Below are positions 1 to 64,000 of a stretch of DNA of 64,000 nucleotides, piece after piece. A model generated the notes under the pieces. The model ran no database searches. It had not been told where the DNA came from and saw only the letters and a program-made list of their open reading frames with translations. Where the stretch lies: NCBI RefSeq assembly GCF_011250635.1, contig NZ_JAANNP010000009.1:1-64000 (forward strand), in the 5' to 3' direction. The position numbers and the translations under genes were made by a program. The stretch's first letter is position 1; each line of letters opens with the position of its first letter. This stretch comes from Motilibacter deserti (GTDB lineage Bacteria > Actinomycetota > Actinomycetes > Motilibacterales > Motilibacteraceae).

Positions 1-304
1 TCCGGACGGTGCGTACGCGGGGGTCGGCCGCCGCGAGTGCCTCGGCGATGGCGTCGGTCCGGTCCCGCGACGGCCCGAGCGCGAGGACGAGCTCGAGCTC
101 GCCCGGGTAGCCCTGCTCGAGCACGTGGCGGACGGCGGTCCGCAGGTGCCGCTCCTCGTTGAGCACCGGCATGATCACCGAGACCGGCGGCCAGGCCCGC
201 GCGGCGGGCGCGACCGGCCCGGTGGCGGCGGAGGCGCCGATGGCCTCGACGGCCTCAGCGGCCTCGGCCGGTGGCGGGGACGGGTCAGCGGGCGGAGTAG
301 GCAT
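1..304 (-). CDS. Family 2 glycosyltransferase, N-terminal fragment
   Basis: Only the first ~101 codons are in the window; the rest lies beyond base 1. After a ~37-residue Ala/Pro-rich leader comes VSVIMPVLNEE, the first beta strand and nucleotide-sugar-binding start of a GT-A (GT2) fold, followed by a helix with EQGYPGELELVLA, as in ExoA/succinoglycan-type transferases. It diverges from two LCP ligases and a UDP-glucose dehydrogenase, so a role in wall or capsule glycan assembly is likely by context. The ATG at 304 lies nine bases after a TAGCGT -10 box. Family assignment is good; the sugar and acceptor cannot be told. Confidence 0.75.
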   Translation of the reverse strand, partial: MPTPPADPSPPPAEAAEAVEAIGASAATGPVAPAARAWPPVSVIMPVLNEERHLRTAVRHVLEQGYPGELELVLALGPSRDRTDAIAEALAAADPRVRTVR

Positions 305-313
305 CGCCCGTCA

Positions 314-319
314 ACGCTA
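314..319 (-). promoter_or_regulatory. -10 box (TAGCGT) of the GT2 gene
   Basis: On the minus strand TAGCGT is followed after nine bases by the GT2 ATG. This implies a leaderless or very short-leader transcript. The remaining 305-597 stretch to the divergent LCP gene holds a strong Shine-Dalgarno (GGAAGGAC) just before ATG 558; see the LCP entry. Confidence 0.35.
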
Positions 320-597
320 CTGGCAGGGCCCTGCCGAACGGCCCGCGCCACCACCTCAGCGCGCGGCTGCCCGGCGTGGCTGACGGGGCGGGCACCATCG
401 CCCTCCTACCCTGGCCGAGGCTGCGCCCGCCGTGCGGGCGCCGGGCCTTGCGGACGGACCGTACGGAACGCCACGCCCGGGTCGCGCGTCTCCTGCAGGC
501 GCGCCCCTGACCGGCCGCTCGACCGCGAGCGCGCGCACGGATGCGGAAGGACACTGCATGACCTCGACTCCCGGCCCCGAAGCTCCTCGGCAGCCGG

Positions 598-2181
598 GTG
601 AGCCGACGGTCGACGGCCCCGCCCGTCCGCCGCGGCCCGGACCGCAGGCCGCGGGCCGCGCCGGGGCTGCCACCGCACCTGGACCCGCGGGCGACGCGGC
701 GCACCCCTCCCCCGGCTCCCCGGCCGGCCGGCCGCGAGAGCGGGACCGGCCGCGCAGGCAAGGCCGGCAAGGCCGTGCGCTGGGCCGCCGCCGCGGCCGC
801 GGTCGGCGTGCTCGGCGTCAGCGTCGTGGGCTGGGCCGCGGACAGCCGCATCGACCGGATCTCGGTCTTCGGCGACCTCGCCAGCGGCGACCAGCCGGCG
901 CGTACCACCGACCGCGCGCAGAACATCCTGCTCGTGGGCTCCGACAGCCGCGAGGACATGAGCCGCAAGGACCGCGCCCGGCTGCACGTCGGCTCGGTCG
1001 ACAGCGCGGCCGGGCGGCGCGCGGACACGATGATGCTGCTGCACGTGTCCGAGGACCAGGAGAAGGCGACGCTCGTCAGCTTCCCGCGCGACTCCTACGT
1101 CACGATCCCGGCGCACACCTACAACGGCAAGCAGGTCCCGGCGCAGAAGAACAAGATCAACACCGCGTACGCCGCCGGCGGGCCGGGGCTCACGATCGCG
1201 ACGATCGCGCAGGCGACCGGGATCCACATCGACCACTACATCGAGATCGACTTCCTCGGCTTCGAGAAGATGGTCAACGCCGTCGGCGGGGTCGAGATCT
1301 GTACCCCGCGCGCGCTCAAGGACGACAAGAGCGGGCTGGACATCCCGAGCGGCACGTCCGAGCTGGACGGCGAGATGGGGCTGAAGTACGTCCGCGCCCG
1401 CTACCTCGACAGCGACTTCGGGCGCATCGAGCGTCAGCAGAAGTTCCTCGGCGCCATCGTCCGCAAGGCGACCAGTGCGGGGACGCTCACCAACCCGGTC
1501 AAGCTCACGAAGCTCGTGAACGCCCTGCTCAGCTCCGTGACGGTCGACGAGGGGCTGGGGCGCAGCGACATGCTCGGGCTGGCCCGCAAGCTCGGCGGCC
1601 TCTCGCCGTCGGCGCTGACGTTCGCGACCATCCCGATCGCCGACGACAACTTCAACCCGCCGGGGCCGCTGGCGGCGACGGTCGTGTGGGACGAGGAGCA
1701 GGCGGACGCGCTCTTCACCAAGATCCGCGACGACCTGCCGCTGACGAGCCCGACACCGGCCGCGTCCGCGTCGGCGATGGCCCCGGCCGGCGTGAAGGTG
1801 CCTCCGTCGCAGGTCCGGCTGCAGGTGCTCAACGGCGCCGGGGTGACCGGCCTCGCCGGGCGCGCCGCGACCGACCTGCGCGGCGTCGGCTTCGCGGTGA
1901 CGGGCACGGGCAACGCCGACTCGAGCGGCGCGACCGAGACCGTCATCCGCTACGACAGCCGCTACACCGAGTCGATCAAGACCGTCCAGGCCGCGCTGCC
2001 GGGCGCCCGGGCCGAGGCCGTCGACGGGCTCGGCGCGACGCTGCAGGTCGTCGTCGGCTCGGGCTACACCAAGGCCGTCAAGCCGGTCGTGGCCGTCGCG
2101 GCGGCCCCGAAGCCCGCCGCCTCGCCCACGCCAGCGGTCGCCGCCAAGACGTCCACCGCCGCGGACGCCTCGTGCACCTGA
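598..2181 (+). CDS. LCP (LytR-CpsA-Psr) family glycopolymer ligase with C-terminal LytR_C domain
   Basis: LCP enzymes transfer undecaprenyl-linked wall polymers (arabinogalactan, teichoic acid or capsule) to peptidoglycan outside the membrane. From GTG 598 the protein has a Pro/Arg-rich cytoplasmic tail with LPPHLDPR at 24-31, one membrane helix at ~61-81, the LCP domain at ~108-345 (NILLVGSDSRED, FPRDSYV, NKINTAYAAGG, the basic RARYLDSDFGRIERQQ block) and a LytR_C domain at ~400-485 (VRLQVLNGAGVTGLA). The start is doubtful: the best ribosome site (GGAAGGAC) precedes ATG 558, which is in a different frame, while GTG 598 has none. The LPPHLDPR motif, repeated in the next gene, shows this frame is coding by base 667. 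Either the protein starts weakly at 598 or there is a frameshift between 598 and 667. Confidence 0.9.
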   Translation: MSRRSTAPPVRRGPDRRPRAAPGLPPHLDPRATRRTPPPAPRPAGRESGTGRAGKAGKAVRWAAAAAAVGVLGVSVVGWAADSRIDRISVFGDLASGDQPARTTDRAQNILLVGSDSREDMSRKDRARLHVGSVDSAAGRRADTMMLLHVSEDQEKATLVSFPRDSYVTIPAHTYNGKQVPAQKNKINTAYAAGGPGLTIATIAQATGIHIDHYIEIDFLGFEKMVNAVGGVEICTPRALKDDKSGLDIPSGTSELDGEMGLKYVRARYLDSDFGRIERQQKFLGAIVRKATSAGTLTNPVKLTKLVNALLSSVTVDEGLGRSDMLGLARKLGGLSPSALTFATIPIADDNFNPPGPLAATVVWDEEQADALFTKIRDDLPLTSPTPAASASAMAPAGVKVPPSQVRLQVLNGAGVTGLAGRAATDLRGVGFAVTGTGNADSSGATETVIRYDSRYTESIKTVQAALPGARAEAVDGLGATLQVVVGSGYTKAVKPVVAVAAAPKPAASPTPAVAAKTSTAADASCT

Positions 2182-2203
2182 CCCCGGTCGCGGGGGCGCG
2201 GCG

Positions 2204-3511
2204 ATGACGCAGTGGCCGGAGGGGTGGGACCGCCCGGAGGAGGAGCGCCCGGCCGGGAGCGGCCGCGGCCTGCCGCCGGAGCTCGACCCGCGGCGGCGCG
2301 ACCTCCCGCCCGAGCTGGACCCACGGCGCGGCCGCCCGCGGCCCGCACGGCCGGACGAGGCCGCCGGCGCGTACGCAGGCGGCGGCTCGCGGCCGGCGTC
2401 GCCCTACGCCTCGACCCCGGGGGCCCCTTCCACACCCGGCACGCGCGCCCCCGGCGGCGGCGAGCGGGGCTACGGCGGCGAGCCGCCCGAGCCACGCCGG
2501 GGCTCCAGCGCGCTGCCCCTGCCCCGGCCGCGCTTCCGGCCGCTGCGCCTGCTGCTCTTCCCGTTCCGTACGTTCCGGCGCGCCCGCCGGCTGGTGCTGC
2601 TCGTCGTGCTGCTGCTCGTGGCGCACGTCGTCGGGCTGACCGTGTTCACACTGAGCCGGCTGCAGGGCACGGATGCGCTGGGCGACTACGCGGGACGCCC
2701 CGCCGACAGTGGGGGCACGACGTGGCTCCTCGTCGGCTCGGACACCCGCAGCGGCCTCACCCGGGCCGAGCGGGCCGAGCTGCACACCGGGTCGGCGGAG
2801 GGCCAACGCACCGACACGATCATCCTGCTGCACGCGCCGCGCAGCGGCCCGCCGACGCTGGTGAGCCTGCCGCGGGACTCCTACGTCGAGATCGCGGGTG
2901 GGGGCAGGAACAAGCTCAACAGCGCGTACGCCTCGGGCGGGGCGCCACGGCTCGTGCGCACTGTCGAGCAGGCGACCGGGCTGCGCATCGACTCCTACGT
3001 CGAGGTCGGCTTCGGCGGCGTGGTGGACATCACCGACGCGGTGGGCGGGGTCGACGTCTGCGTGCGGCGGGCGATGAAGGACGAGAAGGCCGGCCTGGAC
3101 GTGAAGGCCGGGTGCCAGGAGCTGGACGGCGCGACCGCGCTGGCCTACGTCCGCGCCCGCTACAGCGACCCCAAAGGCGACCTCGGCCGGATCGAGCGCC
3201 AGCAGCAGTACCTCGCCGCCCTGATCTCCAAGCTGACGTCGAAGGGCGTCCTGCTCAACCCGGTGCGGCAGTGGCGGCTCTCGGCGGCCGGCACGGGGGC
3301 GCTGGCCACCGACGGCGCGGGCCCGCTCGGCCTGACCCGGCTCGTGCGGGCCATGCGCTCGGTCAGCAGCGGCGACGGGGTCGTCACGACGGTGCCGGTG
3401 GCGGACACGAACTACCGCACGGCCGCCGGCTCGACCGTCCGCTGGGACGAGCGCGCGGCTGCCGGGCTCTTCGAGGACTTGCGGGCCGGGCGGCGGCCGA
3501 GCGGCGGCTGA
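2204..3511 (+). CDS. LCP family glycopolymer ligase, second copy
   Basis: A 435-residue paralogue 22 bp downstream of the first LCP gene, probably in one operon. The N-terminal ~125 residues are cytoplasmic and Pro/Arg-rich, with LPPELDPR twice (23-30 and 34-41), the motif also seen in the upstream paralogue. One membrane helix spans ~129-149. The LCP domain (~170-400) shows TWLLVGSDTRSG, LPRDSYVEI, NKLNSAYASGG, YVRARYSDPKGDLGRIERQQ and a closing RWDE. It lacks the LytR_C domain of its neighbour and so is the short form. The natural substrate cannot be read from sequence; the adjacent Ugd suggests a uronate-containing or nucleotide-sugar-fed polymer. Confidence 0.9.
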   Translation: MTQWPEGWDRPEEERPAGSGRGLPPELDPRRRDLPPELDPRRGRPRPARPDEAAGAYAGGGSRPASPYASTPGAPSTPGTRAPGGGERGYGGEPPEPRRGSSALPLPRPRFRPLRLLLFPFRTFRRARRLVLLVVLLLVAHVVGLTVFTLSRLQGTDALGDYAGRPADSGGTTWLLVGSDTRSGLTRAERAELHTGSAEGQRTDTIILLHAPRSGPPTLVSLPRDSYVEIAGGGRNKLNSAYASGGAPRLVRTVEQATGLRIDSYVEVGFGGVVDITDAVGGVDVCVRRAMKDEKAGLDVKAGCQELDGATALAYVRARYSDPKGDLGRIERQQQYLAALISKLTSKGVLLNPVRQWRLSAAGTGALATDGAGPLGLTRLVRAMRSVSSGDGVVTTVPVADTNYRTAAGSTVRWDERAAAGLFEDLRAGRRPSGG

Positions 3512-3615
3512 CACCCGGCACTCACCGTGACGAGCCCGTCACATCACCTGCTCCACGCGGATGAGGGGCGGCGCGCACCCGCTGGAGATCCGCCCCTGGC
3601 ACGCCGTCGGTGCCT

Positions 3616-3621
3616 TAGCCT
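3616..3621 (+). promoter_or_regulatory. -10 box (TAGCCT) of ugd
   Basis: TAGCCT ends eight bases before ATG 3630 and no Shine-Dalgarno is seen between them, so ugd is probably transcribed from its own leaderless promoter as well as by readthrough from the LCP genes. Confidence 0.45.
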
Positions 3622-3629
3622 CCTATGCC

Positions 3630-4952
3630 ATGAGCGCACCCCGCATCACGGTGCTCGGCACCGGCTACCTCGGCGCGACCCACGCGGTCTGCATGGCAGC
3701 CCTCGGCTTCGAGGTCCTCGGGATGGACGTCGACAAGGACAAGGTCGAGGCCCTCTCCGCCGGGACGGTGCCGTTCTACGAGCCGGGGCTCGACGAGATC
3801 CTGCAGGAGCAGATCGCTGCGGGGCGGCTGCGCTTCACCACGTCGTACGCCGAGGTCGCCGAGTTCGGCGACGTCCACTTCGTCGCGGTCGGCACCCCGC
3901 AGAAGCCGGGCGAGTACGCGGCCGACATGCGCTACGTCGACGCGGTCGTGGACGGGCTCGCGCCGTACCTCACCCGGCCGTGCCTGGTGGTCGGCAAGTC
4001 GACGGTGCCGGTGGGCACCGCGGAGCGGCTCGCCGAGCGCATCACCGAGCTGGCCCCCGTCGGCGCCGCCGCCGAGCTGGCGTGGAACCCGGAGTTCCTG
4101 CGCGAGGGCTTCGCCGTCGAGGACACGCTGCACCCGGACCGCCTGGTGTTCGGCGTCCGCAGCGAGCGCGCCGAGCAGGTGCTGCGCGACGTCTACGCGA
4201 CGCCGATCGCCGAGGGCACGCCCGTGGTCGTCACCGACTTCGCGACCGCCCAGCTGGTGAAGGTCGCGGCGAACTCCTTCCTCGCGACGAAGATCTCGTT
4301 CATCAACGCGATGGCCGAGATCTGCGAGGCCGCCGGCGGTGACGTGACGACGCTGGCCGACGCGATCGGCTACGACGCCCGCATCGGGCGCCGGTTCCTC
4401 AACGCCGGCCTCGGCTTCGGCGGCGGCTGCCTGCCCAAGGACATCCGCGCGTTCATGGCCCGCGCCGGCGAGCTGGGCGCGGGCGAGACGCTGACCTTCC
4501 TCAAGGAGGTCGACGCGATCAACATGCGCCGCCGCCAGCGCACGGTCGACCTCGCCCGCGAGCTGGTCGGCGGGTCGTTCCTCGGCGCCTGCGTCGCGGT
4601 GCTCGGCGCCGCGTTCAAGCCCGACAGCGACGACGTGCGCGACTCCCCCGCACTCAACGTGGCGGCGTCCCTGCAGCTGCAGGGCGCACAGGTCGCGGTC
4701 TACGACCCGAAGGCCAACGCGAACGCCCGCCGCGTCTTCCCGACGCTGCGCTACGTCGACTCGGTCGTGGAGGCTGCGCGCGGCGCGGACGTCGTCCTGC
4801 ACCTCACCGAGTGGCGCGAGTTCCGCGAGTTGGACCCGGTCGAGCTCGGGGCCATCGTCGAGCAGCGCAACATCGTCGACGGCCGCAACGCCCTCGACGT
4901 CACGGCGTGGCGCGCGGCGGGGTGGCACTACCGCGCCCTCGGCCGTCCCTGA
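3630..4952 (+). CDS. ugd: UDP-glucose 6-dehydrogenase
   Basis: A 440-residue NAD-dependent dehydrogenase that oxidises UDP-glucose to UDP-glucuronate for capsule or wall polymers. The Rossmann motif GTGYLG is at 9-14, the family motif NPEFLREG is mid-protein, and the catalytic Cys267 lies in GFGGGCLPKD. The C-terminal NAD-binding half (GAAFKPDSDDVRDSP) completes the three-domain UDPG/MGDP-DH architecture. Length is normal. The start is ATG 3630, directly followed by SAPRITVLGTGYLG; the open frame extends upstream but has no better start. The LCP genes upstream give a cell-envelope setting. UDP-mannose or UDP-GlcNAc dehydrogenases share the fold, but glucose is the usual substrate for this subgroup. 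Confidence 0.9.
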   Translation: MSAPRITVLGTGYLGATHAVCMAALGFEVLGMDVDKDKVEALSAGTVPFYEPGLDEILQEQIAAGRLRFTTSYAEVAEFGDVHFVAVGTPQKPGEYAADMRYVDAVVDGLAPYLTRPCLVVGKSTVPVGTAERLAERITELAPVGAAAELAWNPEFLREGFAVEDTLHPDRLVFGVRSERAEQVLRDVYATPIAEGTPVVVTDFATAQLVKVAANSFLATKISFINAMAEICEAAGGDVTTLADAIGYDARIGRRFLNAGLGFGGGCLPKDIRAFMARAGELGAGETLTFLKEVDAINMRRRQRTVDLARELVGGSFLGACVAVLGAAFKPDSDDVRDSPALNVAASLQLQGAQVAVYDPKANANARRVFPTLRYVDSVVEAARGADVVLHLTEWREFRELDPVELGAIVEQRNIVDGRNALDVTAWRAAGWHYRALGRP

Positions 4953-4978
4953 CGCCACGCTCGACAGCCTTCGCCCTG

Positions 4979-5016
4979 GCCGAAGCCCGGGAGCCGCCAC
5001 GGCCCCGGGCTTCGGC
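4979..5016 (+). terminator. Hairpin after ugd
   Basis: A perfect 13-bp inverted repeat (GCCGAAGCCCGGG / CCCGGGCTTCGGC) with a 12-base loop, 26 bases after the ugd stop. There is no T run, which is usual for actinobacterial hairpin terminators. Confidence 0.6.
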
Positions 5017-5050
5017 TCAGGTTGCCCCCGCACCACCCGATGAGAAGACC

Positions 5051-5209
5051 GTGGACAGCGCATTCGTTTTCAGCGGGATGGCTCTCGCGCTCGTGGGCGC
5101 CGTGCTGTCCTCGCGTCCCAAGCGCGCACTGCGCCGTTGGGGCGCCCTCTCCCTGTTCGCCTCCACGGCGCTGATCGCGTCCTCGGTCGTCCTCTTCTCC
5201 ACGAGCTGA
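5051..5209 (+). CDS. Small two-helix membrane protein, unknown
   Basis: From GTG 5051 (AGAAG just upstream) this encodes 52 residues. Two hydrophobic segments, at ~5-19 (FVFSGMALALVGAVL) and ~33-49 (LSLFASTALIASSVVLF), are separated by a basic loop SSRPKRALRRWG. This reads as a helical hairpin with the basic loop in the cytoplasm. It lies between the ugd terminator and the next promoter, so it could be a monocistron. The hydrophobic/basic pattern argues for a real gene, but there is no family match I recognise. Confidence 0.45.
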   Translation: MDSAFVFSGMALALVGAVLSSRPKRALRRWGALSLFASTALIASSVVLFSTS

Positions 5210-5281
5210 CCGCTGCGCGGCACGGGGCGCACCCGGCCGCCGCTCGCCGCTCCCGGCCACCGGTGCGCCCGGGCCGGCGCC

Positions 5282-5287
5282 TAGCCT
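5282..5287 (+). promoter_or_regulatory. -10 box (TAGCCT), leaderless start
   Basis: TAGCCT, then six bases, then ATG 5294 of the CoA-binding protein. This is the spacing expected for a transcript starting at its start codon. Confidence 0.5.
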
Positions 5288-5293
5288 GGCGCC

Positions 5294-5713
5294 ATGCCCT
5301 ACGGCGACGACGACACCGCTCTGCGCATCCTGCGCGACTCCACGACCTGGGCGGTCGTGGGGCTGTCCAACGACACCTCGCGAGCCGTGTACGGCGTCGC
5401 TCGCTTCCTGCAGCAGCAGGGCAAGCGCATCGTCCCGGTCCACCCGCGCGCGGCGACGGTCCACGGAGAGCAGGGCTACCAGACGCTGGCCGACATCCCG
5501 TTCCCCGTCGACGTCGTGGACGTCTTCGTGCGCAGTGACAAGGCCGGTGAGGTCGTGGACGACGCCGTACGCATCGGCGCCAAGGCGGTCTGGCTGCAGC
5601 TCGGTGTCGTGGACGAGGCGGCGTACGACCGGACCCGCGCCGTGGGCGTAGCCATGGTCATGGACCGCTGCCCGAAGATCGACTGGCCGCTGCTGGGGCC
5701 GGCGCAGGCCTGA
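5294..5713 (+). CDS. CoA-binding domain protein (YccU type)
   Basis: A 139-residue single-domain Rossmann protein of the CoA_binding_2 family. It has WAVVGLSNDTSRAVYGVARFL (strand, Gly-rich turn, helix), VPVHPRA, DVVDVFVRSDKA and AKAVWLQLGV, followed by a C-terminal MDRCPKIDW, the hallmark Cys-Pro near the end of this family. Related proteins resemble the N-terminal CoA site of succinyl-CoA synthetase; biochemical function is not established. It stands alone with its own leaderless promoter and a hairpin downstream. Confidence 0.85.
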   Translation: MPYGDDDTALRILRDSTTWAVVGLSNDTSRAVYGVARFLQQQGKRIVPVHPRAATVHGEQGYQTLADIPFPVDVVDVFVRSDKAGEVVDDAVRIGAKAVWLQLGVVDEAAYDRTRAVGVAMVMDRCPKIDWPLLGPAQA

Positions 5714-5812
5714 GTCCCCGCGCCGCCGCCGGGCCGAGAGGGGCGCTCCCGCGAAGCTGGGCGCCTCGGGCCGTGGAGCGCTCCGGCTGCTGGGCGCCCC
5801 CGGACCGTGGGC

Positions 5813-5848
5813 CGCGCGGCCGGCCGCGGGAGGACGGCCGGCCGCGCG
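5813..5848. terminator. Bidirectional hairpin between convergent genes
   Basis: A 14-bp stem (arms GCGCGGCCGGCCG / CGGCCGGCCGCGC plus one pair) with an 8-base loop. It lies between the CoA-binding gene (+) and the fasciclin gene (-) and can serve both. Confidence 0.55.
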
Positions 5849-5853
5849 TCCGG

Positions 5854-6486
5854 TCAGAGGTCCGCGGGCCGCAGCACGCGGTCGACGACGTGGGCGACCT
5901 GCCGGTTGCCCTTGTTGACGTCGACGGCGACCACCCGCGCGTTGGTGTCGTCCGGGTCCTGGTCCCGCAGCGTGATGCCGTTGTCCACCACGTCGACGAT
6001 GATCGCGCCGCCCTGCGCCGAACGCAGCGACACGTCGTCGGACTTGAGCGCCCTGGCCGAGCCGATCGTCGCGCCGGGCACGACGTGGTAGAGCAGGACG
6101 GTCTCCACGGTGCCGATGCCGAGCCCGGCGACGGCGGCGAACACCTTGCGCTCGTCGGCGACGCGCTTGCCGGTGAGGTCGGTGACGAGGGAGCGGAAGG
6201 CGCGGTCGTTGGGGGCGAACGCGGTCAGCGCGGTCGCGCCCTGGGTCAGCGCCTTGACCGGGGAGTTCGGCTTCGCCTTCAGGACCGCGAGGACGGCCTC
6301 GGTGAGGACGTCGAAGTCCGCGGCGTTCTTGTCGAACGTGTTCCCGTCGGAGGTCAGGACCGCCGAGAGGGGCTTGGTGCCGGTCGCGGCCTGGGCGGCG
6401 GGAGCGGCGAGCACGGTCGGCGCGAGCAGGGCGGCCACCAGAGGTGCGGCCGCGAGCAGGCGCGAGGCGGAGCGGGTTCTGCTCAT
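5854..6486 (-). CDS. Secreted fasciclin-domain protein
   Basis: 210 residues. A signal peptide (basic MSRTRSASR, hydrophobic core, AAPAAQAA cleavage region) is followed by one fasciclin (FAS1) domain from ~35. It shows TVFAPNDRAF-type residues (LTAFAPNDRAFRSL), VLLYHVVPGATI in the H-box position and a final VVDRVLRPADL. FAS1 proteins act outside the cell in adhesion or carbohydrate binding. GAAGGAC precedes ATG 6486. Related in type to secreted actinobacterial MPB70-like antigens; ligand unknown. Confidence 0.85.
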   Translation of the reverse strand: MSRTRSASRLLAAAPLVAALLAPTVLAAPAAQAATGTKPLSAVLTSDGNTFDKNAADFDVLTEAVLAVLKAKPNSPVKALTQGATALTAFAPNDRAFRSLVTDLTGKRVADERKVFAAVAGLGIGTVETVLLYHVVPGATIGSARALKSDDVSLRSAQGGAIIVDVVDNGITLRDQDPDDTNARVVAVDVNKGNRQVAHVVDRVLRPADL

Positions 6487-6611
6487 GGGATTCGTCCTTC
6501 AGCGTCGAGGGGCGTACCTGGAGTGAGCGCTCTTGAACAACCTACGACCCGGAACGCGTCACGGCATCTCGAAACCGGGGCACTGTCACCGGGGCGTGCC
6601 ACAGTCACGCC

Positions 6612-7082
6612 ATGAGCGCCGACTTCGACTTCCTGCTCGGCCGGTGGCAGGTGCACAACCGCAAGCTGCGCGACAACACCGACCCCGACTGCACCGAGTG
6701 GGTGGAGTTCGCGGCCACCAGCGAGGCCGTCCCGGTGCTGCACGGCATCGGCAACGTCGACCGGATGCACGTCCCCGACCCGCCCGACGGCGAGCCGTTC
6801 GAGGGCCTCACGCTGCGGCTGTTCGACCCCGCGGCCGGCACCTGGAGCATCTGGTGGAGCTCGACCCGCGCGCCCGGGCGGCTCGACCCACCGGTGGTGG
6901 GGCGCTTCACCGACGGGCACGGCGTCTTCACCGGCGATGACACTCTTCGCGGCCGGCCGGTCAGGGTCTCCTTCGAGTGGCACGCGGGGCCGGGCTGCCC
7001 GACGTGGCGCCAGTCGTTCTCATGGGACGGCGGCGCGACGTGGGTGCTCAACTGGGTGATGACGCTGCACCCAGCGCCCTAG
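6612..7082 (+). CDS. DUF1579-like conserved protein
   Basis: 156 residues, cytoplasmic, no signal or membrane segment. It begins SADFDFLLGRWQVHNRKL, the 'F..G.W...N.' start typical of DUF1579/lipocalin-like small beta-barrel proteins. Trp-rich strands follow (GTWSIWWSST, VSFEWHAGPGCPTWRQSF, TWVLNWVM). The pattern suggests a calycin-type barrel for a small ligand, but no substrate is known. It starts 125 bp from, and divergent to, the fasciclin gene. Confidence 0.7.
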   Translation: MSADFDFLLGRWQVHNRKLRDNTDPDCTEWVEFAATSEAVPVLHGIGNVDRMHVPDPPDGEPFEGLTLRLFDPAAGTWSIWWSSTRAPGRLDPPVVGRFTDGHGVFTGDDTLRGRPVRVSFEWHAGPGCPTWRQSFSWDGGATWVLNWVMTLHPAP

Positions 7083-7408
7083 CGGGACGAAGCAAGCCGC
7101 ACTCCCACGTCTGCTCCACCAACCAAAATGATGCCCGTTCGACTCTTCAATTTTGAGTGGACAGGTGATTCTTCGCGAAAGCCACCCCTCCGACCGCAAC
7201 GGCGTCCTAGGCTGCGACAGCACGACGAAGCAGCATTCGGGGGATCATCGGCGCGCCTTGGGCTCGCCAATCTCTGCACCGGGAGTGCCTCGAGCCATCA
7301 GAGCGTGCTTGGCCCGCTGTGCAGGGCCTGCTCGCAGGCTCGAGGCGGACTATCCCCCGCGTCTCCTCGCGTCGTCGCGACTCGGACTTCTCGTGCGGGG
7401 GTAGCAGA
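7083..7408. other. 326-bp intergenic stretch with nested dyads and lower GC
   Basis: No convincing gene. It is AT-richer than its surroundings (TTCAATTTTGAGTGG near 7146). It holds a possible -10 (TAGGCT at 7208-7213) and a two-level inverted repeat at 7288-7345 ahead of the Excalibur-domain gene. Short open frames here have no start signal or protein character. Confidence 0.5.
7288..7345 (+). repeat. Nested inverted repeat upstream of the Excalibur gene
   Basis: Outer arms CCTCGAGCC (7288-7296) and GGCTCGAGG (7337-7345) enclose an inner hairpin GGCCC / GGGCC (7311-7315, 7324-7328). It lies within 120 bases of the next start codon, so it would be in the 5' leader if transcription starts at the 7208 box. 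It could be an RNA structure or a DNA operator. Confidence 0.35.
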
Positions 7409-8374
7409 ATGCTCGATCTTCTCCGATACGTTGTCGGCGGTCTTCTTGCGGCCACGGGGCTGCTCGCCGGGTTGGGCTTCTGGCTCGACCGAGGCAAGCA
7501 TTCTCCAAGAGAGCTGCGCGCCTCGTTGATCGGATCGTTCGTCGTCCTCGTGATCGGATTGCTGATCCTTCCGCACGGCCGCTCGATCACGGGCTTCGTC
7601 CTCGGTCTCGCCGGTCTCGGCCTCTTCGTCGCCGCACTCTGGGCTCTGGCGCGCGGCAGCTCGCGCGGGCTCGGAATGGCGAGCCGGCGGGGCGCCGCTG
7701 GAGTGCTCGTCCTGGGGTTCCTGACGGTCGCGGTCGGGGGAGCCGTCCTGCCCGCCGAGGAGTCGATTGAAGGTGTCGGTCAGGAGGCCCTGGCAAGCGC
7801 GGCGACACCATCACCGACGCCCAGTGCCGTCCCCACCCCGACCGTCACGGTGACGGTGACCGCGACACCGACCGCTTCATCGACTCCGAGCGCGACGCCG
7901 ACTGCGGAGCCGGCCCCGACCACCGTCGACCTGGCGGTGAGCGCGAGCGCGACGACGGTGACGAGCGGGCGGCGCGTCGAGCTCAGCGTCTCGACGTCAC
8001 CGCGCACGGCCGGCGTTCCGGTGGTGCTGCAGGTACGACGGGGCGTCTCGTGGCAGTCCGTCGGGCGCGCGAGCACGGGCGCCCGCGGCCGAGCGGCGTT
8101 CGAGGTCACAGCCGAGCGCACTGCGCGCTATCGCGTCGTTGCATCGGGAACGCAAAGCACTCGGCGCGCCACCTCCGACGTCACCGCGATCACCGTCAAC
8201 GAGCCGGAGCCGCCGCCTGCGGTCATCGTCGAGCCCGAGCCCGACTCGGGCAGCGCGTACTTCGACAACTGCGACGACGCCAGGGCGGCCGGGGCCGCTC
8301 CCGTCCATCGCGGCGACCCCGGCTACGGCAGCCACCTCGACAGGGACGACGACGGCGTCGGGTGCGAGTCCTGA
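7409..8374 (+). CDS. Membrane-anchored protein with C-terminal Excalibur calcium-binding domain
   Basis: 321 residues from ATG 7409 (GGGGG seven bases upstream). Three or four membrane helices fill the first ~110 residues. A Thr/Pro-rich stalk with TVTVTVTATPTAS follows, then a beta-sandwich-like stretch (VDLAVSASATTVTSGRRVELSVS, as in repeats of secreted actinobacterial proteins). The Excalibur domain ends the protein: YFDNCDDARAAGAAP, then DRDDDGVGCES with the DxDxDGxxCE calcium loop. The outer domain is probably exposed at the surface. The first ~80 codons use more A/T third positions than neighbouring genes, which hints at recent arrival. Function unknown. Confidence 0.8.
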   Translation: MLDLLRYVVGGLLAATGLLAGLGFWLDRGKHSPRELRASLIGSFVVLVIGLLILPHGRSITGFVLGLAGLGLFVAALWALARGSSRGLGMASRRGAAGVLVLGFLTVAVGGAVLPAEESIEGVGQEALASAATPSPTPSAVPTPTVTVTVTATPTASSTPSATPTAEPAPTTVDLAVSASATTVTSGRRVELSVSTSPRTAGVPVVLQVRRGVSWQSVGRASTGARGRAAFEVTAERTARYRVVASGTQSTRRATSDVTAITVNEPEPPPAVIVEPEPDSGSAYFDNCDDARAAGAAPVHRGDPGYGSHLDRDDDGVGCES

Positions 8375-8521
8375 CCGATTCACCCGACGTGGGCCAGGGC
8401 ACCCAACGCCTTGACTGCACGCCCCTCGCCTCCCACCGGGGAGTGCTGCTCCCTATCGGCGCGGGGCGACAGCAAGCGGCACGAGCGGAGAGGGGGCCGC
8501 ACCGGCTGACCGGAGGCGCCG

Positions 8522-9424
8522 CTAGGACGACGTCCCCGCCCCCGGGCTCGCGACCACCTCGAGCTCGCCGCGCACCCGCGCCTCCCCCGGCCGCCCGTCC
8601 AGGCGCGCCCGGACCGCGTCGGCCAGCTCCTCGAGTGTCTCGGGGGACCAGCGCAGCCGGGCGGCGCCCGGGCCGGCGGGGTCGTCGGTGATCTCGACGT
8701 GGGCGAGCAGGTCGCCGTGGCGGACGACCCCGAGCCACTGCCCGCCCGGCGCGATGGTCGGCGACCAGACCCACAGCGCGGACTCGCCGACCGGCAGCAC
8801 GATGCCGCGGTCGGTCGCGCCGGCCTCGGCCCGCAGGCCCAGCACGGCCTTGTCCCAGGCGGCGTCGACGGTGCCGCTGCGGAACCGCACCACCGTCTGG
8901 GCCACGACCCAGCCGACGGAGGTGGTGCGCGCCCCGCCCACGACGCTCGTCGTCCAGGCCTCGAGCTGGTCCTGCGGCCGCACGAGCAGGTTGCCGAACG
9001 TCGCTGGCACGGCGGTGGGGACCACCGGCCGGTCTCCCCAGACTCCGTCCCAGAAGCTCGTCGCCCGGAGCAGCGGCCCGCTGGCCGGGTCGACGCCGGG
9101 CGTGCACCAGGCCGGCACCGGCTCCAGGTCGCAGAAGGCCTGCGGCGCCTCGCCGGGGCCGGGCGTGCGCAGCGGCGCCGCGCTCGGCGGGCCGCCGGGC
9201 TCGACCGCCGGACCGCCGCTGCCGCCCACCACCGTGGGCAGCACCGCGACGGCGGCGACGGCGGCCGTGACGGCCACCACCGCAGCGGTCTGCCGGGTAC
9301 GCCGCCGGGCCCGGGCGCGTACGTGCGGGCCGGACGTGAGGCTGGCGTCGAGGTCGGCGGCGAGGCCCTGGACCGCGAGCGCCAGCCACTCCTCATCACG
9401 GCAGAAGTCGAGGTCGGGTGTCAT
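8522..9424 (-). CDS. Single-pass membrane protein paired with the sigma factor, possible anti-sigma
   Basis: 300 residues. About 47 cytoplasmic residues (CRDEEWLALAVQGLAADLD, then ARARRRTRQT) precede one membrane helix at ~50-67 (VAVTAAVAAVAVLPTVV) and a long extracytoplasmic Trp-rich domain. Its ATG overlaps the sigma-factor stop by four bases (ATGA at 9421-9424), so the two are translationally coupled. That arrangement and topology are those of sigma/anti-sigma pairs. However, I do not see the HxxxCxxC zinc motif of classical anti-sigma domains, so the assignment rests on context. Confidence 0.6.
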   Translation of the reverse strand: MTPDLDFCRDEEWLALAVQGLAADLDASLTSGPHVRARARRRTRQTAAVVAVTAAVAAVAVLPTVVGGSGGPAVEPGGPPSAAPLRTPGPGEAPQAFCDLEPVPAWCTPGVDPASGPLLRATSFWDGVWGDRPVVPTAVPATFGNLLVRPQDQLEAWTTSVVGGARTTSVGWVVAQTVVRFRSGTVDAAWDKAVLGLRAEAGATDRGIVLPVGESALWVWSPTIAPGGQWLGVVRHGDLLAHVEITDDPAGPGAARLRWSPETLEELADAVRARLDGRPGEARVRGELEVVASPGAGTSS

Positions 9425-9942
9425 CGGGCACCTCCGAGCGTTGTCGGGGCGGGGTCGGACGACGGTGGCGCGAGGACGTCCCGGAGCCGCGTGGCGCCCT
9501 TGCTGGCGTAGCTGCGGACGGCCGAGACGCTGCAGCCGAGGACGTCGGCGATGGCGGCGTCGTCGTAGCCCTCGAGGTGGCGCAGCACGAGCACGGCCCG
9601 CTGACGGGGCGGCAAGCCGGCGAGCCCGCGACGCAGCGCGTCGCGCTCCGCGACCCGGTCGGCGGGGTCGTCGAGGCGCCCACCCGTGGCCGCCTCGGGG
9701 AGCTCGGCCACGCTGTGCTCGCGGTGCCAGAGCCGCCGCGCCCACGAGGTGTGCGTGGTGACCAGGATGCGCCGGACGTACGCGTCCGGGTGGTCGGCCC
9801 GCCGGACCTTGTCCCAGTTGCGGTAGGTCTTCAGCAGCGCGGCCTGGAGCAGGTCCTCGGCCTGGTGCCGGTCGCCGGTCAGGACGTACGCGAACCGTGA
9901 CAGCGCGAGCCCGCGCGCCGCCACGTACTCGTCGAAGCTCAC
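9421..9942 (-). CDS. SigE-family RNA polymerase sigma factor
   Basis: 173 residues with the two minimal ECF-type domains. Region 2 (FDEYVAARGLALSRFAYVLTGD, then AEDLLQAALLKTYRNW) binds core and the -10. Region 4 (LAGLPPRQRAVLVLRHLEGYDD, then IADVLGCSVSAVRSYASKG) is the -35 helix-turn-helix. Size and the opening FDEYVAAR are typical of the actinobacterial SigE-type ECF group. It starts at GTG 9942 after a GGGGG site and is followed by the coupled membrane protein that probably restrains it. It diverges from a secreted amidase, which might be a target, but no matching promoter is certain. Confidence 0.85.
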   Translation of the reverse strand: MSFDEYVAARGLALSRFAYVLTGDRHQAEDLLQAALLKTYRNWDKVRRADHPDAYVRRILVTTHTSWARRLWHREHSVAELPEAATGGRLDDPADRVAERDALRRGLAGLPPRQRAVLVLRHLEGYDDAAIADVLGCSVSAVRSYASKGATRLRDVLAPPSSDPAPTTLGGAR

Positions 9943-10195
9943 TGCGCCCCCGTTCGTGCCCTCACTCCCTCCCTAGAGCGGGTGGAGGGCGCCGATGTTT
10001 CCACGCCGAGCGCGCCCGGAAGCGCGGCTTTCTCGTCTGAGCGACGAACTGGCGTAACCGGCGCCCGCCCTCCGCAACCGGGACTTAACGCCGCTCGAAC
10101 CCCGGCGAGACGCCGCTCGACTGGAGTCGGTCGCGGCACCCGACGGCGCGCCGCCGGCCTCCGGGTGCTCCCCCACCCCCGCCAGGAAGGGCCGC

Positions 10196-12106
10196 ATGAA
10201 CAGGACCGCCCGCCGCCGCGCCGCGCTGCTCGGAGCCGCCGCGCTCCTCACCGTCGCCGTACCCGCCTCCGCCGCCCCGGCCGCCGACCTCGACGTCTTC
10301 GTCCTCGAGGAGGCGACGATCGCCGACATCAGCTCGGCGTTCGCCAAGGGCTCGCTCAGCTGCGTCGAGCTCGCCGAGCTCTACCTCGCGCGCATCGCCG
10401 CGTTCGACGACGCCGGGCCGCGGATCAACTCCGTCGCGACCGTCAACCCCGACGTCCTCGAGACCGCCGCCGCCCTGGACGAGGAGATGGACCGCTTCGG
10501 GCCGCGCAGCCGGCTGCACTGCATCCCGGTGCTGCTCAAGGACAACGTCGACACCTACGACATGCCGACGACGAACGGCTCGGTCATCCTCAAGGACGCC
10601 GTGCCGCCCGACGACGCCTACATCACGGCGAAGCTGCGGGCGCAGGGCGCGCTGATCCTCGGCAAGGCCGAGATGGGCGAGTTCGCGGGCGGCAGCTACA
10701 ACACGATCGACGGCCAGGTCGTGAACCCCTACAACCTCAAGCGGCAGACCGGTGGCTCGAGCGCCGGCTCGGGGGCCGCGATCGCGGCGAACCTCGCGGT
10801 CCTCGCGGTCGGCACCGACACGAGCACATCGGTACGCGGCCCCGCCGCCTACAACGGCATCGTCGGCCTGCGCCCCACGACCGGCCTCATCAGCCGCGAC
10901 GGCATCGCACCCAAGAACCTCACCTTCGACAGCGCCGGCCCGATGGCGCGCACGGTGACCGACACCGCCCTCATGATGGGCGCGCTGACCGGCAAGGACG
11001 CCGCCGACCCGCTGAGCGTCCAGGTCTACGACGACTATCCCGGGGGCGGCTCGCACGACCTCGGCATCGACTACACGAGCTACCTGCGGGACAACGCGCT
11101 GCAGGGCAAGCGGCTCGGCGTCGTGCGCGACTTCTTCGGCGGGGACCCGACGATCGACGCGCTCGCGGAGAAGGCGCTCGACACGATGGAGGCGCAGGGC
11201 GCCACCCTCGTCGACATCACGCTCGACGCGGCGTTCCTCGACTTCTACGTCACCCGTGGCGGGAGCACGATCCGCACGATCGCGGACTACCGCTTCAAGG
11301 AGGAGTTCGAGGCCTATCTCGCGACGTTCGGGCCCGAGGTACCGAAGACCGTCGAGGAGTTCATCGAGATCTACGAGACGGAGGTCGCGAAGTCGCCGCT
11401 GCCGGTCGAGGCGAGCGTGCTCAACCTGCTCAAGCGCTCGCTGACGACGACTGCTGACGACCCTGCGTTCAAGGACCTCGTCGACCGCGTCCTCCCGGCC
11501 GCCACGGACTACAAGCTCTCGCTGTTCGAGGACAACGACCTCGACGCGCTCGTCTTCCCCTACCAGACGAGCTACGCAGCGCCGATCAGCAATCCCGCGT
11601 TCTCCATCCCCGACCCTACGCACGTGCCGTCGAGCCGGCCGCAGCCCTCGATCTTCGCGGCCTACAGCTCCGTCGGCTTCCCCGGCATCGTGGTCCCGAT
11701 GGGCTTTGGCCCGCAGGGGCTGCCGATGGACATCTCCCTCATGGGCAAGCCCTACGCCGAGGGCGAGATCCTCGGCATGGCGTACGACTACGAGCAGGCG
11801 TCGAAGCTGCGGGCGCCGTCGCCGCTGACCCCCGGGCTCCCCGGCGAGCTGATCGGGGCCGACTCGCCGACCGCGGCCCTGCGCGGCGACAAGGTCGAGC
11901 TCCGCTTCGGTAAGGAGTTCGGCGGGCTGACCGCGACCGTCGCCGTGGCCACGACCGGGGGCTGGACGACCGTCGGCACGGACCGCATCACCAACGGCGG
12001 CAAGGCGACGGTGCGCCTGCCCAAGGCGTACCTGGCTTCGGTGAAGCCGGGATCGCTGATCCGCGTCTCGGCCGGGAGCACCGCGCTGGAGGTCGTGCTG
12101 AGCTGA
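10196..12106 (+). CDS. Secreted amidase-signature hydrolase
   Basis: 636 residues, ATG after AGGAAGGGCCGC. A signal peptide (1-~28, ending ASAAPAA) indicates export. The amidase signature core shows the Ser-cisSer-Lys triad: Lys115 in LLKDNVD, the GGSSAGSG loop at 186-193 (cis-Ser ~188) and the nucleophile Ser212 in DTSTSVRGPA. The usual sequence is DTGGSIR, so two Gly are replaced by Ser-Thr. A ~120-residue C-terminal tail beyond the hydrolase domain looks beta-rich (ATVAVATTGGWTTVG). Such enzymes cleave amides, including indole acetamide, peptide amides or nylon oligomers; substrate unknown. A strong hairpin follows. Confidence 0.85.
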   Translation: MNRTARRRAALLGAAALLTVAVPASAAPAADLDVFVLEEATIADISSAFAKGSLSCVELAELYLARIAAFDDAGPRINSVATVNPDVLETAAALDEEMDRFGPRSRLHCIPVLLKDNVDTYDMPTTNGSVILKDAVPPDDAYITAKLRAQGALILGKAEMGEFAGGSYNTIDGQVVNPYNLKRQTGGSSAGSGAAIAANLAVLAVGTDTSTSVRGPAAYNGIVGLRPTTGLISRDGIAPKNLTFDSAGPMARTVTDTALMMGALTGKDAADPLSVQVYDDYPGGGSHDLGIDYTSYLRDNALQGKRLGVVRDFFGGDPTIDALAEKALDTMEAQGATLVDITLDAAFLDFYVTRGGSTIRTIADYRFKEEFEAYLATFGPEVPKTVEEFIEIYETEVAKSPLPVEASVLNLLKRSLTTTADDPAFKDLVDRVLPAATDYKLSLFEDNDLDALVFPYQTSYAAPISNPAFSIPDPTHVPSSRPQPSIFAAYSSVGFPGIVVPMGFGPQGLPMDISLMGKPYAEGEILGMAYDYEQASKLRAPSPLTPGLPGELIGADSPTAALRGDKVELRFGKEFGGLTATVAVATTGGWTTVGTDRITNGGKATVRLPKAYLASVKPGSLIRVSAGSTALEVVLS

Positions 12107-12120
12107 CCCGGCAGGACGAC

Positions 12121-12150
12121 GGGGGCCGGGGCGTACGCGCCCCGGCCCTC
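12121..12150 (+). terminator. Hairpin after the amidase gene
   Basis: A perfect 11-bp stem (GGGCCGGGGCG / CGCCCCGGCCC) with a TACG loop, extended by a G-T and a G-C pair, 15 bases after the stop. Confidence 0.6.
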
Positions 12151-12258
12151 CGCGCTGTGCGAGGGGCCGCGGGGCGGCCGCCGGGCACGGGACGGCCTGC
12201 CCCACCCGAGCGTTGGCACAATTCCCGGCAGGCGAGGGGGAAGGCGAGGGGAGGCGGC

Positions 12259-13041
12259 GTGGCGACGGAGGCCGAGCAGGGCACGACGGAGGGCTCCGTC
12301 GGCGCGCCCCTCGCGGAGCCGGCGCCCGGGCCGCAGCCACCCCTGGACGCCGCCGTGTCCGGCCTCCGGGCACGCCCCGGCCGGCTCCTCTCGCCGTGGG
12401 CCGTGGCCCCGGTGGTCGGACTGGTCGCCGGTGCCCAGCTGCTGGCGCTGCTGCCGCTGCCGGCCGTGGCGCTCTTCCTCGTGCCGGTCCTGGTGCTCTA
12501 CGGCGGCGGCCTGCTGCTGGTCAGCGCGGCCGCCCGGGCCGCCGGTGGTGTCGGTGGTGTCGAGGCCGCGACGGGGCTCGACCGACCGCGGTGGCGGGAC
12601 CTCCCCCGGGCAGCGCTCTGGCTCCTGGCCGCGTACGCCGTCCGGGTCGTCCTCGCGATCGCCCTGCTCGCGGTCGGGGCGACCGCCGGCAGCAACCTGG
12701 ACGACCTGTCGGGCGTGCCCGTATGGGCGCTCGCCGTCGTCGCGGTGCTCTCGGTCGTCGTGGCGCCGGTGGTCGAGGAGCTGCTCTTCCGCGGGCTGCT
12801 GCTGCGCGGGCTGATGACCCGGCTCCGGTTCTGGCCGGCCGCCCTGATCAGCAGCGCGCTCTTCGGGCTCATGCACGCCCCGACCGCGCTCACAGGCGCG
12901 CCCGCGGTCGTCCTGCACACCGGCGCCCTGGGGCTCGTGCTCTGCCTGCTGACGCGGCGGACCGGCCGGCTCGTGCCGGCGGTCCTGGTGCACGCCCTGC
13001 ACAACGGGCTCGCGCTGGCGGCCGTCGCCCTGGTCGCCTGA
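12259..13041 (+). CDS. CPBP family intramembrane glutamic protease
   Basis: 260 residues from GTG 12259, preceded by GAGGGGAGGC. About eight hydrophobic segments follow a short cytoplasmic start. The CPBP (Abi, Rce1-like) motifs are intact: EELLFRG with the paired Glu and the Arg, then FGLMHAP, then HALHNG. These place catalytic Glu and His residues within the membrane. Family members process CAAX or prenylated/bacteriocin-related proteins or act in immunity, but targets in actinobacteria are mostly unknown. It converges tightly (6 bp) on purE. Confidence 0.85.
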   Translation: MATEAEQGTTEGSVGAPLAEPAPGPQPPLDAAVSGLRARPGRLLSPWAVAPVVGLVAGAQLLALLPLPAVALFLVPVLVLYGGGLLLVSAAARAAGGVGGVEAATGLDRPRWRDLPRAALWLLAAYAVRVVLAIALLAVGATAGSNLDDLSGVPVWALAVVAVLSVVVAPVVEELLFRGLLLRGLMTRLRFWPAALISSALFGLMHAPTALTGAPAVVLHTGALGLVLCLLTRRTGRLVPAVLVHALHNGLALAAVALVA

Positions 13042-13047
13042 GGGGGG

Positions 13048-13554
13048 CTACTCCCCGCGCGCCGCCCACGTCTCGCGCAGCGCCTGCCCCTTCGCGCGGG
13101 CCGTCGCCTCGAGCGAGCCTTGGAACTCCTCCATGCGGTCGCGCAGCTCGGGGTCGGACGCGGCGAGGATCCGCACCGCGAGCAGCCCGGCGTTGCGGGC
13201 GCCGCCGATCGAGACCGTCGCGACGGGCACGCCGGCCGGCATCTGCACGATGGACAGCAGCGAGTCCATGCCGTCGAGGGTGGCCAGCGGCACGGGCACG
13301 CCGATGACCGGCAGCGGCGTCACGGACGCGACCATGCCCGGCAGGTGGGCGGCTCCCCCTGCGCCGGCGATGATCACCTTGAGCCCGCGCGCCGCGGCGG
13401 CCGCGGCGTACTCGACCATCGCGCGCGGCATCCGGTGCGCGGACACGACGTCGACCTCATGCTCGACCCCGAACTCGTCGAGCGCCTCGGAGGCGGCCGA
13501 CATGACCCGCCAGTCCGAGTCCGAGCCCATGATGACGCCGACGAGCGCGCTCAT
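13048..13554 (-). CDS. purE: N5-carboxyaminoimidazole ribonucleotide mutase
   Basis: 168 residues. PurE moves the carboxyl of N5-CAIR to give CAIR in de novo purine synthesis. The start [15 protein letters not shown] carries the phosphate/CO2-binding GSDSD motif; VVSAHRMP holds the catalytic His; [12 protein letters not shown] and the P(L/V)IGVPV core are class I PurE signatures. Its ATG overlaps the purK stop by four bases, so the two are coupled as in most actinobacteria. Confidence 0.95.
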
Positions 13555-14702
13555 TCGGTGATCTCCCCAGTGAGGTACGCCGCGGCGTGCCGCGCGCGCT
13601 CGGTGAGGCCGTCGAGCGGCCCGTCGCCGACGACGGTGACGTGCCCGACCTTGCGCCCGGGCCGGACCTGCTTGCCGTACATGTGCACCTTGACCCCCGG
13701 GTCGCGGGCGAGGATGTGGCGGTAGGCCGGGTACATGTCCGGGTAGTCGCCGCCGAGCACGTTGGCCATGACCGCGTGCGGGCCGAGCGCCGCGGGCGAG
13801 CCGAGCGGCAGGTCGAGCACGGCCCGCAGGTGCTGCTCGAACTGCGAGGTGACCGCGCCCTCGATCGTCCAGTGGCCGGAGTTGTGCGGCCGCATCGCCA
13901 GCTCGTTGACCAGCACCCGGCCGTCGGCGGTCTCGAAGAGCTCCACCGCCATGATCCCGACCATGTCGAGCAGCCCGGCGATGCGCAGCGCGACCTCCTG
14001 GGCGGCGACCGCCGCGTCCTCGGCGAGGCCCGGGGCGGGGGCGAACACCTCCCGGCAGATTCCCTGCCGCTGCACGGTCTCGACGACCGGGTACGCCACG
14101 GCCTGCCCGTGCGGGCTGCGCGCGACCTGCGCGGCGAGCTCGCGGACGAACGCCACCTTCTCCTCGGCGAGCACCCGGACGCCCCGCGCGGCCGCGGCCT
14201 CGAGGACCTCGACGGCCTCGGCCGTCGACCCGACGACCCACACGCCGCGGCCGTCGTAGCCGCCGCGCGCCGTCTTCAGCACCACGGGCCAGCCGGCCTC
14301 CGCCGCAAACCCCGCGACGTCGTCCGCCGAGGCGACGACCCGCCACCGCGGGCACGGGATGCCGGCCGCCGTGAGCCGCTCGCGCATGACGGCCTTGTCC
14401 TGGGCGTGGACGAGGGCCGCGGGGCCGGGGCGGACCGGCACGCCGTCGGCGACGAGCGCCTCGAGGTGCTCCGGGGGCACGTGCTCGTGCTCGAACGTGA
14501 TGACGTCGCACCCGTCGGCGAGCCGGCGGAGCGCGTCGAGGTCGTCCGGCGAGCCAAGCACCACGTCGGGGACGACCTGGGCCGCGCTCTCGTCAGGGGA
14601 ACCGGCGAGGAGCCGCAGCCGGACGCCGAGGGCGGCCGCGGCGGGCGCGGTCATCCGGGCGAGCTGGCCGGCGCCGACGATGCCGACAGTTGGGAAGGCC
14701 AC
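13551..14702 (-). CDS. purK: N5-carboxyaminoimidazole ribonucleotide synthase
   Basis: 383 residues of the ATP-grasp superfamily. PurK uses ATP and bicarbonate on AIR to make N5-CAIR, which PurE rearranges. It begins [17 protein letters not shown] (PurK N-terminal Rossmann-like signature) and continues with [24 protein letters not shown] (ATP-grasp lysine and Gly loop), [15 protein letters not shown] (metal/ATP site) and a C-terminal small domain. The start is GTG 14702, seven bases after a TACGCT box, consistent with a leaderless purKE operon. Confidence 0.95.
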
Positions 14703-14709
14703 GGGGCGG

Positions 14710-14715
14710 AGCGTA
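14710..14715 (-). promoter_or_regulatory. -10 box (TACGCT) of purK-purE
   Basis: Minus-strand TACGCT followed by seven bases and GTG 14702. Only ten bases separate it from the divergent gtrA -10 at 14726-14731, so the two promoters must share or compete for upstream DNA. Confidence 0.5.
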
Positions 14716-14725
14716 TCTGCGCCAG

Positions 14726-14731
14726 TACCCT
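14726..14731 (+). promoter_or_regulatory. -10 box (TACCCT) of the GtrA gene
   Basis: TACCCT, six bases, then GTG 14738; leaderless spacing. Back-to-back with the purK box. Confidence 0.5.
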
Positions 14732-14737
14732 CGACCC

Positions 14738-15280
14738 GTGACCCAGGTCGACGCCAAGCGCTCCGGTGCCGTCCTCCGGCTCTACTACGGGCTCGGCCAC
14801 CTGGTCCGCGAGCTGCTGAAGTTCGGCATCGTCGGCGGCATCGGACTCGTGATCGACGTGGGGCTCAGCAACCTCTGCCACCTCTACTTCGATCTCGGCC
14901 CGCTGACGTCGAAGACGATCGGCTCCGGCGTCGCGATCGCGGTTACGTTCTACGGCAACCGCGAGTGGACGTTCCGCCACCGCGGGGGCGGCCGGCTCCA
15001 CATCGAGGCCGTCCGCTTCCTGGCCGTCAGCCTCATCGGCTTCCTCATCACGCTGGCCATCACCGGCTTCAGCTACTACGTGCTCGACCAGCGCGGGGCG
15101 CTCGCGTTCAACGTCGCGGCGAACGGCATCGGCCTCCTGGCCGGCACGGCGTTCCGCTTCTGGGGCTACCGCCGGCTGGTCTTCCCCGCCCTCGTCGATG
15201 AGGCCGTGGAGCAGGCCGAGGACGAGGCCGAGGCCGTCGAGCACGCCGGCGGCGGCCGCCCCGAGCAGATGGGCCGCTAG
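14738..15280 (+). CDS. GtrA family membrane protein
   Basis: 180 residues with four membrane helices, GtrA/DPMS-associated type. VRELLKFGIVGGIGLVIDVGL is the family's first helix with the KFxxVGG turn; FYGNREWTFRH is the conserved NRxWTFR motif between helices 2 and 3. GtrA proteins are thought to flip or help use polyprenyl-phosphate sugars for glycan modification. A similar gene follows purK in mycobacteria (Rv3277, from memory). The C-terminal tail is acidic (EAVEQAEDEAEAVEHA). It ends 5 bp from the convergent large membrane gene. Confidence 0.85.
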   Translation: MTQVDAKRSGAVLRLYYGLGHLVRELLKFGIVGGIGLVIDVGLSNLCHLYFDLGPLTSKTIGSGVAIAVTFYGNREWTFRHRGGGRLHIEAVRFLAVSLIGFLITLAITGFSYYVLDQRGALAFNVAANGIGLLAGTAFRFWGYRRLVFPALVDEAVEQAEDEAEAVEHAGGGRPEQMGR

Positions 15281-15285
15281 CCGGC

Positions 15286-17736
15286 TCAGCCGAACGTCGC
15301 CAGCGCCCGCGCCGCGGTCCGCAGCTGCGCGACCCGGCGCTCGTACGTCGCCCCGAGCAGGAGCAGCGCGACTCCCAGCAGCCCCAGGACCGCCCAGCGC
15401 GGGACGGCGGGGGCGTACGGCGCCAGCTGCGCCACGGCGTCGACCGCGAGCACGCCGGCCCCGACGAGCAGCGGCGCCTGCAGCTTGCGCTGCAGCCCCA
15501 CGACGAGCGTCGCGAACGCCGCGAGGGCCAGGACGACCGGGCGGGCCGCGCCGGAGCCGCCCACCAGCGCGAGGCTGGGGACGAAGCCGAGCAGCAGGCC
15601 CGGGCCGTACGCGAGCCAGGAGCCGACCGTCTGCGGGGCGCGGTGCCGGGCGAGCACCCCAGCGGCCAGCAGCGCGGCGGCCACCGGCAGCGTGTAGGGC
15701 TCGACCGCCTGGACCCCTGCGTACGCCAGCCGGCTCTCGACCGCGAGCAGGGCGGCGCCGAGCGCGGGCCAGGCGAGGTTCCGACGGTCGGCGCGCACCG
15801 CGACGGCGCCGAGGCCGGCGGCCGCCAGGGCGAGCGCAGGCGAGAGGTACGCCGCCTGCGTCCCCGCGGCGGCGAGCCCGGCGAGCGCGACGGCCGCGGC
15901 GGCGGCCTCGACCGCCAGTCGCTCGGGCTGCGCGGCGAGCGCTCGGGCTGCGACGGCCGCGAGCGTGGCGACGAGCAGGGCCCCGAGGCCGGCGACCGCC
16001 GCGGTGGTGCCGGCGGCGGGCGGCGTGGTCAGGGCCAGTGCGCCGGCCGCGGCGGTGGCGACGGCGAGGGCGTGCGGGCGCAGCGTCGCGGCCACGACCC
16101 GGGCCGCCACGAGGGCGGCGGCCAGCACCACGGCGAGGGCGGCGACCGTCGTCCCCGGGGTCAGCGCCGCGGCCGGGCCGGTGGCGACGAGGGCCGCCCC
16201 GGCGGCGTACGCGGTGGCGCTGCGCGGCCGGGCGACGAGCGCGGCGACCAGGGCGGCGGCGGCGGCCGCGGTGAGGACGGGCGCGGCCGCGAGCGGGAGG
16301 TTCCAGGCGGCGAGGCCGAGGACCGCGGCAACGGCGGCCCCGAGCGGGAGCGGCAGGCCGGCGAGCGGGAGCCGGGCCGTGCGGGCCAGCAGGGCGAGGA
16401 CGGCGCCGGCGAGCAGCGCCTCGAGCGGACGGCTCCAGGGCAGGCCGGCGTCGAGCGTCGGCGCGATGACGTCGGCGTAGCCCTGGCCCGGGGTGGCCGA
16501 CCACGCGGTCGCGTCGGCCGTCGCCGTCAGGGCCGCGAGGAGGGCGTAGCAGGAGGGCAGCGCGGCCAGGCCGGTTGCTGCCGCGGCCACCGCGAGCGGG
16601 GCGCGCCGCAGCGGCGCGGGGACGAGCCACGCGACGACCGCGACCAGCGCGCAGGCGGCGATCGTCGCGGGAACGAGCAGGTCGAACCCGCCGAGCGCGA
16701 ACGCCGCCACGGCCGCCGCGAGCAGCACGGCGCCGGTGGACGAGCCGGCGGCGACGGTCGAGGCGAGGCCCCCGCGCGGGGCGAGGGCGGCCAGCCCCGC
16801 TGCGAGCACGGCGGCGACGGCCAGCACGGCCACCGGCCCGGCGGTGCCGTCGACGAAGCCGCCGACGGTCACCATCAGCACGCCCTGGCCCCAGAGCAGG
16901 CTCCCCGCGCCGAGGGCGGCGACGCGGGCCGCGCCGGAGCGCAGGGCCCCGCGCAGGGCGGGCGCCAGCAGCGCTGTGCCGCCGGCGGCCAGGGCCAGCG
17001 CGCTGCCGGTCCCGCCGGCGGACGGCTGGAGGTCGACGGCGGCGCTGACGACGGCAGCAGCGCCGAGCAGCACGGCGGCGGCCTCGGGGACGACCGCGGG
17101 CCGCAGGCGCGCCCAGCTCAGGCTGAGCACGGCGAGCAGCACGGAGACGGTGAGGGCGTAGCGCGCGCCGCCGACCGCGTCGACACCCGCGAGCCCGACC
17201 CGGTACGCCGCCCACCCGTCGAGCACGGCCAGCACCACCGCCACGGCGGAGAGCGCCTCGGCGGTGACCGGGAGCCGCCGGGCCCGCGCCAGCTCGGTGA
17301 CGGCGACCACGGCTGCCGTGGCGCCAGCCAGGATCAGCCCGCGGCCGCCGACGCCGACGAGGTCCCAGGAGACGACGGCGAAGATGACCGCGGCGACCGC
17401 GAGCAGCAGCGCGCCGAGCCCGACGAGCAGGCGCTGCACGCCGCGGCCAGACCGCTCAGCACCGGCCGCCGGGGCCGGCGCGGACGGGGCGGCCGGGGCC
17501 GGCGCGGACGGGGCGACTGGGGCCGGCACGGCCCGGCGCAGGACGGCGAGCGCGTCCCGGCGGGCGGTCAGCGCGGCCGCAGCGCGCAGCGAGAGCTCCC
17601 ACACCTGCACGGCGGCGTCGCCCTGCAGGGGCAGGCCGCAGCGTGGGCAGCGCGAGGGGCCGGAGGGAAGGCCGGCTGCGCAGTCCGGGCAGCGGCCGGG
17701 GTCGGTCAGAGCCTCGATGGCGGACGCGTCGATCAT
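15286..17736 (-). CDS. Large zinc-ribbon polytopic membrane protein
   Basis: 816 residues. An N-terminal zinc ribbon (RCPDCAAGLPSGPSRCPRCG, residues ~15-34) is followed by a coiled region, an Ala/Pro linker with repeated PSAPAPAA, and then roughly 20 or more hydrophobic segments to the end. The last ~25 residues (TYERRVAQLRTAARALATFG) form a cytoplasmic helix. The layout is that of the actinobacterial SCO7613-like membrane proteins (my recollection), which have no known function. GAAGGC precedes ATG 17736. The hydrophobic part is extraordinarily rich in Ala, Val and Leu, which makes distant homology hard to judge. Confidence 0.7.
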   Translation of the reverse strand: MIDASAIEALTDPGRCPDCAAGLPSGPSRCPRCGLPLQGDAAVQVWELSLRAAAALTARRDALAVLRRAVPAPVAPSAPAPAAPSAPAPAAGAERSGRGVQRLLVGLGALLLAVAAVIFAVVSWDLVGVGGRGLILAGATAAVVAVTELARARRLPVTAEALSAVAVVLAVLDGWAAYRVGLAGVDAVGGARYALTVSVLLAVLSLSWARLRPAVVPEAAAVLLGAAAVVSAAVDLQPSAGGTGSALALAAGGTALLAPALRGALRSGAARVAALGAGSLLWGQGVLMVTVGGFVDGTAGPVAVLAVAAVLAAGLAALAPRGGLASTVAAGSSTGAVLLAAAVAAFALGGFDLLVPATIAACALVAVVAWLVPAPLRRAPLAVAAAATGLAALPSCYALLAALTATADATAWSATPGQGYADVIAPTLDAGLPWSRPLEALLAGAVLALLARTARLPLAGLPLPLGAAVAAVLGLAAWNLPLAAAPVLTAAAAAALVAALVARPRSATAYAAGAALVATGPAAALTPGTTVAALAVVLAAALVAARVVAATLRPHALAVATAAAGALALTTPPAAGTTAAVAGLGALLVATLAAVAARALAAQPERLAVEAAAAAVALAGLAAAGTQAAYLSPALALAAAGLGAVAVRADRRNLAWPALGAALLAVESRLAYAGVQAVEPYTLPVAAALLAAGVLARHRAPQTVGSWLAYGPGLLLGFVPSLALVGGSGAARPVVLALAAFATLVVGLQRKLQAPLLVGAGVLAVDAVAQLAPYAPAVPRWAVLGLLGVALLLLGATYERRVAQLRTAARALATFG

Positions 17737-17885
17737 GCCTTCGAGCGTGCGCCCGGAGGGGGGCCACGAGCCTGAGCCCGCGTACTCAAACCGGCCTGGG
17801 TACCCGCCCGCTCACCTCACCCGCCCCCACCCCCTCAGGCGCTGACGGGGCGGCGCGAGCGGTGGCGGGCCGCGCGAGGCGGGGC

Positions 17886-18680
17886 TCAGCGCACGTGCAC
17901 GACGTCCCCGGCGCTCACGGCGCGTCCGTCCACGACGAGCCGGCCCTCGGTGTCGACGGCCTCGGCTCGTCCGGTCAGCGCCTCGCCGCCCGGCAGCTCG
18001 ACGCGGACGTGGCGCCCGAGGGTCGAGCAGAGCCCGGTGTACGCCGGAAGCAGCCCGGACGCCTCCGGGTCGCCCCCCGCGGCGGCCCACCCGGCGTACC
18101 GCTCCCCGAGCTCGGACAGGACGGCGACCAGGACCTTGGTGCGGTCGGTCTCGGCGGCGCCCTCGAGGAGCAGGGACGTCGCGGTGGGAACAGGGCGCTC
18201 CTCGGCGGTGAGCGTGGTGTTCAGCCCGATCCCGAGGACCAGGGCCGGGCCGACGCCGCCGTCGACCCGCTCCGCGAGCAGCCCGGCCAGCTTGCGGTCG
18301 TCCACGAGCACGTCGTTCGGCCATTTCAGGGTGGCCTCGAGCTGCGCGACCCGCCGGACGACCTCGGCCACTGCGACCCCGGCGAGGAGCGGGAGCCACC
18401 CCCAGCGCTCGGCCGGGATGTCGACGGGGCGCAGCAGGACCGAGACGGCGAGGCTGGACCGCGGCGGCGCCGACCAGGAGCGGCCGGACCGCCCCCGCCC
18501 TGCCGTCTGCAGGTCGGCCACCAGCACGGTCCCCGCGCGGGCGCCCTCCCTGGCGCGGACGGCGAGGTCGGCGTTGGTCGACCCGGTCTCGGCGAGGACG
18601 CTGACGTCCCAGCCGAGGCTGCCGGCCAGCCGTACGTTGAGCTCCGATGCGCGCAGCGCGGGACGGGAGATCTCCGACAC
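17886..18680 (-). CDS. birA: Biotin--[acetyl-CoA-carboxylase] ligase
   Basis: 264 residues from GTG 18680. BirA activates biotin with ATP and attaches it to the BCCP lysine of acyl-CoA carboxylase. Motifs: ETGSTNADL, TAGRGRSGRSWSAPP (biotinyl-AMP loop, GRGRxGR), LKWPNDVLV with the catalytic Lys, KLAGLLAE and LGIGLN, then a C-terminal SH3-like cap (GRAEAVDTEGRLVVDG). No N-terminal DNA-binding domain, so this is a monofunctional (group I) ligase. An ATG in frame at 18701 is possible, but GTG 18680 has the leaderless spacing. It diverges from accD, whose enzyme complex it serves. Confidence 0.93.
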   Translation of the reverse strand: MSEISRPALRASELNVRLAGSLGWDVSVLAETGSTNADLAVRAREGARAGTVLVADLQTAGRGRSGRSWSAPPRSSLAVSVLLRPVDIPAERWGWLPLLAGVAVAEVVRRVAQLEATLKWPNDVLVDDRKLAGLLAERVDGGVGPALVLGIGLNTTLTAEERPVPTATSLLLEGAAETDRTKVLVAVLSELGERYAGWAAAGGDPEASGLLPAYTGLCSTLGRHVRVELPGGEALTGRAEAVDTEGRLVVDGRAVSAGDVVHVR

Positions 18681-18685
18681 GCGGA

Positions 18686-18692
18686 TAGGGTA
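18686..18692. promoter_or_regulatory. Overlapping divergent -10 boxes of birA and accD
   Basis: The seven bases TAGGGTA contain TAGGGT (plus, 18686-18691, eight bases before accD ATG 18700) and, on the other strand, TACCCT (18692-18687, six bases before birA GTG 18680). Both look leaderless, and RNA polymerase could hold only one at a time. Confidence 0.5.
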
Positions 18693-18699
18693 GGGACTC

Positions 18700-20315
<1,616 letters not shown>

Positions 20316-20319
<4 letters not shown>

Positions 20320-20555
20320 GCGTGCCGCAGGACCCCGGCCCCGAGGACGCCGTCTCGGTCGTGCACGGCAGCGCGGCCCCGGAGGACATCGCGGCGCTGC
20401 TCGCCGTGCTGGTGGCGCACTCGGCCGCCCAAGCCCAGGCCCACGCGCCGGCCGAGGCGCCGCAGCGCTCGGCGTGGGCCTCGCGGGCGTCCGCGCACCG
20501 GCGCATGCCCGCCCCTGGGCCGGGCGCTTGGCAGGCGGCGGTGCGGGGGCTCTGA
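20316..20555 (+). CDS. accE: Acyl-CoA carboxylase epsilon subunit
   Basis: 79 residues from GTG 20316, overlapping the accD stop (GTGA). Epsilon subunits are short, poorly conserved partners that stabilise the actinobacterial alpha-beta carboxylase. Features match: an N-terminal [19 protein letters not shown] (the conserved G.....E.AAL..VL segment), a flexible Ala/Pro/Gln middle and a C-terminal W-containing block ([23 protein letters not shown]). Position directly after accD, as in Streptomyces and Mycobacterium, makes the call firm despite weak sequence identity. Confidence 0.85.
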
Positions 20556-20628
20556 CGGGCGGCCGCCGAGGACGAGGGCGTCCCCGGGGAGCAGGCACTC
20601 GGCGGGCGTCGCCGCAACAGGAGACAGT

Positions 20629-20664
20629 TGTCCCTCGTGGTCGTCATGCCGACCACGAGGGACA
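20629..20664. terminator. Perfect 15-bp hairpin between convergent operons
   Basis: Arms TGTCCCTCGTGGTCG and CGACCACGAGGGACA are exact complements around a TCATGC loop. It lies 73 bases after accE and 31 bases after the last ABC gene on the other strand, so it can end both transcripts. There is no T tract. It could also be a protein-binding palindrome. Confidence 0.6.
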
Positions 20665-20695
20665 GGTGATCACGGCCTGCACGCCCCCCGCGCAG

Positions 20696-21427
20696 CTACC
20701 CCGCCGCCGCGTCGATCCGCGGCAGCCGCCGCACGGCCAGCAGCCCGAGCGCCGCAGCAGCGACGGCCAGCACGACACCCCCGACGACGACCCCGACGTC
20801 GGCGATGTTGAACGGCACCAGGTCCTCGGCCCAGGGCGCACCGAGCACCCGTCGCCCGTAGGCGGCGACGGAGAGGTTGCGCAGCGCGGTGACCGGGCCG
20901 GCGAGCGAGATCTCCCAGATGACGACGTAGGCCAGGCCGATGAAGAGGCCCCGCCCGGACACCAGCGACAGCAGGACGAAGAGGGCGGTGTACGCCGCGG
21001 CGGTCAGCAGGGTCGCCGCGAGCAGGGACGACCACACCTTGCCGGTGTCCAGCTCCTCCCCGGTGCCCAGCACGCCGATGCCGACGACCGCCGGCAGGCT
21101 GACGAGCACGGTGGTGATCCAGGCCGCCGCCAGCTTGGCCCCGACGATGCGCCAGCGCGGGGTCGACGTGGACATGAGCAACGGCAGGGTGCCGCCCTCG
21201 CGCTCGTCGTCGAACGCGTTGACCCCGATGACGAGAGAGACCAGCGAGAGCACGACGCCGATCAGCAGGTTGCCGCCGAGGGTGGCGTACGCGCTGTCGA
21301 AGTCGACCGGGTCGGCCGCGAGCCGGATGATCACGGCGACGATGCCGATGGCCAGCGGGAGGAACGCGATGGCCAGCGTGCGGCCACGGAAGAGCAGTGC
21401 CCGCAGCGCGAGCCCGAACATCGTCAT
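20696..21427 (-). CDS. ABC transporter permease (ABC-2 type)
   Basis: 243 residues with about six membrane helices. The cytoplasmic loop ERE-GGTLPLLMSTSTPRWRIVGAKL (FDDEREGGTLPLLMST...) is the conserved EREsGTl.lLlstPi motif of ABC-2/NatB-like permeases. It is the last of four overlapping genes and its ATG overlaps the ATPase stop (21424-21427). It presumably pairs with that ATPase in an exporter of unknown substrate. Confidence 0.85.
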   Translation of the reverse strand: MTMFGLALRALLFRGRTLAIAFLPLAIGIVAVIIRLAADPVDFDSAYATLGGNLLIGVVLSLVSLVIGVNAFDDEREGGTLPLLMSTSTPRWRIVGAKLAAAWITTVLVSLPAVVGIGVLGTGEELDTGKVWSSLLAATLLTAAAYTALFVLLSLVSGRGLFIGLAYVVIWEISLAGPVTALRNLSVAAYGRRVLGAPWAEDLVPFNIADVGVVVGGVVLAVAAAALGLLAVRRLPRIDAAAG

Positions 21428-22383
21428 CGGCCGACTCCCCGCGCGGCGCTGGTGAGAGCCGCGAAGACGCTCTCGAGGTCCTCGCCGACCGGCTCGACCC
21501 GCCGCAGCCAGAGCCCGGCCTCGCGGGCGAGCACGGGCAGCCGGGTGGCCAGCGCGACGGCCTGCGCGGTCTCCACGGTGAGCTCCTCCCCCTCCAGCTC
21601 GACCGCGTGCACGACGCCGTCGGCGAGCAGCAGGCCGCCGAGGCGGCGCGCGTCGTCCGTGGAGATGCGCACGGTGCGCGGCCGGTCGGTCATGAGGTCG
21701 CGGATGCCCTCCGCCGTGCCCTCGGCCACCAGCCTGCCGTTGACGACGACGAGCAGCCGGCTGGCCATGCGCTCGACCTCGGTGAGGATGTGCGAGGACA
21801 CGAGCACGGTGCGGCCCTCGGCGCCGAGCCGGCGGATGAGCTCGACGTCGGCGCGCCGCTGCGCCGGGTCCAGCCCGTTGAGCGGCTCGTCGAGCAGGAG
21901 CACCGCGGGGTCATGGGCGAGCGCCTGAGCCAGCTTGACCCGCTGGCGCATGCCCTTGGAGAAGCCGGCGACCTTGCGGTCGGCCGCCTCGGTCAGCCCC
22001 ACCCGCTCGAGGGCGGCCTTGGCCGCTGCCCCCGCTGCGGCGACGCCACGCTGGGACGCGAGCAGCTCGACCGTCTGCCGGGCGGTGAGGAACGGCCAGA
22101 GCCCCTCCGAGTCCGGCACCACCCCCAGCCCCTCGTGGACCTTCGGCTCGGCCCGCGGGTCGCGCCCGAGCACGCGCACCGTGCCCTGACTGGGCGACGT
22201 CCAGCCCGCCATCAGCGACAGCGTGGTCGACTTGCCGGCACCGTTGTGGCCGAGCAGGCCCGTGACGCCGGGGAAGAGCTCGTACGACACGTCCGAGAGC
22301 GCCACCGTGTCGCCGAACCACTTGGAGACGTTGTCCAGGACGACGGGCGCGGTCGACACGGGTGCGGCCGGGGCAGCGGTCAC
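21424..22383 (-). CDS. ABC transporter ATP-binding protein
   Basis: 319 residues from GTG 22383, overlapping the preceding permease stop by four bases. A complete nucleotide-binding domain: Walker A LLGHNGAGKSTT, Q-loop region, signature FSKGMRQRVKLAQAL, Walker B VLLLDEPLNGLDP, H-loop SSHILTEV. A ~90-residue C-terminal extension (RTVRISTDDARRLGGLL...) is typical of CcmA/NatA-type drug or lipid exporters. Confidence 0.9.
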   Translation of the reverse strand: MTAAPAAPVSTAPVVLDNVSKWFGDTVALSDVSYELFPGVTGLLGHNGAGKSTTLSLMAGWTSPSQGTVRVLGRDPRAEPKVHEGLGVVPDSEGLWPFLTARQTVELLASQRGVAAAGAAAKAALERVGLTEAADRKVAGFSKGMRQRVKLAQALAHDPAVLLLDEPLNGLDPAQRRADVELIRRLGAEGRTVLVSSHILTEVERMASRLLVVVNGRLVAEGTAEGIRDLMTDRPRTVRISTDDARRLGGLLLADGVVHAVELEGEELTVETAQAVALATRLPVLAREAGLWLRRVEPVGEDLESVFAALTSAARGVGR

Positions 22384-23264
22384 GACTCCCGCCCTCCCCG
22401 GTAGCGGCGCCAGAGGACGGCCGCGGCGCCGAGCACGACGACCAGCCACACGGCCCACAGCAGGCCCTGCGGAGCGGTGACGTTGCCCTCGGGAGTGTCG
22501 AGGAACGACGCGGTCATGTCGATCGGCACGATCGGGAGCACGAAGGCGAGGAAGGCGTCGGAGTTGCTGATCGACGCCACCGCGCCGCCCAGCGTCGAGG
22601 CCACCAGCATCACCCCGAGGTAGCCGCCGACCGCGAACACCCGGCGCGGCGTGAGCGAGCCGATCGCGAGCCCCCAGCCGGCGTGGAAGAGGGCGAGCAG
22701 CACGCCGGCGAGCACGACCTTCGGCAGGTCCGCCGCGTGGTCGCCGACGTAGTCGATCGGCGAGTCCGAGACGAGGGCGCCACCGATGAGCAGCACCAGC
22801 AGCGGGCCGAGGGTGACTAGCAGGATCAGCAGCAGCGCCGCGATGACCTTGCCCAGGACGTACTCCCAGGCGGACAGCGCGGTGGAGAAGTAGAGCGTGA
22901 GGACCCTGTCCCGGCGGTCGCGCGTCAGCAGTGACGGGATGGTGGTCGCGACGTAGGCGAGCAGCGGCGTCGCGATGAGCGCGAGCAGCTCGTAGTAGCT
23001 CACGAAGTCCAGCGGCTCGGTGAACTCGTCGTTGTCCGGGACGAGCAGCGGGATGCCCACCGCCACCACCGCCGGGGCGTACGCCACCACCACGAGCAGG
23101 AACGGCCAGATCTTCGCGCCGGTCGAGCGCCGGACGCCCAGCGCCCCGAGCGCGGAGGACCGGGCGAGCGCCAGCACCGCGTACACCCGCGGGCGCAGCT
23201 GCCCGGTGAACCGGGAGTAGCGGATGTCGTAGAGGACGGCCGGCGGCCGCGTCGGGGAGGTCAC
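22380..23264 (-). CDS. ABC transporter permease (ABC-2 type)
   Basis: 294 residues from GTG 23264, overlapping the stops and starts of both neighbours. Six membrane helices. The first loop carries TRDRRDRVLTLYFSTALSAWEYVLGKV, the position of the ABC-2 coupling motif, and the second half has LFHAGWGLAIGSLTPRR. It differs clearly from the other permease in the operon, so the operon probably encodes either one four-subunit exporter or two related exporters. Confidence 0.85.
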   Translation of the reverse strand: MTSPTRPPAVLYDIRYSRFTGQLRPRVYAVLALARSSALGALGVRRSTGAKIWPFLLVVVAYAPAVVAVGIPLLVPDNDEFTEPLDFVSYYELLALIATPLLAYVATTIPSLLTRDRRDRVLTLYFSTALSAWEYVLGKVIAALLLILLVTLGPLLVLLIGGALVSDSPIDYVGDHAADLPKVVLAGVLLALFHAGWGLAIGSLTPRRVFAVGGYLGVMLVASTLGGAVASISNSDAFLAFVLPIVPIDMTASFLDTPEGNVTAPQGLLWAVWLVVVLGAAAVLWRRYRGGRES

Positions 23265-24226
23265 GGGCGCGCCCCGTCGGTGGCCCGGTCCGATGACATC
23301 GCGTCGATGACGGCCTCCTCCAGCCGGTCCCCCTCGTCGGCGAGGCGCAGGATCCCGATGCCCTGCTCGGCCGCGAGGTCCCGCACGAGGGTCAGGGTGG
23401 TCTGGTCGCCGACCGCGATCCCGATGTCGCCCTGCTGGGTCGGGTACGTCGGCACCCCGCGGGCGTTCAGCAGCCCAGCGAACGCCCCGAGGTCGCCGGT
23501 CACCCGCAGCGCGACCGGCCCGACGCGGGCCGCCGGCTCCACCGGCTGCTGCGCGGCTAGCCGCCCCGAGCGGAGCACCACGACCTCGTCGCACGTCTGC
23601 TCGATGTCCTCGAGCACGTGCGAGGAGACGAGCACCCGGATGCCCAGCTCGTGGGAGAGCCGGCGCACGATCGAGAGCATCTCGCGGCGCCCCGCGGGGT
23701 CCAGTCCGCTCGTCGGCTCGTCGAGCACGACGAGGTCGGGGCCGTGCACCAGCGCCTGGGCCAGCTTGGCCCGCTGCCGCATGCCGAGCGAGTACGTCCC
23801 GATGGCCCGGCGGCGCTCCTCCTCGAGCCCGACCGCGAAGAGCACCTCGGAGGTCCGCCGGCGGGCGTCGCGGCGGTTCAGCCCGCGCAGCTGCGCGATG
23901 TGCACGCACATGTCCTGCGCGGACATCTCCGTCGGCAGGCAGTTGTGCTCGGGCATGTAGCCCACCCGGCGGCGCACCGCGTCGCGGTCGGCGGCCGCGT
24001 CGATGCCCAGCACGCGGACCGTGCCCGAGTCGGGCGGGGTGAGCCCCAGCGCGACCTTCATGAGCGTGGACTTGCCGGCACCGTTGGCTCCGAGCAGGCC
24101 GGTCGCCGCGGCGCGCACGGTCACCGTCACCTCGGACAGCGCCTGCACCCCGCCGCGCGACCCGGCCCGGCCGAAGCTCTTGCTCACTCCGACGCACTCC
24201 AGCGCAGGAGTGTCCAGGACCGCCAC
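23261..24226 (-). CDS. ABC transporter ATP-binding protein, first gene of operon
   Basis: 321 residues. Walker A GLLGANGAGKSTLM, signature SLGMRQRAKLAQAL, Walker B LVVLDEPTSGLDP and H-loop SSHVLED are all present, followed by a C-terminal ~100-residue domain with ALRVTGDLGAFAGLL. GTG 24226 follows a TAGGGT box by six bases, so the four-gene operon likely begins with a leaderless message. The two ATPases of the operon are paralogues. Confidence 0.9.
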   Translation of the reverse strand: MAVLDTPALECVGVSKSFGRAGSRGGVQALSEVTVTVRAAATGLLGANGAGKSTLMKVALGLTPPDSGTVRVLGIDAAADRDAVRRRVGYMPEHNCLPTEMSAQDMCVHIAQLRGLNRRDARRRTSEVLFAVGLEEERRRAIGTYSLGMRQRAKLAQALVHGPDLVVLDEPTSGLDPAGRREMLSIVRRLSHELGIRVLVSSHVLEDIEQTCDEVVVLRSGRLAAQQPVEPAARVGPVALRVTGDLGAFAGLLNARGVPTYPTQQGDIGIAVGDQTTLTLVRDLAAEQGIGILRLADEGDRLEEAVIDAMSSDRATDGARP

Positions 24227-24232
24227 GTCGGC

Positions 24233-24238
24233 ACCCTA
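24233..24238 (-). promoter_or_regulatory. -10 box (TAGGGT) of the ABC operon
   Basis: Minus-strand TAGGGT, six bases, then GTG 24226. It lies in the 38-bp gap behind the MFS gene stop, so the ABC operon has its own promoter in addition to any readthrough. Confidence 0.5.
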
Positions 24239-24264
24239 TCGACCGATGCGCCCGTGATCCATGA

Positions 24265-25536
24265 TCAGGCGCGCAGCGAGCCGTCGCGCACAGGGTCGGC
24301 GTCGCCGGCCTCCTCGTCCACCCGCACGGCACCGGCGGTGAGCACGACCACCACGAGCAGCAGCGCCGGCACCGCGAGCGCCGCGCCCAGCCCGACCAGC
24401 TCGGCGATCCCGCCGATGACCGGCGGGCCGACGAGGAAGCCGAGGTAGCCCAGCGTGCTGACACGGGCTATGCCCGCCCCGGCCGCGGCCCCCGGGATGC
24501 TCCCGGCCGCGCTGAACAGCACCGGGACCAGCACCGACAGGCCTGCGCCGAGGAGCGCGAAGCCGGCGATCGCCGCGAGGCTGCCGGGAAGGAGCAGGCC
24601 GGCCAGCAGCCCGGCACCGGCCAGGGCCGCACCGCGCCGCACCGTGCGTACGGGCCCCCACGCGCCCGTCGCCCGGTCACCGACCAGCCGCCCGAGCGTC
24701 ATGCACAGGCTGAAGGCGGCGTACGCGGCGGTCGCGAGCCCCGGGCCGGCGTCCCGCTCGTCGCGCACGTAGACCGCGCTCCAGTCGGCCGCGGCCCCCT
24801 CGCCGAGCAGGCAGATGAAGGCGAGCACGCCGAGCAGCAGCACCCGCCGGCCCACCCCGCGCGGGATCGCCCGCGCGCCCGCGGGCCGCTCCTCAGCCAC
24901 CGTCGCGTACCCGTCCGGGAGCAGCCGGGTGCCCGCCGCCAGCATCAGGGGGGTCAGGGCGAGCGCGGTGGCCGTCAAGCTGGCCCGCGCGCTCACATCG
25001 GCCTGCGCCGCGAGGCCGGCGACGCCGACCCCGAGGAAGCCGCCCATGCTGAACCACGCGTGGAAGCTGCTCATGATCGGCCGGCCGTAGCCGCGCTCGA
25101 CCCGGACGGCCTGCGCGTTCATCGAGACGTCGAGCAGGCCGTTCGAGGCGCCGAGCGCAACTAGGGCCGCGGCCAGCGACACCGGCCCCCCGGCGTACGC
25201 GACCGGCAGCAGCACCAGGGGCATGAGCAGGGCGGCCACCCGCAGCGTGCGGCGCTCGCCGAACCGTGCGATGGCCGGCGGCACGAGCTGCATGCCGAGG
25301 ACCGCGCCGACCGCGGGGCCGAGCAGGATCAGCCCGAGCTCGCCGTTCTGCAGCTCCAGCGCGCGTTTGACGTCCGGGATGCGGCCGACCCAGGAGCCGA
25401 AGGCGGCGCCGTTGAGCAGGAAGACGACCGCCGTGGCCACGCGGGCGTGCAGCGCGGTCGGCGCCGGGCGCGGCTTGTCGCCCGCGTCCGTCGTGACCGT
25501 CCCCGCTCGGCTCTGCTCGCTCACGTCGTCTCCCAT
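24265..25536 (-). CDS. MFS transporter
   Basis: 423 residues with twelve predicted hydrophobic helices. Loop 2-3 has ARFGERRTLRVAALL, the MFS motif A region, and FLLNGAAFGSWVGRIPDVK begins helix 1 in the manner of the YbjJ/inner-membrane sugar- or drug-type MFS subgroup. A cytoplasmic N-tail of ~30 residues precedes it. It diverges from a LacI regulator, and a LacI-type palindrome sits between the two, so expression is probably controlled by that regulator, with a sugar-like effector as the natural guess. Confidence 0.85.
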   Translation of the reverse strand: MGDDVSEQSRAGTVTTDAGDKPRPAPTALHARVATAVVFLLNGAAFGSWVGRIPDVKRALELQNGELGLILLGPAVGAVLGMQLVPPAIARFGERRTLRVAALLMPLVLLPVAYAGGPVSLAAALVALGASNGLLDVSMNAQAVRVERGYGRPIMSSFHAWFSMGGFLGVGVAGLAAQADVSARASLTATALALTPLMLAAGTRLLPDGYATVAEERPAGARAIPRGVGRRVLLLGVLAFICLLGEGAAADWSAVYVRDERDAGPGLATAAYAAFSLCMTLGRLVGDRATGAWGPVRTVRRGAALAGAGLLAGLLLPGSLAAIAGFALLGAGLSVLVPVLFSAAGSIPGAAAGAGIARVSTLGYLGFLVGPPVIGGIAELVGLGAALAVPALLLVVVVLTAGAVRVDEEAGDADPVRDGSLRA

Positions 25537-25546
25537 GCCGTCCGTG

Positions 25547-25564
25547 TGGTTAATCGTTTAACCA
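25547..25564. promoter_or_regulatory. LacI-type operator between MFS and lacI genes
   Basis: TGGTTAATCGTTTAACCA is an 18-bp near-perfect palindrome with a central CG, the LacI/GalR operator style, in an otherwise 74 % GC genome. It is 11 bases upstream of the MFS start and overlaps TATGGT, a possible MFS -10. A TAGACT -10 for the lacI gene is at 25574-25579. Confidence 0.65.
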
Positions 25565-25619
25565 TAGCCCCACTAGACTGCTTCCCGCATCCAGGTCGAG
25601 TGGCGGAGGGGGTCGGACG

Positions 25620-26729
25620 GTGGCGACGCTGCGCGAGGTCGCCGCCGCGGCAGGCGTGTCGACGGCGACCGCGTCCAACGTCTTCAACGGCACCGGCCGC
25701 GTGTCCGACGCCGTGCGGGCGCGCGTGGTCGAGACGGCCGCGGCGCTCGGGTACGCCGGCCCCAACCCCGCCGCGGCCTCGCTGCGCCGCGGGCGGGTGG
25801 GCATCATCGGCGTGGTCCTGGCCGAGGGGCTCGGGTACGCCCTCGGCGACCCGGCCGCCGGCGCCTTCCTCGCGGGCGTGGCGGAGGTCGGCGACGCCGC
25901 GGACGTCGGGCTGACCCTGCTGCCCGTCCCGCCCGGGCGGCCCGACCGCACCGGCCCGACGGCGCGCGGGCTCCCGACGCTGGAGCGCGCGATCGTCGAC
26001 GGGGCGATCGTCTACAGCATCGAGGAGGACTCCCCGGCGCTCCCGACGCTCGTCGCGCGCCGGCTCCCCCTGGTGGCGGTCGACAGCCCTCGCGACGCGA
26101 CGGAAGCGCCATGGGTTGCCCGCGTGCTCGTCCGCGACCGCGACGCCGCTGCCGACGCCGCGACCCACCTGGCCGCGCTCGGGCACCGCAGGGTCGCGGT
26201 CGTCGTCGACCGGCTGACGAGCGCCGCGCGCACCGGGCGCGCGCCCTGGTCGCAGGCGCGGCAGGCCACCAGCAGCGTGATCCGGGAGCGGCTCGCCGGC
26301 TACGCGGACGCGTGGCGCCGGGCCGGGCTCCCCCTCTCGGCGCTCGAGGTCCACGAGGCCGGTGCGAACTCCGTGGAGGCCGGGCAGCAGCTGGCCCGCG
26401 ACCTCGTCACGGCGCGGGCCCCGGTCACCGCAGTCGCCTGCGTCAGCGACGTGCTCGCGCTCGGGATGACCCAGGGGGCGCGCGAGCTCGGGCTGGGCGT
26501 GCCGCGCGACCTCTCGGTCGTGGGCTTCGACGACAGCCCGCTCGCCGCGCAGGTCGGGCTGACCTCGGTCGCCCAGCCGCTGCGCGAGAAGGGCGAGACG
26601 GCCGCCCGGGCGCTGCTCGCCGCGCTCGCCGGCCAGCCGGTCGAGGCGCGTACGGAGCTGCCGGCGACGCTCGTGGTGCGCGGCTCGACAGGACCGCCGG
26701 CGCAGGGAGAAGCGGCGCGGCCGCGCTAG
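25620..26729 (+). CDS. LacI-family transcriptional regulator
   Basis: 369 residues from GTG 25620 (GGAGGGGG upstream). The N-terminal helix-turn-helix is VATLREVAAAAGVSTATASNVF with hinge helix LGYAGPNPAAASLRRG, then a periplasmic-binding-type sensor domain ending in TTLVVRGSTGPP-like residues (TLVVRGSTGPPA). It presumably represses the divergent MFS gene and itself through the 25547 palindrome. It is a paralogue of the next gene (both end VVRGSTGPP), converging across a 16-bp hairpin. Confidence 0.9.
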   Translation: MATLREVAAAAGVSTATASNVFNGTGRVSDAVRARVVETAAALGYAGPNPAAASLRRGRVGIIGVVLAEGLGYALGDPAAGAFLAGVAEVGDAADVGLTLLPVPPGRPDRTGPTARGLPTLERAIVDGAIVYSIEEDSPALPTLVARRLPLVAVDSPRDATEAPWVARVLVRDRDAAADAATHLAALGHRRVAVVVDRLTSAARTGRAPWSQARQATSSVIRERLAGYADAWRRAGLPLSALEVHEAGANSVEAGQQLARDLVTARAPVTAVACVSDVLALGMTQGARELGLGVPRDLSVVGFDDSPLAAQVGLTSVAQPLREKGETAARALLAALAGQPVEARTELPATLVVRGSTGPPAQGEAARPR

Positions 26730-26916
26730 GACGACGGGACCGGCCCTCGGGTGGAAGCGCACGCGCCGTCCGGGGTGATGAACGATGACAGGGCCGGCCG
26801 GCGGGTCAGGACGGTCGACGGGAGCGGGGCCGGCTTGTGGCGGCCGGCGGAGTAGATCGGCATCGAGCTCTCCTGTGGCATGGAGCCGCGCTCGTGAGGC
26901 TGCGGCGAGGTTGGCG

Positions 26917-26957
26917 TCCCCGGTCTCCGCCGGACGGGGCGCGGCGGAGACCGGGGA
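26917..26957. terminator. 16-bp hairpin between two convergent lacI genes
   Basis: Arms TCCCCGGTCTCCGCCG and CGGCGGAGACCGGGGA pair perfectly around a 9-base loop. It occupies the 287-bp gap between two lacI paralogues reading toward each other; the rest of the gap holds no gene I can support. Confidence 0.6.
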
Positions 26958-27016
26958 GGTCTGGGGCCCCATTGAGGGGCAGCAGCTTCGGGGATCTCGG
27001 AAGCGTGATTTGTTCT

Positions 27017-28066
27017 TCAGGTACGCGGGGGCGGGCCGGTGCTGCCGCGGACGACCAGCTGGACCGGCAGCGTGTGGTGCGCCGGCTCGAGGCCGCCGGC
27101 GAGCGTGTCGACCAGGAGGCGCCCGGCGAGAGCGCCCTTCTCCAGGACGGGCTGGGCGATCGTCGTGAGCGGAGGGGTCGAGTCGCGCGAGGCCGCGCTG
27201 TCGTCGTACCCGATGACCGACACGTCCTCGGGCACCCGCAGCCCGCGGGAGCGCAGCTCGTCGATGACCCCGAATGCGAGCCCGTCGCTCATGCACGCGA
27301 TGCCGGTCGGCGGGCGCTTGCCGTCGAGCAGCAGCTTCGCCGCCAAGACGCCCTGCTCCCGCGTGGCCTCGGTGCAGGAGATCGTCGCCGGGAGCCGCGT
27401 GCCGCCGCGCCGGGCCGCACGCGCCCACCCCGCCAGCCGCTCGCGGACGACGTGATGGCGGCTGGTGGCGCTGGCCGGCACGACCTGGCAGCCGCCCTCG
27501 GCCATGCCCACCCCGACCACGCCGAGGTCGCGGTGCCCGAGCTCGATCAGGTGCGTCAGGCCGAGCAGGCCGCCCTCGCGGTCGGCGACGTTGACGCTCG
27601 GCACCGCGGGGTCGGGCTCGACGTCCACCCAGACCATGGGCAGCCCACGCCGCTTCGCCGCGTCGAGGCCGGGCGACTCGTCCTCGACCGAGTAGACGAT
27701 CAGGCCGTCCACCATCGCCCGCGCCATCGGCCCGCGCTCGGCCCCGTGCGGGGTCGAGACGACGGTGAGCGCGAAGCCGGCGTCCTCGGCGGACTGCGCG
27801 ATGCCGGCGAGGAACTCGGTCGCGACGGCGTCGGTGAACGCGTAGCGCAGGCTGTCGGTGAAGAGGACGCCGATCGTGTCCGTACGCCCCGTGCGCAAAG
27901 CCGCGGCGCTCGCGCTCGGGCCGGAGTAGCCGAGCTCCTCGGCGGCGGCGAGGATCCGCGCGCGCAGCTCCGGCGAGAGCTGGTCGGGCCGGGAGAACGC
28001 GTTGGACACGGTGGTGCGGCTGACGCCGACCGCCTCCGCGACCGTCAGCAGCGTCGCTTTGGCCAT
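27017..28066 (-). CDS. LacI-family transcriptional regulator, second
   Basis: 349 residues, ATG 28066 after GAGGAGGGAGGG. Helix-turn-helix LLTVAEAVGVSRTTVSNAFSRP with hinge LGYSGPSASAAALRTG, then the sugar-binding sensor domain (DTIGVLFTDSLRYAF, GIACMSDGLAFGVIDEL, DVSVIGYDDS). No transport or catabolic gene adjoins it on the same strand. Upstream are four copies of a palindromic element that cover its own promoter, so it is very probably autoregulated; its other targets are unknown. Confidence 0.9.
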   Translation of the reverse strand: MAKATLLTVAEAVGVSRTTVSNAFSRPDQLSPELRARILAAAEELGYSGPSASAAALRTGRTDTIGVLFTDSLRYAFTDAVATEFLAGIAQSAEDAGFALTVVSTPHGAERGPMARAMVDGLIVYSVEDESPGLDAAKRRGLPMVWVDVEPDPAVPSVNVADREGGLLGLTHLIELGHRDLGVVGVGMAEGGCQVVPASATSRHHVVRERLAGWARAARRGGTRLPATISCTEATREQGVLAAKLLLDGKRPPTGIACMSDGLAFGVIDELRSRGLRVPEDVSVIGYDDSAASRDSTPPLTTIAQPVLEKGALAGRLLVDTLAGGLEPAHHTLPVQLVVRGSTGPPPRT

Positions 28067-28093
28067 CTCGCCCTCCCTCCTCGCAGCGCGGTA

Positions 28094-28168
28094 CTGGATC
28101 GGTCAAGGGGTTCCTTCTGGATCGGTACAGTAGAACCGTGATCTTGATCGGTCAAGAGATCGATCCAG
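28094..28168. promoter_or_regulatory. Cluster of four operator-like palindromes
   Basis: CTGGATCGGTCAAG (28094-28107), CTGGATCGGTACAG (28117-28130), CTTGATCGGTCAAG (28143-28156) and AGAGATCGATCCAG (28155-28168) share the pattern CTxGATCGxTxxAG with a central CG. They cover the lacI promoter and reach toward the divergent gene at 28276. Confidence 0.65.
28127..28155 (-). promoter_or_regulatory. Promoter of the second lacI gene
   Basis: Minus-strand TTGACC (28155-28150), a 17-base spacer and TACTGT (28132-28127), about 60 bases upstream of the ATG. Both hexamers fall inside operator copies, which predicts repression by blocking polymerase. Confidence 0.6.
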
Positions 28169-28263
28169 ACGAATCCGCCGTTCCCCGGTACCGCAGCGAC
28201 GGGCTCGGGGGACGTGGCCTCCGCGGGCCGGAAAAGCACGGGACACCCGCACCGGGCGCGGCC

Positions 28264-28269
28264 TAGCGT
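28264..28269 (+). promoter_or_regulatory. -10 box (TAGCGT), leaderless
   Basis: TAGCGT, six bases, then GTG 28276. Confidence 0.45.
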
Positions 28270-28275
28270 CCAGGG

Positions 28276-28830
28276 GTGGACGACGCGACACTCCCGCCCG
28301 GCCCGAGGGACGACGACCCCGCCCCGGACGCGTACGGCCGGGTCACCGGCGCCGTGCGCTTCGCCCCGCTGCACGGCGTCGCCCGCGGCCTCATCGCCCG
28401 GCTGCAGGCGGCGTACGACGTCGAGGTGGCGGACGCGACCGAGGAGCTCCGGCGCGAGCGTCCTGCGATCCCGGTCCTGGACGCGGTGCGGATCACGCCT
28501 CGTGCAGGCAGCGGCACGTCGCTCGTCGTCGGCCTGTCCCCCTTCCCCGGCGTCTCGCTCCGATTCGGCCGGAACGGGAGCGCCGCCTTCCCCACCTGCG
28601 GCTGCGACGCCTGCGACGAGCAGGTGAAGGATGAGGCCGATGAGCTGCGGGCGCTCGTCGACGACGTCGTCGAGGGGCGGGTCGAGGAGGAGGTACGCCG
28701 CGGCCCCGGGACCGCGGAGCTGACGCTGCGCCGCCCGGGGCGTGCGGGCACGACGTACCTCTACGGCGGGGAGGCGGAGGCCGAGGGAGAGCCGTGGCGC
28801 CGGACGTGGGGGCCGTGGCCGAGGCGGTAG
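28276..28830 (+). CDS. Conserved actinobacterial protein (DUF6226-like)
   Basis: 184 residues, soluble. A conserved central motif FPTCGCDACDE (Cys-rich, two CxC-type pairs) is preceded by a beta-rich segment (LVVGLSPFPGVSLRFGR) and followed by an acidic helix (VKDEADELRALVDDVVEGRVEEE). The resemblance to DUF6226 is from memory. The three cysteines in a short turn could bind metal or be redox-active. It starts leaderless at GTG 28276, divergent from the LacI operator cluster. Confidence 0.65.
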   Translation: MDDATLPPGPRDDDPAPDAYGRVTGAVRFAPLHGVARGLIARLQAAYDVEVADATEELRRERPAIPVLDAVRITPRAGSGTSLVVGLSPFPGVSLRFGRNGSAAFPTCGCDACDEQVKDEADELRALVDDVVEGRVEEEVRRGPGTAELTLRRPGRAGTTYLYGGEAEAEGEPWRRTWGPWPRR

Positions 28831-28918
28831 CCCGGGCTGGTGGCGGGCGCGCGCCGTTCCGCCGAGCTGCTCGTCCGCGCGGTGTGGCTCGTTCAGTGGC
28901 TCTGTCAGTGGGTCCCGC

Positions 28919-28924
28919 TAGCTT
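28919..28924 (+). promoter_or_regulatory. -10 box (TAGCTT), leaderless
   Basis: TAGCTT, six bases, then ATG 28931 of the DUF222/HNH gene. Confidence 0.45.
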
Positions 28925-28930
28925 GCGGCC

Positions 28931-30592
28931 ATGGAGTTCTCGGACGGCTCGAGGCGCGCGACCATGACGGTCGTGCGGCTCGATGCCGCCCGGTGGGCGC
29001 GACAGGTGAGGAGCGAGCAACGGCGGACCGCGGCGGCGAGCTCCGCCTCCACCTCGGCCTCGGCCTCGGCCTCGGCCTCGAAGGCGAGCGAAGCCTCGGC
29101 GCACGAGCCGAGCCACGAAGGCGCCTCCGGCAAGGGTGAACGCAGCGTCTCTCCTGCACAGCACTCGCTGGACGAGCTTCGCGAGCAGGCCGAGCGCGAG
29201 GCGGGGACCGTCCTGGAGCTCACGCTCGCCCGCGCCGCCCAGGGTGACGCGGTGGCAAGCGGCTCGCTCAGCGCGAGTGTCGTGCTGAGGCTCATGCCGC
29301 CGGACGGGGAGCCCGTCGCCGCGTTCGTCGCGGCCGTGCCCCCGGGGCCCGCGCTGATCGCAGTGCTCGAATGCGTGGCAGCACGCGCGTTGTCCGCGGA
29401 CGACCGCGTCGAGGTCGTCCGCGGTTGGGAGCGAGCGGGCGCGTGGCTCGCTGCGCGCCAGGCCCGGGCGCTCGCGGCGGCCGCCGAGGCCGCCGCCGTC
29501 GAGCTGGCCCCGCAGCCGGGCAGTCCCGCGGCCGAGCACTGGTCGGGCGAGCAGGCTGGGGAGGCCGAGATCGGCGCAGCGGTCCGGTGGTCGCAGCCGA
29601 CCGTCGCGAACCGGATCCACCTTGCCGGTGAGCTGACCGGGCGGTGCGTGCCGACGCTGGACGAGCTGGAGGCCGGCCGCCTCGAGCCACGCCAGGCCGC
29701 AGCTGTGGTCGAGGCGTGCGGCCCGTTGGGCGACGCCGCAGCCGCTCAGGTGCAGCAGCGAGTGCTGGGCCGCGCGGGCAAGCAGACCGTCGCCCAGCTG
29801 CGACGGTCGCTGAGACGGGCGGTCATCGCGGCTGACCCGTCGACAGCGGCCGAGCGGCAGGCGGCGGCGCGCGCAGAGCGTGACGTGGCCCTGACTACGC
29901 TGCCGGACGGAATGGCGCAGGTCGCGCTGACGACCGATGCCGCGGGAGCGCAGACGGTGTGGGCGGCCTTGGACGCGGTCGCGGCCCACCTCCCAGCAGT
30001 GGACCCGGAGGGCCGTCCCGTGCCGGTCGCCGCGCGCCGGGCCGACGGACTGGTCGCGCTCTGCGCCGCGGTCCTCGGTGACCCCGACGTGCTGCCGGGG
30101 TTGGCGCACGCCGCCACACAGCGGCCCGCGGTGCGCGTCACCGTGTCGCTCGACACACTGCTCGGCCTGTCGGAGCGTCCGGGCGAGCTGGACGGCTACG
30201 GGCCGATCCCGGCGCCGATGGCTCGCGAGCTGGCTGCGGACGGCACGTGGCGACGCTGGACGCTGGAGCCGCAGACCGGCCAGCTACTGGACGTCGGCTC
30301 GTGCACCTACCGCCCGAGCGCTCGCTTGGCGGCCTTTGTCACGGCGCGGGACCGGACCTGCCGCGGCCCGGGCAGCGGATACCCCGCGGACCGAGCGGAC
30401 CTCGACCACGTCGCGGAGTTCGACGGCGCCAACACGACGCGTGCGAACCTCCAGCCGTTACGACGCCGCTGGCACAACGCCAAGACGCACGGCGGCTGGC
30501 GCCCGACGCGAGCGCCCGACGGAACGGTGACGTGGCGGACGCCCCTCGGCCGGCGCTACGTCATCCCGCCCGAGGATCTCGACCCCGAATGA
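28931..30592 (+). CDS. DUF222 / HNH endonuclease-domain protein
   Basis: 553 residues. The long DUF222 region (~110-440; PSVANRIHLAGELT-type segments, here PTVANRIHLAGEL, and RQAAAVVEACGPLGD) ends in an HNH nuclease fold: RDRTCRGPGSGYPADRADLDH, a conserved N, then WHNAKTHGGW. This '13E12' type is multicopy and variable in actinobacteria and often sits in accessory DNA. A Ser/Ala run near residues 37-57 comes from a TCGGCC microrepeat. Codon 510 is TTA, the rarest codon in such genomes, next to the HNH site. Biological role is not settled. Confidence 0.85.
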   Translation: MEFSDGSRRATMTVVRLDAARWARQVRSEQRRTAAASSASTSASASASASKASEASAHEPSHEGASGKGERSVSPAQHSLDELREQAEREAGTVLELTLARAAQGDAVASGSLSASVVLRLMPPDGEPVAAFVAAVPPGPALIAVLECVAARALSADDRVEVVRGWERAGAWLAARQARALAAAAEAAAVELAPQPGSPAAEHWSGEQAGEAEIGAAVRWSQPTVANRIHLAGELTGRCVPTLDELEAGRLEPRQAAAVVEACGPLGDAAAAQVQQRVLGRAGKQTVAQLRRSLRRAVIAADPSTAAERQAAARAERDVALTTLPDGMAQVALTTDAAGAQTVWAALDAVAAHLPAVDPEGRPVPVAARRADGLVALCAAVLGDPDVLPGLAHAATQRPAVRVTVSLDTLLGLSERPGELDGYGPIPAPMARELAADGTWRRWTLEPQTGQLLDVGSCTYRPSARLAAFVTARDRTCRGPGSGYPADRADLDHVAEFDGANTTRANLQPLRRRWHNAKTHGGWRPTRAPDGTVTWRTPLGRRYVIPPEDLDPE

Positions 30593-30942
30593 CGCGTGCC
30601 CTTCCGCGACCCGACCCGGTCATACGTACGACCCCACCCCGCGCACGCGCATCGAGCTCCGGCGTGATGTTGCGCCGCGCAACCCGATCACACGCACGAG
30701 CTGACCACACGCACGAGCCGACCACGCGCGCCGAGCCGACCACACGCGCCGAGCCGACCACACGCGCCGAGCCGACCACCCACACCGAGCCGACCACCCA
30801 CGCCGACCACGCACGCCCCGGTCAGTTCGCATCACGCACACGCCGTGACCTCTCGGGAGCCGACCTCTGCGCGGGGCATGCGCAGCCCTCGGCGAGCGCA
30901 CCCTCGCGCGGGCTGAGACGGCAGCTTGCTGTGGCGACGACC
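30593..30942. other. 350-bp intergenic stretch dominated by a minisatellite
   Basis: No gene supported. The central third is a tandem 17/18-bp repeat (30698-30810). The reading frame of the following secreted protein happens to stay open across it, giving a TTRAEP repeat, but there is no ribosome site or signal peptide upstream of it, so translation is unlikely. Confidence 0.5.
30698..30810. repeat. 17/18-bp tandem repeat, six units
   Basis: Units of the form GAGCCGACCACACGCGCC begin at 30698, 30715, 30733, 30751, 30769 and 30787, with a degenerate partial copy after. The first unit is 17 bp and the others 18 bp. Copies are close to identical in the middle and drift at both ends, the picture of replication slippage. 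Confidence 0.8.
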
Positions 30943-31431
30943 ATGAGCGGCACGAATCCCGCCTCAGGTATCACCCACGCCCGCCGGGGACTCCTCTCCC
31001 CCGTGCTACGACGACTCGCTCTCGGCCTCGCGTGTGCCGCCGCCGCCCTCGCCCTTCCCGCGCCCGCAGCCCACGCCGACGACATGGTCTGGTTCCAGAC
31101 GCCGTCGCGGAACATCCAGTGCGCCGTCTACAGCGCAGACGGATGGCAGCTGCGCTGCGACATGCTCGAGACGACCAACACGCCGCCGCGACGCCCGCGC
31201 TCGTGCGACTTCGACTACGGGCACGCGTTCGGGCTGACGGCCACCGGCAAGGGCCGCTACCTCTGCGTGAGCGACTTCGTCGGCGACCCCGAGCGCGCTC
31301 GCACGGTGAAGTACGGACGCTCGATCCGCGTCGGCCCCTTCACCTGCAGCTCGCGCGAGAGCGGCCTCACGTGCAGCAACCGGCGTGCGCACGGCTTCTC
31401 GCTCAGCAAGGCCCGGCAGCGCGTCTTCTGA
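30943..31431 (+). CDS. Small secreted protein (DUF6636-like)
   Basis: 162 residues. A basic N-region (RRGLLSPVLRR) and hydrophobic core (LALGLACAAAALALPAPAAHA) form a signal peptide. The mature part begins DDMVWFQTPSRNIQCAVY, similar to DUF6636 proteins that open with an F.TPS.NI.C motif. Six cysteines in the mature chain suggest three disulfides. ATG 30943 is chosen because it directly precedes the signal sequence; GTG 30931 is also possible. Function unknown. Confidence 0.7.
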   Translation: MSGTNPASGITHARRGLLSPVLRRLALGLACAAAALALPAPAAHADDMVWFQTPSRNIQCAVYSADGWQLRCDMLETTNTPPRRPRSCDFDYGHAFGLTATGKGRYLCVSDFVGDPERARTVKYGRSIRVGPFTCSSRESGLTCSNRRAHGFSLSKARQRVF

Positions 31432-31549
31432 CGGCGGCGAGCGGGCCGTCGCAGCCCGAGGATGGCACGTCCAGCGGAACTGCGATCGCGGGCCGAGCCC
31501 GAAACGTGGTGGAGTGACCGGCGCCCTGGCCGAGCCGGGCTCGGCGCAG

Positions 31550-31741
31550 TGACGAGCACTGCGAGCCGCGCGCTGTGTTGACGAGCGCTGTGTCGACGGG
31601 CGCTCGCATGCCGGAACGCGGCGGAGAAACGAGCCTCGCGACAGGCCCCAGCGCACTGACAGGCACTGGCGAATCGGCCAAGCGGAGACAAGCCTGGCGA
31701 GCCGGGTCGGGGGCACTGACGGGCACTACCGAGACGGTCCC
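31550..31741. repeat. Dispersed TGACRRGCRCT 11-mers and a ~60-bp duplication
   Basis: TGACGAGCACT (31550), TGACGAGCGCT (31579), CGACGGGCGCT (31594), TGACAGGCACT (31657) and TGACGGGCACT (31717). The last two lie within an imperfect duplication (31621-31681 and 31682-31741), each unit opening GCGGAGA and containing AGCCT. Confidence 0.55.
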
Positions 31742-31766
31742 GGCGTAGCGACGGCTGCAACGCAAG

Positions 31767-31772
31767 TAGCCT
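31767..31772 (+). promoter_or_regulatory. -10 box (TAGCCT) of maf, leaderless
   Basis: TAGCCT, six bases, then GTG 31779. Confidence 0.5.
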
Positions 31773-31778
31773 CCCGCC

Positions 31779-32372
31779 GTGCCCCGGCTCGTCCTCGCCT
31801 CCCAGTCCCCCGCCCGCCTCGCGACCCTGCGTGCCGCCGGCCTCGACCCCGAGGTCCTGGTCAGCGGCGTGGACGAGTCCGACGTGACCGGTGCCCCGGC
31901 GTACGTCGCGCTCGAGCTCGCCACCCGGAAGGCCCGCGCGGTGGCGGGACGGGTCGAGGGCGCGGCCCTGGTCGTGGGCTGCGACTCGGTGCTCGAGCTG
32001 GACGGGGAGGCGCACGGCAAGCCCGTCGACGCCGCGCAGGCCCGCGAGCGGTGGCAGCGGATGCGCGGGCGCAGCGGCACCCTGCACACCGGCCACTGCG
32101 TGATCGACACGGCGAACGGCCGCGAGGTCACGCGCGGCGCGGCAACGCTGGTGCGGTTCGCCGAGGTCACCGACGCCGAGATCGAGGCCTACGTCGCGAC
32201 CGGCGAGCCGCTCGTCGTCGCGGGCGCGTTCACCGTCGACGGCCTGGGCGGGGCCTTTGTCGAGAGCCTCGAGGGCGACCCCCACAACGTCGTCGGCATC
32301 AGCCTGCCGCTGCTGCGCCGCATGCTCGCCGAGCTCGACGTGGCCTGGCCCTCGCTCTGGGCCAAGAGCTGA
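31779..32372 (+). CDS. maf: Maf-family nucleoside triphosphate pyrophosphatase
   Basis: 197 residues. Maf proteins hydrolyse non-canonical or m5U/pseudoU NTPs (and dTTP/UTP) to monophosphates, as house-cleaning or septum-linked enzymes. Hallmarks: LVLASQSPARLATLRAAG (the SxSPRR-type loop, here SQSPAR), VVGCDSVLELDGE with the catalytic Asp, GKPVDAAQARE and VEGDPHNVVG-like ESLEGDPHNVVGISL. In mycobacteria maf follows accE directly; here 11 kb separates them. Confidence 0.92.
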   Translation: MPRLVLASQSPARLATLRAAGLDPEVLVSGVDESDVTGAPAYVALELATRKARAVAGRVEGAALVVGCDSVLELDGEAHGKPVDAAQARERWQRMRGRSGTLHTGHCVIDTANGREVTRGAATLVRFAEVTDAEIEAYVATGEPLVVAGAFTVDGLGGAFVESLEGDPHNVVGISLPLLRRMLAELDVAWPSLWAKS

Positions 32373-32435
32373 CGGTCCCGACGCGGACCTGAGGCGCCCG
32401 CCCGCACGCGCCGCCGCACGTCCGCGCCGTCCACC

Positions 32436-32486
32436 CGTTCGCGCCGTCCGCCCGTTCGCGCCGTCCGCCCGTTCGCGCCGTCCGCC
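32436..32486. repeat. 17-bp tandem repeat, three perfect units
   Basis: CGTTCGCGCCGTCCGCC at 32436, 32453 and 32470, with degenerate copies on both sides, in the gap between maf and the convergent sulfotransferase. CGCGCTACGCGTGCGC also occurs twice, 60 bp apart (near 32517 and 32577), the second covering the sulfotransferase stop. Confidence 0.75.
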
Positions 32487-32580
32487 CGTCCGCGCCGCCG
32501 CACGTCCGCGCCGTCCGCGCTACGCGTGCGCCCGGGCCGCCCGCCCCCGCCCGCGCTCGCGCCGCCCGCGCCCGCCCGCG

Positions 32581-33765
32581 CTACGCGTGCGCGCGCCGGC
32601 CCCGTACGCGCCGGCGCAACGACAGCCGCGCCCGCTCCACGACACCGGGCGTGCGCTGCTCGACCACGCTGGCAGCGGCGCGCGCGGGCTTCGACCCCGG
32701 AGCCGGCGCGACCGCGGCGGCGACGACGGCCGCGGCCGCAGCGGCCCGCAGGTCGTCGAGCACCGAGTAGCCCACGTCCTCGGCGTCCTTCGGCACCCGC
32801 GGCTCGAGGTCGGTGAGCTCGCCGATGACGCGTACGCCCGACTCCTGCAGCCCGGCGATGTCATGGGCCGCCCACTCCTCGACGGCGGTGCGCCACTGCG
32901 CAGGGATCACGATCTTCGGCCCGCGGTCCTCGCGGGGCACGAGCCCGTCGCGGATGATCGTGCGGCGCAGCTCGTTCGCCCGGTGCAGCGGCCACTCCTG
33001 CGCACGCAGCACGGCGTTGACCGAGGCCATGAGCTCGGCCTCGGGCCAGGTCAGCCCGACGTGGGCCTCGGCCGCGGTGAGCTTCGGCTGCGGCAGCGCC
33101 GCCAGGCCCGGGACGTCCAGCGCGGACAGGAACCGGTCCCACAGCAGCCGCGGCGGCGAGCCGGCGTTCGTGATGACGCGGACGTTGTCGATGCCGACGA
33201 CGTCGCCCCAGCGACGCACCAGGTCGGCGAGGGCGTACGCCCGCCACGGCGCCCGCACCACGTCGTCCGCGTCGCGCTGGGCGGCCGCCCGCCGGTCGTC
33301 GGCCCGGGCCGCGAGGAACGCCTCGAAGGAGTGGCTCTGGCTGGCGCGGACGTTCTGCTGCCACGCCGAGCTCAACGTGCGGGCCAGGTCGCGCGCCGTC
33401 ACGAGCACGGTGACGTCGTCCCCGCCGAGCGCCTCGACCGTCCGACGGACCCCGCTCGGGCGCAGGAACGCCAGCCCCTCGGCCGAGAGCAGCACCGCCC
33501 CGGGCGCCTGCTCGATCTCCCCCCGCAGCCACTCCCAGGTCGGGGCGGCGTCGGCGGCGTGCTGGTCGCTGACGTACGCGATCTCCCCGGGCAGCAGCCC
33601 GTAGAACGCGCGCTGGTGGTTGGGCACGTCGAACTCGTCACCGCGCCGCACCGGGTAGGCCACCCCCGCCGCGGCCAGCGCGTCGACGTTCTCCGCCAGA
33701 CCGTGCTGCAGGTAGGTGGTCCCGGACTTCTGCAGTCCGACGTGTAGCAGGACTCGCGAGGCCAT
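32581..33765 (-). CDS. Sulfotransferase-like P-loop protein
   Basis: 394 residues. The N-terminus [20 protein letters not shown] contains the 5'-PSB loop (KSGTTYLQ) that binds PAPS in sulfotransferases; the 3'-phosphate region is likely [20 protein letters not shown] (conserved R and S). Length suits a cytosolic carbohydrate or lipid sulfotransferase. The last ~70 residues are Ala- then Arg-rich ([29 protein letters not shown]), look unrelated to the fold and merge into the repeat-rich DNA downstream, so the C-terminus may be eroded or extended. Acceptor unknown. Confidence 0.75.
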
Positions 33766-33772
33766 GCTCCTG

Positions 33773-33778
33773 ACCTTA
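33773..33778 (-). promoter_or_regulatory. -10 box (TAAGGT) of the sulfotransferase gene
   Basis: Minus-strand TAAGGT, seven bases, then ATG 33765. Confidence 0.4.
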
Positions 33779-33840
33779 GCGTCCGCGCCCCGCGCCCCCG
33801 CCTTGCCGCACGCAGCGCAGGGGGCCCGGCACCGGACGGC

Positions 33841-33846
33841 TAGGGT
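33841..33846 (+). promoter_or_regulatory. -10 box (TAGGGT) of accA
   Basis: TAGGGT lies 31 bases before TTG 33878, leaving room for a short leader with the GGGAGGG ribosome site. It is not leaderless, unlike accD and birA. Confidence 0.4.
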
Positions 33847-33877
33847 GACCATCTCGTCCAAGCCGGGAGGGCGTCAG

Positions 33878-35641
33878 TTGCGCAAGGTCCTCATCGCCAA
33901 CCGAGGCGAGATCGCCGTCCGCATCGCGCGCGCCTGCCGCGACAGCGGCATCCAGAGCGTCGCCGTCTATGCGGACCCCGACCGCAACGCGCTGCACGCG
34001 CGGATCGCGGATGAGGCGTACTCCCTCGGCGGCTCCACCCCCGCCGACAGCTACCTCGTGATCGACAAGATCCTTGCTGTCGCCCGGCAGAGCGGCGCCG
34101 ACGCCGTGCACCCCGGCTACGGGTTCCTCGCGGAGAACGCCGACTTCGCCGAGGCCGTGCTGGCCAACGACATGACCTGGGTCGGTCCCCCGCCGTCGGC
34201 GATCCGCGCGCTCGGGGACAAGGTCACCGCCCGCCACATCGCCCAGAAGGTCGGCGCCCCGCTCGTCCCCGGCACCTCCGACCCGGTCGCCGGCTCGGCC
34301 GAGGTCGTCGAGTTCGCCCGCGAGCACGGCCTGCCGGTCGCCATCAAGGCCGCGTTCGGCGGCGGCGGGCGTGGCCTCAAGGTCGCCCGCACGCTGGAGG
34401 AGATCCCCGAGCTCTACGACTCGGCGGTGCGTGAGGCCGTCACGGCGTTCGGGCGCGGCGAGTGCTTCGTCGAGCGCTACCTCGACCGTCCGCGTCACGT
34501 CGAGACCCAGTGCATCGCCGACACCCAGGGCAACGTCGTCGTCGTCAGCACGCGCGACTGCTCACTCCAGCGGCGCCACCAGAAGGTCGTCGAGGAGGCG
34601 CCCGCGCCCTTCCTCAGCGCGGCCCAGATCGACCGGCTCTACGACTCCTCCAAGGCGATCCTGCGCGAGGCCGGCTACGTCGGCGCCGGGACGTGTGAGT
34701 TCCTGGTCGCCGAGGACGGCACGATCTCCTTCCTCGAGGTCAACACCCGGCTCCAGGTCGAGCACCCGGTCTCCGAGGAGGTCACCGGTATCGACCTGGT
34801 GCGTGAGCAGCTGCGGGTCGCGGCCGGCGAGCCGCTGGGCTACGACGACCCGCCGGTGCGCGGGCACGCGATGGAGTTCCGCATCAACGGCGAGGACCCG
34901 TCGAACAACTGGATGCCTGCTCCCGGCCGGGTCACCCGCTGGCGCCCGCCGGGCGGCATCGGCGTCCGGCTCGACGCCGGTGTCGAGGAGGGCTCCGAGG
35001 TCGGCGGCGCGTTCGACTCGCTGCTCGCCAAGCTGATCGTCACCGGCTTCTCCCGGGAGCAGGTGCTCGAGCGCGCCCGCCGCGCGCTCGCCGAGTTCGA
35101 GGTCGAGGGCATGCCCACCGCGCTGCCCTTCCACCGGGCCGTGCTCGAGGACGCCGCGTTCACCGACAACCCGTTCCGCGTCCACACCCGCTGGATCGAG
35201 ACCGAGGCCCGGCTGGACCTCGACGCCTACGCCGGCCCCCACGTGCACCCCGAGGGCGAGGGCGACCGCGAGCGCGTCGTCGTCGAGGTCGGCGGCAAGC
35301 GGCTCGAGGTCGTGCTCCCCGGATGGGTCACCGCCGGCGCCGCCTCGGTCGCGTCGGCGAGCGGGCGCGTACGCCGCCCCGCCCGCCGCGGCGGCCGCAC
35401 CGAGCCGACGATCGCGGCCCCGAGCGGCGACGCCGTCACGAGCCCGATGCAGGGGACGATCGTGAAGGTCGCCGTCGCCGAGAGCCAGGAGGTCGCCGCC
35501 GGGGACCTGCTCGTCGTGCTCGAGGCGATGAAGATGGAGCAGCCGCTCAACGCGCACAAGGCGGGCAAGGTCACCAACCTTGCGGCCACGGTCGGCGCGA
35601 CGCTCGCCAGCGGCGCGGTCATCTGCGAGATCACCGACTGA
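33878..35641 (+). CDS. accA: Acetyl/propionyl-CoA carboxylase alpha subunit (biotin carboxylase + BCCP)
   Basis: 587 residues. The biotin carboxylase half shows [18 protein letters not shown] at the start, [15 protein letters not shown] (ATP-grasp Gly loop), [15 protein letters not shown] and the RINGEDP segment. A linker is followed by the biotinyl domain with EAMKMEQP, whose Lys is biotinylated by BirA. Start is TTG 33878, preceded by GGGAGGG; an upstream GTG overlaps the -10 box and lacks a ribosome site. This subunit should work with AccD (18700) and AccE (20316) in malonyl- or methylmalonyl-CoA formation. Confidence 0.93.
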
Positions 35642-35645
35642 CGCC

Positions 35646-35783
35646 GTGGGCGGCGTCTCGGCCAGCGAGGCCCTGCTGCTCGTCCTGATGCTGGTGCTGC
35701 TCGTCGGGGCGGCGCTCGCGCTGGGTGTCGCGTTCGGCAGTGCCGAGCGGCGGCGTCGGGATCAGCGCAGGCGCGGGCGCTGA
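35646..35783 (+). CDS. Small single-helix membrane protein
   Basis: 45 residues from GTG 35646, four bases after the accA stop. One membrane helix (ALLLVLMLVLLVGAALALGVAFG) is followed by a strongly basic tail (SAERRRRDQRRRGR), so N-out/C-in topology is expected. The tight spacing suggests cotranscription with accA. No family recognised. Confidence 0.5.
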   Translation: MGGVSASEALLLVLMLVLLVGAALALGVAFGSAERRRRDQRRRGR

Positions 35784-35918
35784 CGGTGCAAGCGCGGCCA
35801 GATCGAGCTCTTCGCTAGGGTTCGGACCACTTCGGGCAGCGCAGCCTGTGCACTCGAGGCGATTCCTTCAAGCGTGGACCCGAGGCAGGGACATGATCCG
35901 GACGGACAGGAGCCGCTG

Positions 35919-36458
35919 ATGCCCGCAGACGTCGACCAGCTCGAGGCCGTCCTGGACAAGACCGCGCGCCTGATCGCGGAGGTCCGGCCCGAGCAGGGCA
36001 GCCTGCCGACGCCGTGCCCCGACTACGACGTCGCGACGCTGGTCGGCCACACGGTCGAGTGGGTGGGCCACTTCGCGGACGCGCTTGCAGGCGGGCCGGC
36101 CACCCCGCAGCCCGGGCAGCTGGCCGAGGACCAGTTCCGCGCGAGCGCCGAGCGGGCCGTCGCGGCCCTGCGGGCCGGCGCAATGGAGCGCGAGGTGACG
36201 CTGGGCGAGATGACCCTGCCCGGCAGCGCCGTCGCCGGGATGATGCTCATGGAGTACGTCGGCCACGGCTGGGACCTCGCGACTGCGACCGGGCAGCCGA
36301 TCCCGTACGCCCCCGACGAGGCCGAGAGCGCGCTCGCCACGGGACGGGGGATGCTCACTCCCGAGCTGCGCGGGGACGCCTTCGCGCCCGAGGTCCCCAT
36401 CGCCGACGACGCGCCGGCGGTCGACCGCTTCGTCGCGTTCCTGGGGCGTACGGCCTGA
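35919..36458 (+). CDS. TIGR03086/DinB-like metal-binding protein (mycothiol-dependent family)
   Basis: 179 residues from ATG 35919, with AGGAG seven bases upstream. A four-helix DinB-type fold is suggested by DVATLVGHTVEWVGHFADAL (first metal His in a long helix), a middle helix and YVGHGWDLATATG (the HGWDLA motif), the pattern of the TIGR03086 group related to mycothiol-dependent maleylpyruvate isomerase. These actinobacterial proteins bind a divalent metal through three His/Asp residues and use or are inferred to use mycothiol. Substrate unknown. Confidence 0.8.
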   Translation: MPADVDQLEAVLDKTARLIAEVRPEQGSLPTPCPDYDVATLVGHTVEWVGHFADALAGGPATPQPGQLAEDQFRASAERAVAALRAGAMEREVTLGEMTLPGSAVAGMMLMEYVGHGWDLATATGQPIPYAPDEAESALATGRGMLTPELRGDAFAPEVPIADDAPAVDRFVAFLGRTA

Positions 36459-36468
36459 CCTCCCGGGC

Positions 36469-37419
36469 TCAGCCCGACTGCGGGGCGCAGCCCGACTGCG
36501 CGGCTCTTCCGACCTCCAGAACCGTCAGCGCCTGCGCGAGCAGCCTCTCCCGCAGCGTCGCCGCCTCCGCCGCGAACGCGCGCTGCTGCACGACGTACTC
36601 CGCCCGACCGGCGGCCGTCTCGATCGCCACCGGCTCGTAGCCGAGGGCCCGCAGGTCGTACGGCGAGGCCCGCATGTCCAGCTCACGCACTCGGCGCGCG
36701 AGGTCGAAGCAGTCGGCGACGAGCTCGGCATCGACGTACGGGAAGACCTTGTAGGCCCACTTGTAGAGGTCCATGTTGGCGTGCAGGCAGCCGCCCTGCT
36801 CGAGCTCGGCCTGGGTCGCGCGCGTCGGCTGGAGCTGGTTGAGCGGGCGCGCCTCCGGCGTGAAGAAGCGGAACGCGTCGAAGTGCGAGCACCGGACCGG
36901 CAGCGACTCGACGACCTCGGAGGTCCCGTCGGCGCCCAGCCGCAGCGGCCAGCTCGCGTGCCGGACCTGCTCGGCGGGCTGGCGGTGCACCATCGCCCAC
37001 TCGTGGAGCCCGAAGCAGCCGAACTGGGCCGGGCGGGACGCCGTCCGCTCCAGCAGCTCCACGACCCAGGCGGCGGTGCGAGCGATGCCCTCCGGCGGTG
37101 CTGCGAGCCGGAAGCCGCCCGGGACCGCCTCCCAGTCGCAGCCCTCGGGCAGGGCGTCGCGGTCGACGGCCGCGAGCACGGCACCGGCCCCCGGGCTCCA
37201 CCGCAGCAGCCGGGCCGGGCGCTGGGAGTAGTAGGTGAACAGAAAGTCCTCGACCGGGTGCGCCTCGCCGCGCAGCCGGCGCTCCTGCACGGGGCGTACC
37301 CACTGCTCGACGCGGGCGGCATGGGCCGCGGCCCGCCGGCGCCACTCGTGCTCCGGTAGCGGCAGAGACGAGGCGCGGGCCGGGTCGACGGCGGGTTGGG
37401 ACATCACGAGCTCGGACAT
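36469..37419 (-). CDS. Conserved actinobacterial protein usually annotated 3-methyladenine DNA glycosylase
   Basis: 316 residues, soluble. Strongly conserved-looking blocks are HPVEDFLFTYYSQRPARLLRW, GLHEWAMVHR, RCSHFDAFRFFT and GGCLHANMDLYKWAYK; several His, Cys and Asp residues in these could form a metal or catalytic centre. Database entries I remember call such proteins 3-methyladenine DNA glycosylase, but I see no helix-hairpin-helix or AlkA/Mpg signature. I regard the function as unproven. It begins at ATG 37419, nine bases after TACCCT, and diverges from a secreted protease. Confidence 0.65.
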   Translation of the reverse strand: MSELVMSQPAVDPARASSLPLPEHEWRRRAAAHAARVEQWVRPVQERRLRGEAHPVEDFLFTYYSQRPARLLRWSPGAGAVLAAVDRDALPEGCDWEAVPGGFRLAAPPEGIARTAAWVVELLERTASRPAQFGCFGLHEWAMVHRQPAEQVRHASWPLRLGADGTSEVVESLPVRCSHFDAFRFFTPEARPLNQLQPTRATQAELEQGGCLHANMDLYKWAYKVFPYVDAELVADCFDLARRVRELDMRASPYDLRALGYEPVAIETAAGRAEYVVQQRAFAAEAATLRERLLAQALTVLEVGRAAQSGCAPQSG

Positions 37420-37428
37420 CAGAGGACC

Positions 37429-37434
37429 AGGGTA
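37429..37434 (-). promoter_or_regulatory. -10 box (TACCCT)
   Basis: Minus-strand TACCCT nine bases before ATG 37419. It is part of a small dyad GGGTAG...CTACCC (37430-37448) in the shared upstream region with the protease gene. Confidence 0.4.
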
Positions 37435-37494
37435 GGGGCCGGCTACCCCCGAACGGACCTGCGAGAGCTTCCCCTGCAAGCCGATGGGGGGACA

Positions 37495-39612
37495 GTGACC
37501 TCGACACGCCCCGCGCGCTGCTGCGCCGCCCTCGTCACGGTCGCTGCGGTCGCGGCCCTGTCCCTCACCGCCACGCCGGCCGAGGCCGCCGCACTGCGCG
37601 CCGCCTCCGCAGCCGGCCTGGACGCGGTCGTCACCGCAGAGCTGACCCCCGCCGAGGCGCAGGCGTTCGTGGACGCCCTGCCGCAGCGCGGCGAGAGCGC
37701 GGCGTCGTTGGCCTACACGGTCGAGGCCGGCGGCACCCTCGCCGTCGACACCGTCGAGGTGGCCGCGGAGTCCGTCAGCACCGCGTCCCGGCTGCTCGAC
37801 GCCCAGCCCTCCGTCGTCGCCGCCGGGCCGGACACCCGCCGCTCGCTGCTCGCCGGAGACCTGCCCGACCCGTACGCGAGGTCGCAGTGGGCGCTCGCCC
37901 GGCTGGGCGCGCAGCAGGCGCGCGGGCTGCCGCACGGCACTCCCCCGGTCGTGGCGGTCATCGACACGGGTGTCGACGGGACGCACCCCGACCTCGCGGG
38001 CGTGCTCGTCGCGGGCACGGACGTCCTCACCGGCGGCGACGGGCTGACCGACAGCGAGGGGCACGGCACGCACGTCGCCGGCATCATCGGCGCGGTCGTC
38101 GGCAACGGCATCGGCGTGGCCGGGCTCGTCCCGGACGCCCGCATCATGCCGGTGAAGGTGTTCGGCCCGGACGGCACCGCATACTCCTCCGACGTGGCCA
38201 AGGGCATCATCTGGGCCACCGACCACGGCGCAAAGGTGCTCAACCTCTCCCTCGGCAGCGACACCCCGAGCGCCGCGGAGGCCTCGGCCGTCCGCTACGC
38301 CACCAGCCACGGTGTGGCCATCGTCGCGGCGATGGGCAACGACGGCGAGACCGGGAGCCCGACGTCCTACCCCGCCGCGTACGCCGGTGTCCTGGCCGTC
38401 GGCGCGACCACCGACACGGACACCCGAGCGCCCTTCTCCTCGACCGGCTCGCACATCGGCGTCGCCGCGCCGGGGGAGGACATCCTCTCGACCTACCCCG
38501 ACGATCGCTACGCCTGGCTCGACGGCACGTCGATGGCGACGCCGTACGCGGTGGCCGCCCTCGGCCTGGTCCTCGGGGCCTGGCCGTCGCTGACCGCTGC
38601 CCAGGCCGTCAGCCACATCGAGGCCACCACCACCGATCTCGGCGACCCGGGCTTCGACGACGAGTTCGGGTGGGGGCTCATCGACCCGGTCCGCGCCCTC
38701 AGCACGCAGCCGGACGGGGTGACGGCCGAGCCGCAGCCGACGGGGACGGTGGCCAGCGGCGGCGCGGGCGGGAACGGCGGCTCGGGCGGCAGCGGCACGC
38801 CCGACCCCGCTCCCCCGACCGATCCTGCTCCCACCGCCCCGGCACCCCAGCCCGACCCCGCACCCACGACCGACCCCGCACCCACGACCGACCCCGCACC
38901 CCCCACCGCCCCGGCACCCACGACTGCGCCGGCACCCACGGCTCAGCCCGCGCCGGCTCCGGTCGCCGGTTCGACGCAGCCCTTGCCAGTCGACCCCGCC
39001 CCCGCCCCCTCCACCGCGCCCGAGCCCGCGCCCTCCGGGGGCTCCACGGGCACCGCGCCCGCCGGGCTCACCGTCACGGCGGCCGCCCGGCCCGCCGCGG
39101 CGCGGGTGACGTACGGCAGCACCGTGACGGTCACCGGGACGGCGCTGCTCGGCGGCCTCGGGCTGACGGGGACGGCCCGCCTGCTGGAGGGCGCCCGGAC
39201 GCTCGCCACCGGCTCGGTGCGCGCCGGCACGTTCACCCTGCGGGCGCCGTTGCAACGCAGCGGGACGCTGCGGGTCAGCGTGACGTCGGGCAGCCGGACC
39301 GCGGTCGTCAGCGTCGGCTCGGCGCGCACGGTCGCGGCCGGGGTCAGCTGGGCCGCGACGAGCAGTGGGCGGGCCCGTGCGCGCACTGCGTTCCGCGCCG
39401 ACGTGGACGCGCCGGCCCGGCTCAGGGCGCGCCTCGAGCAGAAGGTCGGCAAGCGCTGGGTGGTCCGGGCGACGGCTCCCGTCTCCGCCAAGGGCACCGT
39501 GGCCTTCGTCTGGTCCCCGCCGCGCGGCACGTCGACGCTGCGCGTCGTGGTGCCGGCCGGCTACGGGGCCGCGGCCGGGACGAGCGCGCTGCGCCGGCAC
39601 ACGGCGCGGTAG
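37495..39612 (+). CDS. Secreted S8 (subtilisin-like) serine protease with Pro-rich linker
   Basis: 705 residues from GTG 37495 (GGGGGG upstream). A signal peptide at ~1-32 and an I9-type propeptide region to ~120 precede the catalytic domain with the full triad: Asp157 (VIDTGVDGTHPD), His190 (DSEGHGTHVAG) and Ser346 (LDGTSMATP). A linker of Gly then PAPTTDP repeats follows, then a C-terminal ~160-residue beta domain (VTYGSTVTVTGTALLGGLG) resembling surface Ig-like repeats. There is no C-terminal membrane helix, so this is an exoenzyme rather than a type VII mycosin. Confidence 0.93.
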   Translation: MTSTRPARCCAALVTVAAVAALSLTATPAEAAALRAASAAGLDAVVTAELTPAEAQAFVDALPQRGESAASLAYTVEAGGTLAVDTVEVAAESVSTASRLLDAQPSVVAAGPDTRRSLLAGDLPDPYARSQWALARLGAQQARGLPHGTPPVVAVIDTGVDGTHPDLAGVLVAGTDVLTGGDGLTDSEGHGTHVAGIIGAVVGNGIGVAGLVPDARIMPVKVFGPDGTAYSSDVAKGIIWATDHGAKVLNLSLGSDTPSAAEASAVRYATSHGVAIVAAMGNDGETGSPTSYPAAYAGVLAVGATTDTDTRAPFSSTGSHIGVAAPGEDILSTYPDDRYAWLDGTSMATPYAVAALGLVLGAWPSLTAAQAVSHIEATTTDLGDPGFDDEFGWGLIDPVRALSTQPDGVTAEPQPTGTVASGGAGGNGGSGGSGTPDPAPPTDPAPTAPAPQPDPAPTTDPAPTTDPAPPTAPAPTTAPAPTAQPAPAPVAGSTQPLPVDPAPAPSTAPEPAPSGGSTGTAPAGLTVTAAARPAAARVTYGSTVTVTGTALLGGLGLTGTARLLEGARTLATGSVRAGTFTLRAPLQRSGTLRVSVTSGSRTAVVSVGSARTVAAGVSWAATSSGRARARTAFRADVDAPARLRARLEQKVGKRWVVRATAPVSAKGTVAFVWSPPRGTSTLRVVVPAGYGAAAGTSALRRHTAR
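38853..38906 (+). repeat. In-frame 18-bp minisatellite in the protease linker
   Basis: CGACCCCGCACCCACGAC at 38853 and 38871, with a degenerate third copy at 38889. Each unit encodes six residues of the DPAPTT type, so linker length can change without breaking the frame. Confidence 0.75.
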
Positions 39613-39630
39613 CCGCGCGGGCTGGCGGCG

Positions 39631-40443
39631 CTAATGCTCCTCCCGCTCCTGCCGGACCCGCTCCTTGGTGCGCACGAGCCGGAGCAGGGTGACCAGGCCG
39701 AGGCCGCCGACGACGTTGAAGAGCGTCGTGTACCAGAACCAGTGCAGCCAGTCGAGGTAGCCGTAGGGCGCCGCGCCGCCCGTCAGCGCGGTGAAGATCA
39801 GCAGCGAGTCCAGGATCGAGTGGAAGACCTGGGTTCCCGAGAGCACGAACGCCCCGGCGATCGCGGCCGCCGCCCGCGCCGGGTCGGAGTCGGTGCCGTG
39901 CTGCATCCGGGTCATCAGCGTGATGGCCGCGCCGGCGAGCAGCGCCAGGCACGCCGTACGCACCGAGAGGCCCGCGGTGGCGTAGTGCGCCGCGGTCTCC
40001 ACGGCAAGCGTGTGCAGGTGCGGGAACGCGTGGGCGATCAGCCACGCGATGACCCAGCCGCCGACGAGGTTCGCCACCAGCGTCACACCCCAGAGCCGCG
40101 CGAGGGACGCGGGGCGGCCGCGCTTGGCCGCCACCGCGGTCACCGGCACGAGGAAGCCCTCGGTGAACAGCTCGCTGTCCGCGAGGAGCAGCGCGAGGAA
40201 GCCGACGGAGAACGCCAGCGCGCCGAGCAGCGGGCTGCCGGTCTCGTCGAGGACGACGAGCATCGCCAGCAGGCCGACACCGACGTCGATCCCGCCCATG
40301 AGGCCCGTGCTGATGAGCGCGCCCCACGTCCGCCCGAGCCGCTGCTCGCCCTCGCCGGCCAGCCGGTCGAACGCGCTCTCCAGCGACGACTCGAGCTCGG
40401 CGTCGTTGTCCTCGGCCGACTCACTGGTCCGTTGCCCACCCAT
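39631..40443 (-). CDS. Formate/nitrite transporter (FNT) family channel
   Basis: 270 residues. After a ~35-residue acidic/charged N-tail come six membrane helices. GGIDVGVGLLAMLVV, LLLADSELFTEGFLVP, LVANLVGGWVIAWL and the half-helix break in VLSGTQVFHSILDSLLIF match the FNT fold. The ELFTEGFLVP segment and lack of the classic formate-channel Thr suggest the YfdC-like subgroup. Such channels pass small monocarboxylates, nitrite or hydrosulfide. It converges on the protease gene (18 bp). Confidence 0.85.
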   Translation of the reverse strand: MGGQRTSESAEDNDAELESSLESAFDRLAGEGEQRLGRTWGALISTGLMGGIDVGVGLLAMLVVLDETGSPLLGALAFSVGFLALLLADSELFTEGFLVPVTAVAAKRGRPASLARLWGVTLVANLVGGWVIAWLIAHAFPHLHTLAVETAAHYATAGLSVRTACLALLAGAAITLMTRMQHGTDSDPARAAAAIAGAFVLSGTQVFHSILDSLLIFTALTGGAAPYGYLDWLHWFWYTTLFNVVGGLGLVTLLRLVRTKERVRQEREEH

Positions 40444-40515
40444 GGCGGGCGCGCCTACCCCGCGCCGGGTGCGGCAACCACGCAGCGCCTGCGTGCAGGC
40501 CTCGGCCGGCCGGCG

Positions 40516-41571
40516 TCAGGTGGGCAGGTGCGGCCCGAGCAGGCTGAGGTCCGCGGGCGAGAGCCGGTCGGACGCGGTGGCGGCCTGGTGCCAGTAGGGG
40601 TAGAGCAGCGGCAGTGCGCTGGCCGCGTCGAGGCGCGCGATCTCGGACTCGTCGAGCCGGAGCTCGGCGGCGACGAGGTTCTGCCGCAGCTGGTCGGTCG
40701 TGCGGGCGCCGATCACCAGCGACGTGACGCCCGGCTTGGCGAGCGTCCAGGCCAGGGCGACCTGCGCGGCCGGCACGCCGCGCGCCTCGGCGACCTCCAC
40801 GAGCACCTCGATCGTGTCGTAGAGCTTGTCCTCGTCGTAGACCGGCGGCTCGCCCCAGTCCTGCAGCTGGCGGGAGCCCTCGGGCGCCTGCTGCCCCCGG
40901 CGGTACTTGCCCGACAGCAGGCCGCCGGCGAGCGGGCTCCACACCAGCACGCCGAGCCCCTGGTCGAGGGCGAGCGGGACCAGCTCGTACTCCGCCTCGC
41001 GGCCCTGCAGCGAGTAGTAGACCTGCTGGCTCACCGGCCGCGGCAGCCCGCCCCGCTCCGCGACGCCGATCGCCTTCATCGCGTGCCAGGCCGAGTAGTT
41101 CGAGATGCCGACGTAGCGGACCTTGCCCGACCGGACGAGGCTGTCGAGCGCCTCGAACGTCTCCTCCAGCGGCGTCAGCCCGTCCCACTCGTGCAGCTGG
41201 TAGAGGTCGATGTGCTCGACGCCGAGCCGGCGCAGGCTGGCCTCGCACCCGCGGACGACGTGGTGCCGCGACAGCCCGCGGTCGTTCGGCCCGGGCCCCA
41301 TCGGGAAGCGCACCTTGGTGGCCAGCAGCACCTCGTCGCGCCGTCCCTTGAGCGCCTCGCCGACGATCTCCTCGCAGACCCCGTCGGAGTAGACGTCCGC
41401 GGTGTCGACGAGGTTGACGCCGGCCTCGAGGCAGAGGTCGAGCTGCTGCCGGGCGTCCTCGACCGAGCCGGTCCCGACCTTGGCGAACTTGCCGCCTCCG
41501 CCGAAGCCCATCGTGCCCAGGGTGAGCGTGGACACGAGCAGGCCCGAGCTGCCGAGCTGGCGGTACTCCAT
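40516..41571 (-). CDS. Aldo/keto reductase
   Basis: 351 residues, ATG 41571 preceded by GAGGAGAC. A (beta/alpha)8 NADPH-dependent oxidoreductase: MEYRQLGSSGLLVSTLTLGTM is the family start; the tetrad Asp/Tyr (DTADVYSDG), Lys (LLATKVRF) and His (LYQLHEWDG) is complete; VRYVGISNYSAW and the phosphate-binding SLVIGARTTDQL are present. It matches the YajO/general stress protein subgroup that reduces aldehydes and ketones. A hairpin abuts its ribosome site. Confidence 0.92.
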   Translation of the reverse strand: MEYRQLGSSGLLVSTLTLGTMGFGGGGKFAKVGTGSVEDARQQLDLCLEAGVNLVDTADVYSDGVCEEIVGEALKGRRDEVLLATKVRFPMGPGPNDRGLSRHHVVRGCEASLRRLGVEHIDLYQLHEWDGLTPLEETFEALDSLVRSGKVRYVGISNYSAWHAMKAIGVAERGGLPRPVSQQVYYSLQGREAEYELVPLALDQGLGVLVWSPLAGGLLSGKYRRGQQAPEGSRQLQDWGEPPVYDEDKLYDTIEVLVEVAEARGVPAAQVALAWTLAKPGVTSLVIGARTTDQLRQNLVAAELRLDESEIARLDAASALPLLYPYWHQAATASDRLSPADLSLLGPHLPT

Positions 41572-41582
41572 GAAGTCTCCTC

Positions 41583-41608
41583 GAGGGTGTCGTGCTGCGG
41601 ACACCCTC
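41583..41608 (-). promoter_or_regulatory. Leader hairpin next to the ribosome site of the aldo/keto reductase
   Basis: Arms GAGGGTGT and ACACCCTC with a 10-base loop end one base from the GAGGAG ribosome site. The structure could occlude ribosome loading or be an operator. Confidence 0.3.
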
Positions 41609-41650
41609 ATGCCCAGCTCGACGACGAGTCAGGCGCGGCCCCGACAGCTC

Positions 41651-41678
41651 GCGCCCGGACGTCTCCCGGACCGGGCGC
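41651..41678 (-). terminator. Hairpin after lpdA
   Basis: 8-bp stem GCGCCCGG / CCGGGCGC, 12-base loop, beginning eight bases after the lpdA stop codon. Confidence 0.4.
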
Positions 41679-41685
41679 GTGCCGC

Positions 41686-43116
41686 TCAGGCCCGGTTGTG
41701 CAGCTGGTGCGCCGCCTCGGCGATCGAGCCGGACAGGCTCGGGTAGACGGTGAACGCGTGGGCGACCTGGTCGACCGTGAGCCCGAGCGCGACCGCGAGC
41801 GAGACCGGGTGGACCAGCTCGCTGGCTCGCGGCGCCACGACGACGCCACCGACGATGATGCGCGAGCCGCGACGGCAGGTGAGCTTCACGAAGCCGTCCT
41901 GCAGGCCCTGCATCTTCGCCCGCGGGTTGGTCGAGAGCGGCAGCTTGACCGTGACGACGTGCGAGCCCGCGGCCTCGGCCGCCTCCTGGGACCAGCCGAC
42001 CGTCGCGATCTCGGGGTCGGTGAAGACGTTGGCCGACACCGACTTCAGGTCCAGCGGCGTCACCGCCTCGCCGAGCGCGTGCCATATCGCGATGCGCCCC
42101 TGCATGGCCGCGACCGACGCGAGCATCAGCACGCCCGTGCAGTCGCCGGCGGCGTAGACGCCGCGGTTGGAGGTGCGGGAGACCTTGTCGACCTCGATGT
42201 AGCCGCCGCGCCCGAGCGTGACACCCGCCTCCTCGAGCCCGATGCCCGCGGTGTTGGGGATCGAGCCGACCGCCAGCAGGCAGTGCGAGCCCTCGACCGT
42301 GCGGCCGTCCTCGAGCGCGACGACGACGCCGTCGCCGACGCGCTTGACCGAGGAGGCCCGCGAGCGGGACAGGACCGTCATGCCGCGGCGGGCGAAGACC
42401 TCCTCGAGCACCTGCGCCGCGTCGGCGTCCTCAGAGGGCAGGACGCGGTCGCGCGAGGAGACCAGCGTGACGGAGGAGCCGAGGGCGTTGTACGCCGACG
42501 CGAACTCCGCGCCCGTCACACCCGATCCGACCACGATGAGCTGCTCGGGCAGCTCGCGCAGCTCGTAGAGCTGCTCCCAGGTGAGGATGCGCTCGCCGTC
42601 CGGCTCGGAGCCGGCGAGCACCCGCGGGTGGGCGCCGGTCGCGACGAGCACCGCGTCGGCGTCGACGGTCTCGGAGCTGCCGTCGGCGAGGGTCGCGACG
42701 ACGCGCGAGGGGCCGTCGAGCCGGCCGCGGCCGTCGAGGACGCGGACGCCCTCCTTCTCCAACCGCTGGCCGATGTCGTCCGACTGGGCCGCGGCGAGCC
42801 GCTTGATGCGCGCGTTGACGGCGGCGAGATCGACGCCCACCTTGCCATCGGGGATGCCGTCGCCGTCGATGTCGCCGATGACGTTGCTGCCGACGCGCAC
42901 GCCCAGCCCGCCGGACTCGGCGGCGAGCGTCACGACCTCGGCGACGGCGATGAGCGTCTTGCTGGGGACGCAGTCGGTGAGCACCGCGGACCCGCCGAGC
43001 CCGTCGCTGACGACGGTCACGTCGGCGCCGAGGCGGGCGGCACTCAGCGCGGCCTCGTAGCCGCCCGGGCCACCCCCGAGGATGGCGATGCGCGATGGGC
43101 TGGTCACGGGGCTCAT
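41686..43116 (-). CDS. lpdA: LpdA-type NAD(P)H:quinone oxidoreductase (flavoprotein)
   Basis: 476 residues of the pyridine-nucleotide disulfide reductase fold. FAD motif AILGGGPGGYEAAL, NAD motif IVVGSGVTGAEFASAY and GVYAAGDCTG are clear. The redox-active CxxxxC is broken: the loop reads GGSAVLTDCVPSK, keeping only the second Cys. The C-terminal His-Glu pair is also absent (TVYPSLSGS). It therefore cannot be a lipoamide or mercury reductase. M. tuberculosis Rv3303c LpdA shows the same losses as I recall and reduces quinones with NAD(P)H. Likely role: quinone or virulence-type redox detoxification at the membrane. Confidence 0.88.
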   Translation of the reverse strand: MSPVTSPSRIAILGGGPGGYEAALSAARLGADVTVVSDGLGGSAVLTDCVPSKTLIAVAEVVTLAAESGGLGVRVGSNVIGDIDGDGIPDGKVGVDLAAVNARIKRLAAAQSDDIGQRLEKEGVRVLDGRGRLDGPSRVVATLADGSSETVDADAVLVATGAHPRVLAGSEPDGERILTWEQLYELRELPEQLIVVGSGVTGAEFASAYNALGSSVTLVSSRDRVLPSEDADAAQVLEEVFARRGMTVLSRSRASSVKRVGDGVVVALEDGRTVEGSHCLLAVGSIPNTAGIGLEEAGVTLGRGGYIEVDKVSRTSNRGVYAAGDCTGVLMLASVAAMQGRIAIWHALGEAVTPLDLKSVSANVFTDPEIATVGWSQEAAEAAGSHVVTVKLPLSTNPRAKMQGLQDGFVKLTCRRGSRIIVGGVVVAPRASELVHPVSLAVALGLTVDQVAHAFTVYPSLSGSIAEAAHQLHNRA

Positions 43117-43138
43117 TCTGCCTTGCGCGCGTCACCAA

Positions 43139-43144
43139 TACGAT
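43139..43144 (+). promoter_or_regulatory. -10 box (TACGAT), leaderless
   Basis: TACGAT, seven bases, then GTG 43152; 23 bases from the divergent lpdA start. Confidence 0.45.
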
Positions 43145-43151
43145 TCCGGCC

Positions 43152-43625
43152 GTGGCCCTCTACGCCGCCTACGGCAGCAACATGGACGCCCGTCGGATGA
43201 TGCAGCGGGCGCCGCACTCGCCTGCCCGTGGCTCGGGATGGCTGGTCGGCTGGCGGCTGACCTTCGGAGGCGAGGACCTCGGCTGGGAGGGCGCGCTCGC
43301 GACCGTCGTCGAGACGCCGGAGGACCCGGCCAGCTCGGTCTTCGTCATGCTCTACGACCTGACCGACCTCGACGCCCGCCAGCTCGACGAGTGGGAGGGC
43401 GCGGCGATCGGGCTCTACCGCAAGCTGCGGGTCCGCGTGCAGACCCTGGACGGCGAGGTCGTGGCCTGGCTCTACGTGCTGGACGCCTACGAGGGCGGGC
43501 TGCCCAGCGCCCGCTACCTCGGCCTGATCGCCGAGGCCGCAGAGGTGGCCGGGGCGCCGAGCGACTACGTCTCGGACCTGCGCGCCCGCCCGTGCGTCTC
43601 CGTCGGGCCCGGCCCCGCCTCCTGA
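43152..43625 (+). CDS. Gamma-glutamylcyclotransferase-like protein
   Basis: 157 residues. VALYAAYGSNMDARRM carries the YGSN substrate-binding loop at the N-terminus; EWEGAAIGLYRKLRV holds the candidate general-acid Glu, and VVAWLYVLD completes the small beta-barrel of the GGCT (BtrG/AIG2-like) fold. It may cyclise or release gamma-glutamyl groups from peptides or amines, possibly in thiol turnover. Divergent pairing with lpdA is also seen in mycobacteria (Rv3304, from memory). Confidence 0.82.
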   Translation: MALYAAYGSNMDARRMMQRAPHSPARGSGWLVGWRLTFGGEDLGWEGALATVVETPEDPASSVFVMLYDLTDLDARQLDEWEGAAIGLYRKLRVRVQTLDGEVVAWLYVLDAYEGGLPSARYLGLIAEAAEVAGAPSDYVSDLRARPCVSVGPGPAS

Positions 43626-43742
43626 CCCGACCGCACCCGCGGCGCAGGCGCGGCACGCACGGCAGACACGGCAGCGGCCCCGGCCGTCCGAGGACAGCCA
43701 GGGCCGCGAGCTGCGGGCGTACGCCGGAGGCCGGCGCCGCGG

Positions 43743-45326
43743 TCAGTAGCGGAAGCGCGACACCAGGGTCTGCAGCTCCGAGCTCAGGCCCTTGATCAGG
43801 CCGGTCGTCTCGGCCGAGAGGCGGACCTCCTCGTCGGTGCTGCCGGTCGCCTGCGCCACGCGCCCGATCTTGACGGCGATCTCGTCGGTGCCGTGCGCGG
43901 CCTGCCCGACGCTGCGGCTGGCCTCGCCGGTCGTCGCGGTCTGCTCCTCGACCGCGGAGGCGATCGAGGTCTGGAACGTCGCGATCCGGTCGATGATCTC
44001 GGTGATCTGGGCGATGGTGTCCGCCGCGGCCGTGGTGTCGGTCTGGATCGTCTCGACGCGGCGCACGATGTCCTCGGTCGCGCGGGCGGTCTCCTGCGCG
44101 AGGTCCTTGACCTCCGAAGCGACGACGGCGAAGCCCTTGCCGGCCTCGCCGGCGCGGGCGGCCTCGATGGTGGCGTTGAGCGCGAGCAGGTTGGTCTGCT
44201 CGGCGATCGAGGTGATGACCTTGACGACGTCGCCGATCTCGCGCGAGGACTCCGAGAGCCGGCGGACCCGCTCGTCGGTGGCCGTGGCGGCCTGGACCGC
44301 GGCCCCGGCGACGGCGACGGCCTCGTTGGCGTTGCGGGAGATCTCCGAGATCGACTCGCCCATCTCGTCGGTGCCGGCGGCGACCGTGCGCACGCTGGCC
44401 GACACCTGGTCGGCGGCGGCCGCCACCTGGGCGGCCTGCTCGACGGCCTCGGCGGAGGCGGCGGCGATGCGGCCGGTCCCGCCCTCGAGCGTCTCCGCGG
44501 CCTGCGCCAGCGTGCCCGCGGTGCGCGCGGTCGACCCGAGGACCTCGCGGAGCGAGGCGACGGTCGTGTCGACGGCGCGGACGAGCTCGCCGACCTCGTC
44601 CTTGCGCTGGGCGTCGGCACCGGCCTCGACCGTGAGGTCGCCGTCTGCGACCGCACTGAGCGTCGCCACGCTGCGCCGCAGCGGGCCGACGATGCCGTTG
44701 GCGAGGACCAGCGCGAGGCCGACGCCGCCCGCGGCACCGAGCAGCAGGGCGATGACGAGCACGAGCCGGGCCGAGCTGTAGACGTCGTGCGAGGCCTTCT
44801 GCTGGGCCTTGCTGGACTCGGCGAGCGCGCCGTTGAGCTTGTCGACGGCGGCGATGATGTTGGAGTACGCGGTGGAGGAGTCGAGCGTCGAGGACCCGGA
44901 CGCGCTGGTGGCGGCGCCCGAGACGTTCGCGAGCTTGAGCATGGCGTCCGCCAACGTCCCCCACGCCTCCTTGACCGAGGCGATCTCGTCGGCCATCGCG
45001 GCCTTCTGCTCGGCGCTGAGGCTGGCCTCGAAGCCGTCCAGCACGGGTCCGAACGACGCGACCGTCGTCTTGGCGCCCTCGCTGATCTGCGCCTTGGCGT
45101 CGTCGCCCTCGGTGATCGGGTAGGCGAGCGCGCTCACCGTCAGGCTCTGGGTGAGGTAGCGGACCTGACCGGCCGCGAGGACCTGGTCCTGGGTGGCGAC
45201 GACCTTCTCGACGCCGTTGTTGATGCGGGCGAACGACCAGGCGCTGTAGACCCCCAGCGCGATCGACAGCCCGACGACTGACAGGAAGCCGGCCAGCAGC
45301 TTCGTGCGGATGCTCGTCGTGCGCAT
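43743..45326 (-). CDS. Methyl-accepting chemotaxis protein (orphan)
   Basis: 527 residues. TM1 ~9-28 ([20 protein letters not shown]), a periplasmic four-helix sensor of ~160 residues, TM2 ~188-212, a HAMP domain ([21 protein letters not shown]) and a long coiled-coil signalling domain. The hairpin tip has [19 protein letters not shown] and [15 protein letters not shown], so it should engage CheA/CheW. No che or fli gene is in the window. The promoter is of flagellar-sigma type. A ligand cannot be inferred. Confidence 0.93.
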
Positions 45327-45362
45327 GGGGCTCCAGTCCTCCGGGGTTGTCCTACCTCGTCC

Positions 45363-45388
45363 TTCGGCACCCGCCCCGTCGGCATGAG
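45363..45388 (-). promoter_or_regulatory. FliA/WhiG-type promoter of the chemoreceptor gene
   Basis: Minus-strand CTCA (45388-45385), 16-base spacer, GCCGAA (45368-45363), 36 bases upstream of the ATG. WhiG sites read TAAA-N15-GCCGATAA; the motile Actinoplanes FliA consensus I recall is CTCA-N15-17-GCCGAA, an exact match. Confidence 0.6.
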
Positions 45389-45430
45389 GCGTCGGAGCAC
45401 CCCCCGAGCTGCCGAAGCTGACCCGCTGTG

Positions 45431-45459
45431 TTTGCGCACCCACTGAACGGGGCTATAGT
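45431..45459 (+). promoter_or_regulatory. Promoter of the GAF-GGDEF gene
   Basis: TTTGCG (45431-45436), 17 bases, TATAGT (45454-45459). The ~120-base leader contains small dyads (GCGCATTTCTGCGC, TTCAGGCTCTGAA, GTGGGCTACAGCCAC) and ends in a GGAAGGA ribosome site. Confidence 0.45.
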
Positions 45460-45585
45460 CCGGTCACTTCGCCGCGCATTTCTGCGCTTTTCAGGCTCTG
45501 AAGCCGCCCGGAGCCGCGCGTGGGCTACAGCCACGCCGCCCGGGGCGTACGTCCTCGGGCCCACCTGCCGGGGGAAGGACCGCAC

Positions 45586-46749
45586 ATGGCGGACAAGCGC
45601 GAGCTCTTCGACGTGGTCGTCGAGTTCGCCCGGCGCGCGACCGGCGCCTTCACGGTCGAGGGGGTGCTGCGCGACCTCGCGGCCGCCGCCTGCCGGGTCC
45701 TTCCGGTCACCGGCGCGGGCGTGATGTACGTCGACGGCCGGCGGCTGCGGTTCGTGGACGCGAGCAGCGACAGCACGTGCGAGGCGGAGACCGCGCAGGA
45801 CGTGCTGGGGCAGGGCCCCTGTCACGACGCCGTGGACGCGGGCGAGGCCGTGCTCGAGCCCGACCTCGCGGTCGGCGCCTGGCGCTGGCCGGAGTTCGCC
45901 GACCGCGCGGTCGCGGTGGGGATGCGCTCGGTCGCCTCGGTCCCGCTGCTGGCGCGCGGCCGGGCCTGGGGCGCCCTGGACCTGTACCGGTCCGCCCCGT
46001 CGCCGTGGAGCGAGGAGGACCTGGAGGCGGCGCGGACGCTCGCGGACGTCGCGGTGAGCTACGTGGTCATGGCCCACGACCGGGACGAGGCGGAGGCGGC
46101 GCAGGACGCGTTGGTCCACGCTGCGACGCACGACGCGCTGACCGGGCTGCCCAACCGGGCGCTGCTCTACGACCGGCTCGAGCACGCGCTGGCGTCGGCG
46201 CAGCGGCGGGACGCACCGCTCGCGGTGCTCTTCCTCGACCTGAACGGCTTCAAGGCGATCAACGACACCCACGGCCACGAGGTCGGCGACCAGGTCCTCG
46301 TCGAGGCCGCCGGGCGGCTGGGCAACGCGCTGCGCACCGAGGACACGCTGGCCCGGCTGGGCGGCGACGAGTTCGTCATCCTCTGCGAGTCGCTCACGGC
46401 CGGCCCGCACGGGACGATCTCCGAGCACGCGCTCGCGGTGGTGACCGCACGCGTCCGCGCCGCCCTGGAGGCGCCGCTGCACGTCGCGGGCCACGACGTC
46501 GTGCTGCGCGCGAGCATCGGGGTCGCCACGGCCGGTCCTGGGTTCGACGACCCCGACGCGCTGCTGAGAGCGGCGGACAGCGCGATGTACCGGGAGAAGG
46601 TCGGGCTCGACGCGGCCTCGTGGTCGGCGCAGGAGCCGTCCGCCGGCCCGCGGCCGGACCGCCGCGGTCGGCGCAGGATCGACCTCGCTCGGCACGCCGG
46701 CGCGGCCGTCGAAGCCGAGCGCCTCCCGGTGGCCGAGCCGCTGGGGTGA
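45586..46749 (+). CDS. GAF-GGDEF diguanylate cyclase
   Basis: 387 residues from ATG 45586. A GAF sensor at ~8-165 (VEFARRATGAFTVEGVLRDLA, GQGPCHDAVDAGEAV, MRSVASVPLL) of the ANTAR-associated type is followed by a GGDEF domain: HDALTGLPNR, FLDLNGFKAINDTHGHEVGD and LARLGGDEFVIL, with the catalytic GGDEF intact and no obvious RxxD inhibitory site (ALRTED lies just before). It should make c-di-GMP in response to a small ligand or redox cue, in the cytosol. The ~60-residue C-tail is disordered. Confidence 0.9.
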   Translation: MADKRELFDVVVEFARRATGAFTVEGVLRDLAAAACRVLPVTGAGVMYVDGRRLRFVDASSDSTCEAETAQDVLGQGPCHDAVDAGEAVLEPDLAVGAWRWPEFADRAVAVGMRSVASVPLLARGRAWGALDLYRSAPSPWSEEDLEAARTLADVAVSYVVMAHDRDEAEAAQDALVHAATHDALTGLPNRALLYDRLEHALASAQRRDAPLAVLFLDLNGFKAINDTHGHEVGDQVLVEAAGRLGNALRTEDTLARLGGDEFVILCESLTAGPHGTISEHALAVVTARVRAALEAPLHVAGHDVVLRASIGVATAGPGFDDPDALLRAADSAMYREKVGLDAASWSAQEPSAGPRPDRRGRRRIDLARHAGAAVEAERLPVAEPLG

Positions 46750-46770
46750 CCCGGCGCGGCCCGGGGGTGC

Positions 46771-47385
46771 TCAGACCAGGTCGCCGACCAGCTCGATCCC
46801 GGCCTCGCGCAGCTCGGACAGCGCGCGCTCCGTCGACGCCGGGGCCACGCCGGCGCAGAGCGGCAGCAGGACCCGGACCGAGTAGCCGGCCGCGGCCGCG
46901 TCGAGCGCCGTGGCGCGTACGCAGTGGTCGGTGGCGATGCCCGCCACGTCCACTGCGGCGATGCCCGCGCCCCGCAGGTAGCCGTCCAGCGGCTCGCCGC
47001 CGGGCGTCGTCGCCTCGAAGCCGGAGTAGGCCGCGGCGTGCTCGCCCTTGCGCACGACGACGTCCACGGCCTCGACGAAGCCGCCCCCGTGCCCGGCGTC
47101 CAGGCCCGGGTGCAGGTCGGCCCCACCGGTGCCGACGACGCAGTGCGGCGGCCAGCTGTGCGCGTAGTCCGGCGCGGCCGAGAAGTGGTCGCCGGGGTCC
47201 ACGTGCCAGTCCTGGGTGGTGACGACCCGGTCGTACGCGTCGCGGTGCTCGCGGACGTACGCCCCGAGCGCCTCGGCGACCTCCGCCCCGCCCTCGACGG
47301 CGAGGCTGCCGCCTTCGCAGAAGTCGTTCTGCACGTCCACCACGATCAGCGCGCGGCCGCCGGTCTCCTCAGCCAGAGCCTGCAT
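46771..47385 (-). CDS. Nicotinamidase / isochorismatase-like hydrolase
   Basis: 204 residues. Converts nicotinamide to nicotinic acid for NAD recycling. The cysteine-hydrolase triad is complete: Asp17 (VVDVQNDFC), Lys113 (VRKGEHAAAYSGF) and Cys155 (TDHCVRATAL). Metal ligands Asp59, His61 and His67 (DWHVDPGDH) are in the PncA spacing. The HSWPPHCVVGT and SGFE segments also fit PncA. It starts leaderless at ATG 47385 and diverges from deoD with only 50 bp between. Confidence 0.92.
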   Translation of the reverse strand: MQALAEETGGRALIVVDVQNDFCEGGSLAVEGGAEVAEALGAYVREHRDAYDRVVTTQDWHVDPGDHFSAAPDYAHSWPPHCVVGTGGADLHPGLDAGHGGGFVEAVDVVVRKGEHAAAYSGFEATTPGGEPLDGYLRGAGIAAVDVAGIATDHCVRATALDAAAAGYSVRVLLPLCAGVAPASTERALSELREAGIELVGDLV

Positions 47386-47392
47386 GACGGGG

Positions 47393-47398
47393 AGCCTA
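47393..47398 (-). promoter_or_regulatory. -10 box (TAGGCT) of the nicotinamidase gene
   Basis: Minus-strand TAGGCT, seven bases, ATG 47385. Back to back with the deoD box 24 bases away. Confidence 0.5.
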
Positions 47399-47422
47399 GT
47401 GCCCCGCCCGAAAGCCCGGCCC

Positions 47423-47428
47423 TACGCT
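47423..47428 (+). promoter_or_regulatory. -10 box (TACGCT) of deoD
   Basis: TACGCT, seven bases, GTG 47436. Confidence 0.5.
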
Positions 47429-47435
47429 GCAGCGG

Positions 47436-48281
47436 GTGAGCGACAGCTTCCAGCCCGCATCCGGGGCCTCTCCCACCGACGACCCGTACGCCCTCGCCCG
47501 CGCCGCGGCCGATCGCCTCCGCGAGCTGACCGGCGTGGAGCGGCACGACGTCGCGCTCGTCCTCGGCTCGGGGTGGGTGCCCGCCGTCGACGGGATCGTC
47601 GAGGGCCGCGGCTCCCAGAGGGCCGACCTGCCCGTCACCGACCTGCCCGGGTTCGCTCCTCCGGCGGTGCAGGGCCACGCGGGACGGGTGCGCTCGCTCG
47701 CGGTGGGCGGCAAGCAGGTGCTCGCGTTCCTCGGCCGGACGCACCTCTACGAGGGGCGCGGCGTGGCGGCGGTCGCCCACGGCGTCCGCACCGCGGCCGC
47801 GGCCGGGTGCTCGGTCGTGGTGCTGACCAACGGGTGCGGCGGGCTGCGACCGACCTTCTCAGCCGGGCAGCCGGTCCTCATCAGCGACCACATCAACCTG
47901 ACGGGCACGTCCCCCCTCGTGGGGCCGCGCTTCGTCGACCTCACGGACCTCTACTCCAAGCGGCTGCGGACGCTGTGCAAGCAGGTCGACCCGTCGCTGG
48001 AGGAGGGGGTCTACGTGCAGCTGCCCGGCCCGCACTACGAGACGCCGGCCGAGATCGGCATGGTCCGTGCGGTGGGCGGGGACCTCGTGGGCATGTCGAC
48101 GACCCTGGAGGCGATCGCGGCCCGTGAGGCCGGCGCCGAGGTGCTGGGCATCTCCCTCGTGACCAACCTCGCCGCGGGCATGACCGGCGAGCCGCTCAAC
48201 CACGAGGAGGTGCTGGCTGCGGGCAACGCGGCGGCCAGCCGGATGGGCACGCTCCTCGGCGACCTGGTGGCGGGCCTGTGA
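47436..48281 (+). CDS. deoD: Purine nucleoside phosphorylase
   Basis: 281 residues of the trimeric PNP (class II NP) family; releases purine bases and (deoxy)ribose 1-phosphate. Phosphate-site and base-site motifs: [59 protein letters not shown] (Asn/Gly-rich family signature), then [16 protein letters not shown] and [15 protein letters not shown]. Its stop overlaps the mutase start (GTGA), the deoD-pmmB order of mycobacteria. Leaderless start at GTG 47436. Confidence 0.93.
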
Positions 48282-50176
48282 GCGAGCAGCCGCCCTCCAC
48301 CTCGGACGAGGCGCGCGCAGGCGACCAGGAGCGCGTGCCCGACGGCCTGCGCGCCGAGGACACCGAGGGCAGCGCGGCCGCCTCGCCGGAGGCCGAGCAC
48401 GGCGCGCCGGGCGACCGCACCGCGACCGGCGGCCCGGGCGACGACCCTGCGCTGACCCCCAACCCGGTGCCCGGCGACGGCCAGACGATGGCCGACTGGG
48501 CGCACGAGCACCGACAGTCCGAGGACACCGTGGACGTCCTCGAGCTCGCACGCGCCTGGCTCGCCGAGGACCCGGACCAGGCGACCCGCGGGGAGCTGCA
48601 GGCGCTGCTGGCCGGGCCGGACCCGGCGGCCGCCCTCGGCGACCGCTTCGTCGGCCGGCTCGAGTTCGGCACCGCGGGCTTGCGCGGCGAGCTGGGCGCC
48701 GGCCCGAACCGGATGAACCGGCTCACCGTGCTGCGCGCGACGGCCGGGCTCGTGGCGTACCTGCGCAGCCGGGTCGCCAAGCGGGTCGTGATCGGCTACG
48801 ACGCCCGCTCGCGGTCGGCCGACTTCGCCCGTGACGCGGCGTCGGTCGTCACGGGGGCCGGGCTGGAGGCGGTCGTCCTCCCCCGCCCGCTGCCGACCCC
48901 CGTCCTCGCGTTCGCGGTCCGACACCTGTCCGCAGATGCCGGAATCATGATTACGGCATCGCACAACCCTGCCGCGGACAACGGCTACAAGGTCTACCTC
49001 GGCGACGGGTCGCAGATCGTCCCGCCGGCGGACGCGGAGATCAGCGCCGAGATCGACGCGGTCGGGCCGATCATGACGGTGCCGCAGGCCGAGGGCTGGA
49101 CCGAGGCCGGGGACGACGTGGTCGAGGCGTACGTCGCCCGCGCCGCTGCCGTCGTCCCGCCCGACGCTCCGCGAGACCTGAAGATCGTCTACACCCCGCT
49201 GCACGGCGTCGGCCGCGACACCGCCCTCGCCGCCTTCGCCCGCGCTGGCTTCGCCGAGCCCTACGTGGTGCCCGAGCAGGCCGAGCCGGACCCGGCGTTC
49301 CCGACCGTCGCCTTCCCCAACCCGGAGGAGCCGGGGGCGATGGACCTCGCGCTGGCTGCGGCCGGCCGCGAGCAGGCCGACGTGGTGCTGGCGAACGACC
49401 CTGACGCGGACCGCGTCGCCGTCGCCGTACGCTCCGGCGGCCGCCACGGCCGGTGGACGGTGCTGCGCGGTGACGAGGTCGGCGCACTGCTCGCCACGCA
49501 CCTGGCGCGCCGCGCCGCGCACGAAGGCCGGAGCGGGGGCGTGCTCGCGACATCCATCGTGTCCTCGTCACTGCTCGGCCGGATCGCGGCGGCCCACGGC
49601 ATGGGGTTCGCCGAGACGCTCACGGGGTTCAAGTGGATCTCCCGGGTGCCGGGGCTCGTCTTCGGCTACGAGGAGGCGCTGGGCTACTGCGTCGACCCCG
49701 AGGGGGTGCGCGACAAGGACGGCATCACCGCCGCGCTCGTGGTGGCCGAGATCGCGGCGTCGCTCAAGGCACAGGGCCGCTCGCTGCTCGACCTCCTCGA
49801 CGAGATCGCCGTCGAGCACGGGCTGCACGCCACGGACCAGCTGTCCATACGCGTAAAGCAGCTTTCGCTGATCCCCGCTGCGGTGGAGCGGCTCCGGGCC
49901 GACCCGCCGGAGCGGCTGGGCGGACGGGCCGTCCTCGCCGTCGACGACCTCTCGGCCGGGAGCGACGGGCTGCCTCCCACCGACGGGCTGCGCTTCCGGC
50001 TCGAGGGCGGCGCCCGCGTCGTCGTGCGGCCGTCCGGGACGGAGCCGAAGCTGAAGTGCTACTTCGAGGTCGTCGCGCACGTGTCCGACGGGGACGTGGA
50101 CGCCGCGAGCAGGGAGACGGCCGAGGCGCTCGCCGCGCTGCGCGCGGACGTGGAGCAGGCGCTGCAGCTGGGCTGA
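48278..50176 (+). CDS. pmmB: Alpha-D-phosphohexomutase (phosphomannomutase/phosphopentomutase type)
   Basis: 632 residues. All four mutase domains are present: entry motif [17 protein letters not shown], phosphoserine Ser228 in TASHNP, metal loop NDPDADR, sugar loop [12 protein letters not shown] and phosphate loop [12 protein letters not shown]. Coupling to deoD (4-bp overlap at 48278) suggests it isomerises ribose/deoxyribose 1-phosphate to the 5-phosphate, though related enzymes act on mannose or glucose phosphates. The first ~80 residues are acidic low complexity; a start at GTG 48530 would remove them and give a normal-length protein. Confidence 0.88.
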
Positions 50177-50204
50177 CGGCCCAGGCCGCCGTCGGCCTGA
50201 CCGG

Positions 50205-52907
50205 TCAGGCCGGCGCCGCGGCCTCCGGCGAGCTCATCGCCCGCGCGCCCAGCCCGCAGGAGGCCTCGACGGCGGCCGCGGACATGGGCCGCGCGATCAG
50301 GAAGCCCTGCGCGGCGTCGCACTGCAGCGTCCGCAGGGCGGCCAGCTGCGCGTCCTCCTCGACCCCCTCCGCGACGACGGCGAGGTTGAAGGTGTGCGCC
50401 GCGCTCACGATGAGGCGGACCAGCTCCTGGTGCCCGGGCGCCTCGGACGCGACGAAGCTGCGGTCGATCTTGAGGGTGTCGACCGGCAGGTTCTGCAGCT
50501 GGCCGATCGAGGTGTAGCCGGTGCCGAAGTCGTCGATCGCGATGCGCACCCCGCTGCCGCGCAGCGCGCGGAGCCGGTCCGTGCAGGCCACGTCGTCGAC
50601 GATCATCGTCTCGGTCAGCTCGAGGACGAGGCACGACGGGTCGACCCCGGACCCGGCCAGCGCGTCGGCGACGTCGTCCAGGATCCGGGGGCTGCCGAGG
50701 TGCCGGCCGGAGACGTTGACGGCCATCGTGAGCCCGCGGCCGGCGTCGGCGGCGGACCAGGCGGCCAGCTGGCGCGTCGCCTCGCCCAGCGCCCACCGGC
50801 CGAGCTCGCAGATGAGGTTGGACTGCTCGGCCAGCGGGATGAAGGCGGCCGGCGGCACGAGGCCGTGCCCGGGCCGGTCCCAGCGCAGCAGCGCCTCGAA
50901 CCCGCGCAGCTCCTTCGTTGCGACCGACACCACCGGTTGGTAGTGCAGGAGGAACTCCCCCGCCACGAGGCCGTGCGCGATCGCGGCCTCGAGGTCGGCC
51001 CGCTCGGCCAGCTCGCGCCGCAGCTGCTCGTCGAACACCTCGGCCGTGCCCCGCCCAGAGGTCTTGGCCCGGTACGCCGCTGCGTCCGCCTCGCGCAGCA
51101 GGGCGTCGGCGTCGACCGAGCCGGTGCTGCTGATGGCGATGCCGACGCTGGCCCCGATGCGCACGGTGCTGTCGCCGATGGCGATGGGGTCGGACACCGC
51201 GGTGATGAGCCGCTGCGCCAGCGCCACGAGCGACACGTCGGACTCGACGGGCTCGAGCAGCACGAGGAACTCGTCGCCGCCGAGGCGGCAGACGACGTCG
51301 CCGGAGCGGACCAGAGCCTGCATGCGGCGCGCGACCGTGCGCAGCACCTCGTCCCCCGCGGCGTGGCCGAAGGTGTCGTTGACCTTCTTGAAGTAGTCCA
51401 GGTCGACGAAGAGCAGCGCGACGGTGGCGCTGGCGCGCTGCGCCCGGTGCAGCGCCCCCGCGATGAGCCGCAGCCCCTGGGCGCGGTTGGGCAGCTCGGT
51501 GAGCGCGTCGTGCGCGGCCTGGAAGGCGAGCTCGACCTGGAGCGTCTCGCGCTGCCGGATCGAGGTGACGATCTGCTCGATGGAGGCGTGCACCACCTGG
51601 CCGAGCGGCCCGGTGAGCGGCTCGCGGAGGCGCGCGTCGTCGAGCTCGCCGCGGGCGACGGCCTCGGCGTGCCCCTGCACCCGCCGCAGGCTCTCGACCG
51701 CTCCGGCGAGGGCACGCGCGACGGTGCGCACCTCCGTCGGCCCGGACTCGTGCACCTCGACCAGCTGCCCGTGGCTCACCGCGTCGGCATCGCGGGCCAG
51801 CCGGCGCAGCGGGCGGGAGACCGACTGCTCCACCGCGACGAGCAGGACGAGCGCGAGGACGAGCAGGAGCAGGGCGGAGCCCACGACGACGCGCAGGGTG
51901 CCGATCGCGGTCGAGCGCTGCTCCCCCGTCACCGCTATCGCGTGGTCGGCGGCCTGGTCCAGCAGCGAGACGAGCGCGGTGTCGCGGGCGATGCCGTCGC
52001 GATAGCTGTCGACGACCTTGCCCAAGGAAGGGGCGGCCGCGGAGCCCTTCGGGGCCAGCGTGGTGCTGCCGAGCGCGCGCTCGAACCGGCGCACCGGCGG
52101 GCTCGGCTGCAGGGCCTTCCAGGCCTGCCGCAGGCTCGGGGTGTGCAGCCCGTCCACCCGCTCGGCCGCGGCCTCGTAGGCGCCGCGGTCGGCGAGCAGC
52201 ATCGCGTGCTGCTCGGCCTCCCTGCCCTCTGCGGCGAAGTTGGCCGCGAGGAACTGCCCGAGCTCCTCTGCCGCAGCCTCGACGAGGTCGGAGATGCGGG
52301 CGATGTCCTCGAGGGCGACGACGCCGTCGGGGTCGAGGCCCTGCTCGATCGCGTCGTCGATGTGGGCGCGTTCGGCCTCGGTGAGCTGCGCGGAGACCCG
52401 GGCATAGCGGCGATAGACGTCGGCTGCGACGTCAAGGGCGCCTTCGGCGGTCTGAGTGTCCGGTCGTTCCTCGTCCAGCCCGGCTCGCAGCGCCGACAGC
52501 TGGGACGTCACCGAGTCGATGAGCGACGGGCTGACGCCCTGCGCGCGGGCCCGGGCCGTGGCGGCGTCGGTGGCCGTACGGGCGGCCTGCGCCTGCTTCA
52601 GCGTCAGAGCAAGCAGCGGCTCTCGCTGCACCTCCGGCAGCCCGACCATGCGGGAGAGCTCCACGTCTCCGGCGATCGCGACGCTGACCGAGGGCAGCGT
52701 CTCCTGGCCGATCATGCTGCGGACCGAGCTCAGGGCGGCGGCGTGCGTGACCGAGCGCTCGGCGTCCTGGGCGTCGCGCGCGCTCGTGAGCGTCACGCTC
52801 ACGCCGCTGCCCGCCAGCACGACGACACCGAGCATGGGCACCGCCACGAGGGCGAGCAGCCGTGGGCGCAGCGACCCCCGCGTACGGCGCTCCCCCGGCT
52901 GCTTCAC
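50205..52907 (-). CDS. Membrane-bound GGDEF-EAL c-di-GMP enzyme
   Basis: 900 residues. TM1 ~14-36, a ~300-residue helical extracytoplasmic sensor with a nitrate/MCP-like four-helix look, TM2 ~335-360 (LRVVVGSALLLLVLALVLLVAV), HAMP, then GGDEF (FVDLDYFKKVNDTFGHAAGDE, RLGGDEFLVLL) and EAL (GFEALLRWDRPGHG, ELTETMIV, DDFGTGYTSIGQLQNLPVD, KIDRSF). Both active-site motifs are intact, so it could make or break c-di-GMP depending on the signal. GTG 52907 follows a WhiG/FliA-like -10 by seven bases. Confidence 0.93.
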   Translation of the reverse strand: MKQPGERRTRGSLRPRLLALVAVPMLGVVVLAGSGVSVTLTSARDAQDAERSVTHAAALSSVRSMIGQETLPSVSVAIAGDVELSRMVGLPEVQREPLLALTLKQAQAARTATDAATARARAQGVSPSLIDSVTSQLSALRAGLDEERPDTQTAEGALDVAADVYRRYARVSAQLTEAERAHIDDAIEQGLDPDGVVALEDIARISDLVEAAAEELGQFLAANFAAEGREAEQHAMLLADRGAYEAAAERVDGLHTPSLRQAWKALQPSPPVRRFERALGSTTLAPKGSAAAPSLGKVVDSYRDGIARDTALVSLLDQAADHAIAVTGEQRSTAIGTLRVVVGSALLLLVLALVLLVAVEQSVSRPLRRLARDADAVSHGQLVEVHESGPTEVRTVARALAGAVESLRRVQGHAEAVARGELDDARLREPLTGPLGQVVHASIEQIVTSIRQRETLQVELAFQAAHDALTELPNRAQGLRLIAGALHRAQRASATVALLFVDLDYFKKVNDTFGHAAGDEVLRTVARRMQALVRSGDVVCRLGGDEFLVLLEPVESDVSLVALAQRLITAVSDPIAIGDSTVRIGASVGIAISSTGSVDADALLREADAAAYRAKTSGRGTAEVFDEQLRRELAERADLEAAIAHGLVAGEFLLHYQPVVSVATKELRGFEALLRWDRPGHGLVPPAAFIPLAEQSNLICELGRWALGEATRQLAAWSAADAGRGLTMAVNVSGRHLGSPRILDDVADALAGSGVDPSCLVLELTETMIVDDVACTDRLRALRGSGVRIAIDDFGTGYTSIGQLQNLPVDTLKIDRSFVASEAPGHQELVRLIVSAAHTFNLAVVAEGVEEDAQLAALRTLQCDAAQGFLIARPMSAAAVEASCGLGARAMSSPEAAAPA

Positions 52908-52914
52908 CCACGCT

Positions 52915-52942
52915 TTGTCGGCTGGTCGAGCGCGGACCTTTG
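52915..52942 (-). promoter_or_regulatory. WhiG/FliA-like promoter of the GGDEF-EAL gene
   Basis: Minus-strand CAAA (52942-52939), 16 bases, GCCGACAA (52922-52915), then seven bases to GTG 52907. One mismatch to the WhiG -10 GCCGATAA and one to the -35 TAAA; spacing to the start suggests a leaderless message. Confidence 0.45.
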
Positions 52943-52978
52943 GGTTCTCGGGTGCCGAGCGGGCCGATCGAGTGACGC

Positions 52979-53009
52979 GCGGCGGGGCCCGGAGGCCGGG
53001 CCCCGCCGC
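52979..53009 (-). terminator. Strong hairpin after the glycerophosphodiesterase gene
   Basis: 14-bp perfect stem GCGGCGGGGCCCGG / CCGGGCCCCGCCGC with an AGG loop, ending seven bases before the gene's stop codon on the minus strand side; it separates this gene from the GGDEF-EAL gene downstream. Confidence 0.65.
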
Positions 53010-53015
53010 AGCGGG

Positions 53016-54890
53016 CTACCTCCCGGTGGCCAGCAGCGCCCGGGCGTCGGCGGCGAGCAGCGCCGCCAGCGGCTCGGGGACGCCCCGCCCGGCGTGCGAC
53101 TCGGCGTCGTCGACCAGCTGCGCCCAGTCCTGCTTGTCGATGTCGTCGAGCATCCGGCGCCGCAGCGACGGCTTGACCTCCTGCGGCCCGGCCAGCAGGG
53201 AGGCAAGGCCGCGGGCGGTCGGAACCACCGTGAACGTGGACGTGGTCGTCGTCGTGCCGCCCTCGCCCGTCGCCGTCACGACGACGGTGTGCGTGCCGAG
53301 CGCGAGCGTGTCGACGTCGGTGACCTGCCCCTCGGCCGCCGGCTTCCCGTCCAGGGTCACGCTGACCGAGTCGGCGTCCTGCTCGGCGACGGCGAGCGTG
53401 AGGCTCTCGCCGCGGGTCAGCTGGGCGCCGGCCGCGGGAGCGAGCACCGAGGCCGTCGGCTTGCCGGCCAGCGCCTGGGTGTAGCGGTCCTGCCAGCCGG
53501 CGAGCTGCCCGGCCTTGTTGGTGATGATCCCGTCGACGCCCAGCTCGCGCAGCCGCTCCCACGAGGCGGTGTCGTCGACCGTCCACACCATGACGGCCAC
53601 GCCGGCCTCGTGCAGCTCCTCGACGACCCCCGGGTCGGCCTTCAGCCCGTCCCAGCTGGGGTTGTACGCCGCGAGCCCCAGCTCCTTCGAGACCGCGACC
53701 GGGTCGGCGTCCAGCGCGGACCGGAGCAGGCCGAGGCGGAGCTCGGGGTCGGCCGCGCGGGCGTGGCGCAGGACGTTGACGTCGAAGCTCTGCAGCAGCA
53801 CCTCACTGGTCTGCCCGCGGCTCTTGATGGCGGCGACGACCCGGTCCACCTCGGCCTGCGTCTCCGGCCCCTTCACCTCGAGCAGGAGCTTGCTCGCGCG
53901 GCCGCGGACCTGGTCGAGCACGTCGGTCAGGGCGGGGACCTTCTGGCCCGGGTACGCGGCCGCGGAGAACCATGAGCCGGCCTCGAGCTGGGCGATCTGC
54001 GCCGCGGTCAGCGTGCTGATGTCGCCGGTCCCCGCGGTCGTCCGGTCGACCGTGTTGTCGTGCATCAGCACAGGCGCGCCGTCCCGGGTGGTCTGCACGT
54101 CGGTCTCCACCCAGTCGGCGCCGTTGCGGATGGCCGACTCGAAGGCGGCGAGGGTGTTCTCCGGCGCCGTGGCCGAGTCGCCGCGGTGCGCGATGACGGC
54201 CGGCAGGGCCCCGGGGGCGTCGGGGACGATGACCGGCTCGGGGTCGAGCCTGGTGACGACGATGTCGTCGTAGCTCGCCTGCGCGCCGTTCACGACCAGT
54301 CCGAGCACGCCCGCGGCCGACCGCTGCAGCGCGCTGGTCGTCATGACCTTCGTGCCGTTGAAGACCCAGGTCGCGCGGCTGCCGTGCACCTCGACGGCGA
54401 CGCGCACGTCCTTGCCGGTGCCGGCCGTCGTCGGCGCGCTGGCGGTGTTGGTGACGTTCCACGCGCCGCCGGCCGTCATCTGCGCGAACTCGAGCCCGTT
54501 CGCCGCGGTGGAGCCCGTGCGCATGGTGGCGATCCACCACGGCCGGCTGCCGTCGGCGGGCATGTCGAGGGCGACGGCGCTCCAGCGCGCGGTGTTCTGC
54601 ACCGTCTCGAAGCGCACGGTCGCCTCGACCCGGTAGTCGCTGAGGTGCTCGCCGAACGTGATGCGAGCCTGCTGGCTCGAGCTGGCGCTCGTCCCGACCA
54701 GGCGGCCGTCCCGGACGGCCCACGTGCCCTCGATCGGGCGCCAGCCCGCCGGCAGGACGTTGTCGTCGAAGTCGGCACGCAGCACGACGGCGCTGTCGGC
54801 GGTCGCGGGCGCGGAGCTGGTGAGCGGGGCGACGGCGAGCAGCGGGACAGCCGCCAGCACGCCGAGCCCACGGGCAGAACGGAGTCGCAC
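53016..54890 (-). CDS. Secreted multidomain glycerophosphodiester phosphodiesterase
   Basis: 624 residues, GTG 54890 after GGAAGGAC. Signal peptide 1-~32; a LamG/DUF1080-like jelly-roll at ~35-215 (FDDNVLPAGWRPIEGTWAVRDG) that may bind glycans; a GDPD TIM barrel at ~231-470 with His235-Arg236 (AHRGDSATAPENT), Glu262/Asp264 and His277 (ETDVQTTRDG, LMHDNTVDR); an Ig-like domain ~475-560; and a helical C-terminus. It should cleave glycerophosphodiesters (lipid head groups or glycerol teichoic acid) outside the cell to give glycerol 3-phosphate, a phosphate or carbon source. Confidence 0.92.
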   Translation of the reverse strand: MRLRSARGLGVLAAVPLLAVAPLTSSAPATADSAVVLRADFDDNVLPAGWRPIEGTWAVRDGRLVGTSASSSQQARITFGEHLSDYRVEATVRFETVQNTARWSAVALDMPADGSRPWWIATMRTGSTAANGLEFAQMTAGGAWNVTNTASAPTTAGTGKDVRVAVEVHGSRATWVFNGTKVMTTSALQRSAAGVLGLVVNGAQASYDDIVVTRLDPEPVIVPDAPGALPAVIAHRGDSATAPENTLAAFESAIRNGADWVETDVQTTRDGAPVLMHDNTVDRTTAGTGDISTLTAAQIAQLEAGSWFSAAAYPGQKVPALTDVLDQVRGRASKLLLEVKGPETQAEVDRVVAAIKSRGQTSEVLLQSFDVNVLRHARAADPELRLGLLRSALDADPVAVSKELGLAAYNPSWDGLKADPGVVEELHEAGVAVMVWTVDDTASWERLRELGVDGIITNKAGQLAGWQDRYTQALAGKPTASVLAPAAGAQLTRGESLTLAVAEQDADSVSVTLDGKPAAEGQVTDVDTLALGTHTVVVTATGEGGTTTTTSTFTVVPTARGLASLLAGPQEVKPSLRRRMLDDIDKQDWAQLVDDAESHAGRGVPEPLAALLAADARALLATGR

Positions 54891-55017
54891 GAAGGGTCCT
54901 TCCGGGGTTCTGGAGTCCCGGGGACGCTAGGGACCGCGCGTTAAGCCCATGCGGACAGCCGGCGACGCGGCGGCGACCATCAGGTGCCGCCCCGCCGCCC
55001 GGCGGGCTCACCGCCGG

Positions 55018-55623
55018 TCAGCTCCCGCAGTACGGCGCGTCCTGGTGTCCCAGGCCGGAGATCGGCGGCTCGCCCTGCGGGCCCTTCTCCAGCGTGCGGG
55101 CCGTGCCGTACCCCTTCAGCGTCGGCGACGCCCAGATCGCGGCGCCGGTCACCATCCGGTCGCCCTCGTAGCTCTCGGTGCGGAACGTCGTGAGGCCCAG
55201 GCGGATCGTGTACGTCCTGGCCCGGGTGCCGGCCCAGCAGTAGTACGCCCGGGTGGCGGCCCGCGCCCGCGGCTCGCTCACGACCGTCCCGGGCGCGTGC
55301 TGCGGCAGCGCCATCGAGACGGCCGGTACGGCGCCGGGCAGCTGGTAGCGGCCCTTCGGGTCGCGCCAGTCCAGCGCGAGGCCCTTGGTCAGTGCCGTCG
55401 GGACGCGGAAGCTCGCCGTGCCGTTCCTGACCGTCACCGTCCGCAACGGGCGGTCGGACGTGCCGGCCTCCGTGGTGTTCCAGACGCCGAACGTGCAGCC
55501 GTCGCAGCCGCGGATGCTGAGGGTGACCGTCGTGGTCGGGGTGGCGGCGTGCGCGGGGGCGGCGAGCGCGGCCGCCGCGACGGCGCCGGCCGCCACGGCG
55601 AGGAGCTTGCGGGCGTTCGTCAC
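55018..55623 (-). CDS. Secreted protein of unknown function
   Basis: 201 residues from GTG 55623 (GAAGGACGAG upstream). Signal peptide KLLAVAAGAVAAAALAAPAHAA, then a beta-rich mature part with a CDGCTFGVW motif near its start, RAYYCWAGTRARTYTIRLGL in the middle and a terminal YCGS. Four cysteines could form two disulfides. It lies upstream of, and is probably transcribed separately from, the phosphodiesterase. No family recognised. Confidence 0.65.
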   Translation of the reverse strand: MTNARKLLAVAAGAVAAAALAAPAHAATPTTTVTLSIRGCDGCTFGVWNTTEAGTSDRPLRTVTVRNGTASFRVPTALTKGLALDWRDPKGRYQLPGAVPAVSMALPQHAPGTVVSEPRARAATRAYYCWAGTRARTYTIRLGLTTFRTESYEGDRMVTGAAIWASPTLKGYGTARTLEKGPQGEPPISGLGHQDAPYCGS

Positions 55624-55801
55624 GGCTCGTCCTTCTGTCACGGCACGTCCTTCGTCCGGCTCTCTGACGGGGATCGGCTCCCGATGGGGGCCGTTGCTGC
55701 AGAGCCGGGCGCTGTCGTGCTGATACGCCGTGCTGATTACGTCGTACTGGTCCGTCGTGCTGGTCCGCCGTGCTGACAGGCGTGCCTGACAAGCAGTGCG
55801 G

Positions 55802-56089
55802 TCAGCTGGCCAGCCGCTCCCCGGCGTCTGCGGGCTCGATCTCGACGGGCCTGCTGATCTCGGCCCACACGTCGTCGAGGGAGAGGCCGAGGACGGCGGT
55901 GATCGCGGCGATGGTCGGGAAGGCGGGGGTCGCGACGCGGCCGGACTCGATCTTGCGCAGCGTCTCCGGCGACACCCCGGCATCGAGGGCGGTGGCGAGC
56001 ATCGGGCGCTCTCCCCGGGCGCGACGCAGGAGGGCGCCGAGGCGCTGCCCCCGCTCGACCTCGGCGGGGGTGAGGGGCAACCGGACCAT
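55802..56089 (-). CDS. XRE-family transcriptional regulator
   Basis: 95 residues, one helix-turn-helix domain: GQRLGALLRRARGERPMLATALDAGVSPETLRKIESGR (recognition helix SPETLRKIE), then FPTIAAITAVLGLSLDDVW, the usual fourth and fifth helices of Cro/C1 domains. It starts at ATG 56089, six bases after a TAGTAT box. It diverges from a methionine aminopeptidase, and repeats between them look like its operator, so it probably controls both. Confidence 0.88.
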   Translation of the reverse strand: MVRLPLTPAEVERGQRLGALLRRARGERPMLATALDAGVSPETLRKIESGRVATPAFPTIAAITAVLGLSLDDVWAEISRPVEIEPADAGERLAS

Positions 56090-56095
56090 GGCCCG

Positions 56096-56128
56096 ATACT
56101 AATACCGGGATAGTATGGCCGGGATAGT
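56096..56128. promoter_or_regulatory. Divergent -10 boxes forming an operator, plus direct repeat
   Basis: ATACTA-N9-TAGTAT (56096-56116) is an inverted repeat made of the two facing -10 boxes, TAGTAT minus for xre and TAGTAT plus for map. CCGGGATAGT occurs twice, at 56105 and 56119, 14 bp apart. A dimeric XRE protein bound here would block both promoters. Confidence 0.6.
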
Positions 56129-56156
56129 TATCGGCCGCTCGAGGGAAGGCACGGCC

Positions 56157-56930
56157 ATGATCGAGATCCTCAGCCCCACCGAGCTGGCCCGGGCCAAGGA
56201 CACCGGCGCGCTCGTCGCCGGGATCCTGCAGACCCTGCGCAACCGCAGCGGAGTCGGCACCAACCTGCTCGACATCGACCGGTGGGCACAGGCGATGATC
56301 GTGGAGGCCGGCGCGCAGTCCTGCTACGTCGACTACGAGCCGTCGTTCGGGCGCGGCCCCTTCGGCCACTACATCTGCACCTCGGTCAACGACGCCGTGC
56401 TGCACGGGCTGCCCCACGACTACGCGCTGGCCGACGGCGACCTGCTGACGCTCGACCTCGCCGTCTCGCTCGGCGGTGTCGTCACCGACTCGGCGATCAG
56501 CTTCGTCGTGGGCGAGGCCAAGGACGCGGCCGACACCGCGATGATCGCCGCGACGGAGCGTGCGCTGAGCGCCGGGATCGCGGCCGCGGGCCCGGGCGTA
56601 CGCCTCGGCGACGTCTCCCACGCCATCGGCTCGGTCCTCGACGCGGCCGGCTACCCGATCAACACCCAGTTCGGCGGCCACGGGGTCGGGTCGACGATGC
56701 ACCAGGACCCCCACGTCCCCAACGCGGGCCGGCCGGGCCGCGGGTTCAAGCTCCGCCCCGGCCTGCTGCTCGCCCTCGAGCCGTGGGTCATGGCCGACAC
56801 CGACGAGCTCGTCACCGACGCCGACGGGTGGACGCTGCGCAGCGTCACCGGCTGCCGGACCGCCCACAGCGAGCACACGATCGCCATCACCGAGGACGGC
56901 ACGGAGATCCTCACCCTGCCGCGGGCGTGA
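56157..56930 (+). CDS. map: Methionine aminopeptidase, type I
   Basis: 257 residues from ATG 56157, with GGGAAGG upstream. Removes the initiator methionine. The five metal ligands are in place: Asp in LTLDLAVSLGG, Asp in VVTDSAISFVVG, His in GGHGVGSTMHQDPHV, Glu in ALEPWVM and Glu in HSEHTIAIT. VNDAVLHGLPHDYALADGD is the family substrate loop (usually VNEVVCHGIP). It stands apart from the ribosomal-protein cluster where the housekeeping map normally lies, and is paired with its own regulator, so it is likely an accessory, conditionally used copy. Confidence 0.92.
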   Translation: MIEILSPTELARAKDTGALVAGILQTLRNRSGVGTNLLDIDRWAQAMIVEAGAQSCYVDYEPSFGRGPFGHYICTSVNDAVLHGLPHDYALADGDLLTLDLAVSLGGVVTDSAISFVVGEAKDAADTAMIAATERALSAGIAAAGPGVRLGDVSHAIGSVLDAAGYPINTQFGGHGVGSTMHQDPHVPNAGRPGRGFKLRPGLLLALEPWVMADTDELVTDADGWTLRSVTGCRTAHSEHTIAITEDGTEILTLPRA

Positions 56931-56983
56931 CTCGCACGCAGCCGTTGGCGTGACTCGCACGCAGCCGCCGGCGGAGCCCGCGC

Positions 56984-58021
56984 TCAGGCGCAGGCGCACA
57001 CCACGCGGTCGCCCGCCTGCAGCGGCCCGGCGTCCGGGTCGTTGTAGTGCAGCACCCGCCCGCGCCGCACCACCGCGAGCACGGGCGTGGAGACCTCGTG
57101 CAGCCGCTTGCCGACCTCGTCGGGCGCGATCTCCCGGTCGACGAGGTCGAGGCCGGTGCCGAACGCCACCAGGTCCTCCACGACGGCGACCGCCGCCGGG
57201 CTGTCGGCGGCCAGGCCGAGCAGCCGCCCGGTCGTCTCCGAAGTGACGATCACGGAGGTGGCGCCGCTCTGCTCGAGCAGCTCCGCGTTCTCCGACTGCC
57301 GTGCCGCGGCCACCACGCGGGCCTTCGGGTTGGCCCGCCGCGCGGTGAGGGTCGCGAGGATCGCCGAGTCGTCCCGGCCGAGGGCGACGATCACGGTCGA
57401 GGCACGCTCGATCAGCGCCTCACGCAGGGTCGCCTCGTTCGTCGCAGGCCCGGCGACGGCCACCAGGCCCTGGTCCACGGCGGCCTCGACGGCGCGGATG
57501 TCCGCGTCGACGACGACGATCCGCGAAGCCGGGTAGCCCTGGAGCAGCAGCGCGCGGACCGCGTTGCGCCCCTTGGTGCCGAAGCCGAGGACAAGGACAT
57601 GGGACTTCACGCGTGACCTCCATCGGGCGAGGCGGAACTCCTCCCGTGACCTCTGCGTCAGCGCCGAGATCGTCGTCCCGACCAGGATGATGACGAACAG
57701 CAGCCGCATCGGGGTGACCGCGAGGGCGTTGACGAGCCGGGCGCTCTCGGTGACAGGCGTGATGTCGCCGTAGCCCGTCGTCGAGAGCGTGACGGTCGTG
57801 TAGTAGAGGGCGTCGATCGCCGAGACCGTCTCGTCGACGTTGTCCCGGTAGCCGCCGCGCTCGAGCATGACGATCAGCCAGTTGACCGCGACGAGGGCCA
57901 GCGCCGCCCCCATGCGCAGGACGATCGCGAGGATAGGGCTCTTCGGCGGGCTGCCCGGCAGCCGGATGCCACGGGCCGTACGCGCCCGACGTGAGTACCA
58001 GTGATGGTCGCGCTGCGGCAC
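56984..58021 (-). CDS. Two-TM potassium channel with TrkA-N/RCK domain
   Basis: 345 residues. TM1 (ILAIVLRMGAALALVAVNWLIVML), a pore helix, the K+ selectivity filter TGYGD in STTGYGDITP, and TM2 (ALAVTPMRLLFVIILVGTTI) form one pore subunit. The cytosolic RCK part begins HVLVLGFGTKGRNAVRALL (Rossmann NAD/ATP site) with VVVDADIRAVEAA, and a C-terminal TrkA-C-like lobe (REIAPDEVGKRLHEVSTPVLAVV). It should form a tetrameric ligand-gated K+ channel. Confidence 0.92.
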   Translation of the reverse strand: MPQRDHHWYSRRARTARGIRLPGSPPKSPILAIVLRMGAALALVAVNWLIVMLERGGYRDNVDETVSAIDALYYTTVTLSTTGYGDITPVTESARLVNALAVTPMRLLFVIILVGTTISALTQRSREEFRLARWRSRVKSHVLVLGFGTKGRNAVRALLLQGYPASRIVVVDADIRAVEAAVDQGLVAVAGPATNEATLREALIERASTVIVALGRDDSAILATLTARRANPKARVVAAARQSENAELLEQSGATSVIVTSETTGRLLGLAADSPAAVAVVEDLVAFGTGLDLVDREIAPDEVGKRLHEVSTPVLAVVRRGRVLHYNDPDAGPLQAGDRVVCACA

Positions 58022-58049
58022 CGGCTAGCTCTTCCGGCTGCGCACGGGA

Positions 58050-58568
58050 TCAGGGGTCGTTGCGCAGCCGCGCGTAGGACACGAGGTCGTGCCACTCGCC
58101 CCGACGGAACTGCGCTCCACGCAAGACCCCCTCGCGGGTGAACCCCGCCTTCTCCAACGCCCGCTGCTCGGGCCTGTTGTCCACGTCGGTGGACGCCTCG
58201 ACGCGGCAGGCGTCGGTCGTCGCGAAGAGCATGTCAGCCAGCAGGCGCTGGGCCCGGGTGCCCGCTCCCCGGCCGCGGTACGGCGGGTGCAGCGAGATGC
58301 CGATGTTCCACGCGCGTGACTGCGGGTTGGGGCCGTACGGCACGGCGTGCCAGCTCACCGACCCGGCGAGCTCGGCGTCGACCTCGACCACCAGGAAGCC
58401 GTAGCCCCGCTCGGCGCCGTTGCGGCGCAGCAGCTCGGCGTGCGAGCGCGGCGGCAGCCCGAAGTCGCCCCACTCGCCGGCGTGCTCGGGGTCCTGGTCC
58501 CACGCGTCCAGGGTGGGGACGTCGGCCTCGGCCACGGCGCGCAGCCGGACGCCGGTGCGCGAGCTCAC
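58050..58568 (-). CDS. GNAT family acetyltransferase
   Basis: 172 residues from GTG 58568, overlapping the PH-like gene stop by four bases. GNAT fold of the RimJ/RimL type: VRLRAVAEADVPTLDAW at the start, LAGSVSWHAVPYG, WNIGISLHPPYRGRGAGTRAQRLL (motif A, acetyl-CoA pyrophosphate loop RGRGAG) and NRPEQRALEKAGFTREGVLRG (motif B). It acetylates an amino group of a protein, antibiotic or metabolite; target unknown. Confidence 0.9.
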   Translation of the reverse strand: MSSRTGVRLRAVAEADVPTLDAWDQDPEHAGEWGDFGLPPRSHAELLRRNGAERGYGFLVVEVDAELAGSVSWHAVPYGPNPQSRAWNIGISLHPPYRGRGAGTRAQRLLADMLFATTDACRVEASTDVDNRPEQRALEKAGFTREGVLRGAQFRRGEWHDLVSYARLRNDP

Positions 58569-59152
58569 GAGAGCGCCACCGTCAGCACGAGGGCGCCGAC
58601 CAGCACGACGGCCGGGACGATCACGTCCCACCTCCAGCGGACCACCACCTCGCCCGCCGGCGCCCGGTCGCGCCGCTCCTCCCAGCGCTGCACGAGCCGC
58701 GCCGTCAGCGCTTCCCCGCTCCGCCCGCCACGCGGGCGCGGCTCCTCGACGCCGGCCGCCTCGGCCACCCGGTCCCGGGCCAGGTGACGCCGCTTCCGGG
58801 GGGCGGAGGCGTACGCCACGAAGGTCCCGCGGTCGGTGCGCACCTCCAGCGACCACTTCCCGCCCAGGTGCTCGATGCGCGGCCACGGGATCCGCACGTC
58901 CCGGACGACGTTGACCAGCGTGATCCCGTCGTCGTCCTGCAGCAGCGCGGGCCGGTAGGCGAGGGCGTAGAACGAGAGGGTGATCAGCGCCAGCACCTCG
59001 GTGACGACCAGGCGCTGGAAGCCCGTCCCGCGCACGAGCGTGTCGGCCAGCAGGACCGCGGCCAGCACGAACCACACGACCGCGACGCCGCGCGACAGCC
59101 CCGCCCGGTGGACCTCGCGGCCGCCGGGAGCGGGACCTGCCTGCCTCTGCAC
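58565..59152 (-). CDS. Membrane protein with PH-like domain
   Basis: 195 residues from GTG 59152. Two N-terminal membrane helices (VAVVWFVLAAVLLADTLV, VVTEVLALITLSFYALAY), then a PH-like beta domain (LLQDDDGITLVNVVRDVRIPWPRIEHLGGKWSLEVRTDRG), which is the bPH6/DUF pattern with the conserved IPW..I, a charged linker, and a last helix DVIVPAVVLVGALVLTVAL. Typical of small actinobacterial envelope proteins of unknown function. Coupled to the acetyltransferase. Confidence 0.75.
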   Translation of the reverse strand: MQRQAGPAPGGREVHRAGLSRGVAVVWFVLAAVLLADTLVRGTGFQRLVVTEVLALITLSFYALAYRPALLQDDDGITLVNVVRDVRIPWPRIEHLGGKWSLEVRTDRGTFVAYASAPRKRRHLARDRVAEAAGVEEPRPRGGRSGEALTARLVQRWEERRDRAPAGEVVVRWRWDVIVPAVVLVGALVLTVALS

Positions 59153-59239
59153 AGCGCCGATCCTGCCCTAGCGGCCGGAGGCGTACGCGCGGGCTCGGGC
59201 CGCAGCCCGCCGCGCCCCCGTCCGCCATGGACTGCGGCA

Positions 59240-59245
59240 TAGACT
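59240..59245 (+). promoter_or_regulatory. -10 box (TAGACT) of deoC, leaderless
   Basis: TAGACT, six bases, then GTG 59252. Confidence 0.5.
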
Positions 59246-59251
59246 CGGGAG

Positions 59252-60238
59252 GTGAGTGCGACAGTGACGTCGGAGCCGGCCGGAGCGCGGTCGCCGGCCC
59301 TCGAGACGGTGACGTCGAGCGTGACCGCGTCCGAGAGCGCGCTGCGCCGCTTCCTGCACGGGCTGCCCGGGGTGGACCAGGTCGGCGCCGAGGCCCGTGC
59401 CGCGACGCTCGCCTCCCGCTCGGTCAAGGCCGACGCCAAGCGCCAGCTGATCGACCTCGCGATCTCCTGCATCGACCTCACGACGCTCGAGGGCGCGGAC
59501 ACCCCGGGCAAGGTGCGCGGTCTCTGCGCCAAGGGGCGCCGCCCCGAGCCCGACGACTCCTCCTGCCCGCAGGTCGCGGCGATCTGCATCTACGGCGACC
59601 TGGTGCCGGTGGCGGTCGAGGAGCTCAGGGGCACCGGCATCAACGTCGCCGCCGTCGCCACGGCGTTCCCCAGCGGCCGGGCCTCCCTCGCCGTGAAGCT
59701 GCAGGACACCCGCGACGCCGTCGCCGCTGGCGCCGACGAGATCGACATGGTCATCGACCGCGGCGCCTTCCTGTCCGGCCGCTACGGCCAGGTCCTCGAC
59801 GAGGTCCGCCAGGTCAAGGCCGCCTGCGGCCCCGCCCACCTCAAGGTCATCCTCGAGACCGGCGAGCTGGCGACGTACGACAACGTGCGGCGCGCCTCCT
59901 GGCTGGCGATGCTCGGCGGCGCGGACTTCATCAAGACGAGCACCGGCAAGATCAGCCCGGCGGCGACGCTTCCCGTGGCGCTGGTGATGCTCGAGGCCGT
60001 CCGCGACTTCCGCGCCGCGACGGGCTCCCAGGTCGGCTTCAAGCCGGCCGGCGGCATCCGCACAGCGAAGGACGCGCTCAAGCACTTCGTGCTCGTGCAC
60101 GAGACGTGCGGCGACGACTGGCTCGACCCGGCGTACTACCGGCTCGGGGCCTCGAGCCTGCTCAACGACCTGCTGCTGCAGCGCCAGCGGATGGCGACCG
60201 GCCGCTACGCCGGCCGCGACTACGTGACGGTGGACTGA
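59252..60238 (+). CDS. deoC: Deoxyribose-phosphate aldolase
   Basis: 328 residues. Splits 2-deoxyribose 5-phosphate into acetaldehyde and glyceraldehyde 3-phosphate. Class I aldolase motifs: IDLTTLEGADT, AAVATAFPSGRAS, ADEIDMVIDRGAFLSG, HLKVILETGELATYD (proton-relay Lys and Glu), ADFIKTSTGK with the Schiff-base Lys, and VGFKPAGGIRTAKDAL. The ~70-residue N-terminal extension over the E. coli enzyme is common to the long actinobacterial/eukaryotic-like form. One base separates its stop from the aldehyde dehydrogenase start, which oxidises the acetaldehyde. Confidence 0.94.
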   Translation: MSATVTSEPAGARSPALETVTSSVTASESALRRFLHGLPGVDQVGAEARAATLASRSVKADAKRQLIDLAISCIDLTTLEGADTPGKVRGLCAKGRRPEPDDSSCPQVAAICIYGDLVPVAVEELRGTGINVAAVATAFPSGRASLAVKLQDTRDAVAAGADEIDMVIDRGAFLSGRYGQVLDEVRQVKAACGPAHLKVILETGELATYDNVRRASWLAMLGGADFIKTSTGKISPAATLPVALVMLEAVRDFRAATGSQVGFKPAGGIRTAKDALKHFVLVHETCGDDWLDPAYYRLGASSLLNDLLLQRQRMATGRYAGRDYVTVD

Positions 60239-60239
60239 G

Positions 60240-61676
60240 ATGGTGAAGTTCGAGTACGCCCCCGCCCCCGAGTCGACGGCCGTCGTCGACATCGCCCCGT
60301 CCTACGGGCTCTTCGTCGACGGCGCCTTCGTCGACCCGGCCGACGGCGAGCCGTTCAAGACGGTCAACCCGGCGACCGAGGAGGTGCTCTGCGAGGTCGT
60401 CGCGGGCGGCCCGGCCGACGTCGACCGCGCGGTGCAGGCCGCGCGCCGGGCGCAGGACGGCGTCTGGTCCCGGCTCCCGGGCCGCGAGCGGGGCAAGTAC
60501 CTCTTCCGCATCGCCCGCATCATGCAGGAGCGCGCCCGCGAGCTCGCGGTCCTCGAGACGCTCGACAACGGAAAGCCGATTCGCGAATCCCGCGACGTCG
60601 ACGTGCCGCTCGCCGCAGCGCACTTCTTCTACCACGCGGGCTGGGCCGACAAGCTCTCCTACGCGGGCTTCGGCCCCGACCCCAAGCCGTACGGCGTGGC
60701 GGGCCAGGTCATCCCGTGGAACTTCCCGCTGCTGATGCTGGCCTGGAAGGTCGCGCCGGCCCTCGCGTGCGGCAACACCGTCGTGCTCAAGCCGGCGGAG
60801 ACGACACCGCTGACGGCGCTGCTGTTCGCCGAGATCTGCCAGCAGGCCGACCTGCCGCCGGGCGTCGTCAACATCGTGACCGGGGCGGGAGAGACCGGCC
60901 GGGCGCTCGTCGAGCACGACGGCGTGGACAAGGTCGCGTTCACGGGGTCGACCGAGGTCGGCAAGGCGATCGCCCGCTCGGTCGCCGGCACCCGCAAGCG
61001 CGCGACGCTGGAGCTCGGCGGCAAGGCGGCGAACGTCGTCTTCGAGGACGCGCCGATCGACCAGGCGGTCGAGGGCATCGTCAACGGCATCTTCTTCAAC
61101 CAGGGCCACGTGTGCTGCGCGGGCAGCCGCCTGCTGCTGCAGGAGTCCGTGGCCGACGAGGTGCTCGACTCGCTCAAGCGCCGCCTCGGGATGCTGCGGG
61201 TCGGCGACCCGCTGGACAAGAACACCGACGTCGGGGCCATCAACTCGGCGGCGCAGCTGGCCCGCATCCGCGAGCTGTCCGACATCGGCGAGGCCGAGGG
61301 CGCGCAGCGCTGGTCACCGGCGTGCGAGCTGCCGGACCGCGGCTACTGGTTCCCGCCGACGCTCTTCACCGGGGTCTCGCAGGCGCACCGCATCGCGCGC
61401 GAGGAGGTCTTCGGCCCCGTGCTGTCGGTCCTGACCTTCCGCACCCCCGCCGAGGCGGTCGAGAAGGCCAACAACACGCCGTACGGCCTCTCCGCCGGTG
61501 TGTGGACCGAGAAGGGCTCGCGCATCCTCTGGATGGCGGACAAGCTCAAGGCCGGCGTCGTCTGGGCCAACACGTTCAACCGCTTCGACCCGACGTCGCC
61601 CTTCGGCGGCTACAAGGAGTCCGGCTGGGGCCGCGAGGGCGGCCGGCACGGGCTGGAGGCCTACCTTCATGGCTGA
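60240..61676 (+). CDS. Aldehyde dehydrogenase (NAD-dependent)
   Basis: 478 residues, full-length ALDH. Motifs in order: VIPWNFPLLMLAWKVAPALACGN (oxyanion Asn), GNTVVLKPAETTPLTALL (NAD adenine Lys/Glu), VAFTGSTEVGKAI, ELGGKAANVVFEDA (general-base Glu), NQGHVCCAGSRLLLQE (catalytic Cys), EEVFGPVLSVLTF and a C-terminal NTFNRFDPTSPFGGYKESGWGREGG. Position directly after deoC fits acetaldehyde as substrate. It overlaps the next, half-length ALDH gene by eight bases. Confidence 0.94.
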   Translation: MVKFEYAPAPESTAVVDIAPSYGLFVDGAFVDPADGEPFKTVNPATEEVLCEVVAGGPADVDRAVQAARRAQDGVWSRLPGRERGKYLFRIARIMQERARELAVLETLDNGKPIRESRDVDVPLAAAHFFYHAGWADKLSYAGFGPDPKPYGVAGQVIPWNFPLLMLAWKVAPALACGNTVVLKPAETTPLTALLFAEICQQADLPPGVVNIVTGAGETGRALVEHDGVDKVAFTGSTEVGKAIARSVAGTRKRATLELGGKAANVVFEDAPIDQAVEGIVNGIFFNQGHVCCAGSRLLLQESVADEVLDSLKRRLGMLRVGDPLDKNTDVGAINSAAQLARIRELSDIGEAEGAQRWSPACELPDRGYWFPPTLFTGVSQAHRIAREEVFGPVLSVLTFRTPAEAVEKANNTPYGLSAGVWTEKGSRILWMADKLKAGVVWANTFNRFDPTSPFGGYKESGWGREGGRHGLEAYLHG

Positions 61677-62562
61677 GCAGAACGCGACTTCGCCGAACAC
61701 CGCTGCGCGCATCGCCGTGCGCAAGACCTACAAGCTCTACATCGGCGGCGCTTTCCCGCGCAGCGAGTCCGGCCGGTCCTACGAGGTCACGGCCGCGGAC
61801 GGCAGCTTCCTCGCCAACGCCGCGCTCGCCTCGCGCAAGGACGCTCGCGACGCGGTCGTGGCCGCGCGGGGGGCCTTCGCCAAGTGGTCGGCCGCGACGG
61901 CCTACAACCGCGGGCAGGTCCTCTACCGCGTGGCCGAGGTCCTCGAGGGCCGTCGTGCCCAGTTCGTCGACGAGGTCGGCGCGGCCGAGGGGCTGGACGC
62001 GCGCGCCGCCGGCCTGGTCGTCGACGCGGCGATCGACCGCTGGGTCTGGTACGCCGGCTGGTCGGACAAGATCGCGCAGGTGCTCGGCGGCACCAACCCG
62101 GTCGCCGGGCCGTACTTCGACTTCTCGATCCCCGAGCCCTCCGGCGTCGTCGCGGTCGTCGCCCCGCAGCATTCGTCGCTGCTCGGCCTCGTGTCGGTGG
62201 TGGCCCCCGCGGTCGTCGGCGGCTGCACCGTCGTCGTGCTTGCCAGCGAGGAGCGGCCGCTGCCCGCGGTCACGCTCTCGGAGGTCCTCGCGACCTCCGA
62301 CGTGCCCGGCGGCGTCGTGAACGTGCTGACCGGCCGCACCGCCGAGGTGGCGCCCTGGCTCGCCGCGCACATGGACGTCAACGCGCTCGACCTGGCCGGT
62401 GCCGCCCCCGCCGACGTGCAGGCCCTCGAGGTGGCCGCGGCGGACAACCTCAAGCGCGTACGCCGCCCCGACCCCGTCGAGGACTGGGCGGCCGAGCCGG
62501 GGCTGGACCGGCTGCGCGCGTTCCTCGAGACCAAGACGGTCTGGCACCCGGTCGGCATCTGA
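61669..62562 (+). CDS. Half-length aldehyde dehydrogenase homologue lacking the catalytic domain
   Basis: 297 residues from ATG 61669. The N-terminal part aligns with ALDH coenzyme domain: YKLYIGGAFPRSESGRSYEV, AFAKWSAATAYNRGQVLYRVAEVLE, VVAVVAPQHSSLLGLVSVVAPAVVGGCTVVVL and GGVVNVLTGRTAEV. It ends soon after (FLETKTVWHPVGI), before the Glu and Cys of the active site. It is not frayed: start, stop and codon use are normal and it overlaps its partner gene. The same deoC-ALDH-short ALDH order occurs in other actinobacteria as I recall, so it is likely a structural partner or pseudoenzyme rather than a broken gene. Confidence 0.85.
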   Translation: MAEQNATSPNTAARIAVRKTYKLYIGGAFPRSESGRSYEVTAADGSFLANAALASRKDARDAVVAARGAFAKWSAATAYNRGQVLYRVAEVLEGRRAQFVDEVGAAEGLDARAAGLVVDAAIDRWVWYAGWSDKIAQVLGGTNPVAGPYFDFSIPEPSGVVAVVAPQHSSLLGLVSVVAPAVVGGCTVVVLASEERPLPAVTLSEVLATSDVPGGVVNVLTGRTAEVAPWLAAHMDVNALDLAGAAPADVQALEVAAADNLKRVRRPDPVEDWAAEPGLDRLRAFLETKTVWHPVGI

Positions 62563-62615
62563 CCCCGCCTGCGATCGGCCCGCGGCCGGTACACGCAGGG
62601 GCGGCTGCAGACGGA

Positions 62616-62645
62616 AGGAGGCGCGGGCTCGTGCCCGCGCCTCCT
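62616..62645. terminator. Hairpin after the deoC operon
   Basis: 13-bp stem (core GGAGGCGCGGGC / GCCCGCGCCTCC plus an A-T pair) with a TCGT loop, between the deoC operon (+) and the DUF4142 gene (-). Confidence 0.65.
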
Positions 62646-62674
62646 CGTGTGTCCGCGCCGTGCGGAGCGGTCGG

Positions 62675-63295
62675 TCAGAGCCCGGCCGAGTGCACGGCGT
62701 GCGCCGTCGCGTCGTCCAGCTCGTCGGTGACGTTCTCGGCCGGCGCGATGATGATCCAGATGCCCAGCGCCGCGTCGCGGTGCATCTTCACGACCGGCAG
62801 CGTCGCGCGGGCCAGCGCCAGCACGCCCGGGTCGCGGCTCGTCATGCGCGTCTCGCCGGTGAGCAGGATCGCCTTGCGGTGCGCGGAGACCTGCTTGCGC
62901 GCCCAGTTGCGGTCGAACTCCAGCCCGTCGAGGCCGGCGAGCTTCTCGATCGCCGCCGCGTCGGCCGGGGCCAGCTTGGTCGGGAGCGTCACGTCGTGCG
63001 CCCGGGCCAGGGCGCGTACCTGGGCCAGGTGCTTGCGGTGGTCGGCCACGAGGACCGCGCCGAGGGCGGCGACACCGATGGTCTCCGCGCGGTCGATCGC
63101 GAGCTGGCCCGCGCGGATCTCGAACAGGTCGGACGCCGCGATCGCCTTGAGCCACGCGACGTCCATCGCCGCCGCCTGCGCGGCCGTCGCCTGCCGCGAC
63201 ACCGGCTGGGCGGCCGGGGCGGCGAACGCCGGCGCCGAGCCCAGCGCCAGAGCCCCTGCGGCGAGTGCCGCAGGAATGAGAAGCCTTGTCTTCAT
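62675..63295 (-). CDS. Secreted DUF4142 (ferritin-like helical) protein
   Basis: 206 residues, ATG 63295 with GGAGGAC upstream. Signal peptide (KTRLLIPAALAAGALALGSAPAFAAPA), then a helical bundle of the DUF4142 type: AMDVAWLKAIAASDLFEIRAGQLAIDRA, VLVADHRKHLAQVRALARAHDVTLP (conserved DHxxHLAQV segment), FDRNWARKQVSAHRKAI and TLPVVKMHRDAAL. Conserved His residues at the DUF4142 positions suggest a metal site. Role unknown. Confidence 0.85.
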   Translation of the reverse strand: MKTRLLIPAALAAGALALGSAPAFAAPAAQPVSRQATAAQAAAMDVAWLKAIAASDLFEIRAGQLAIDRAETIGVAALGAVLVADHRKHLAQVRALARAHDVTLPTKLAPADAAAIEKLAGLDGLEFDRNWARKQVSAHRKAILLTGETRMTSRDPGVLALARATLPVVKMHRDAALGIWIIIAPAENVTDELDDATAHAVHSAGL

Positions 63296-63461
63296 CGACG
63301 TCCTCCGCAGGGCCGCTGGGCCGCTCCGGCCCGGGTGCACGTCCCCGTGGCTTTCGAGGTCCCCCCGTGCGGCGCGGGCAAACTGCCCGGTTGACGAACC
63401 TTCGGAGCGTTGTCGAGACGTTACGCGAGGTACGCCGCCGTCGGCGGACGGACGGCCGCGG

Positions 63462-64000
63462 TCAGCGAGCGGACGGCGCGGCGCCCAGCGCGGCGTACCC
63501 GGGCTTGATGATGTCCTCGATGAGGGCGAGCCGCTCGTCGAAGGGCAGGAAGGCGCTCTTCATGGCGTTCACGGTGAACCACCGCAGGTCCTCCAGCCCG
63601 TAGCCGAAGGCGTCGACGAGCAGCGCCATCTCCCGCGACAGCGTGGTGCCGCTCATCAGCCGGTTGTCGGTGTTGACCGTGACCCGGAAGCCGAGCTTGC
63701 GCAGCAGGCCGATCGGGTGCTCGGCCACCGACGCCACCGCGCCGGTCTGGACGTTGGAGGACGGGCACATCTCCAGCGGCACGCGGGTGTCCCGGACGTA
63801 CGCCGCGAGCCGCCCCAGCTTCGGCGCCCCGTCCACGCCGACGGTGAGGTCGTCGACGATGCGGACGCCGTGGCCCAGCCGGTCCGCGCCGCACCACTGC
63901 AGCGCCTCCCAGATGCTGGGCAGCCCGAAGGCCTCCCCCGCGTGGATCGTGAAGTGGGCGTTCTCGCGGCGGAGGTACTCGAACGCGTCGAGGTGTCGCG
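63462..64000 (-). CDS. add: Adenosine deaminase, C-terminal part
   Basis: The 3' 179 codons; the start is outside the window. Converts adenosine or deoxyadenosine to inosine. [10 protein letters not shown] carries the zinc/substrate His and the catalytic Glu; LGHGVRI the zinc-bound proton-shuttle His; [15 protein letters not shown] and [15 protein letters not shown] give the family signature and the zinc Asp (usually NTDDP; here NTDNR, an Asn replacing the second Asp). With deoD, the mutase and deoC it completes a purine nucleoside degradation set. Confidence 0.92.

Follow-up and report, generated by a model that had tools for sequence, protein, structure and literature searches.

A chemoreceptor gene lies in the 64,000-nucleotide stretch of Motilibacter deserti DNA analysed here (hereafter the window), and no flagellar or che genes were seen within these 64 kb. 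A preliminary description had proposed that CTCA-N16-GCCGAA, 36 bases ahead of the gene, is a promoter of the FliA/WhiG class. The positions of the boxes (45388–45363, minus strand) and of the ATG (45326) were confirmed, and the spacing and the −10 box agree with this class; the −35 box, CTCA, departs from the general flagellar consensus, which has TAAA. The elements of the locus are as follows.

43743–45326, minus strand: chemoreceptor gene (527 aa) with 4HB_MCP_1 sensor, HAMP and MCPsignal domains, from domain matches; its orthologue in the same genus is 85% identical
45331–45342, minus strand: probable ribosome-binding sequence, GGAGG (45342–45338) plus GGAG (45334–45331), as read from the sequence
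45363–45368, minus strand: −10 box GCCGAA, sequence match, exact in the sister species
Between CTCA and GCCGAA, minus strand: 16-nt spacer TGCCGACGGGGCGGGT
45385–45388, minus strand: −35 box CTCA, sequence match, exact in the sister species

The end of GCCGAA (45363) and the receptor ATG are separated by 36 nt. The product carries the sensor, HAMP and signalling domains of a methyl-accepting chemotaxis protein (MCP), and CheA, CheW, CheB and CheR are encoded in the genome. A longer in-frame reading frame could start at 45443, but the coding similarity to the sister-species (G001) orthologue begins at the ATG at 45326, which supports this codon as the start. At the orthologous locus, CTCA-N16-GCCGAA is present exactly, 39 bp ahead of the same ATG; the intergenic DNA near the receptor has strongly diverged and the spacer is different, with both boxes retained exactly. 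For about 15 sites of the M. deserti genome, the downstream gene has a clear orthologue in G001 that is preceded by the site as well. Divergent from the receptor gene is a GAF-GGDEF gene (45586–46749), at which a housekeeping-type promoter, TTGCGC-N16-TATAGT (45432–45459, plus strand), appears to be directed; the minus-strand stretch GGACTATAGCCC is conserved in the sister species. A HAMP-GGDEF-EAL gene (50205–52907, minus strand), also near the receptor, has no recognisable site upstream.

Taken alone, the match is weak, as CTCA-N16-GCCGAA occurs once in the window against 0.32 expected (at least one occurrence in 27% of shuffles) and the pattern of the preliminary description gave 33 matches in the 5-Mb genome compared with 25 for its reversal. 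Raw genome-wide counts compared with the reversal were accordingly not accepted as proof, and the significance of the site rests on its position, its conservation and the other sites. The site had also been put forward as independent evidence of flagellation; flagellar genes are indeed encoded, but given these counts the site by itself is inadequate for that purpose. The reversed control for CTCA-N16/17-GCCGAW is biased, as it may contain TAG, which is depleted in reading frames, and RsiG-positive genomes without fliF gave a similar ratio (59 versus 10 in G104, 48 versus 8 in G212 and 60 versus 14 in G028), an excess that may come from a non-flagellar regulon of WhiG or from the biased control itself. 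For these two reasons the reversed control was dropped and a wrong spacing (N20/21) was used in its place. CTCA-N16/17-GCCGAW matched 70 times in the M. deserti genome and 66 times in G001, whereas the N20/21 spacing matched 18 and 13 times, respectively; the latter totals are possibly affected by codon phase, and the test was therefore restricted to intergenic position. Across the two genomes, 65 of 136 correctly spaced matches were intergenic and no more than 250 bp upstream of a start, versus 0 of the 30 wrongly spaced matches examined (Fisher p = 5e-8). Gene starts were taken from a simple codon-usage caller written for the analysis, so that individual site-to-start distances are approximate. 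Placement is not random, and the matches precede flg, fli, MCP and pil genes; random placement would, by the preliminary description, have counted against its reading. A purine follows CTCA in 59 of the 65 upstream sites and T is the last −10 base in 50; the usual form is CTCA-R...GCCGA(T more than A), relative to which the window copy, CTCAT...GCCGAA, is slightly atypical.

The same site was found at motility genes that had been collected without the motif, MCP genes through PF00015 and flagellar genes through Flagellin_N, from the assembly of 269 contigs. Upstream sequence was available for 13 MCP genes, among them the one in the window; 5 of these, again counting the window's, have an exact CTCA-N16/17-GCCGA(A/T) within 200 bp, and three more carry it with a one-base mismatch; the chance per MCP gene, estimated from the rate of wrongly spaced matches, is ~0.0003. 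Several MCP genes lack a clear site. On a contig reached through flagellin, flgN (followed by flgK, flgL and fliW) carries the site, as do fliD, flgB (followed by fliF and fliG) and flgD on two contigs reached through the pattern of the preliminary description itself; the flgD site is located inside an upstream fliK-like gene. At related loci from Actinoplanes, Dactylosporangium, Nocardioides, Sanguibacter, Cellulomonas and others, the site was present within one mismatch at 15 of 48 MCP genes, versus 1 of 48 reversed upstream sequences. A survey of 32 intergenic sites in the M. deserti genome gave the following predicted targets.

Flagellar genes: flgN, fliD and flgB (plus flgD, from within a gene)
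Chemoreceptor genes: five, the window's receptor among them
Type IV pilus genes: pilM, an MshEN-T2SSE ATPase and a second T2SSE ATPase
Genes for GGDEF and/or EAL proteins: nine
Histidine kinase genes: two
Remaining targets: among them secreted proteins whose function is unknown, together with sites at thrC, clpX and a glyoxalase gene that are likely due to chance

The receptor had been assigned to a late motility regulon. Membership of a motility regulon is supported, but 'late' is too narrow, because the site also precedes early operons (flgB through fliF, and flgD), genes of the type IV pilus and c-di-GMP genes.

The preliminary reading was held to depend on a FliA/WhiG sigma and flagellar genes being encoded, and the genome provides WhiG, a second FliA-like sigma and flagellar genes. 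Flagellin, fliD, fliF, flgD, motA, cheA, cheB, cheR, cheW and many MCP genes are encoded. The WhiG sigma scored 407 bits against NF004935 (cut-off 343) and 288 bits against TIGR02479 (cut-off 189.6), and is closest to Streptomyces WhiG (6pfj/6pfv; 6pfj, E 7e-107); its gene is placed between xerC and rpsB, neighbour names that were read from the sequences. The second, FliA-like sigma (contig C152) scored 183 bits against TIGR02479, just below the cut-off, and its gene adjoins flgN-flgK-flgL-fliW. With a box spacing in the range of 15–17 nt, sites before flagellar genes, conservation at the orthologue and a cognate sigma in the genome, it is highly likely that the chemoreceptor gene is transcribed from this site through a FliA/WhiG-family sigma as part of the motility regulon; which sigma reads it and where transcription starts are predictions.

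In Streptomyces, the anti-sigma RsiG, armed by c-di-GMP, binds WhiG and times sporulation. Using the published c-di-GMP motif of RsiG, E(X)3S(X)2R(X)3Q(X)3D (PMC8325347), we located a pair of in-frame copies on contig C264, separated by 104 codons (ESDLSYVRRLLQGRLD and EEEVSHSRRQVQEVVD). The 186-aa protein that contains them is RsiG (PF22802, 113.6 bits; 6pfj_T, the RsiG solved with WhiG, E 1e-32), and both RsiG and WhiG are well conserved in M. deserti and G001. Sixty genomes of the class were selected because they had an RsiG-family match; 13 of them encode fliF as well, including all five of Motilibacter's family. A second RsiG-family protein is encoded on contig C171 (L314:1159-1725, minus strand; PF22802, 59.7 bits; orthologue L316:2293-2841, plus strand); it has an intact c-di-GMP motif plus a near-copy (DLALSTYRKGLHERLD), and its gene adjoins crp-like and nth-like genes. 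At least three RsiG-domain matches are present in many genomes of the class, and second copies may therefore be common; one was reported in only 1 of 134 genomes (PMC8325347).

We propose that RNA polymerase would read the site with a FliA/WhiG-family sigma, for which the WhiG whose gene sits between xerC and rpsB is the likeliest candidate, and that the ~30 promoters of this kind in the genome would activate operons for flagella, genes of the type IV pilus, several chemoreceptors and numerous c-di-GMP enzymes. As a twin-motif RsiG is encoded, the sigma would probably be blocked by RsiG at high c-di-GMP and freed as c-di-GMP drops, and GGDEF/EAL enzymes from within the regulon would feed back on the switch. 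The sequence itself shows that the site exists, that it is conserved and shared with other genes, and that WhiG, RsiG and flagellar and che genes are encoded; we infer the RsiG/c-di-GMP control and the function of the receptor. Placing the window's receptor under c-di-GMP-gated WhiG is a proposal for and against which we see equal weight. A broader scheme has an even chance of being correct: a c-di-GMP-dependent WhiG–RsiG switch would directly govern a single regulon comprising flagella, chemoreceptors and type IV pili, feedback would come from about nine GGDEF/EAL genes that belong to the regulon, and the second RsiG-family protein might serve the second FliA-like sigma. Given that the same signal precedes flagellum, pilus and c-di-GMP genes, and that the expected sigma and its c-di-GMP-dependent brake are both encoded, the signal before the receptor is very probably a real switch of the swimming programme. 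Several points speak against this explanation of the promoter and regulon: the window copy is atypical at two variable positions, some sites precede unrelated-looking genes (thrC, clpX, glyoxalase), several MCP genes have no clear site, and Actinoplanes controls flagella and pili without RsiG (PMC8325347).

Two FliA-family sigmas are encoded, which makes WhiG the presumed rather than the established reader, and it is possible, though rather unlikely, that the promoter is real but read by the FliA-like sigma of contig C152, with RsiG uninvolved. The position of that sigma gene beside flgN-flgK-flgL-fliW would fit this arrangement, as would the use of WhiG-like sigmas for flagella and pili by Actinoplanes, which has no RsiG (PMC8325347); however, the C152 sigma falls under the FliA/WhiG cut-off that WhiG exceeds (183 and 288 bits, respectively, against 189.6), RsiG and WhiG alike show good conservation in M. 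deserti and G001, and the WhiG targets published for Rubrobacter (pili and dgc/pde genes) are of the same kinds as genes that follow the site in M. deserti. It is very improbable that the match arose by chance in GC-rich DNA and that the receptor is transcribed from another promoter: the expectation of 0.32 matches in the window, the 33 versus 25 genome-wide count and the atypical bases after CTCA and at the end of the −10 box are compatible with chance, but the boxes are kept at the orthologue where the spacer has diverged, the site recurs ahead of further MCP genes and of flagellar genes, and there is a position effect (65/136 versus 0/30).

The flagellar sigma of Escherichia coli, FliA (sigma-28), drives scattered chemoreceptors and some c-di-GMP enzymes. 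The predicted M. deserti regulon resembles these class 3 promoters in having a flagellar-type site before scattered chemoreceptors and c-di-GMP enzyme genes, and differs from them in that the E. coli −35 is TAAA and that early flagellar operons here also carry the site. WhiG-like sigmas direct flagellar and pilus genes in Actinoplanes missouriensis (PMC8325347), in which MCP, flagellar and pilus genes rise together (PMC11960193). M. deserti likewise has flagellar, pilus and chemoreceptor genes preceded by a common site, and related Actinoplanes MCP loci carry it, but M. deserti encodes RsiG, whereas the flagellated Actinoplanes does not (PMC8325347). The WhiG–RsiG switch of Rubrobacter is linked to type IV pili, with sites before pil and dgc/pde genes (PMC8325347). 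M. deserti shares WhiG and RsiG orthologues with Streptomyces and Rubrobacter and, as in Rubrobacter, its pil and GGDEF/EAL genes carry sites; unlike in these organisms, where the switch serves sporulation and pili, respectively, flagellar and chemoreceptor genes carry the predicted site here, and its −35 is CTCA rather than TAAA.

Such a promoter is nothing unusual in a motile bacterium, and its value is as an entry point to a specific regulon that would connect swimming and sensing with pili and c-di-GMP in a flagellated actinobacterium with RsiG. The switch is known from sporulation (Streptomyces) and pili (Rubrobacter); what would be new here is a switch running flagella, chemotaxis and pili. 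If WhiG–RsiG controls flagella in M. deserti, this would be a third output of the switch, and would offer a mechanistic reason why flagella and abundant c-di-GMP enzymes are linked in Actinobacteria, a link that has been noted and left unexplained (PMC10746217). A literature search over an incomplete collection found no link of RsiG to flagellar control.

Two further genes were observed. A secreted-looking protein (L247:1-1500, minus strand) and its G001 relative (in L231) have no Pfam family and are 86% identical between the species; the motility site precedes the gene in both, making it a candidate unknown member of the regulon. The full-length flagellin gene (L061:10050-11480, plus strand; contig C236) stands alone near phosphate-transport genes, away from the flagellar contigs that were identified, and the only match upstream of it, CTCA-N17-GTCGAG, is weak.

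Follow-up and report, generated by a model that had tools for sequence, protein, structure and literature searches.

A likely leaderless WhiG/FliA-type promoter on a GGDEF-EAL gene of an actinobacterial genome

Analysis of a 64,000-nucleotide stretch of DNA (the window; G+C content, 74.7%) located a promoter-like element, CAAAGGTCCGCGCTCGACCAGCCGACAA, at 52942..52915 on the (-) strand, which reads directly as CAAA-N16-GCCGACAA and whose last base is separated by 7 bases from the GTG at 52907 that opens a GGDEF-EAL gene. We consider it likely that this site is a leaderless WhiG/FliA-type promoter acting within a c-di-GMP feedback circuit. The initial annotation had described the motif seven bases before the GTG, which is confirmed at 52942-52915 (-), and had read it as a flagellar-type promoter on the GGDEF-EAL gene; this reading is supported by the position at the start codon, by conservation within the genus, and by the concentration of the same layout on GGDEF genes, which are also the reasons for placing the site above chance. 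The genome comprises 4.99 Mb in 269 contigs, and its gene content (WhiG, RsiG) points to an actinobacterium.

Measured against TAAA(G) at a spacing of 14-16 bases, the -35 element CAAAG (52938..52942, (-) strand) has one mismatch, with N16 after CAAA or N15 after CAAAG; the corresponding element is YHAAG on other genes here and TAAAG for sigma-28. The -10 octamer GCCGACAA (52922-52915, (-) strand) fits the GCCGA(T/C)AA pattern of sigma-28/WhiG/FliA-type promoters, and its GCCGA core is invariant in three genomes. The GTG (52907-52905) is the first in-frame ATG, GTG or TTG of the 900-codon open reading frame (50205-52907, (-) strand), and GCCGA ends 10 bases before it. The whiH gene of S. coelicolor encodes a sporulation transcription regulator and not a c-di-GMP enzyme. 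It is leaderless, is recognized by sigma-WhiG, and has as its -10 the same GCCGACAA as the window site (PMC3160421). The -10 element of leaderless genes is given as TANNNT, about 10-12 bp before the start codon (PMC3160421); in the window gene, as in whiH, the element at this position is GCCGACAA instead.

In the E. coli sigma-28 promoter of aer, the -35 is TAAAG, the -10 is GCCGACAT, and transcription starts about 6 bp past the octamer (PMC2859248). By this geometry, transcription of the window gene would be expected to start at 52909, two bases before the GTG; the predicted start is set at 52909-52907 (52905..52909 with the start codon, (-) strand). The mRNA would then most likely be leaderless or carry a leader of 1-2 nt. 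E. coli sigma-28 promoters have a spacer one base shorter (TAAA-N15, against CAAA-N16 here), and CAAA is a weak variant there, its substitution for TAAA having cut sigma-28 activity at aer from 223 to 23 units (PMC2859248). The window promoter may therefore be weak, or the actinobacterial sigma factor may accept YHAAG.

The gene encodes a membrane sensor protein of 900 aa (50205..52907, (-) strand) with HAMP, GGDEF (RSGD-N5-GGDEF) and EAL (EALLR) domains, assigned by Pfam (PF00990 and PF00563 were both found) and from the sequence; by eye, its N-terminal region is of a hydrophobic/sensor type. The GGDEF, RxxD inhibitory-site, EALLR, DDFGTGYTS and KIDRSF motifs all read as intact, and the product is predicted to be an enzyme that makes and breaks c-di-GMP. 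The upstream neighbor, on the same strand, encodes a glycerophosphodiester phosphodiesterase (GDPD) with a 3-keto-disaccharide hydrolase-like domain (53016..54890, (-) strand; Pfam scan) and ends at 53016, outside the promoter. Between the two genes lies a G+C-rich hairpin with no T tract (52976..53013, (-) strand; MFE -42.5 kcal/mol for the folded 55-nt stretch, z -4.4), which probably marks where the upstream transcription unit ends; a scan for T-tract terminators found none at 52976..53013, and similar G+C-rich inverted repeats were seen by eye upstream of the start in the two family orthologues described below. No sigma-70-like site was found in 52800-53120, a weak negative given that the scan is strict and expects 0.0 sites by chance. 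Because of the hairpin after the GDPD gene and this absence of a sigma-70-like site, the GGDEF-EAL gene probably has its own promoter within the ~70 bases before the GTG. An Rfam scan of 52700-53200 gave no match, and the sole tRNA of the window is distant (38224-38303).

Judged by the canonical consensus alone, the site is unimpressive and the case modest. Among the matches to TAAA-N16-GCCGATAA in the window it ranks first, with 2 mismatches where the other 7 listed have 3. Matches at N16 number 8 against 2.35 expected, compared with 2 against 2.27 at N15, 1 against 2.39 at N14, and 1 against 2.64 at N17. Across the genome, TAAA-N16-GCCGATAA with up to 2 mismatches has 16 sites against 11 for the reversed pattern, and no clear regulon emerged from this consensus. 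The 4.99 Mb contain a single CAAA-N14..17-GCCGACAA, with 0 control matches. The probability of YHAAG-N14..16-GCCGA-N9/10 at one given start codon is ~2.8e-5 at this base composition, or ~0.0017 over an assumed 60 genes. The initial annotation had called the site the second of its kind; no other YHAAG-N14..16-GCCGA with an RTG 9-11 bases on was found in the window.

For wider scans, the genome itself (G000) was set beside one of the same genus (G001), one of another genus of the family (G002), and two other family genomes (G003 and G004). AAGG-N13..15-GCCGA-N9..11-RTG gave 21 matches against 16 for the reversed pattern in G000, 28 against 6 in G001, and 19 against 10 in G002. The N15/N10 form gave 6 against 5, 5 against 2, and 14 against 0 in the same three genomes, and was scarce in G003 (4 against 1) and G004 (1 against 0). 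TCAA-N15-GCCGAW, scanned with no start-codon condition and with its matches left unannotated, gave 31 matches against 8 for the control in G000, 23 against 16 in G001, 15 against 3 in G002, 23 against 15 in G003, and 20 against 10 in G004, counts from which we conclude nothing. Neither the genome-wide motif scan proposed with the original claim nor the comparison of orthologues described below refuted the reading. In the scan, the canonical consensus is barely enriched, but the refined leaderless motif fronts a FliA-like sigma gene as well as several GGDEF genes.

The concentration on GGDEF genes was measured in the two same-genus genomes, where YHAAG-N14..16-GCCGA-N9/10 followed by an in-frame start (any ATG, GTG or TTG before the GGDEF domain) occurs on 10 of 91 GGDEF genes, 5 per genome. 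The set holds 91 of the 92 genes listed, one G001 gene being left out, and includes three open reading frames truncated by the end of a contig; the window gene's orthologue in G001, with its CGAAG, falls outside the 10. Among 1799 motifs with permuted letters, 1732 gave 0 genes, 60 gave 1, six gave 2-4, and one gave 8, this last being HYAAG, which is nearly the same as YHAAG. When spacers of 10-21 were tried, matches appeared at 14-16 only, and the distance from GCCGA to the start peaked at 9-10 bases; a few other distances had one to three genes. Counted to an RTG, the peak lies at 10 in 5 of 17 motif sites of the G000 stretches (328 kb with the window) and 6 of 15 of the G001 stretches (242 kb with L111), both GGDEF-rich by design. 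Judged by motif, DGC/PDE genes thus stand behind WhiG-type promoters, in these 10 of 91 cases and at 5 of the 14 N15/N10 sites of G002. Pairs of apparent orthologues in G000 and G001 (orthology by eye) keep the YHAAG -35, GCCGA and the start while the remainder varies; they include three further GGDEF genes, the FliA-like sigma gene, a glycerophosphotransferase-like gene and a GH43 gene.

Conservation of the window site itself was strongest in the same genus. Within diverged flanking DNA, the G001 orthologue (74% protein identity) carries CGAAG-N15-GCCGA-N10-GTG in register: in the ungapped comparison, agreement is 4/5 in the -35, 5/5 in GCCGA and 3/3 in the start codon, against 9/15 in the spacer, 2/10 in the bases between GCCGA and GTG, and 16/40 upstream. 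The G002 orthologue (52% identity) keeps GCCGA-N9-GTG with a degenerate -35, CGCAG, which overlaps the arm of a hairpin that also contains an AGGTCC stretch, and this CGCAG may be no promoter element. Upstream conservation, on which the initial annotation had staked its reading, was thus found for GCCGA and the GTG in the orthologues of both genera, but for the -35 in the same genus only. No close orthologue was present among the matches listed for G003 and G004, and the arrangement is absent from a distant class-level homologue (G025, 37% identity). Relatives sought in a named genome collection yielded 80 loci, by title all from other phyla and matched through their GGDEF/EAL parts, which were not used.

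The N15/N10 form has 25 matches in G000-G002, of which 23 were scanned with Pfam, the other two being the window gene and a 26-codon open reading frame. GGDEF genes account for 8 of the 25 (L330 only after extension), and the G002 matches also include genes for FliM, a T2SSE/PilT-like ATPase, an N-methylated prepilin-like protein, an MCP, an SLT protein and a PAS-histidine kinase. By our judgement of reading-frame context, six of the 25 sites look coding-internal (L326, L328, L329, L332, L337 and L343), three of them among the six of G000 (L326, L329 and L332); at others, including L327, L336 and L339, an open frame extends a long way upstream and the starts are uncertain. The gene for the FliA-like sigma factor carries the leaderless motif in both G000 (L092 3589-3630) and G001 (L148, G001:C7:7111-7147), which suggests autoregulation or a WhiG-to-FliA cascade. 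A flagellin gene of G004 has TCAA-N15-GCCGAT about 70 bases before an ATG provided with a ribosome-binding site, tying the motif to the flagellar class of sigma factors; a site similar to this one in G002 (C15:16317) stands before a gene truncated by the end of its contig. Over 79 genomes (the genome itself, 4 of the family and 74 of the class), there are 417 matches to the N15/N10 form against 167 to the reversed pattern, the form being higher in 63 genomes and lower in 10. Outside the family, 30 loci were taken and 16 scanned with Pfam; as only one of the 16 is a GGDEF gene, the bias towards c-di-GMP genes is shown for the family only.

A cognate sigma factor for promoters of the sigma-28/WhiG/FliA type is encoded in the genome. 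WhiG, sought in G000, has an orthologue that scores 288.6 bits against TIGR02479 (cut-off, 189.6) and matches PDB 6pfj, which we take to be Streptomyces WhiG, with an E value of 9e-107. A second FliA-like sigma factor scores 183.3 bits, below the same cut-off, with PDB 6pfv as its best match (8e-37). RsiG (PF22802), the c-di-GMP-dependent anti-sigma factor of WhiG, was found in all five family genomes, in G000 alongside WhiG, and one RsiG in each has both E-X3-S-X2-R-X3-Q-X3-D motifs. Each of the five also has a second RsiG-like match (in G000, L359 1162-1965, C171); in the second proteins read by eye, from G000, G002 and G003, one c-di-GMP motif is exact and the other has H for Q. The presence in G000 of two FliA-family sigma factors and two RsiG-like proteins suggests two sigma/anti-sigma pairs.

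The mechanism that we favor starts from the observed motif, geometry, conservation, concentration on GGDEF genes, and sigma and RsiG genes. RNA polymerase with WhiG or the second FliA-like sigma factor would recognize CAAAG and GCCGA(CAA), and transcription would start at the GTG or within 2 bases of it, producing a leaderless mRNA for the membrane GGDEF-EAL protein. The window gene would belong to a group of c-di-GMP enzyme genes of the family that share this layout. At high c-di-GMP, the WhiG-type sigma factor would be held by RsiG, as is known in Streptomyces and Rubrobacter. Since this genome encodes an RsiG bearing both motifs, lower c-di-GMP would free the sigma factor, allow expression of these enzymes, and close a feedback loop. 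In this scheme we infer the transcription start, the sigma factor responsible, control by RsiG in this organism, and the sign of the feedback.

Parts of such a circuit have published precedents, in the WhiG-type control of c-di-GMP enzymes in Rubrobacter and the leaderless sigma-WhiG transcript of whiH. In Rubrobacter radiotolerans, 12 WhiG-type promoters were mapped, 5 of them on DGC/PDE genes and 3 in a type IV pilus cluster, with the motif sought within 200 bp of the start codon, and the authors propose feedback loops (PMC8325347); the main text of that paper makes no mention of a leaderless layout. With only one motif, the RsiG of Rubrobacter works as a dimer, (RsiG)2-(c-di-GMP)2-WhiG, whereas the RsiG encoded here has both motifs. 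Streptomyces RmdB, by its description likewise a membrane GGDEF-EAL enzyme tied to the WhiG/RsiG switch, binds sigma-WhiG (PMC13232838), so that its link consists of protein contact and c-di-GMP removal, unlike the promoter link proposed here; control of rmdB by WhiG was not found in the available part of that paper. Among the papers listed in searches of open-access literature, the combination of a leaderless layout, WhiG/FliA and a c-di-GMP enzyme was approached only by the whiH statement and the Rubrobacter paper.

The closest competitor to this mechanism accepts the promoter as real but has it read by the FliA-like sigma factor outside the reach of RsiG, so that the gene would merely be co-expressed with motility or pili, with no RsiG/c-di-GMP feedback. 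We think this quite possible while inclining against it. The FliA-like sigma gene itself carries the motif and lies together with a flagellin-family gene (in our judgement FlgL-like) on a contig of 4.9 kb, and flagella and pilus genes of Actinoplanes are under WhiG-like sigma factors even though RsiG is lacking there (PMC8325347); a FliA consensus for Actinoplanes was looked for in passages of two papers and not found. Against this, the RsiG with both motifs and the second RsiG-like protein occur in all five family genomes, and both sigma factors could be under RsiG-type control.

That the sigma-28-like match is a chance one, the gene being driven by another upstream promoter or by read-through from the GDPD gene, appears improbable. 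The canonical sites are barely enriched in the genome and the -35 is imperfect: CAAA is not the best -35, the element decays in the orthologues (CGAAG, CGCAG), and the broad scans of the genome are weak. However, chance leaves unexplained why GCCGA and the start are conserved in three genomes and why the layout is concentrated on GGDEF genes, and the strong hairpin between the genes, together with the failure of the strict scan to find a sigma-70-like site there, argues against the other sources of transcription. Slightly less probable still is a promoter that is correctly placed on an mRNA that is not leaderless, translation beginning downstream. The GTG has no ribosome-binding site and other in-frame GTG/ATG codons follow within 25 codons, but initiation at these codons would remove part of the first hydrophobic segment (by eye), both orthologues have a GTG at the equivalent position, other genes show the 9-10 base distance again, and whiH, which has the same -10, is documented as leaderless.

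If the leaderless promoter and its feedback circuit are as we propose, what is new is the repeated combination of WhiG-type control of c-di-GMP enzymes with a leaderless layout. It names specific c-di-GMP enzyme genes, open to test, that may answer to a c-di-GMP-gated sigma factor and at the same time determine the state of that factor. The wiring described in Rubrobacter is also carried over to a genome in which RsiG has both motifs. The scans also suggest that leaderless promoters of the sigma-28 class recur on many genes, a class that a leaderless search based on TANNNT does not model. Speculatively, and with more doubt than confidence, the family, and perhaps much of the class, may have WhiG/FliA-type promoters fused to their starts (GCCGA-N10-RTG) in a leaderless motility/pilus/c-di-GMP regulon, with two sigma factors and two RsiG paralogues as paired c-di-GMP-gated switches over their own enzymes.

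Other observations were made along the way. TCAAG-N15-GCCGA-N10-GTG precedes GH43 glycoside hydrolase genes that appear to be orthologues, L338 (G000:C262:39519) and L325 (G001:C1:420533). In three genomes of the class, the leaderless motif is also found on small proteins that resemble each other by eye and match no Pfam family (L295, L303 and L319). A full-length flagellin gene with N and C domains (L090 10002-11480; G000:C236:50002-51480) lies within a phosphate-acquisition cluster of PhoD, phytase-like, histidine phosphatase, PHO4 transporter, flagellin, GDPD and PhoX genes, with polyphosphate kinase nearby; no other flagellar gene was present among the ten proteins scanned, and flagellar-promoter scans of this C236 stretch gave nothing useful. 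In the window, an GCCGATAA at 56128-56135 (-) falls outside the matches with up to 3 mismatches at spacers of 14-17 and so lacks a TAAA-like -35. It is followed by repeated ACTATCCCGG / TAGTATCGGG stretches before a small regulator that is Cro/C1-like by eye, and the whole (56072-56135, (-) strand) has the look of an operator and not of a sigma-28 promoter.
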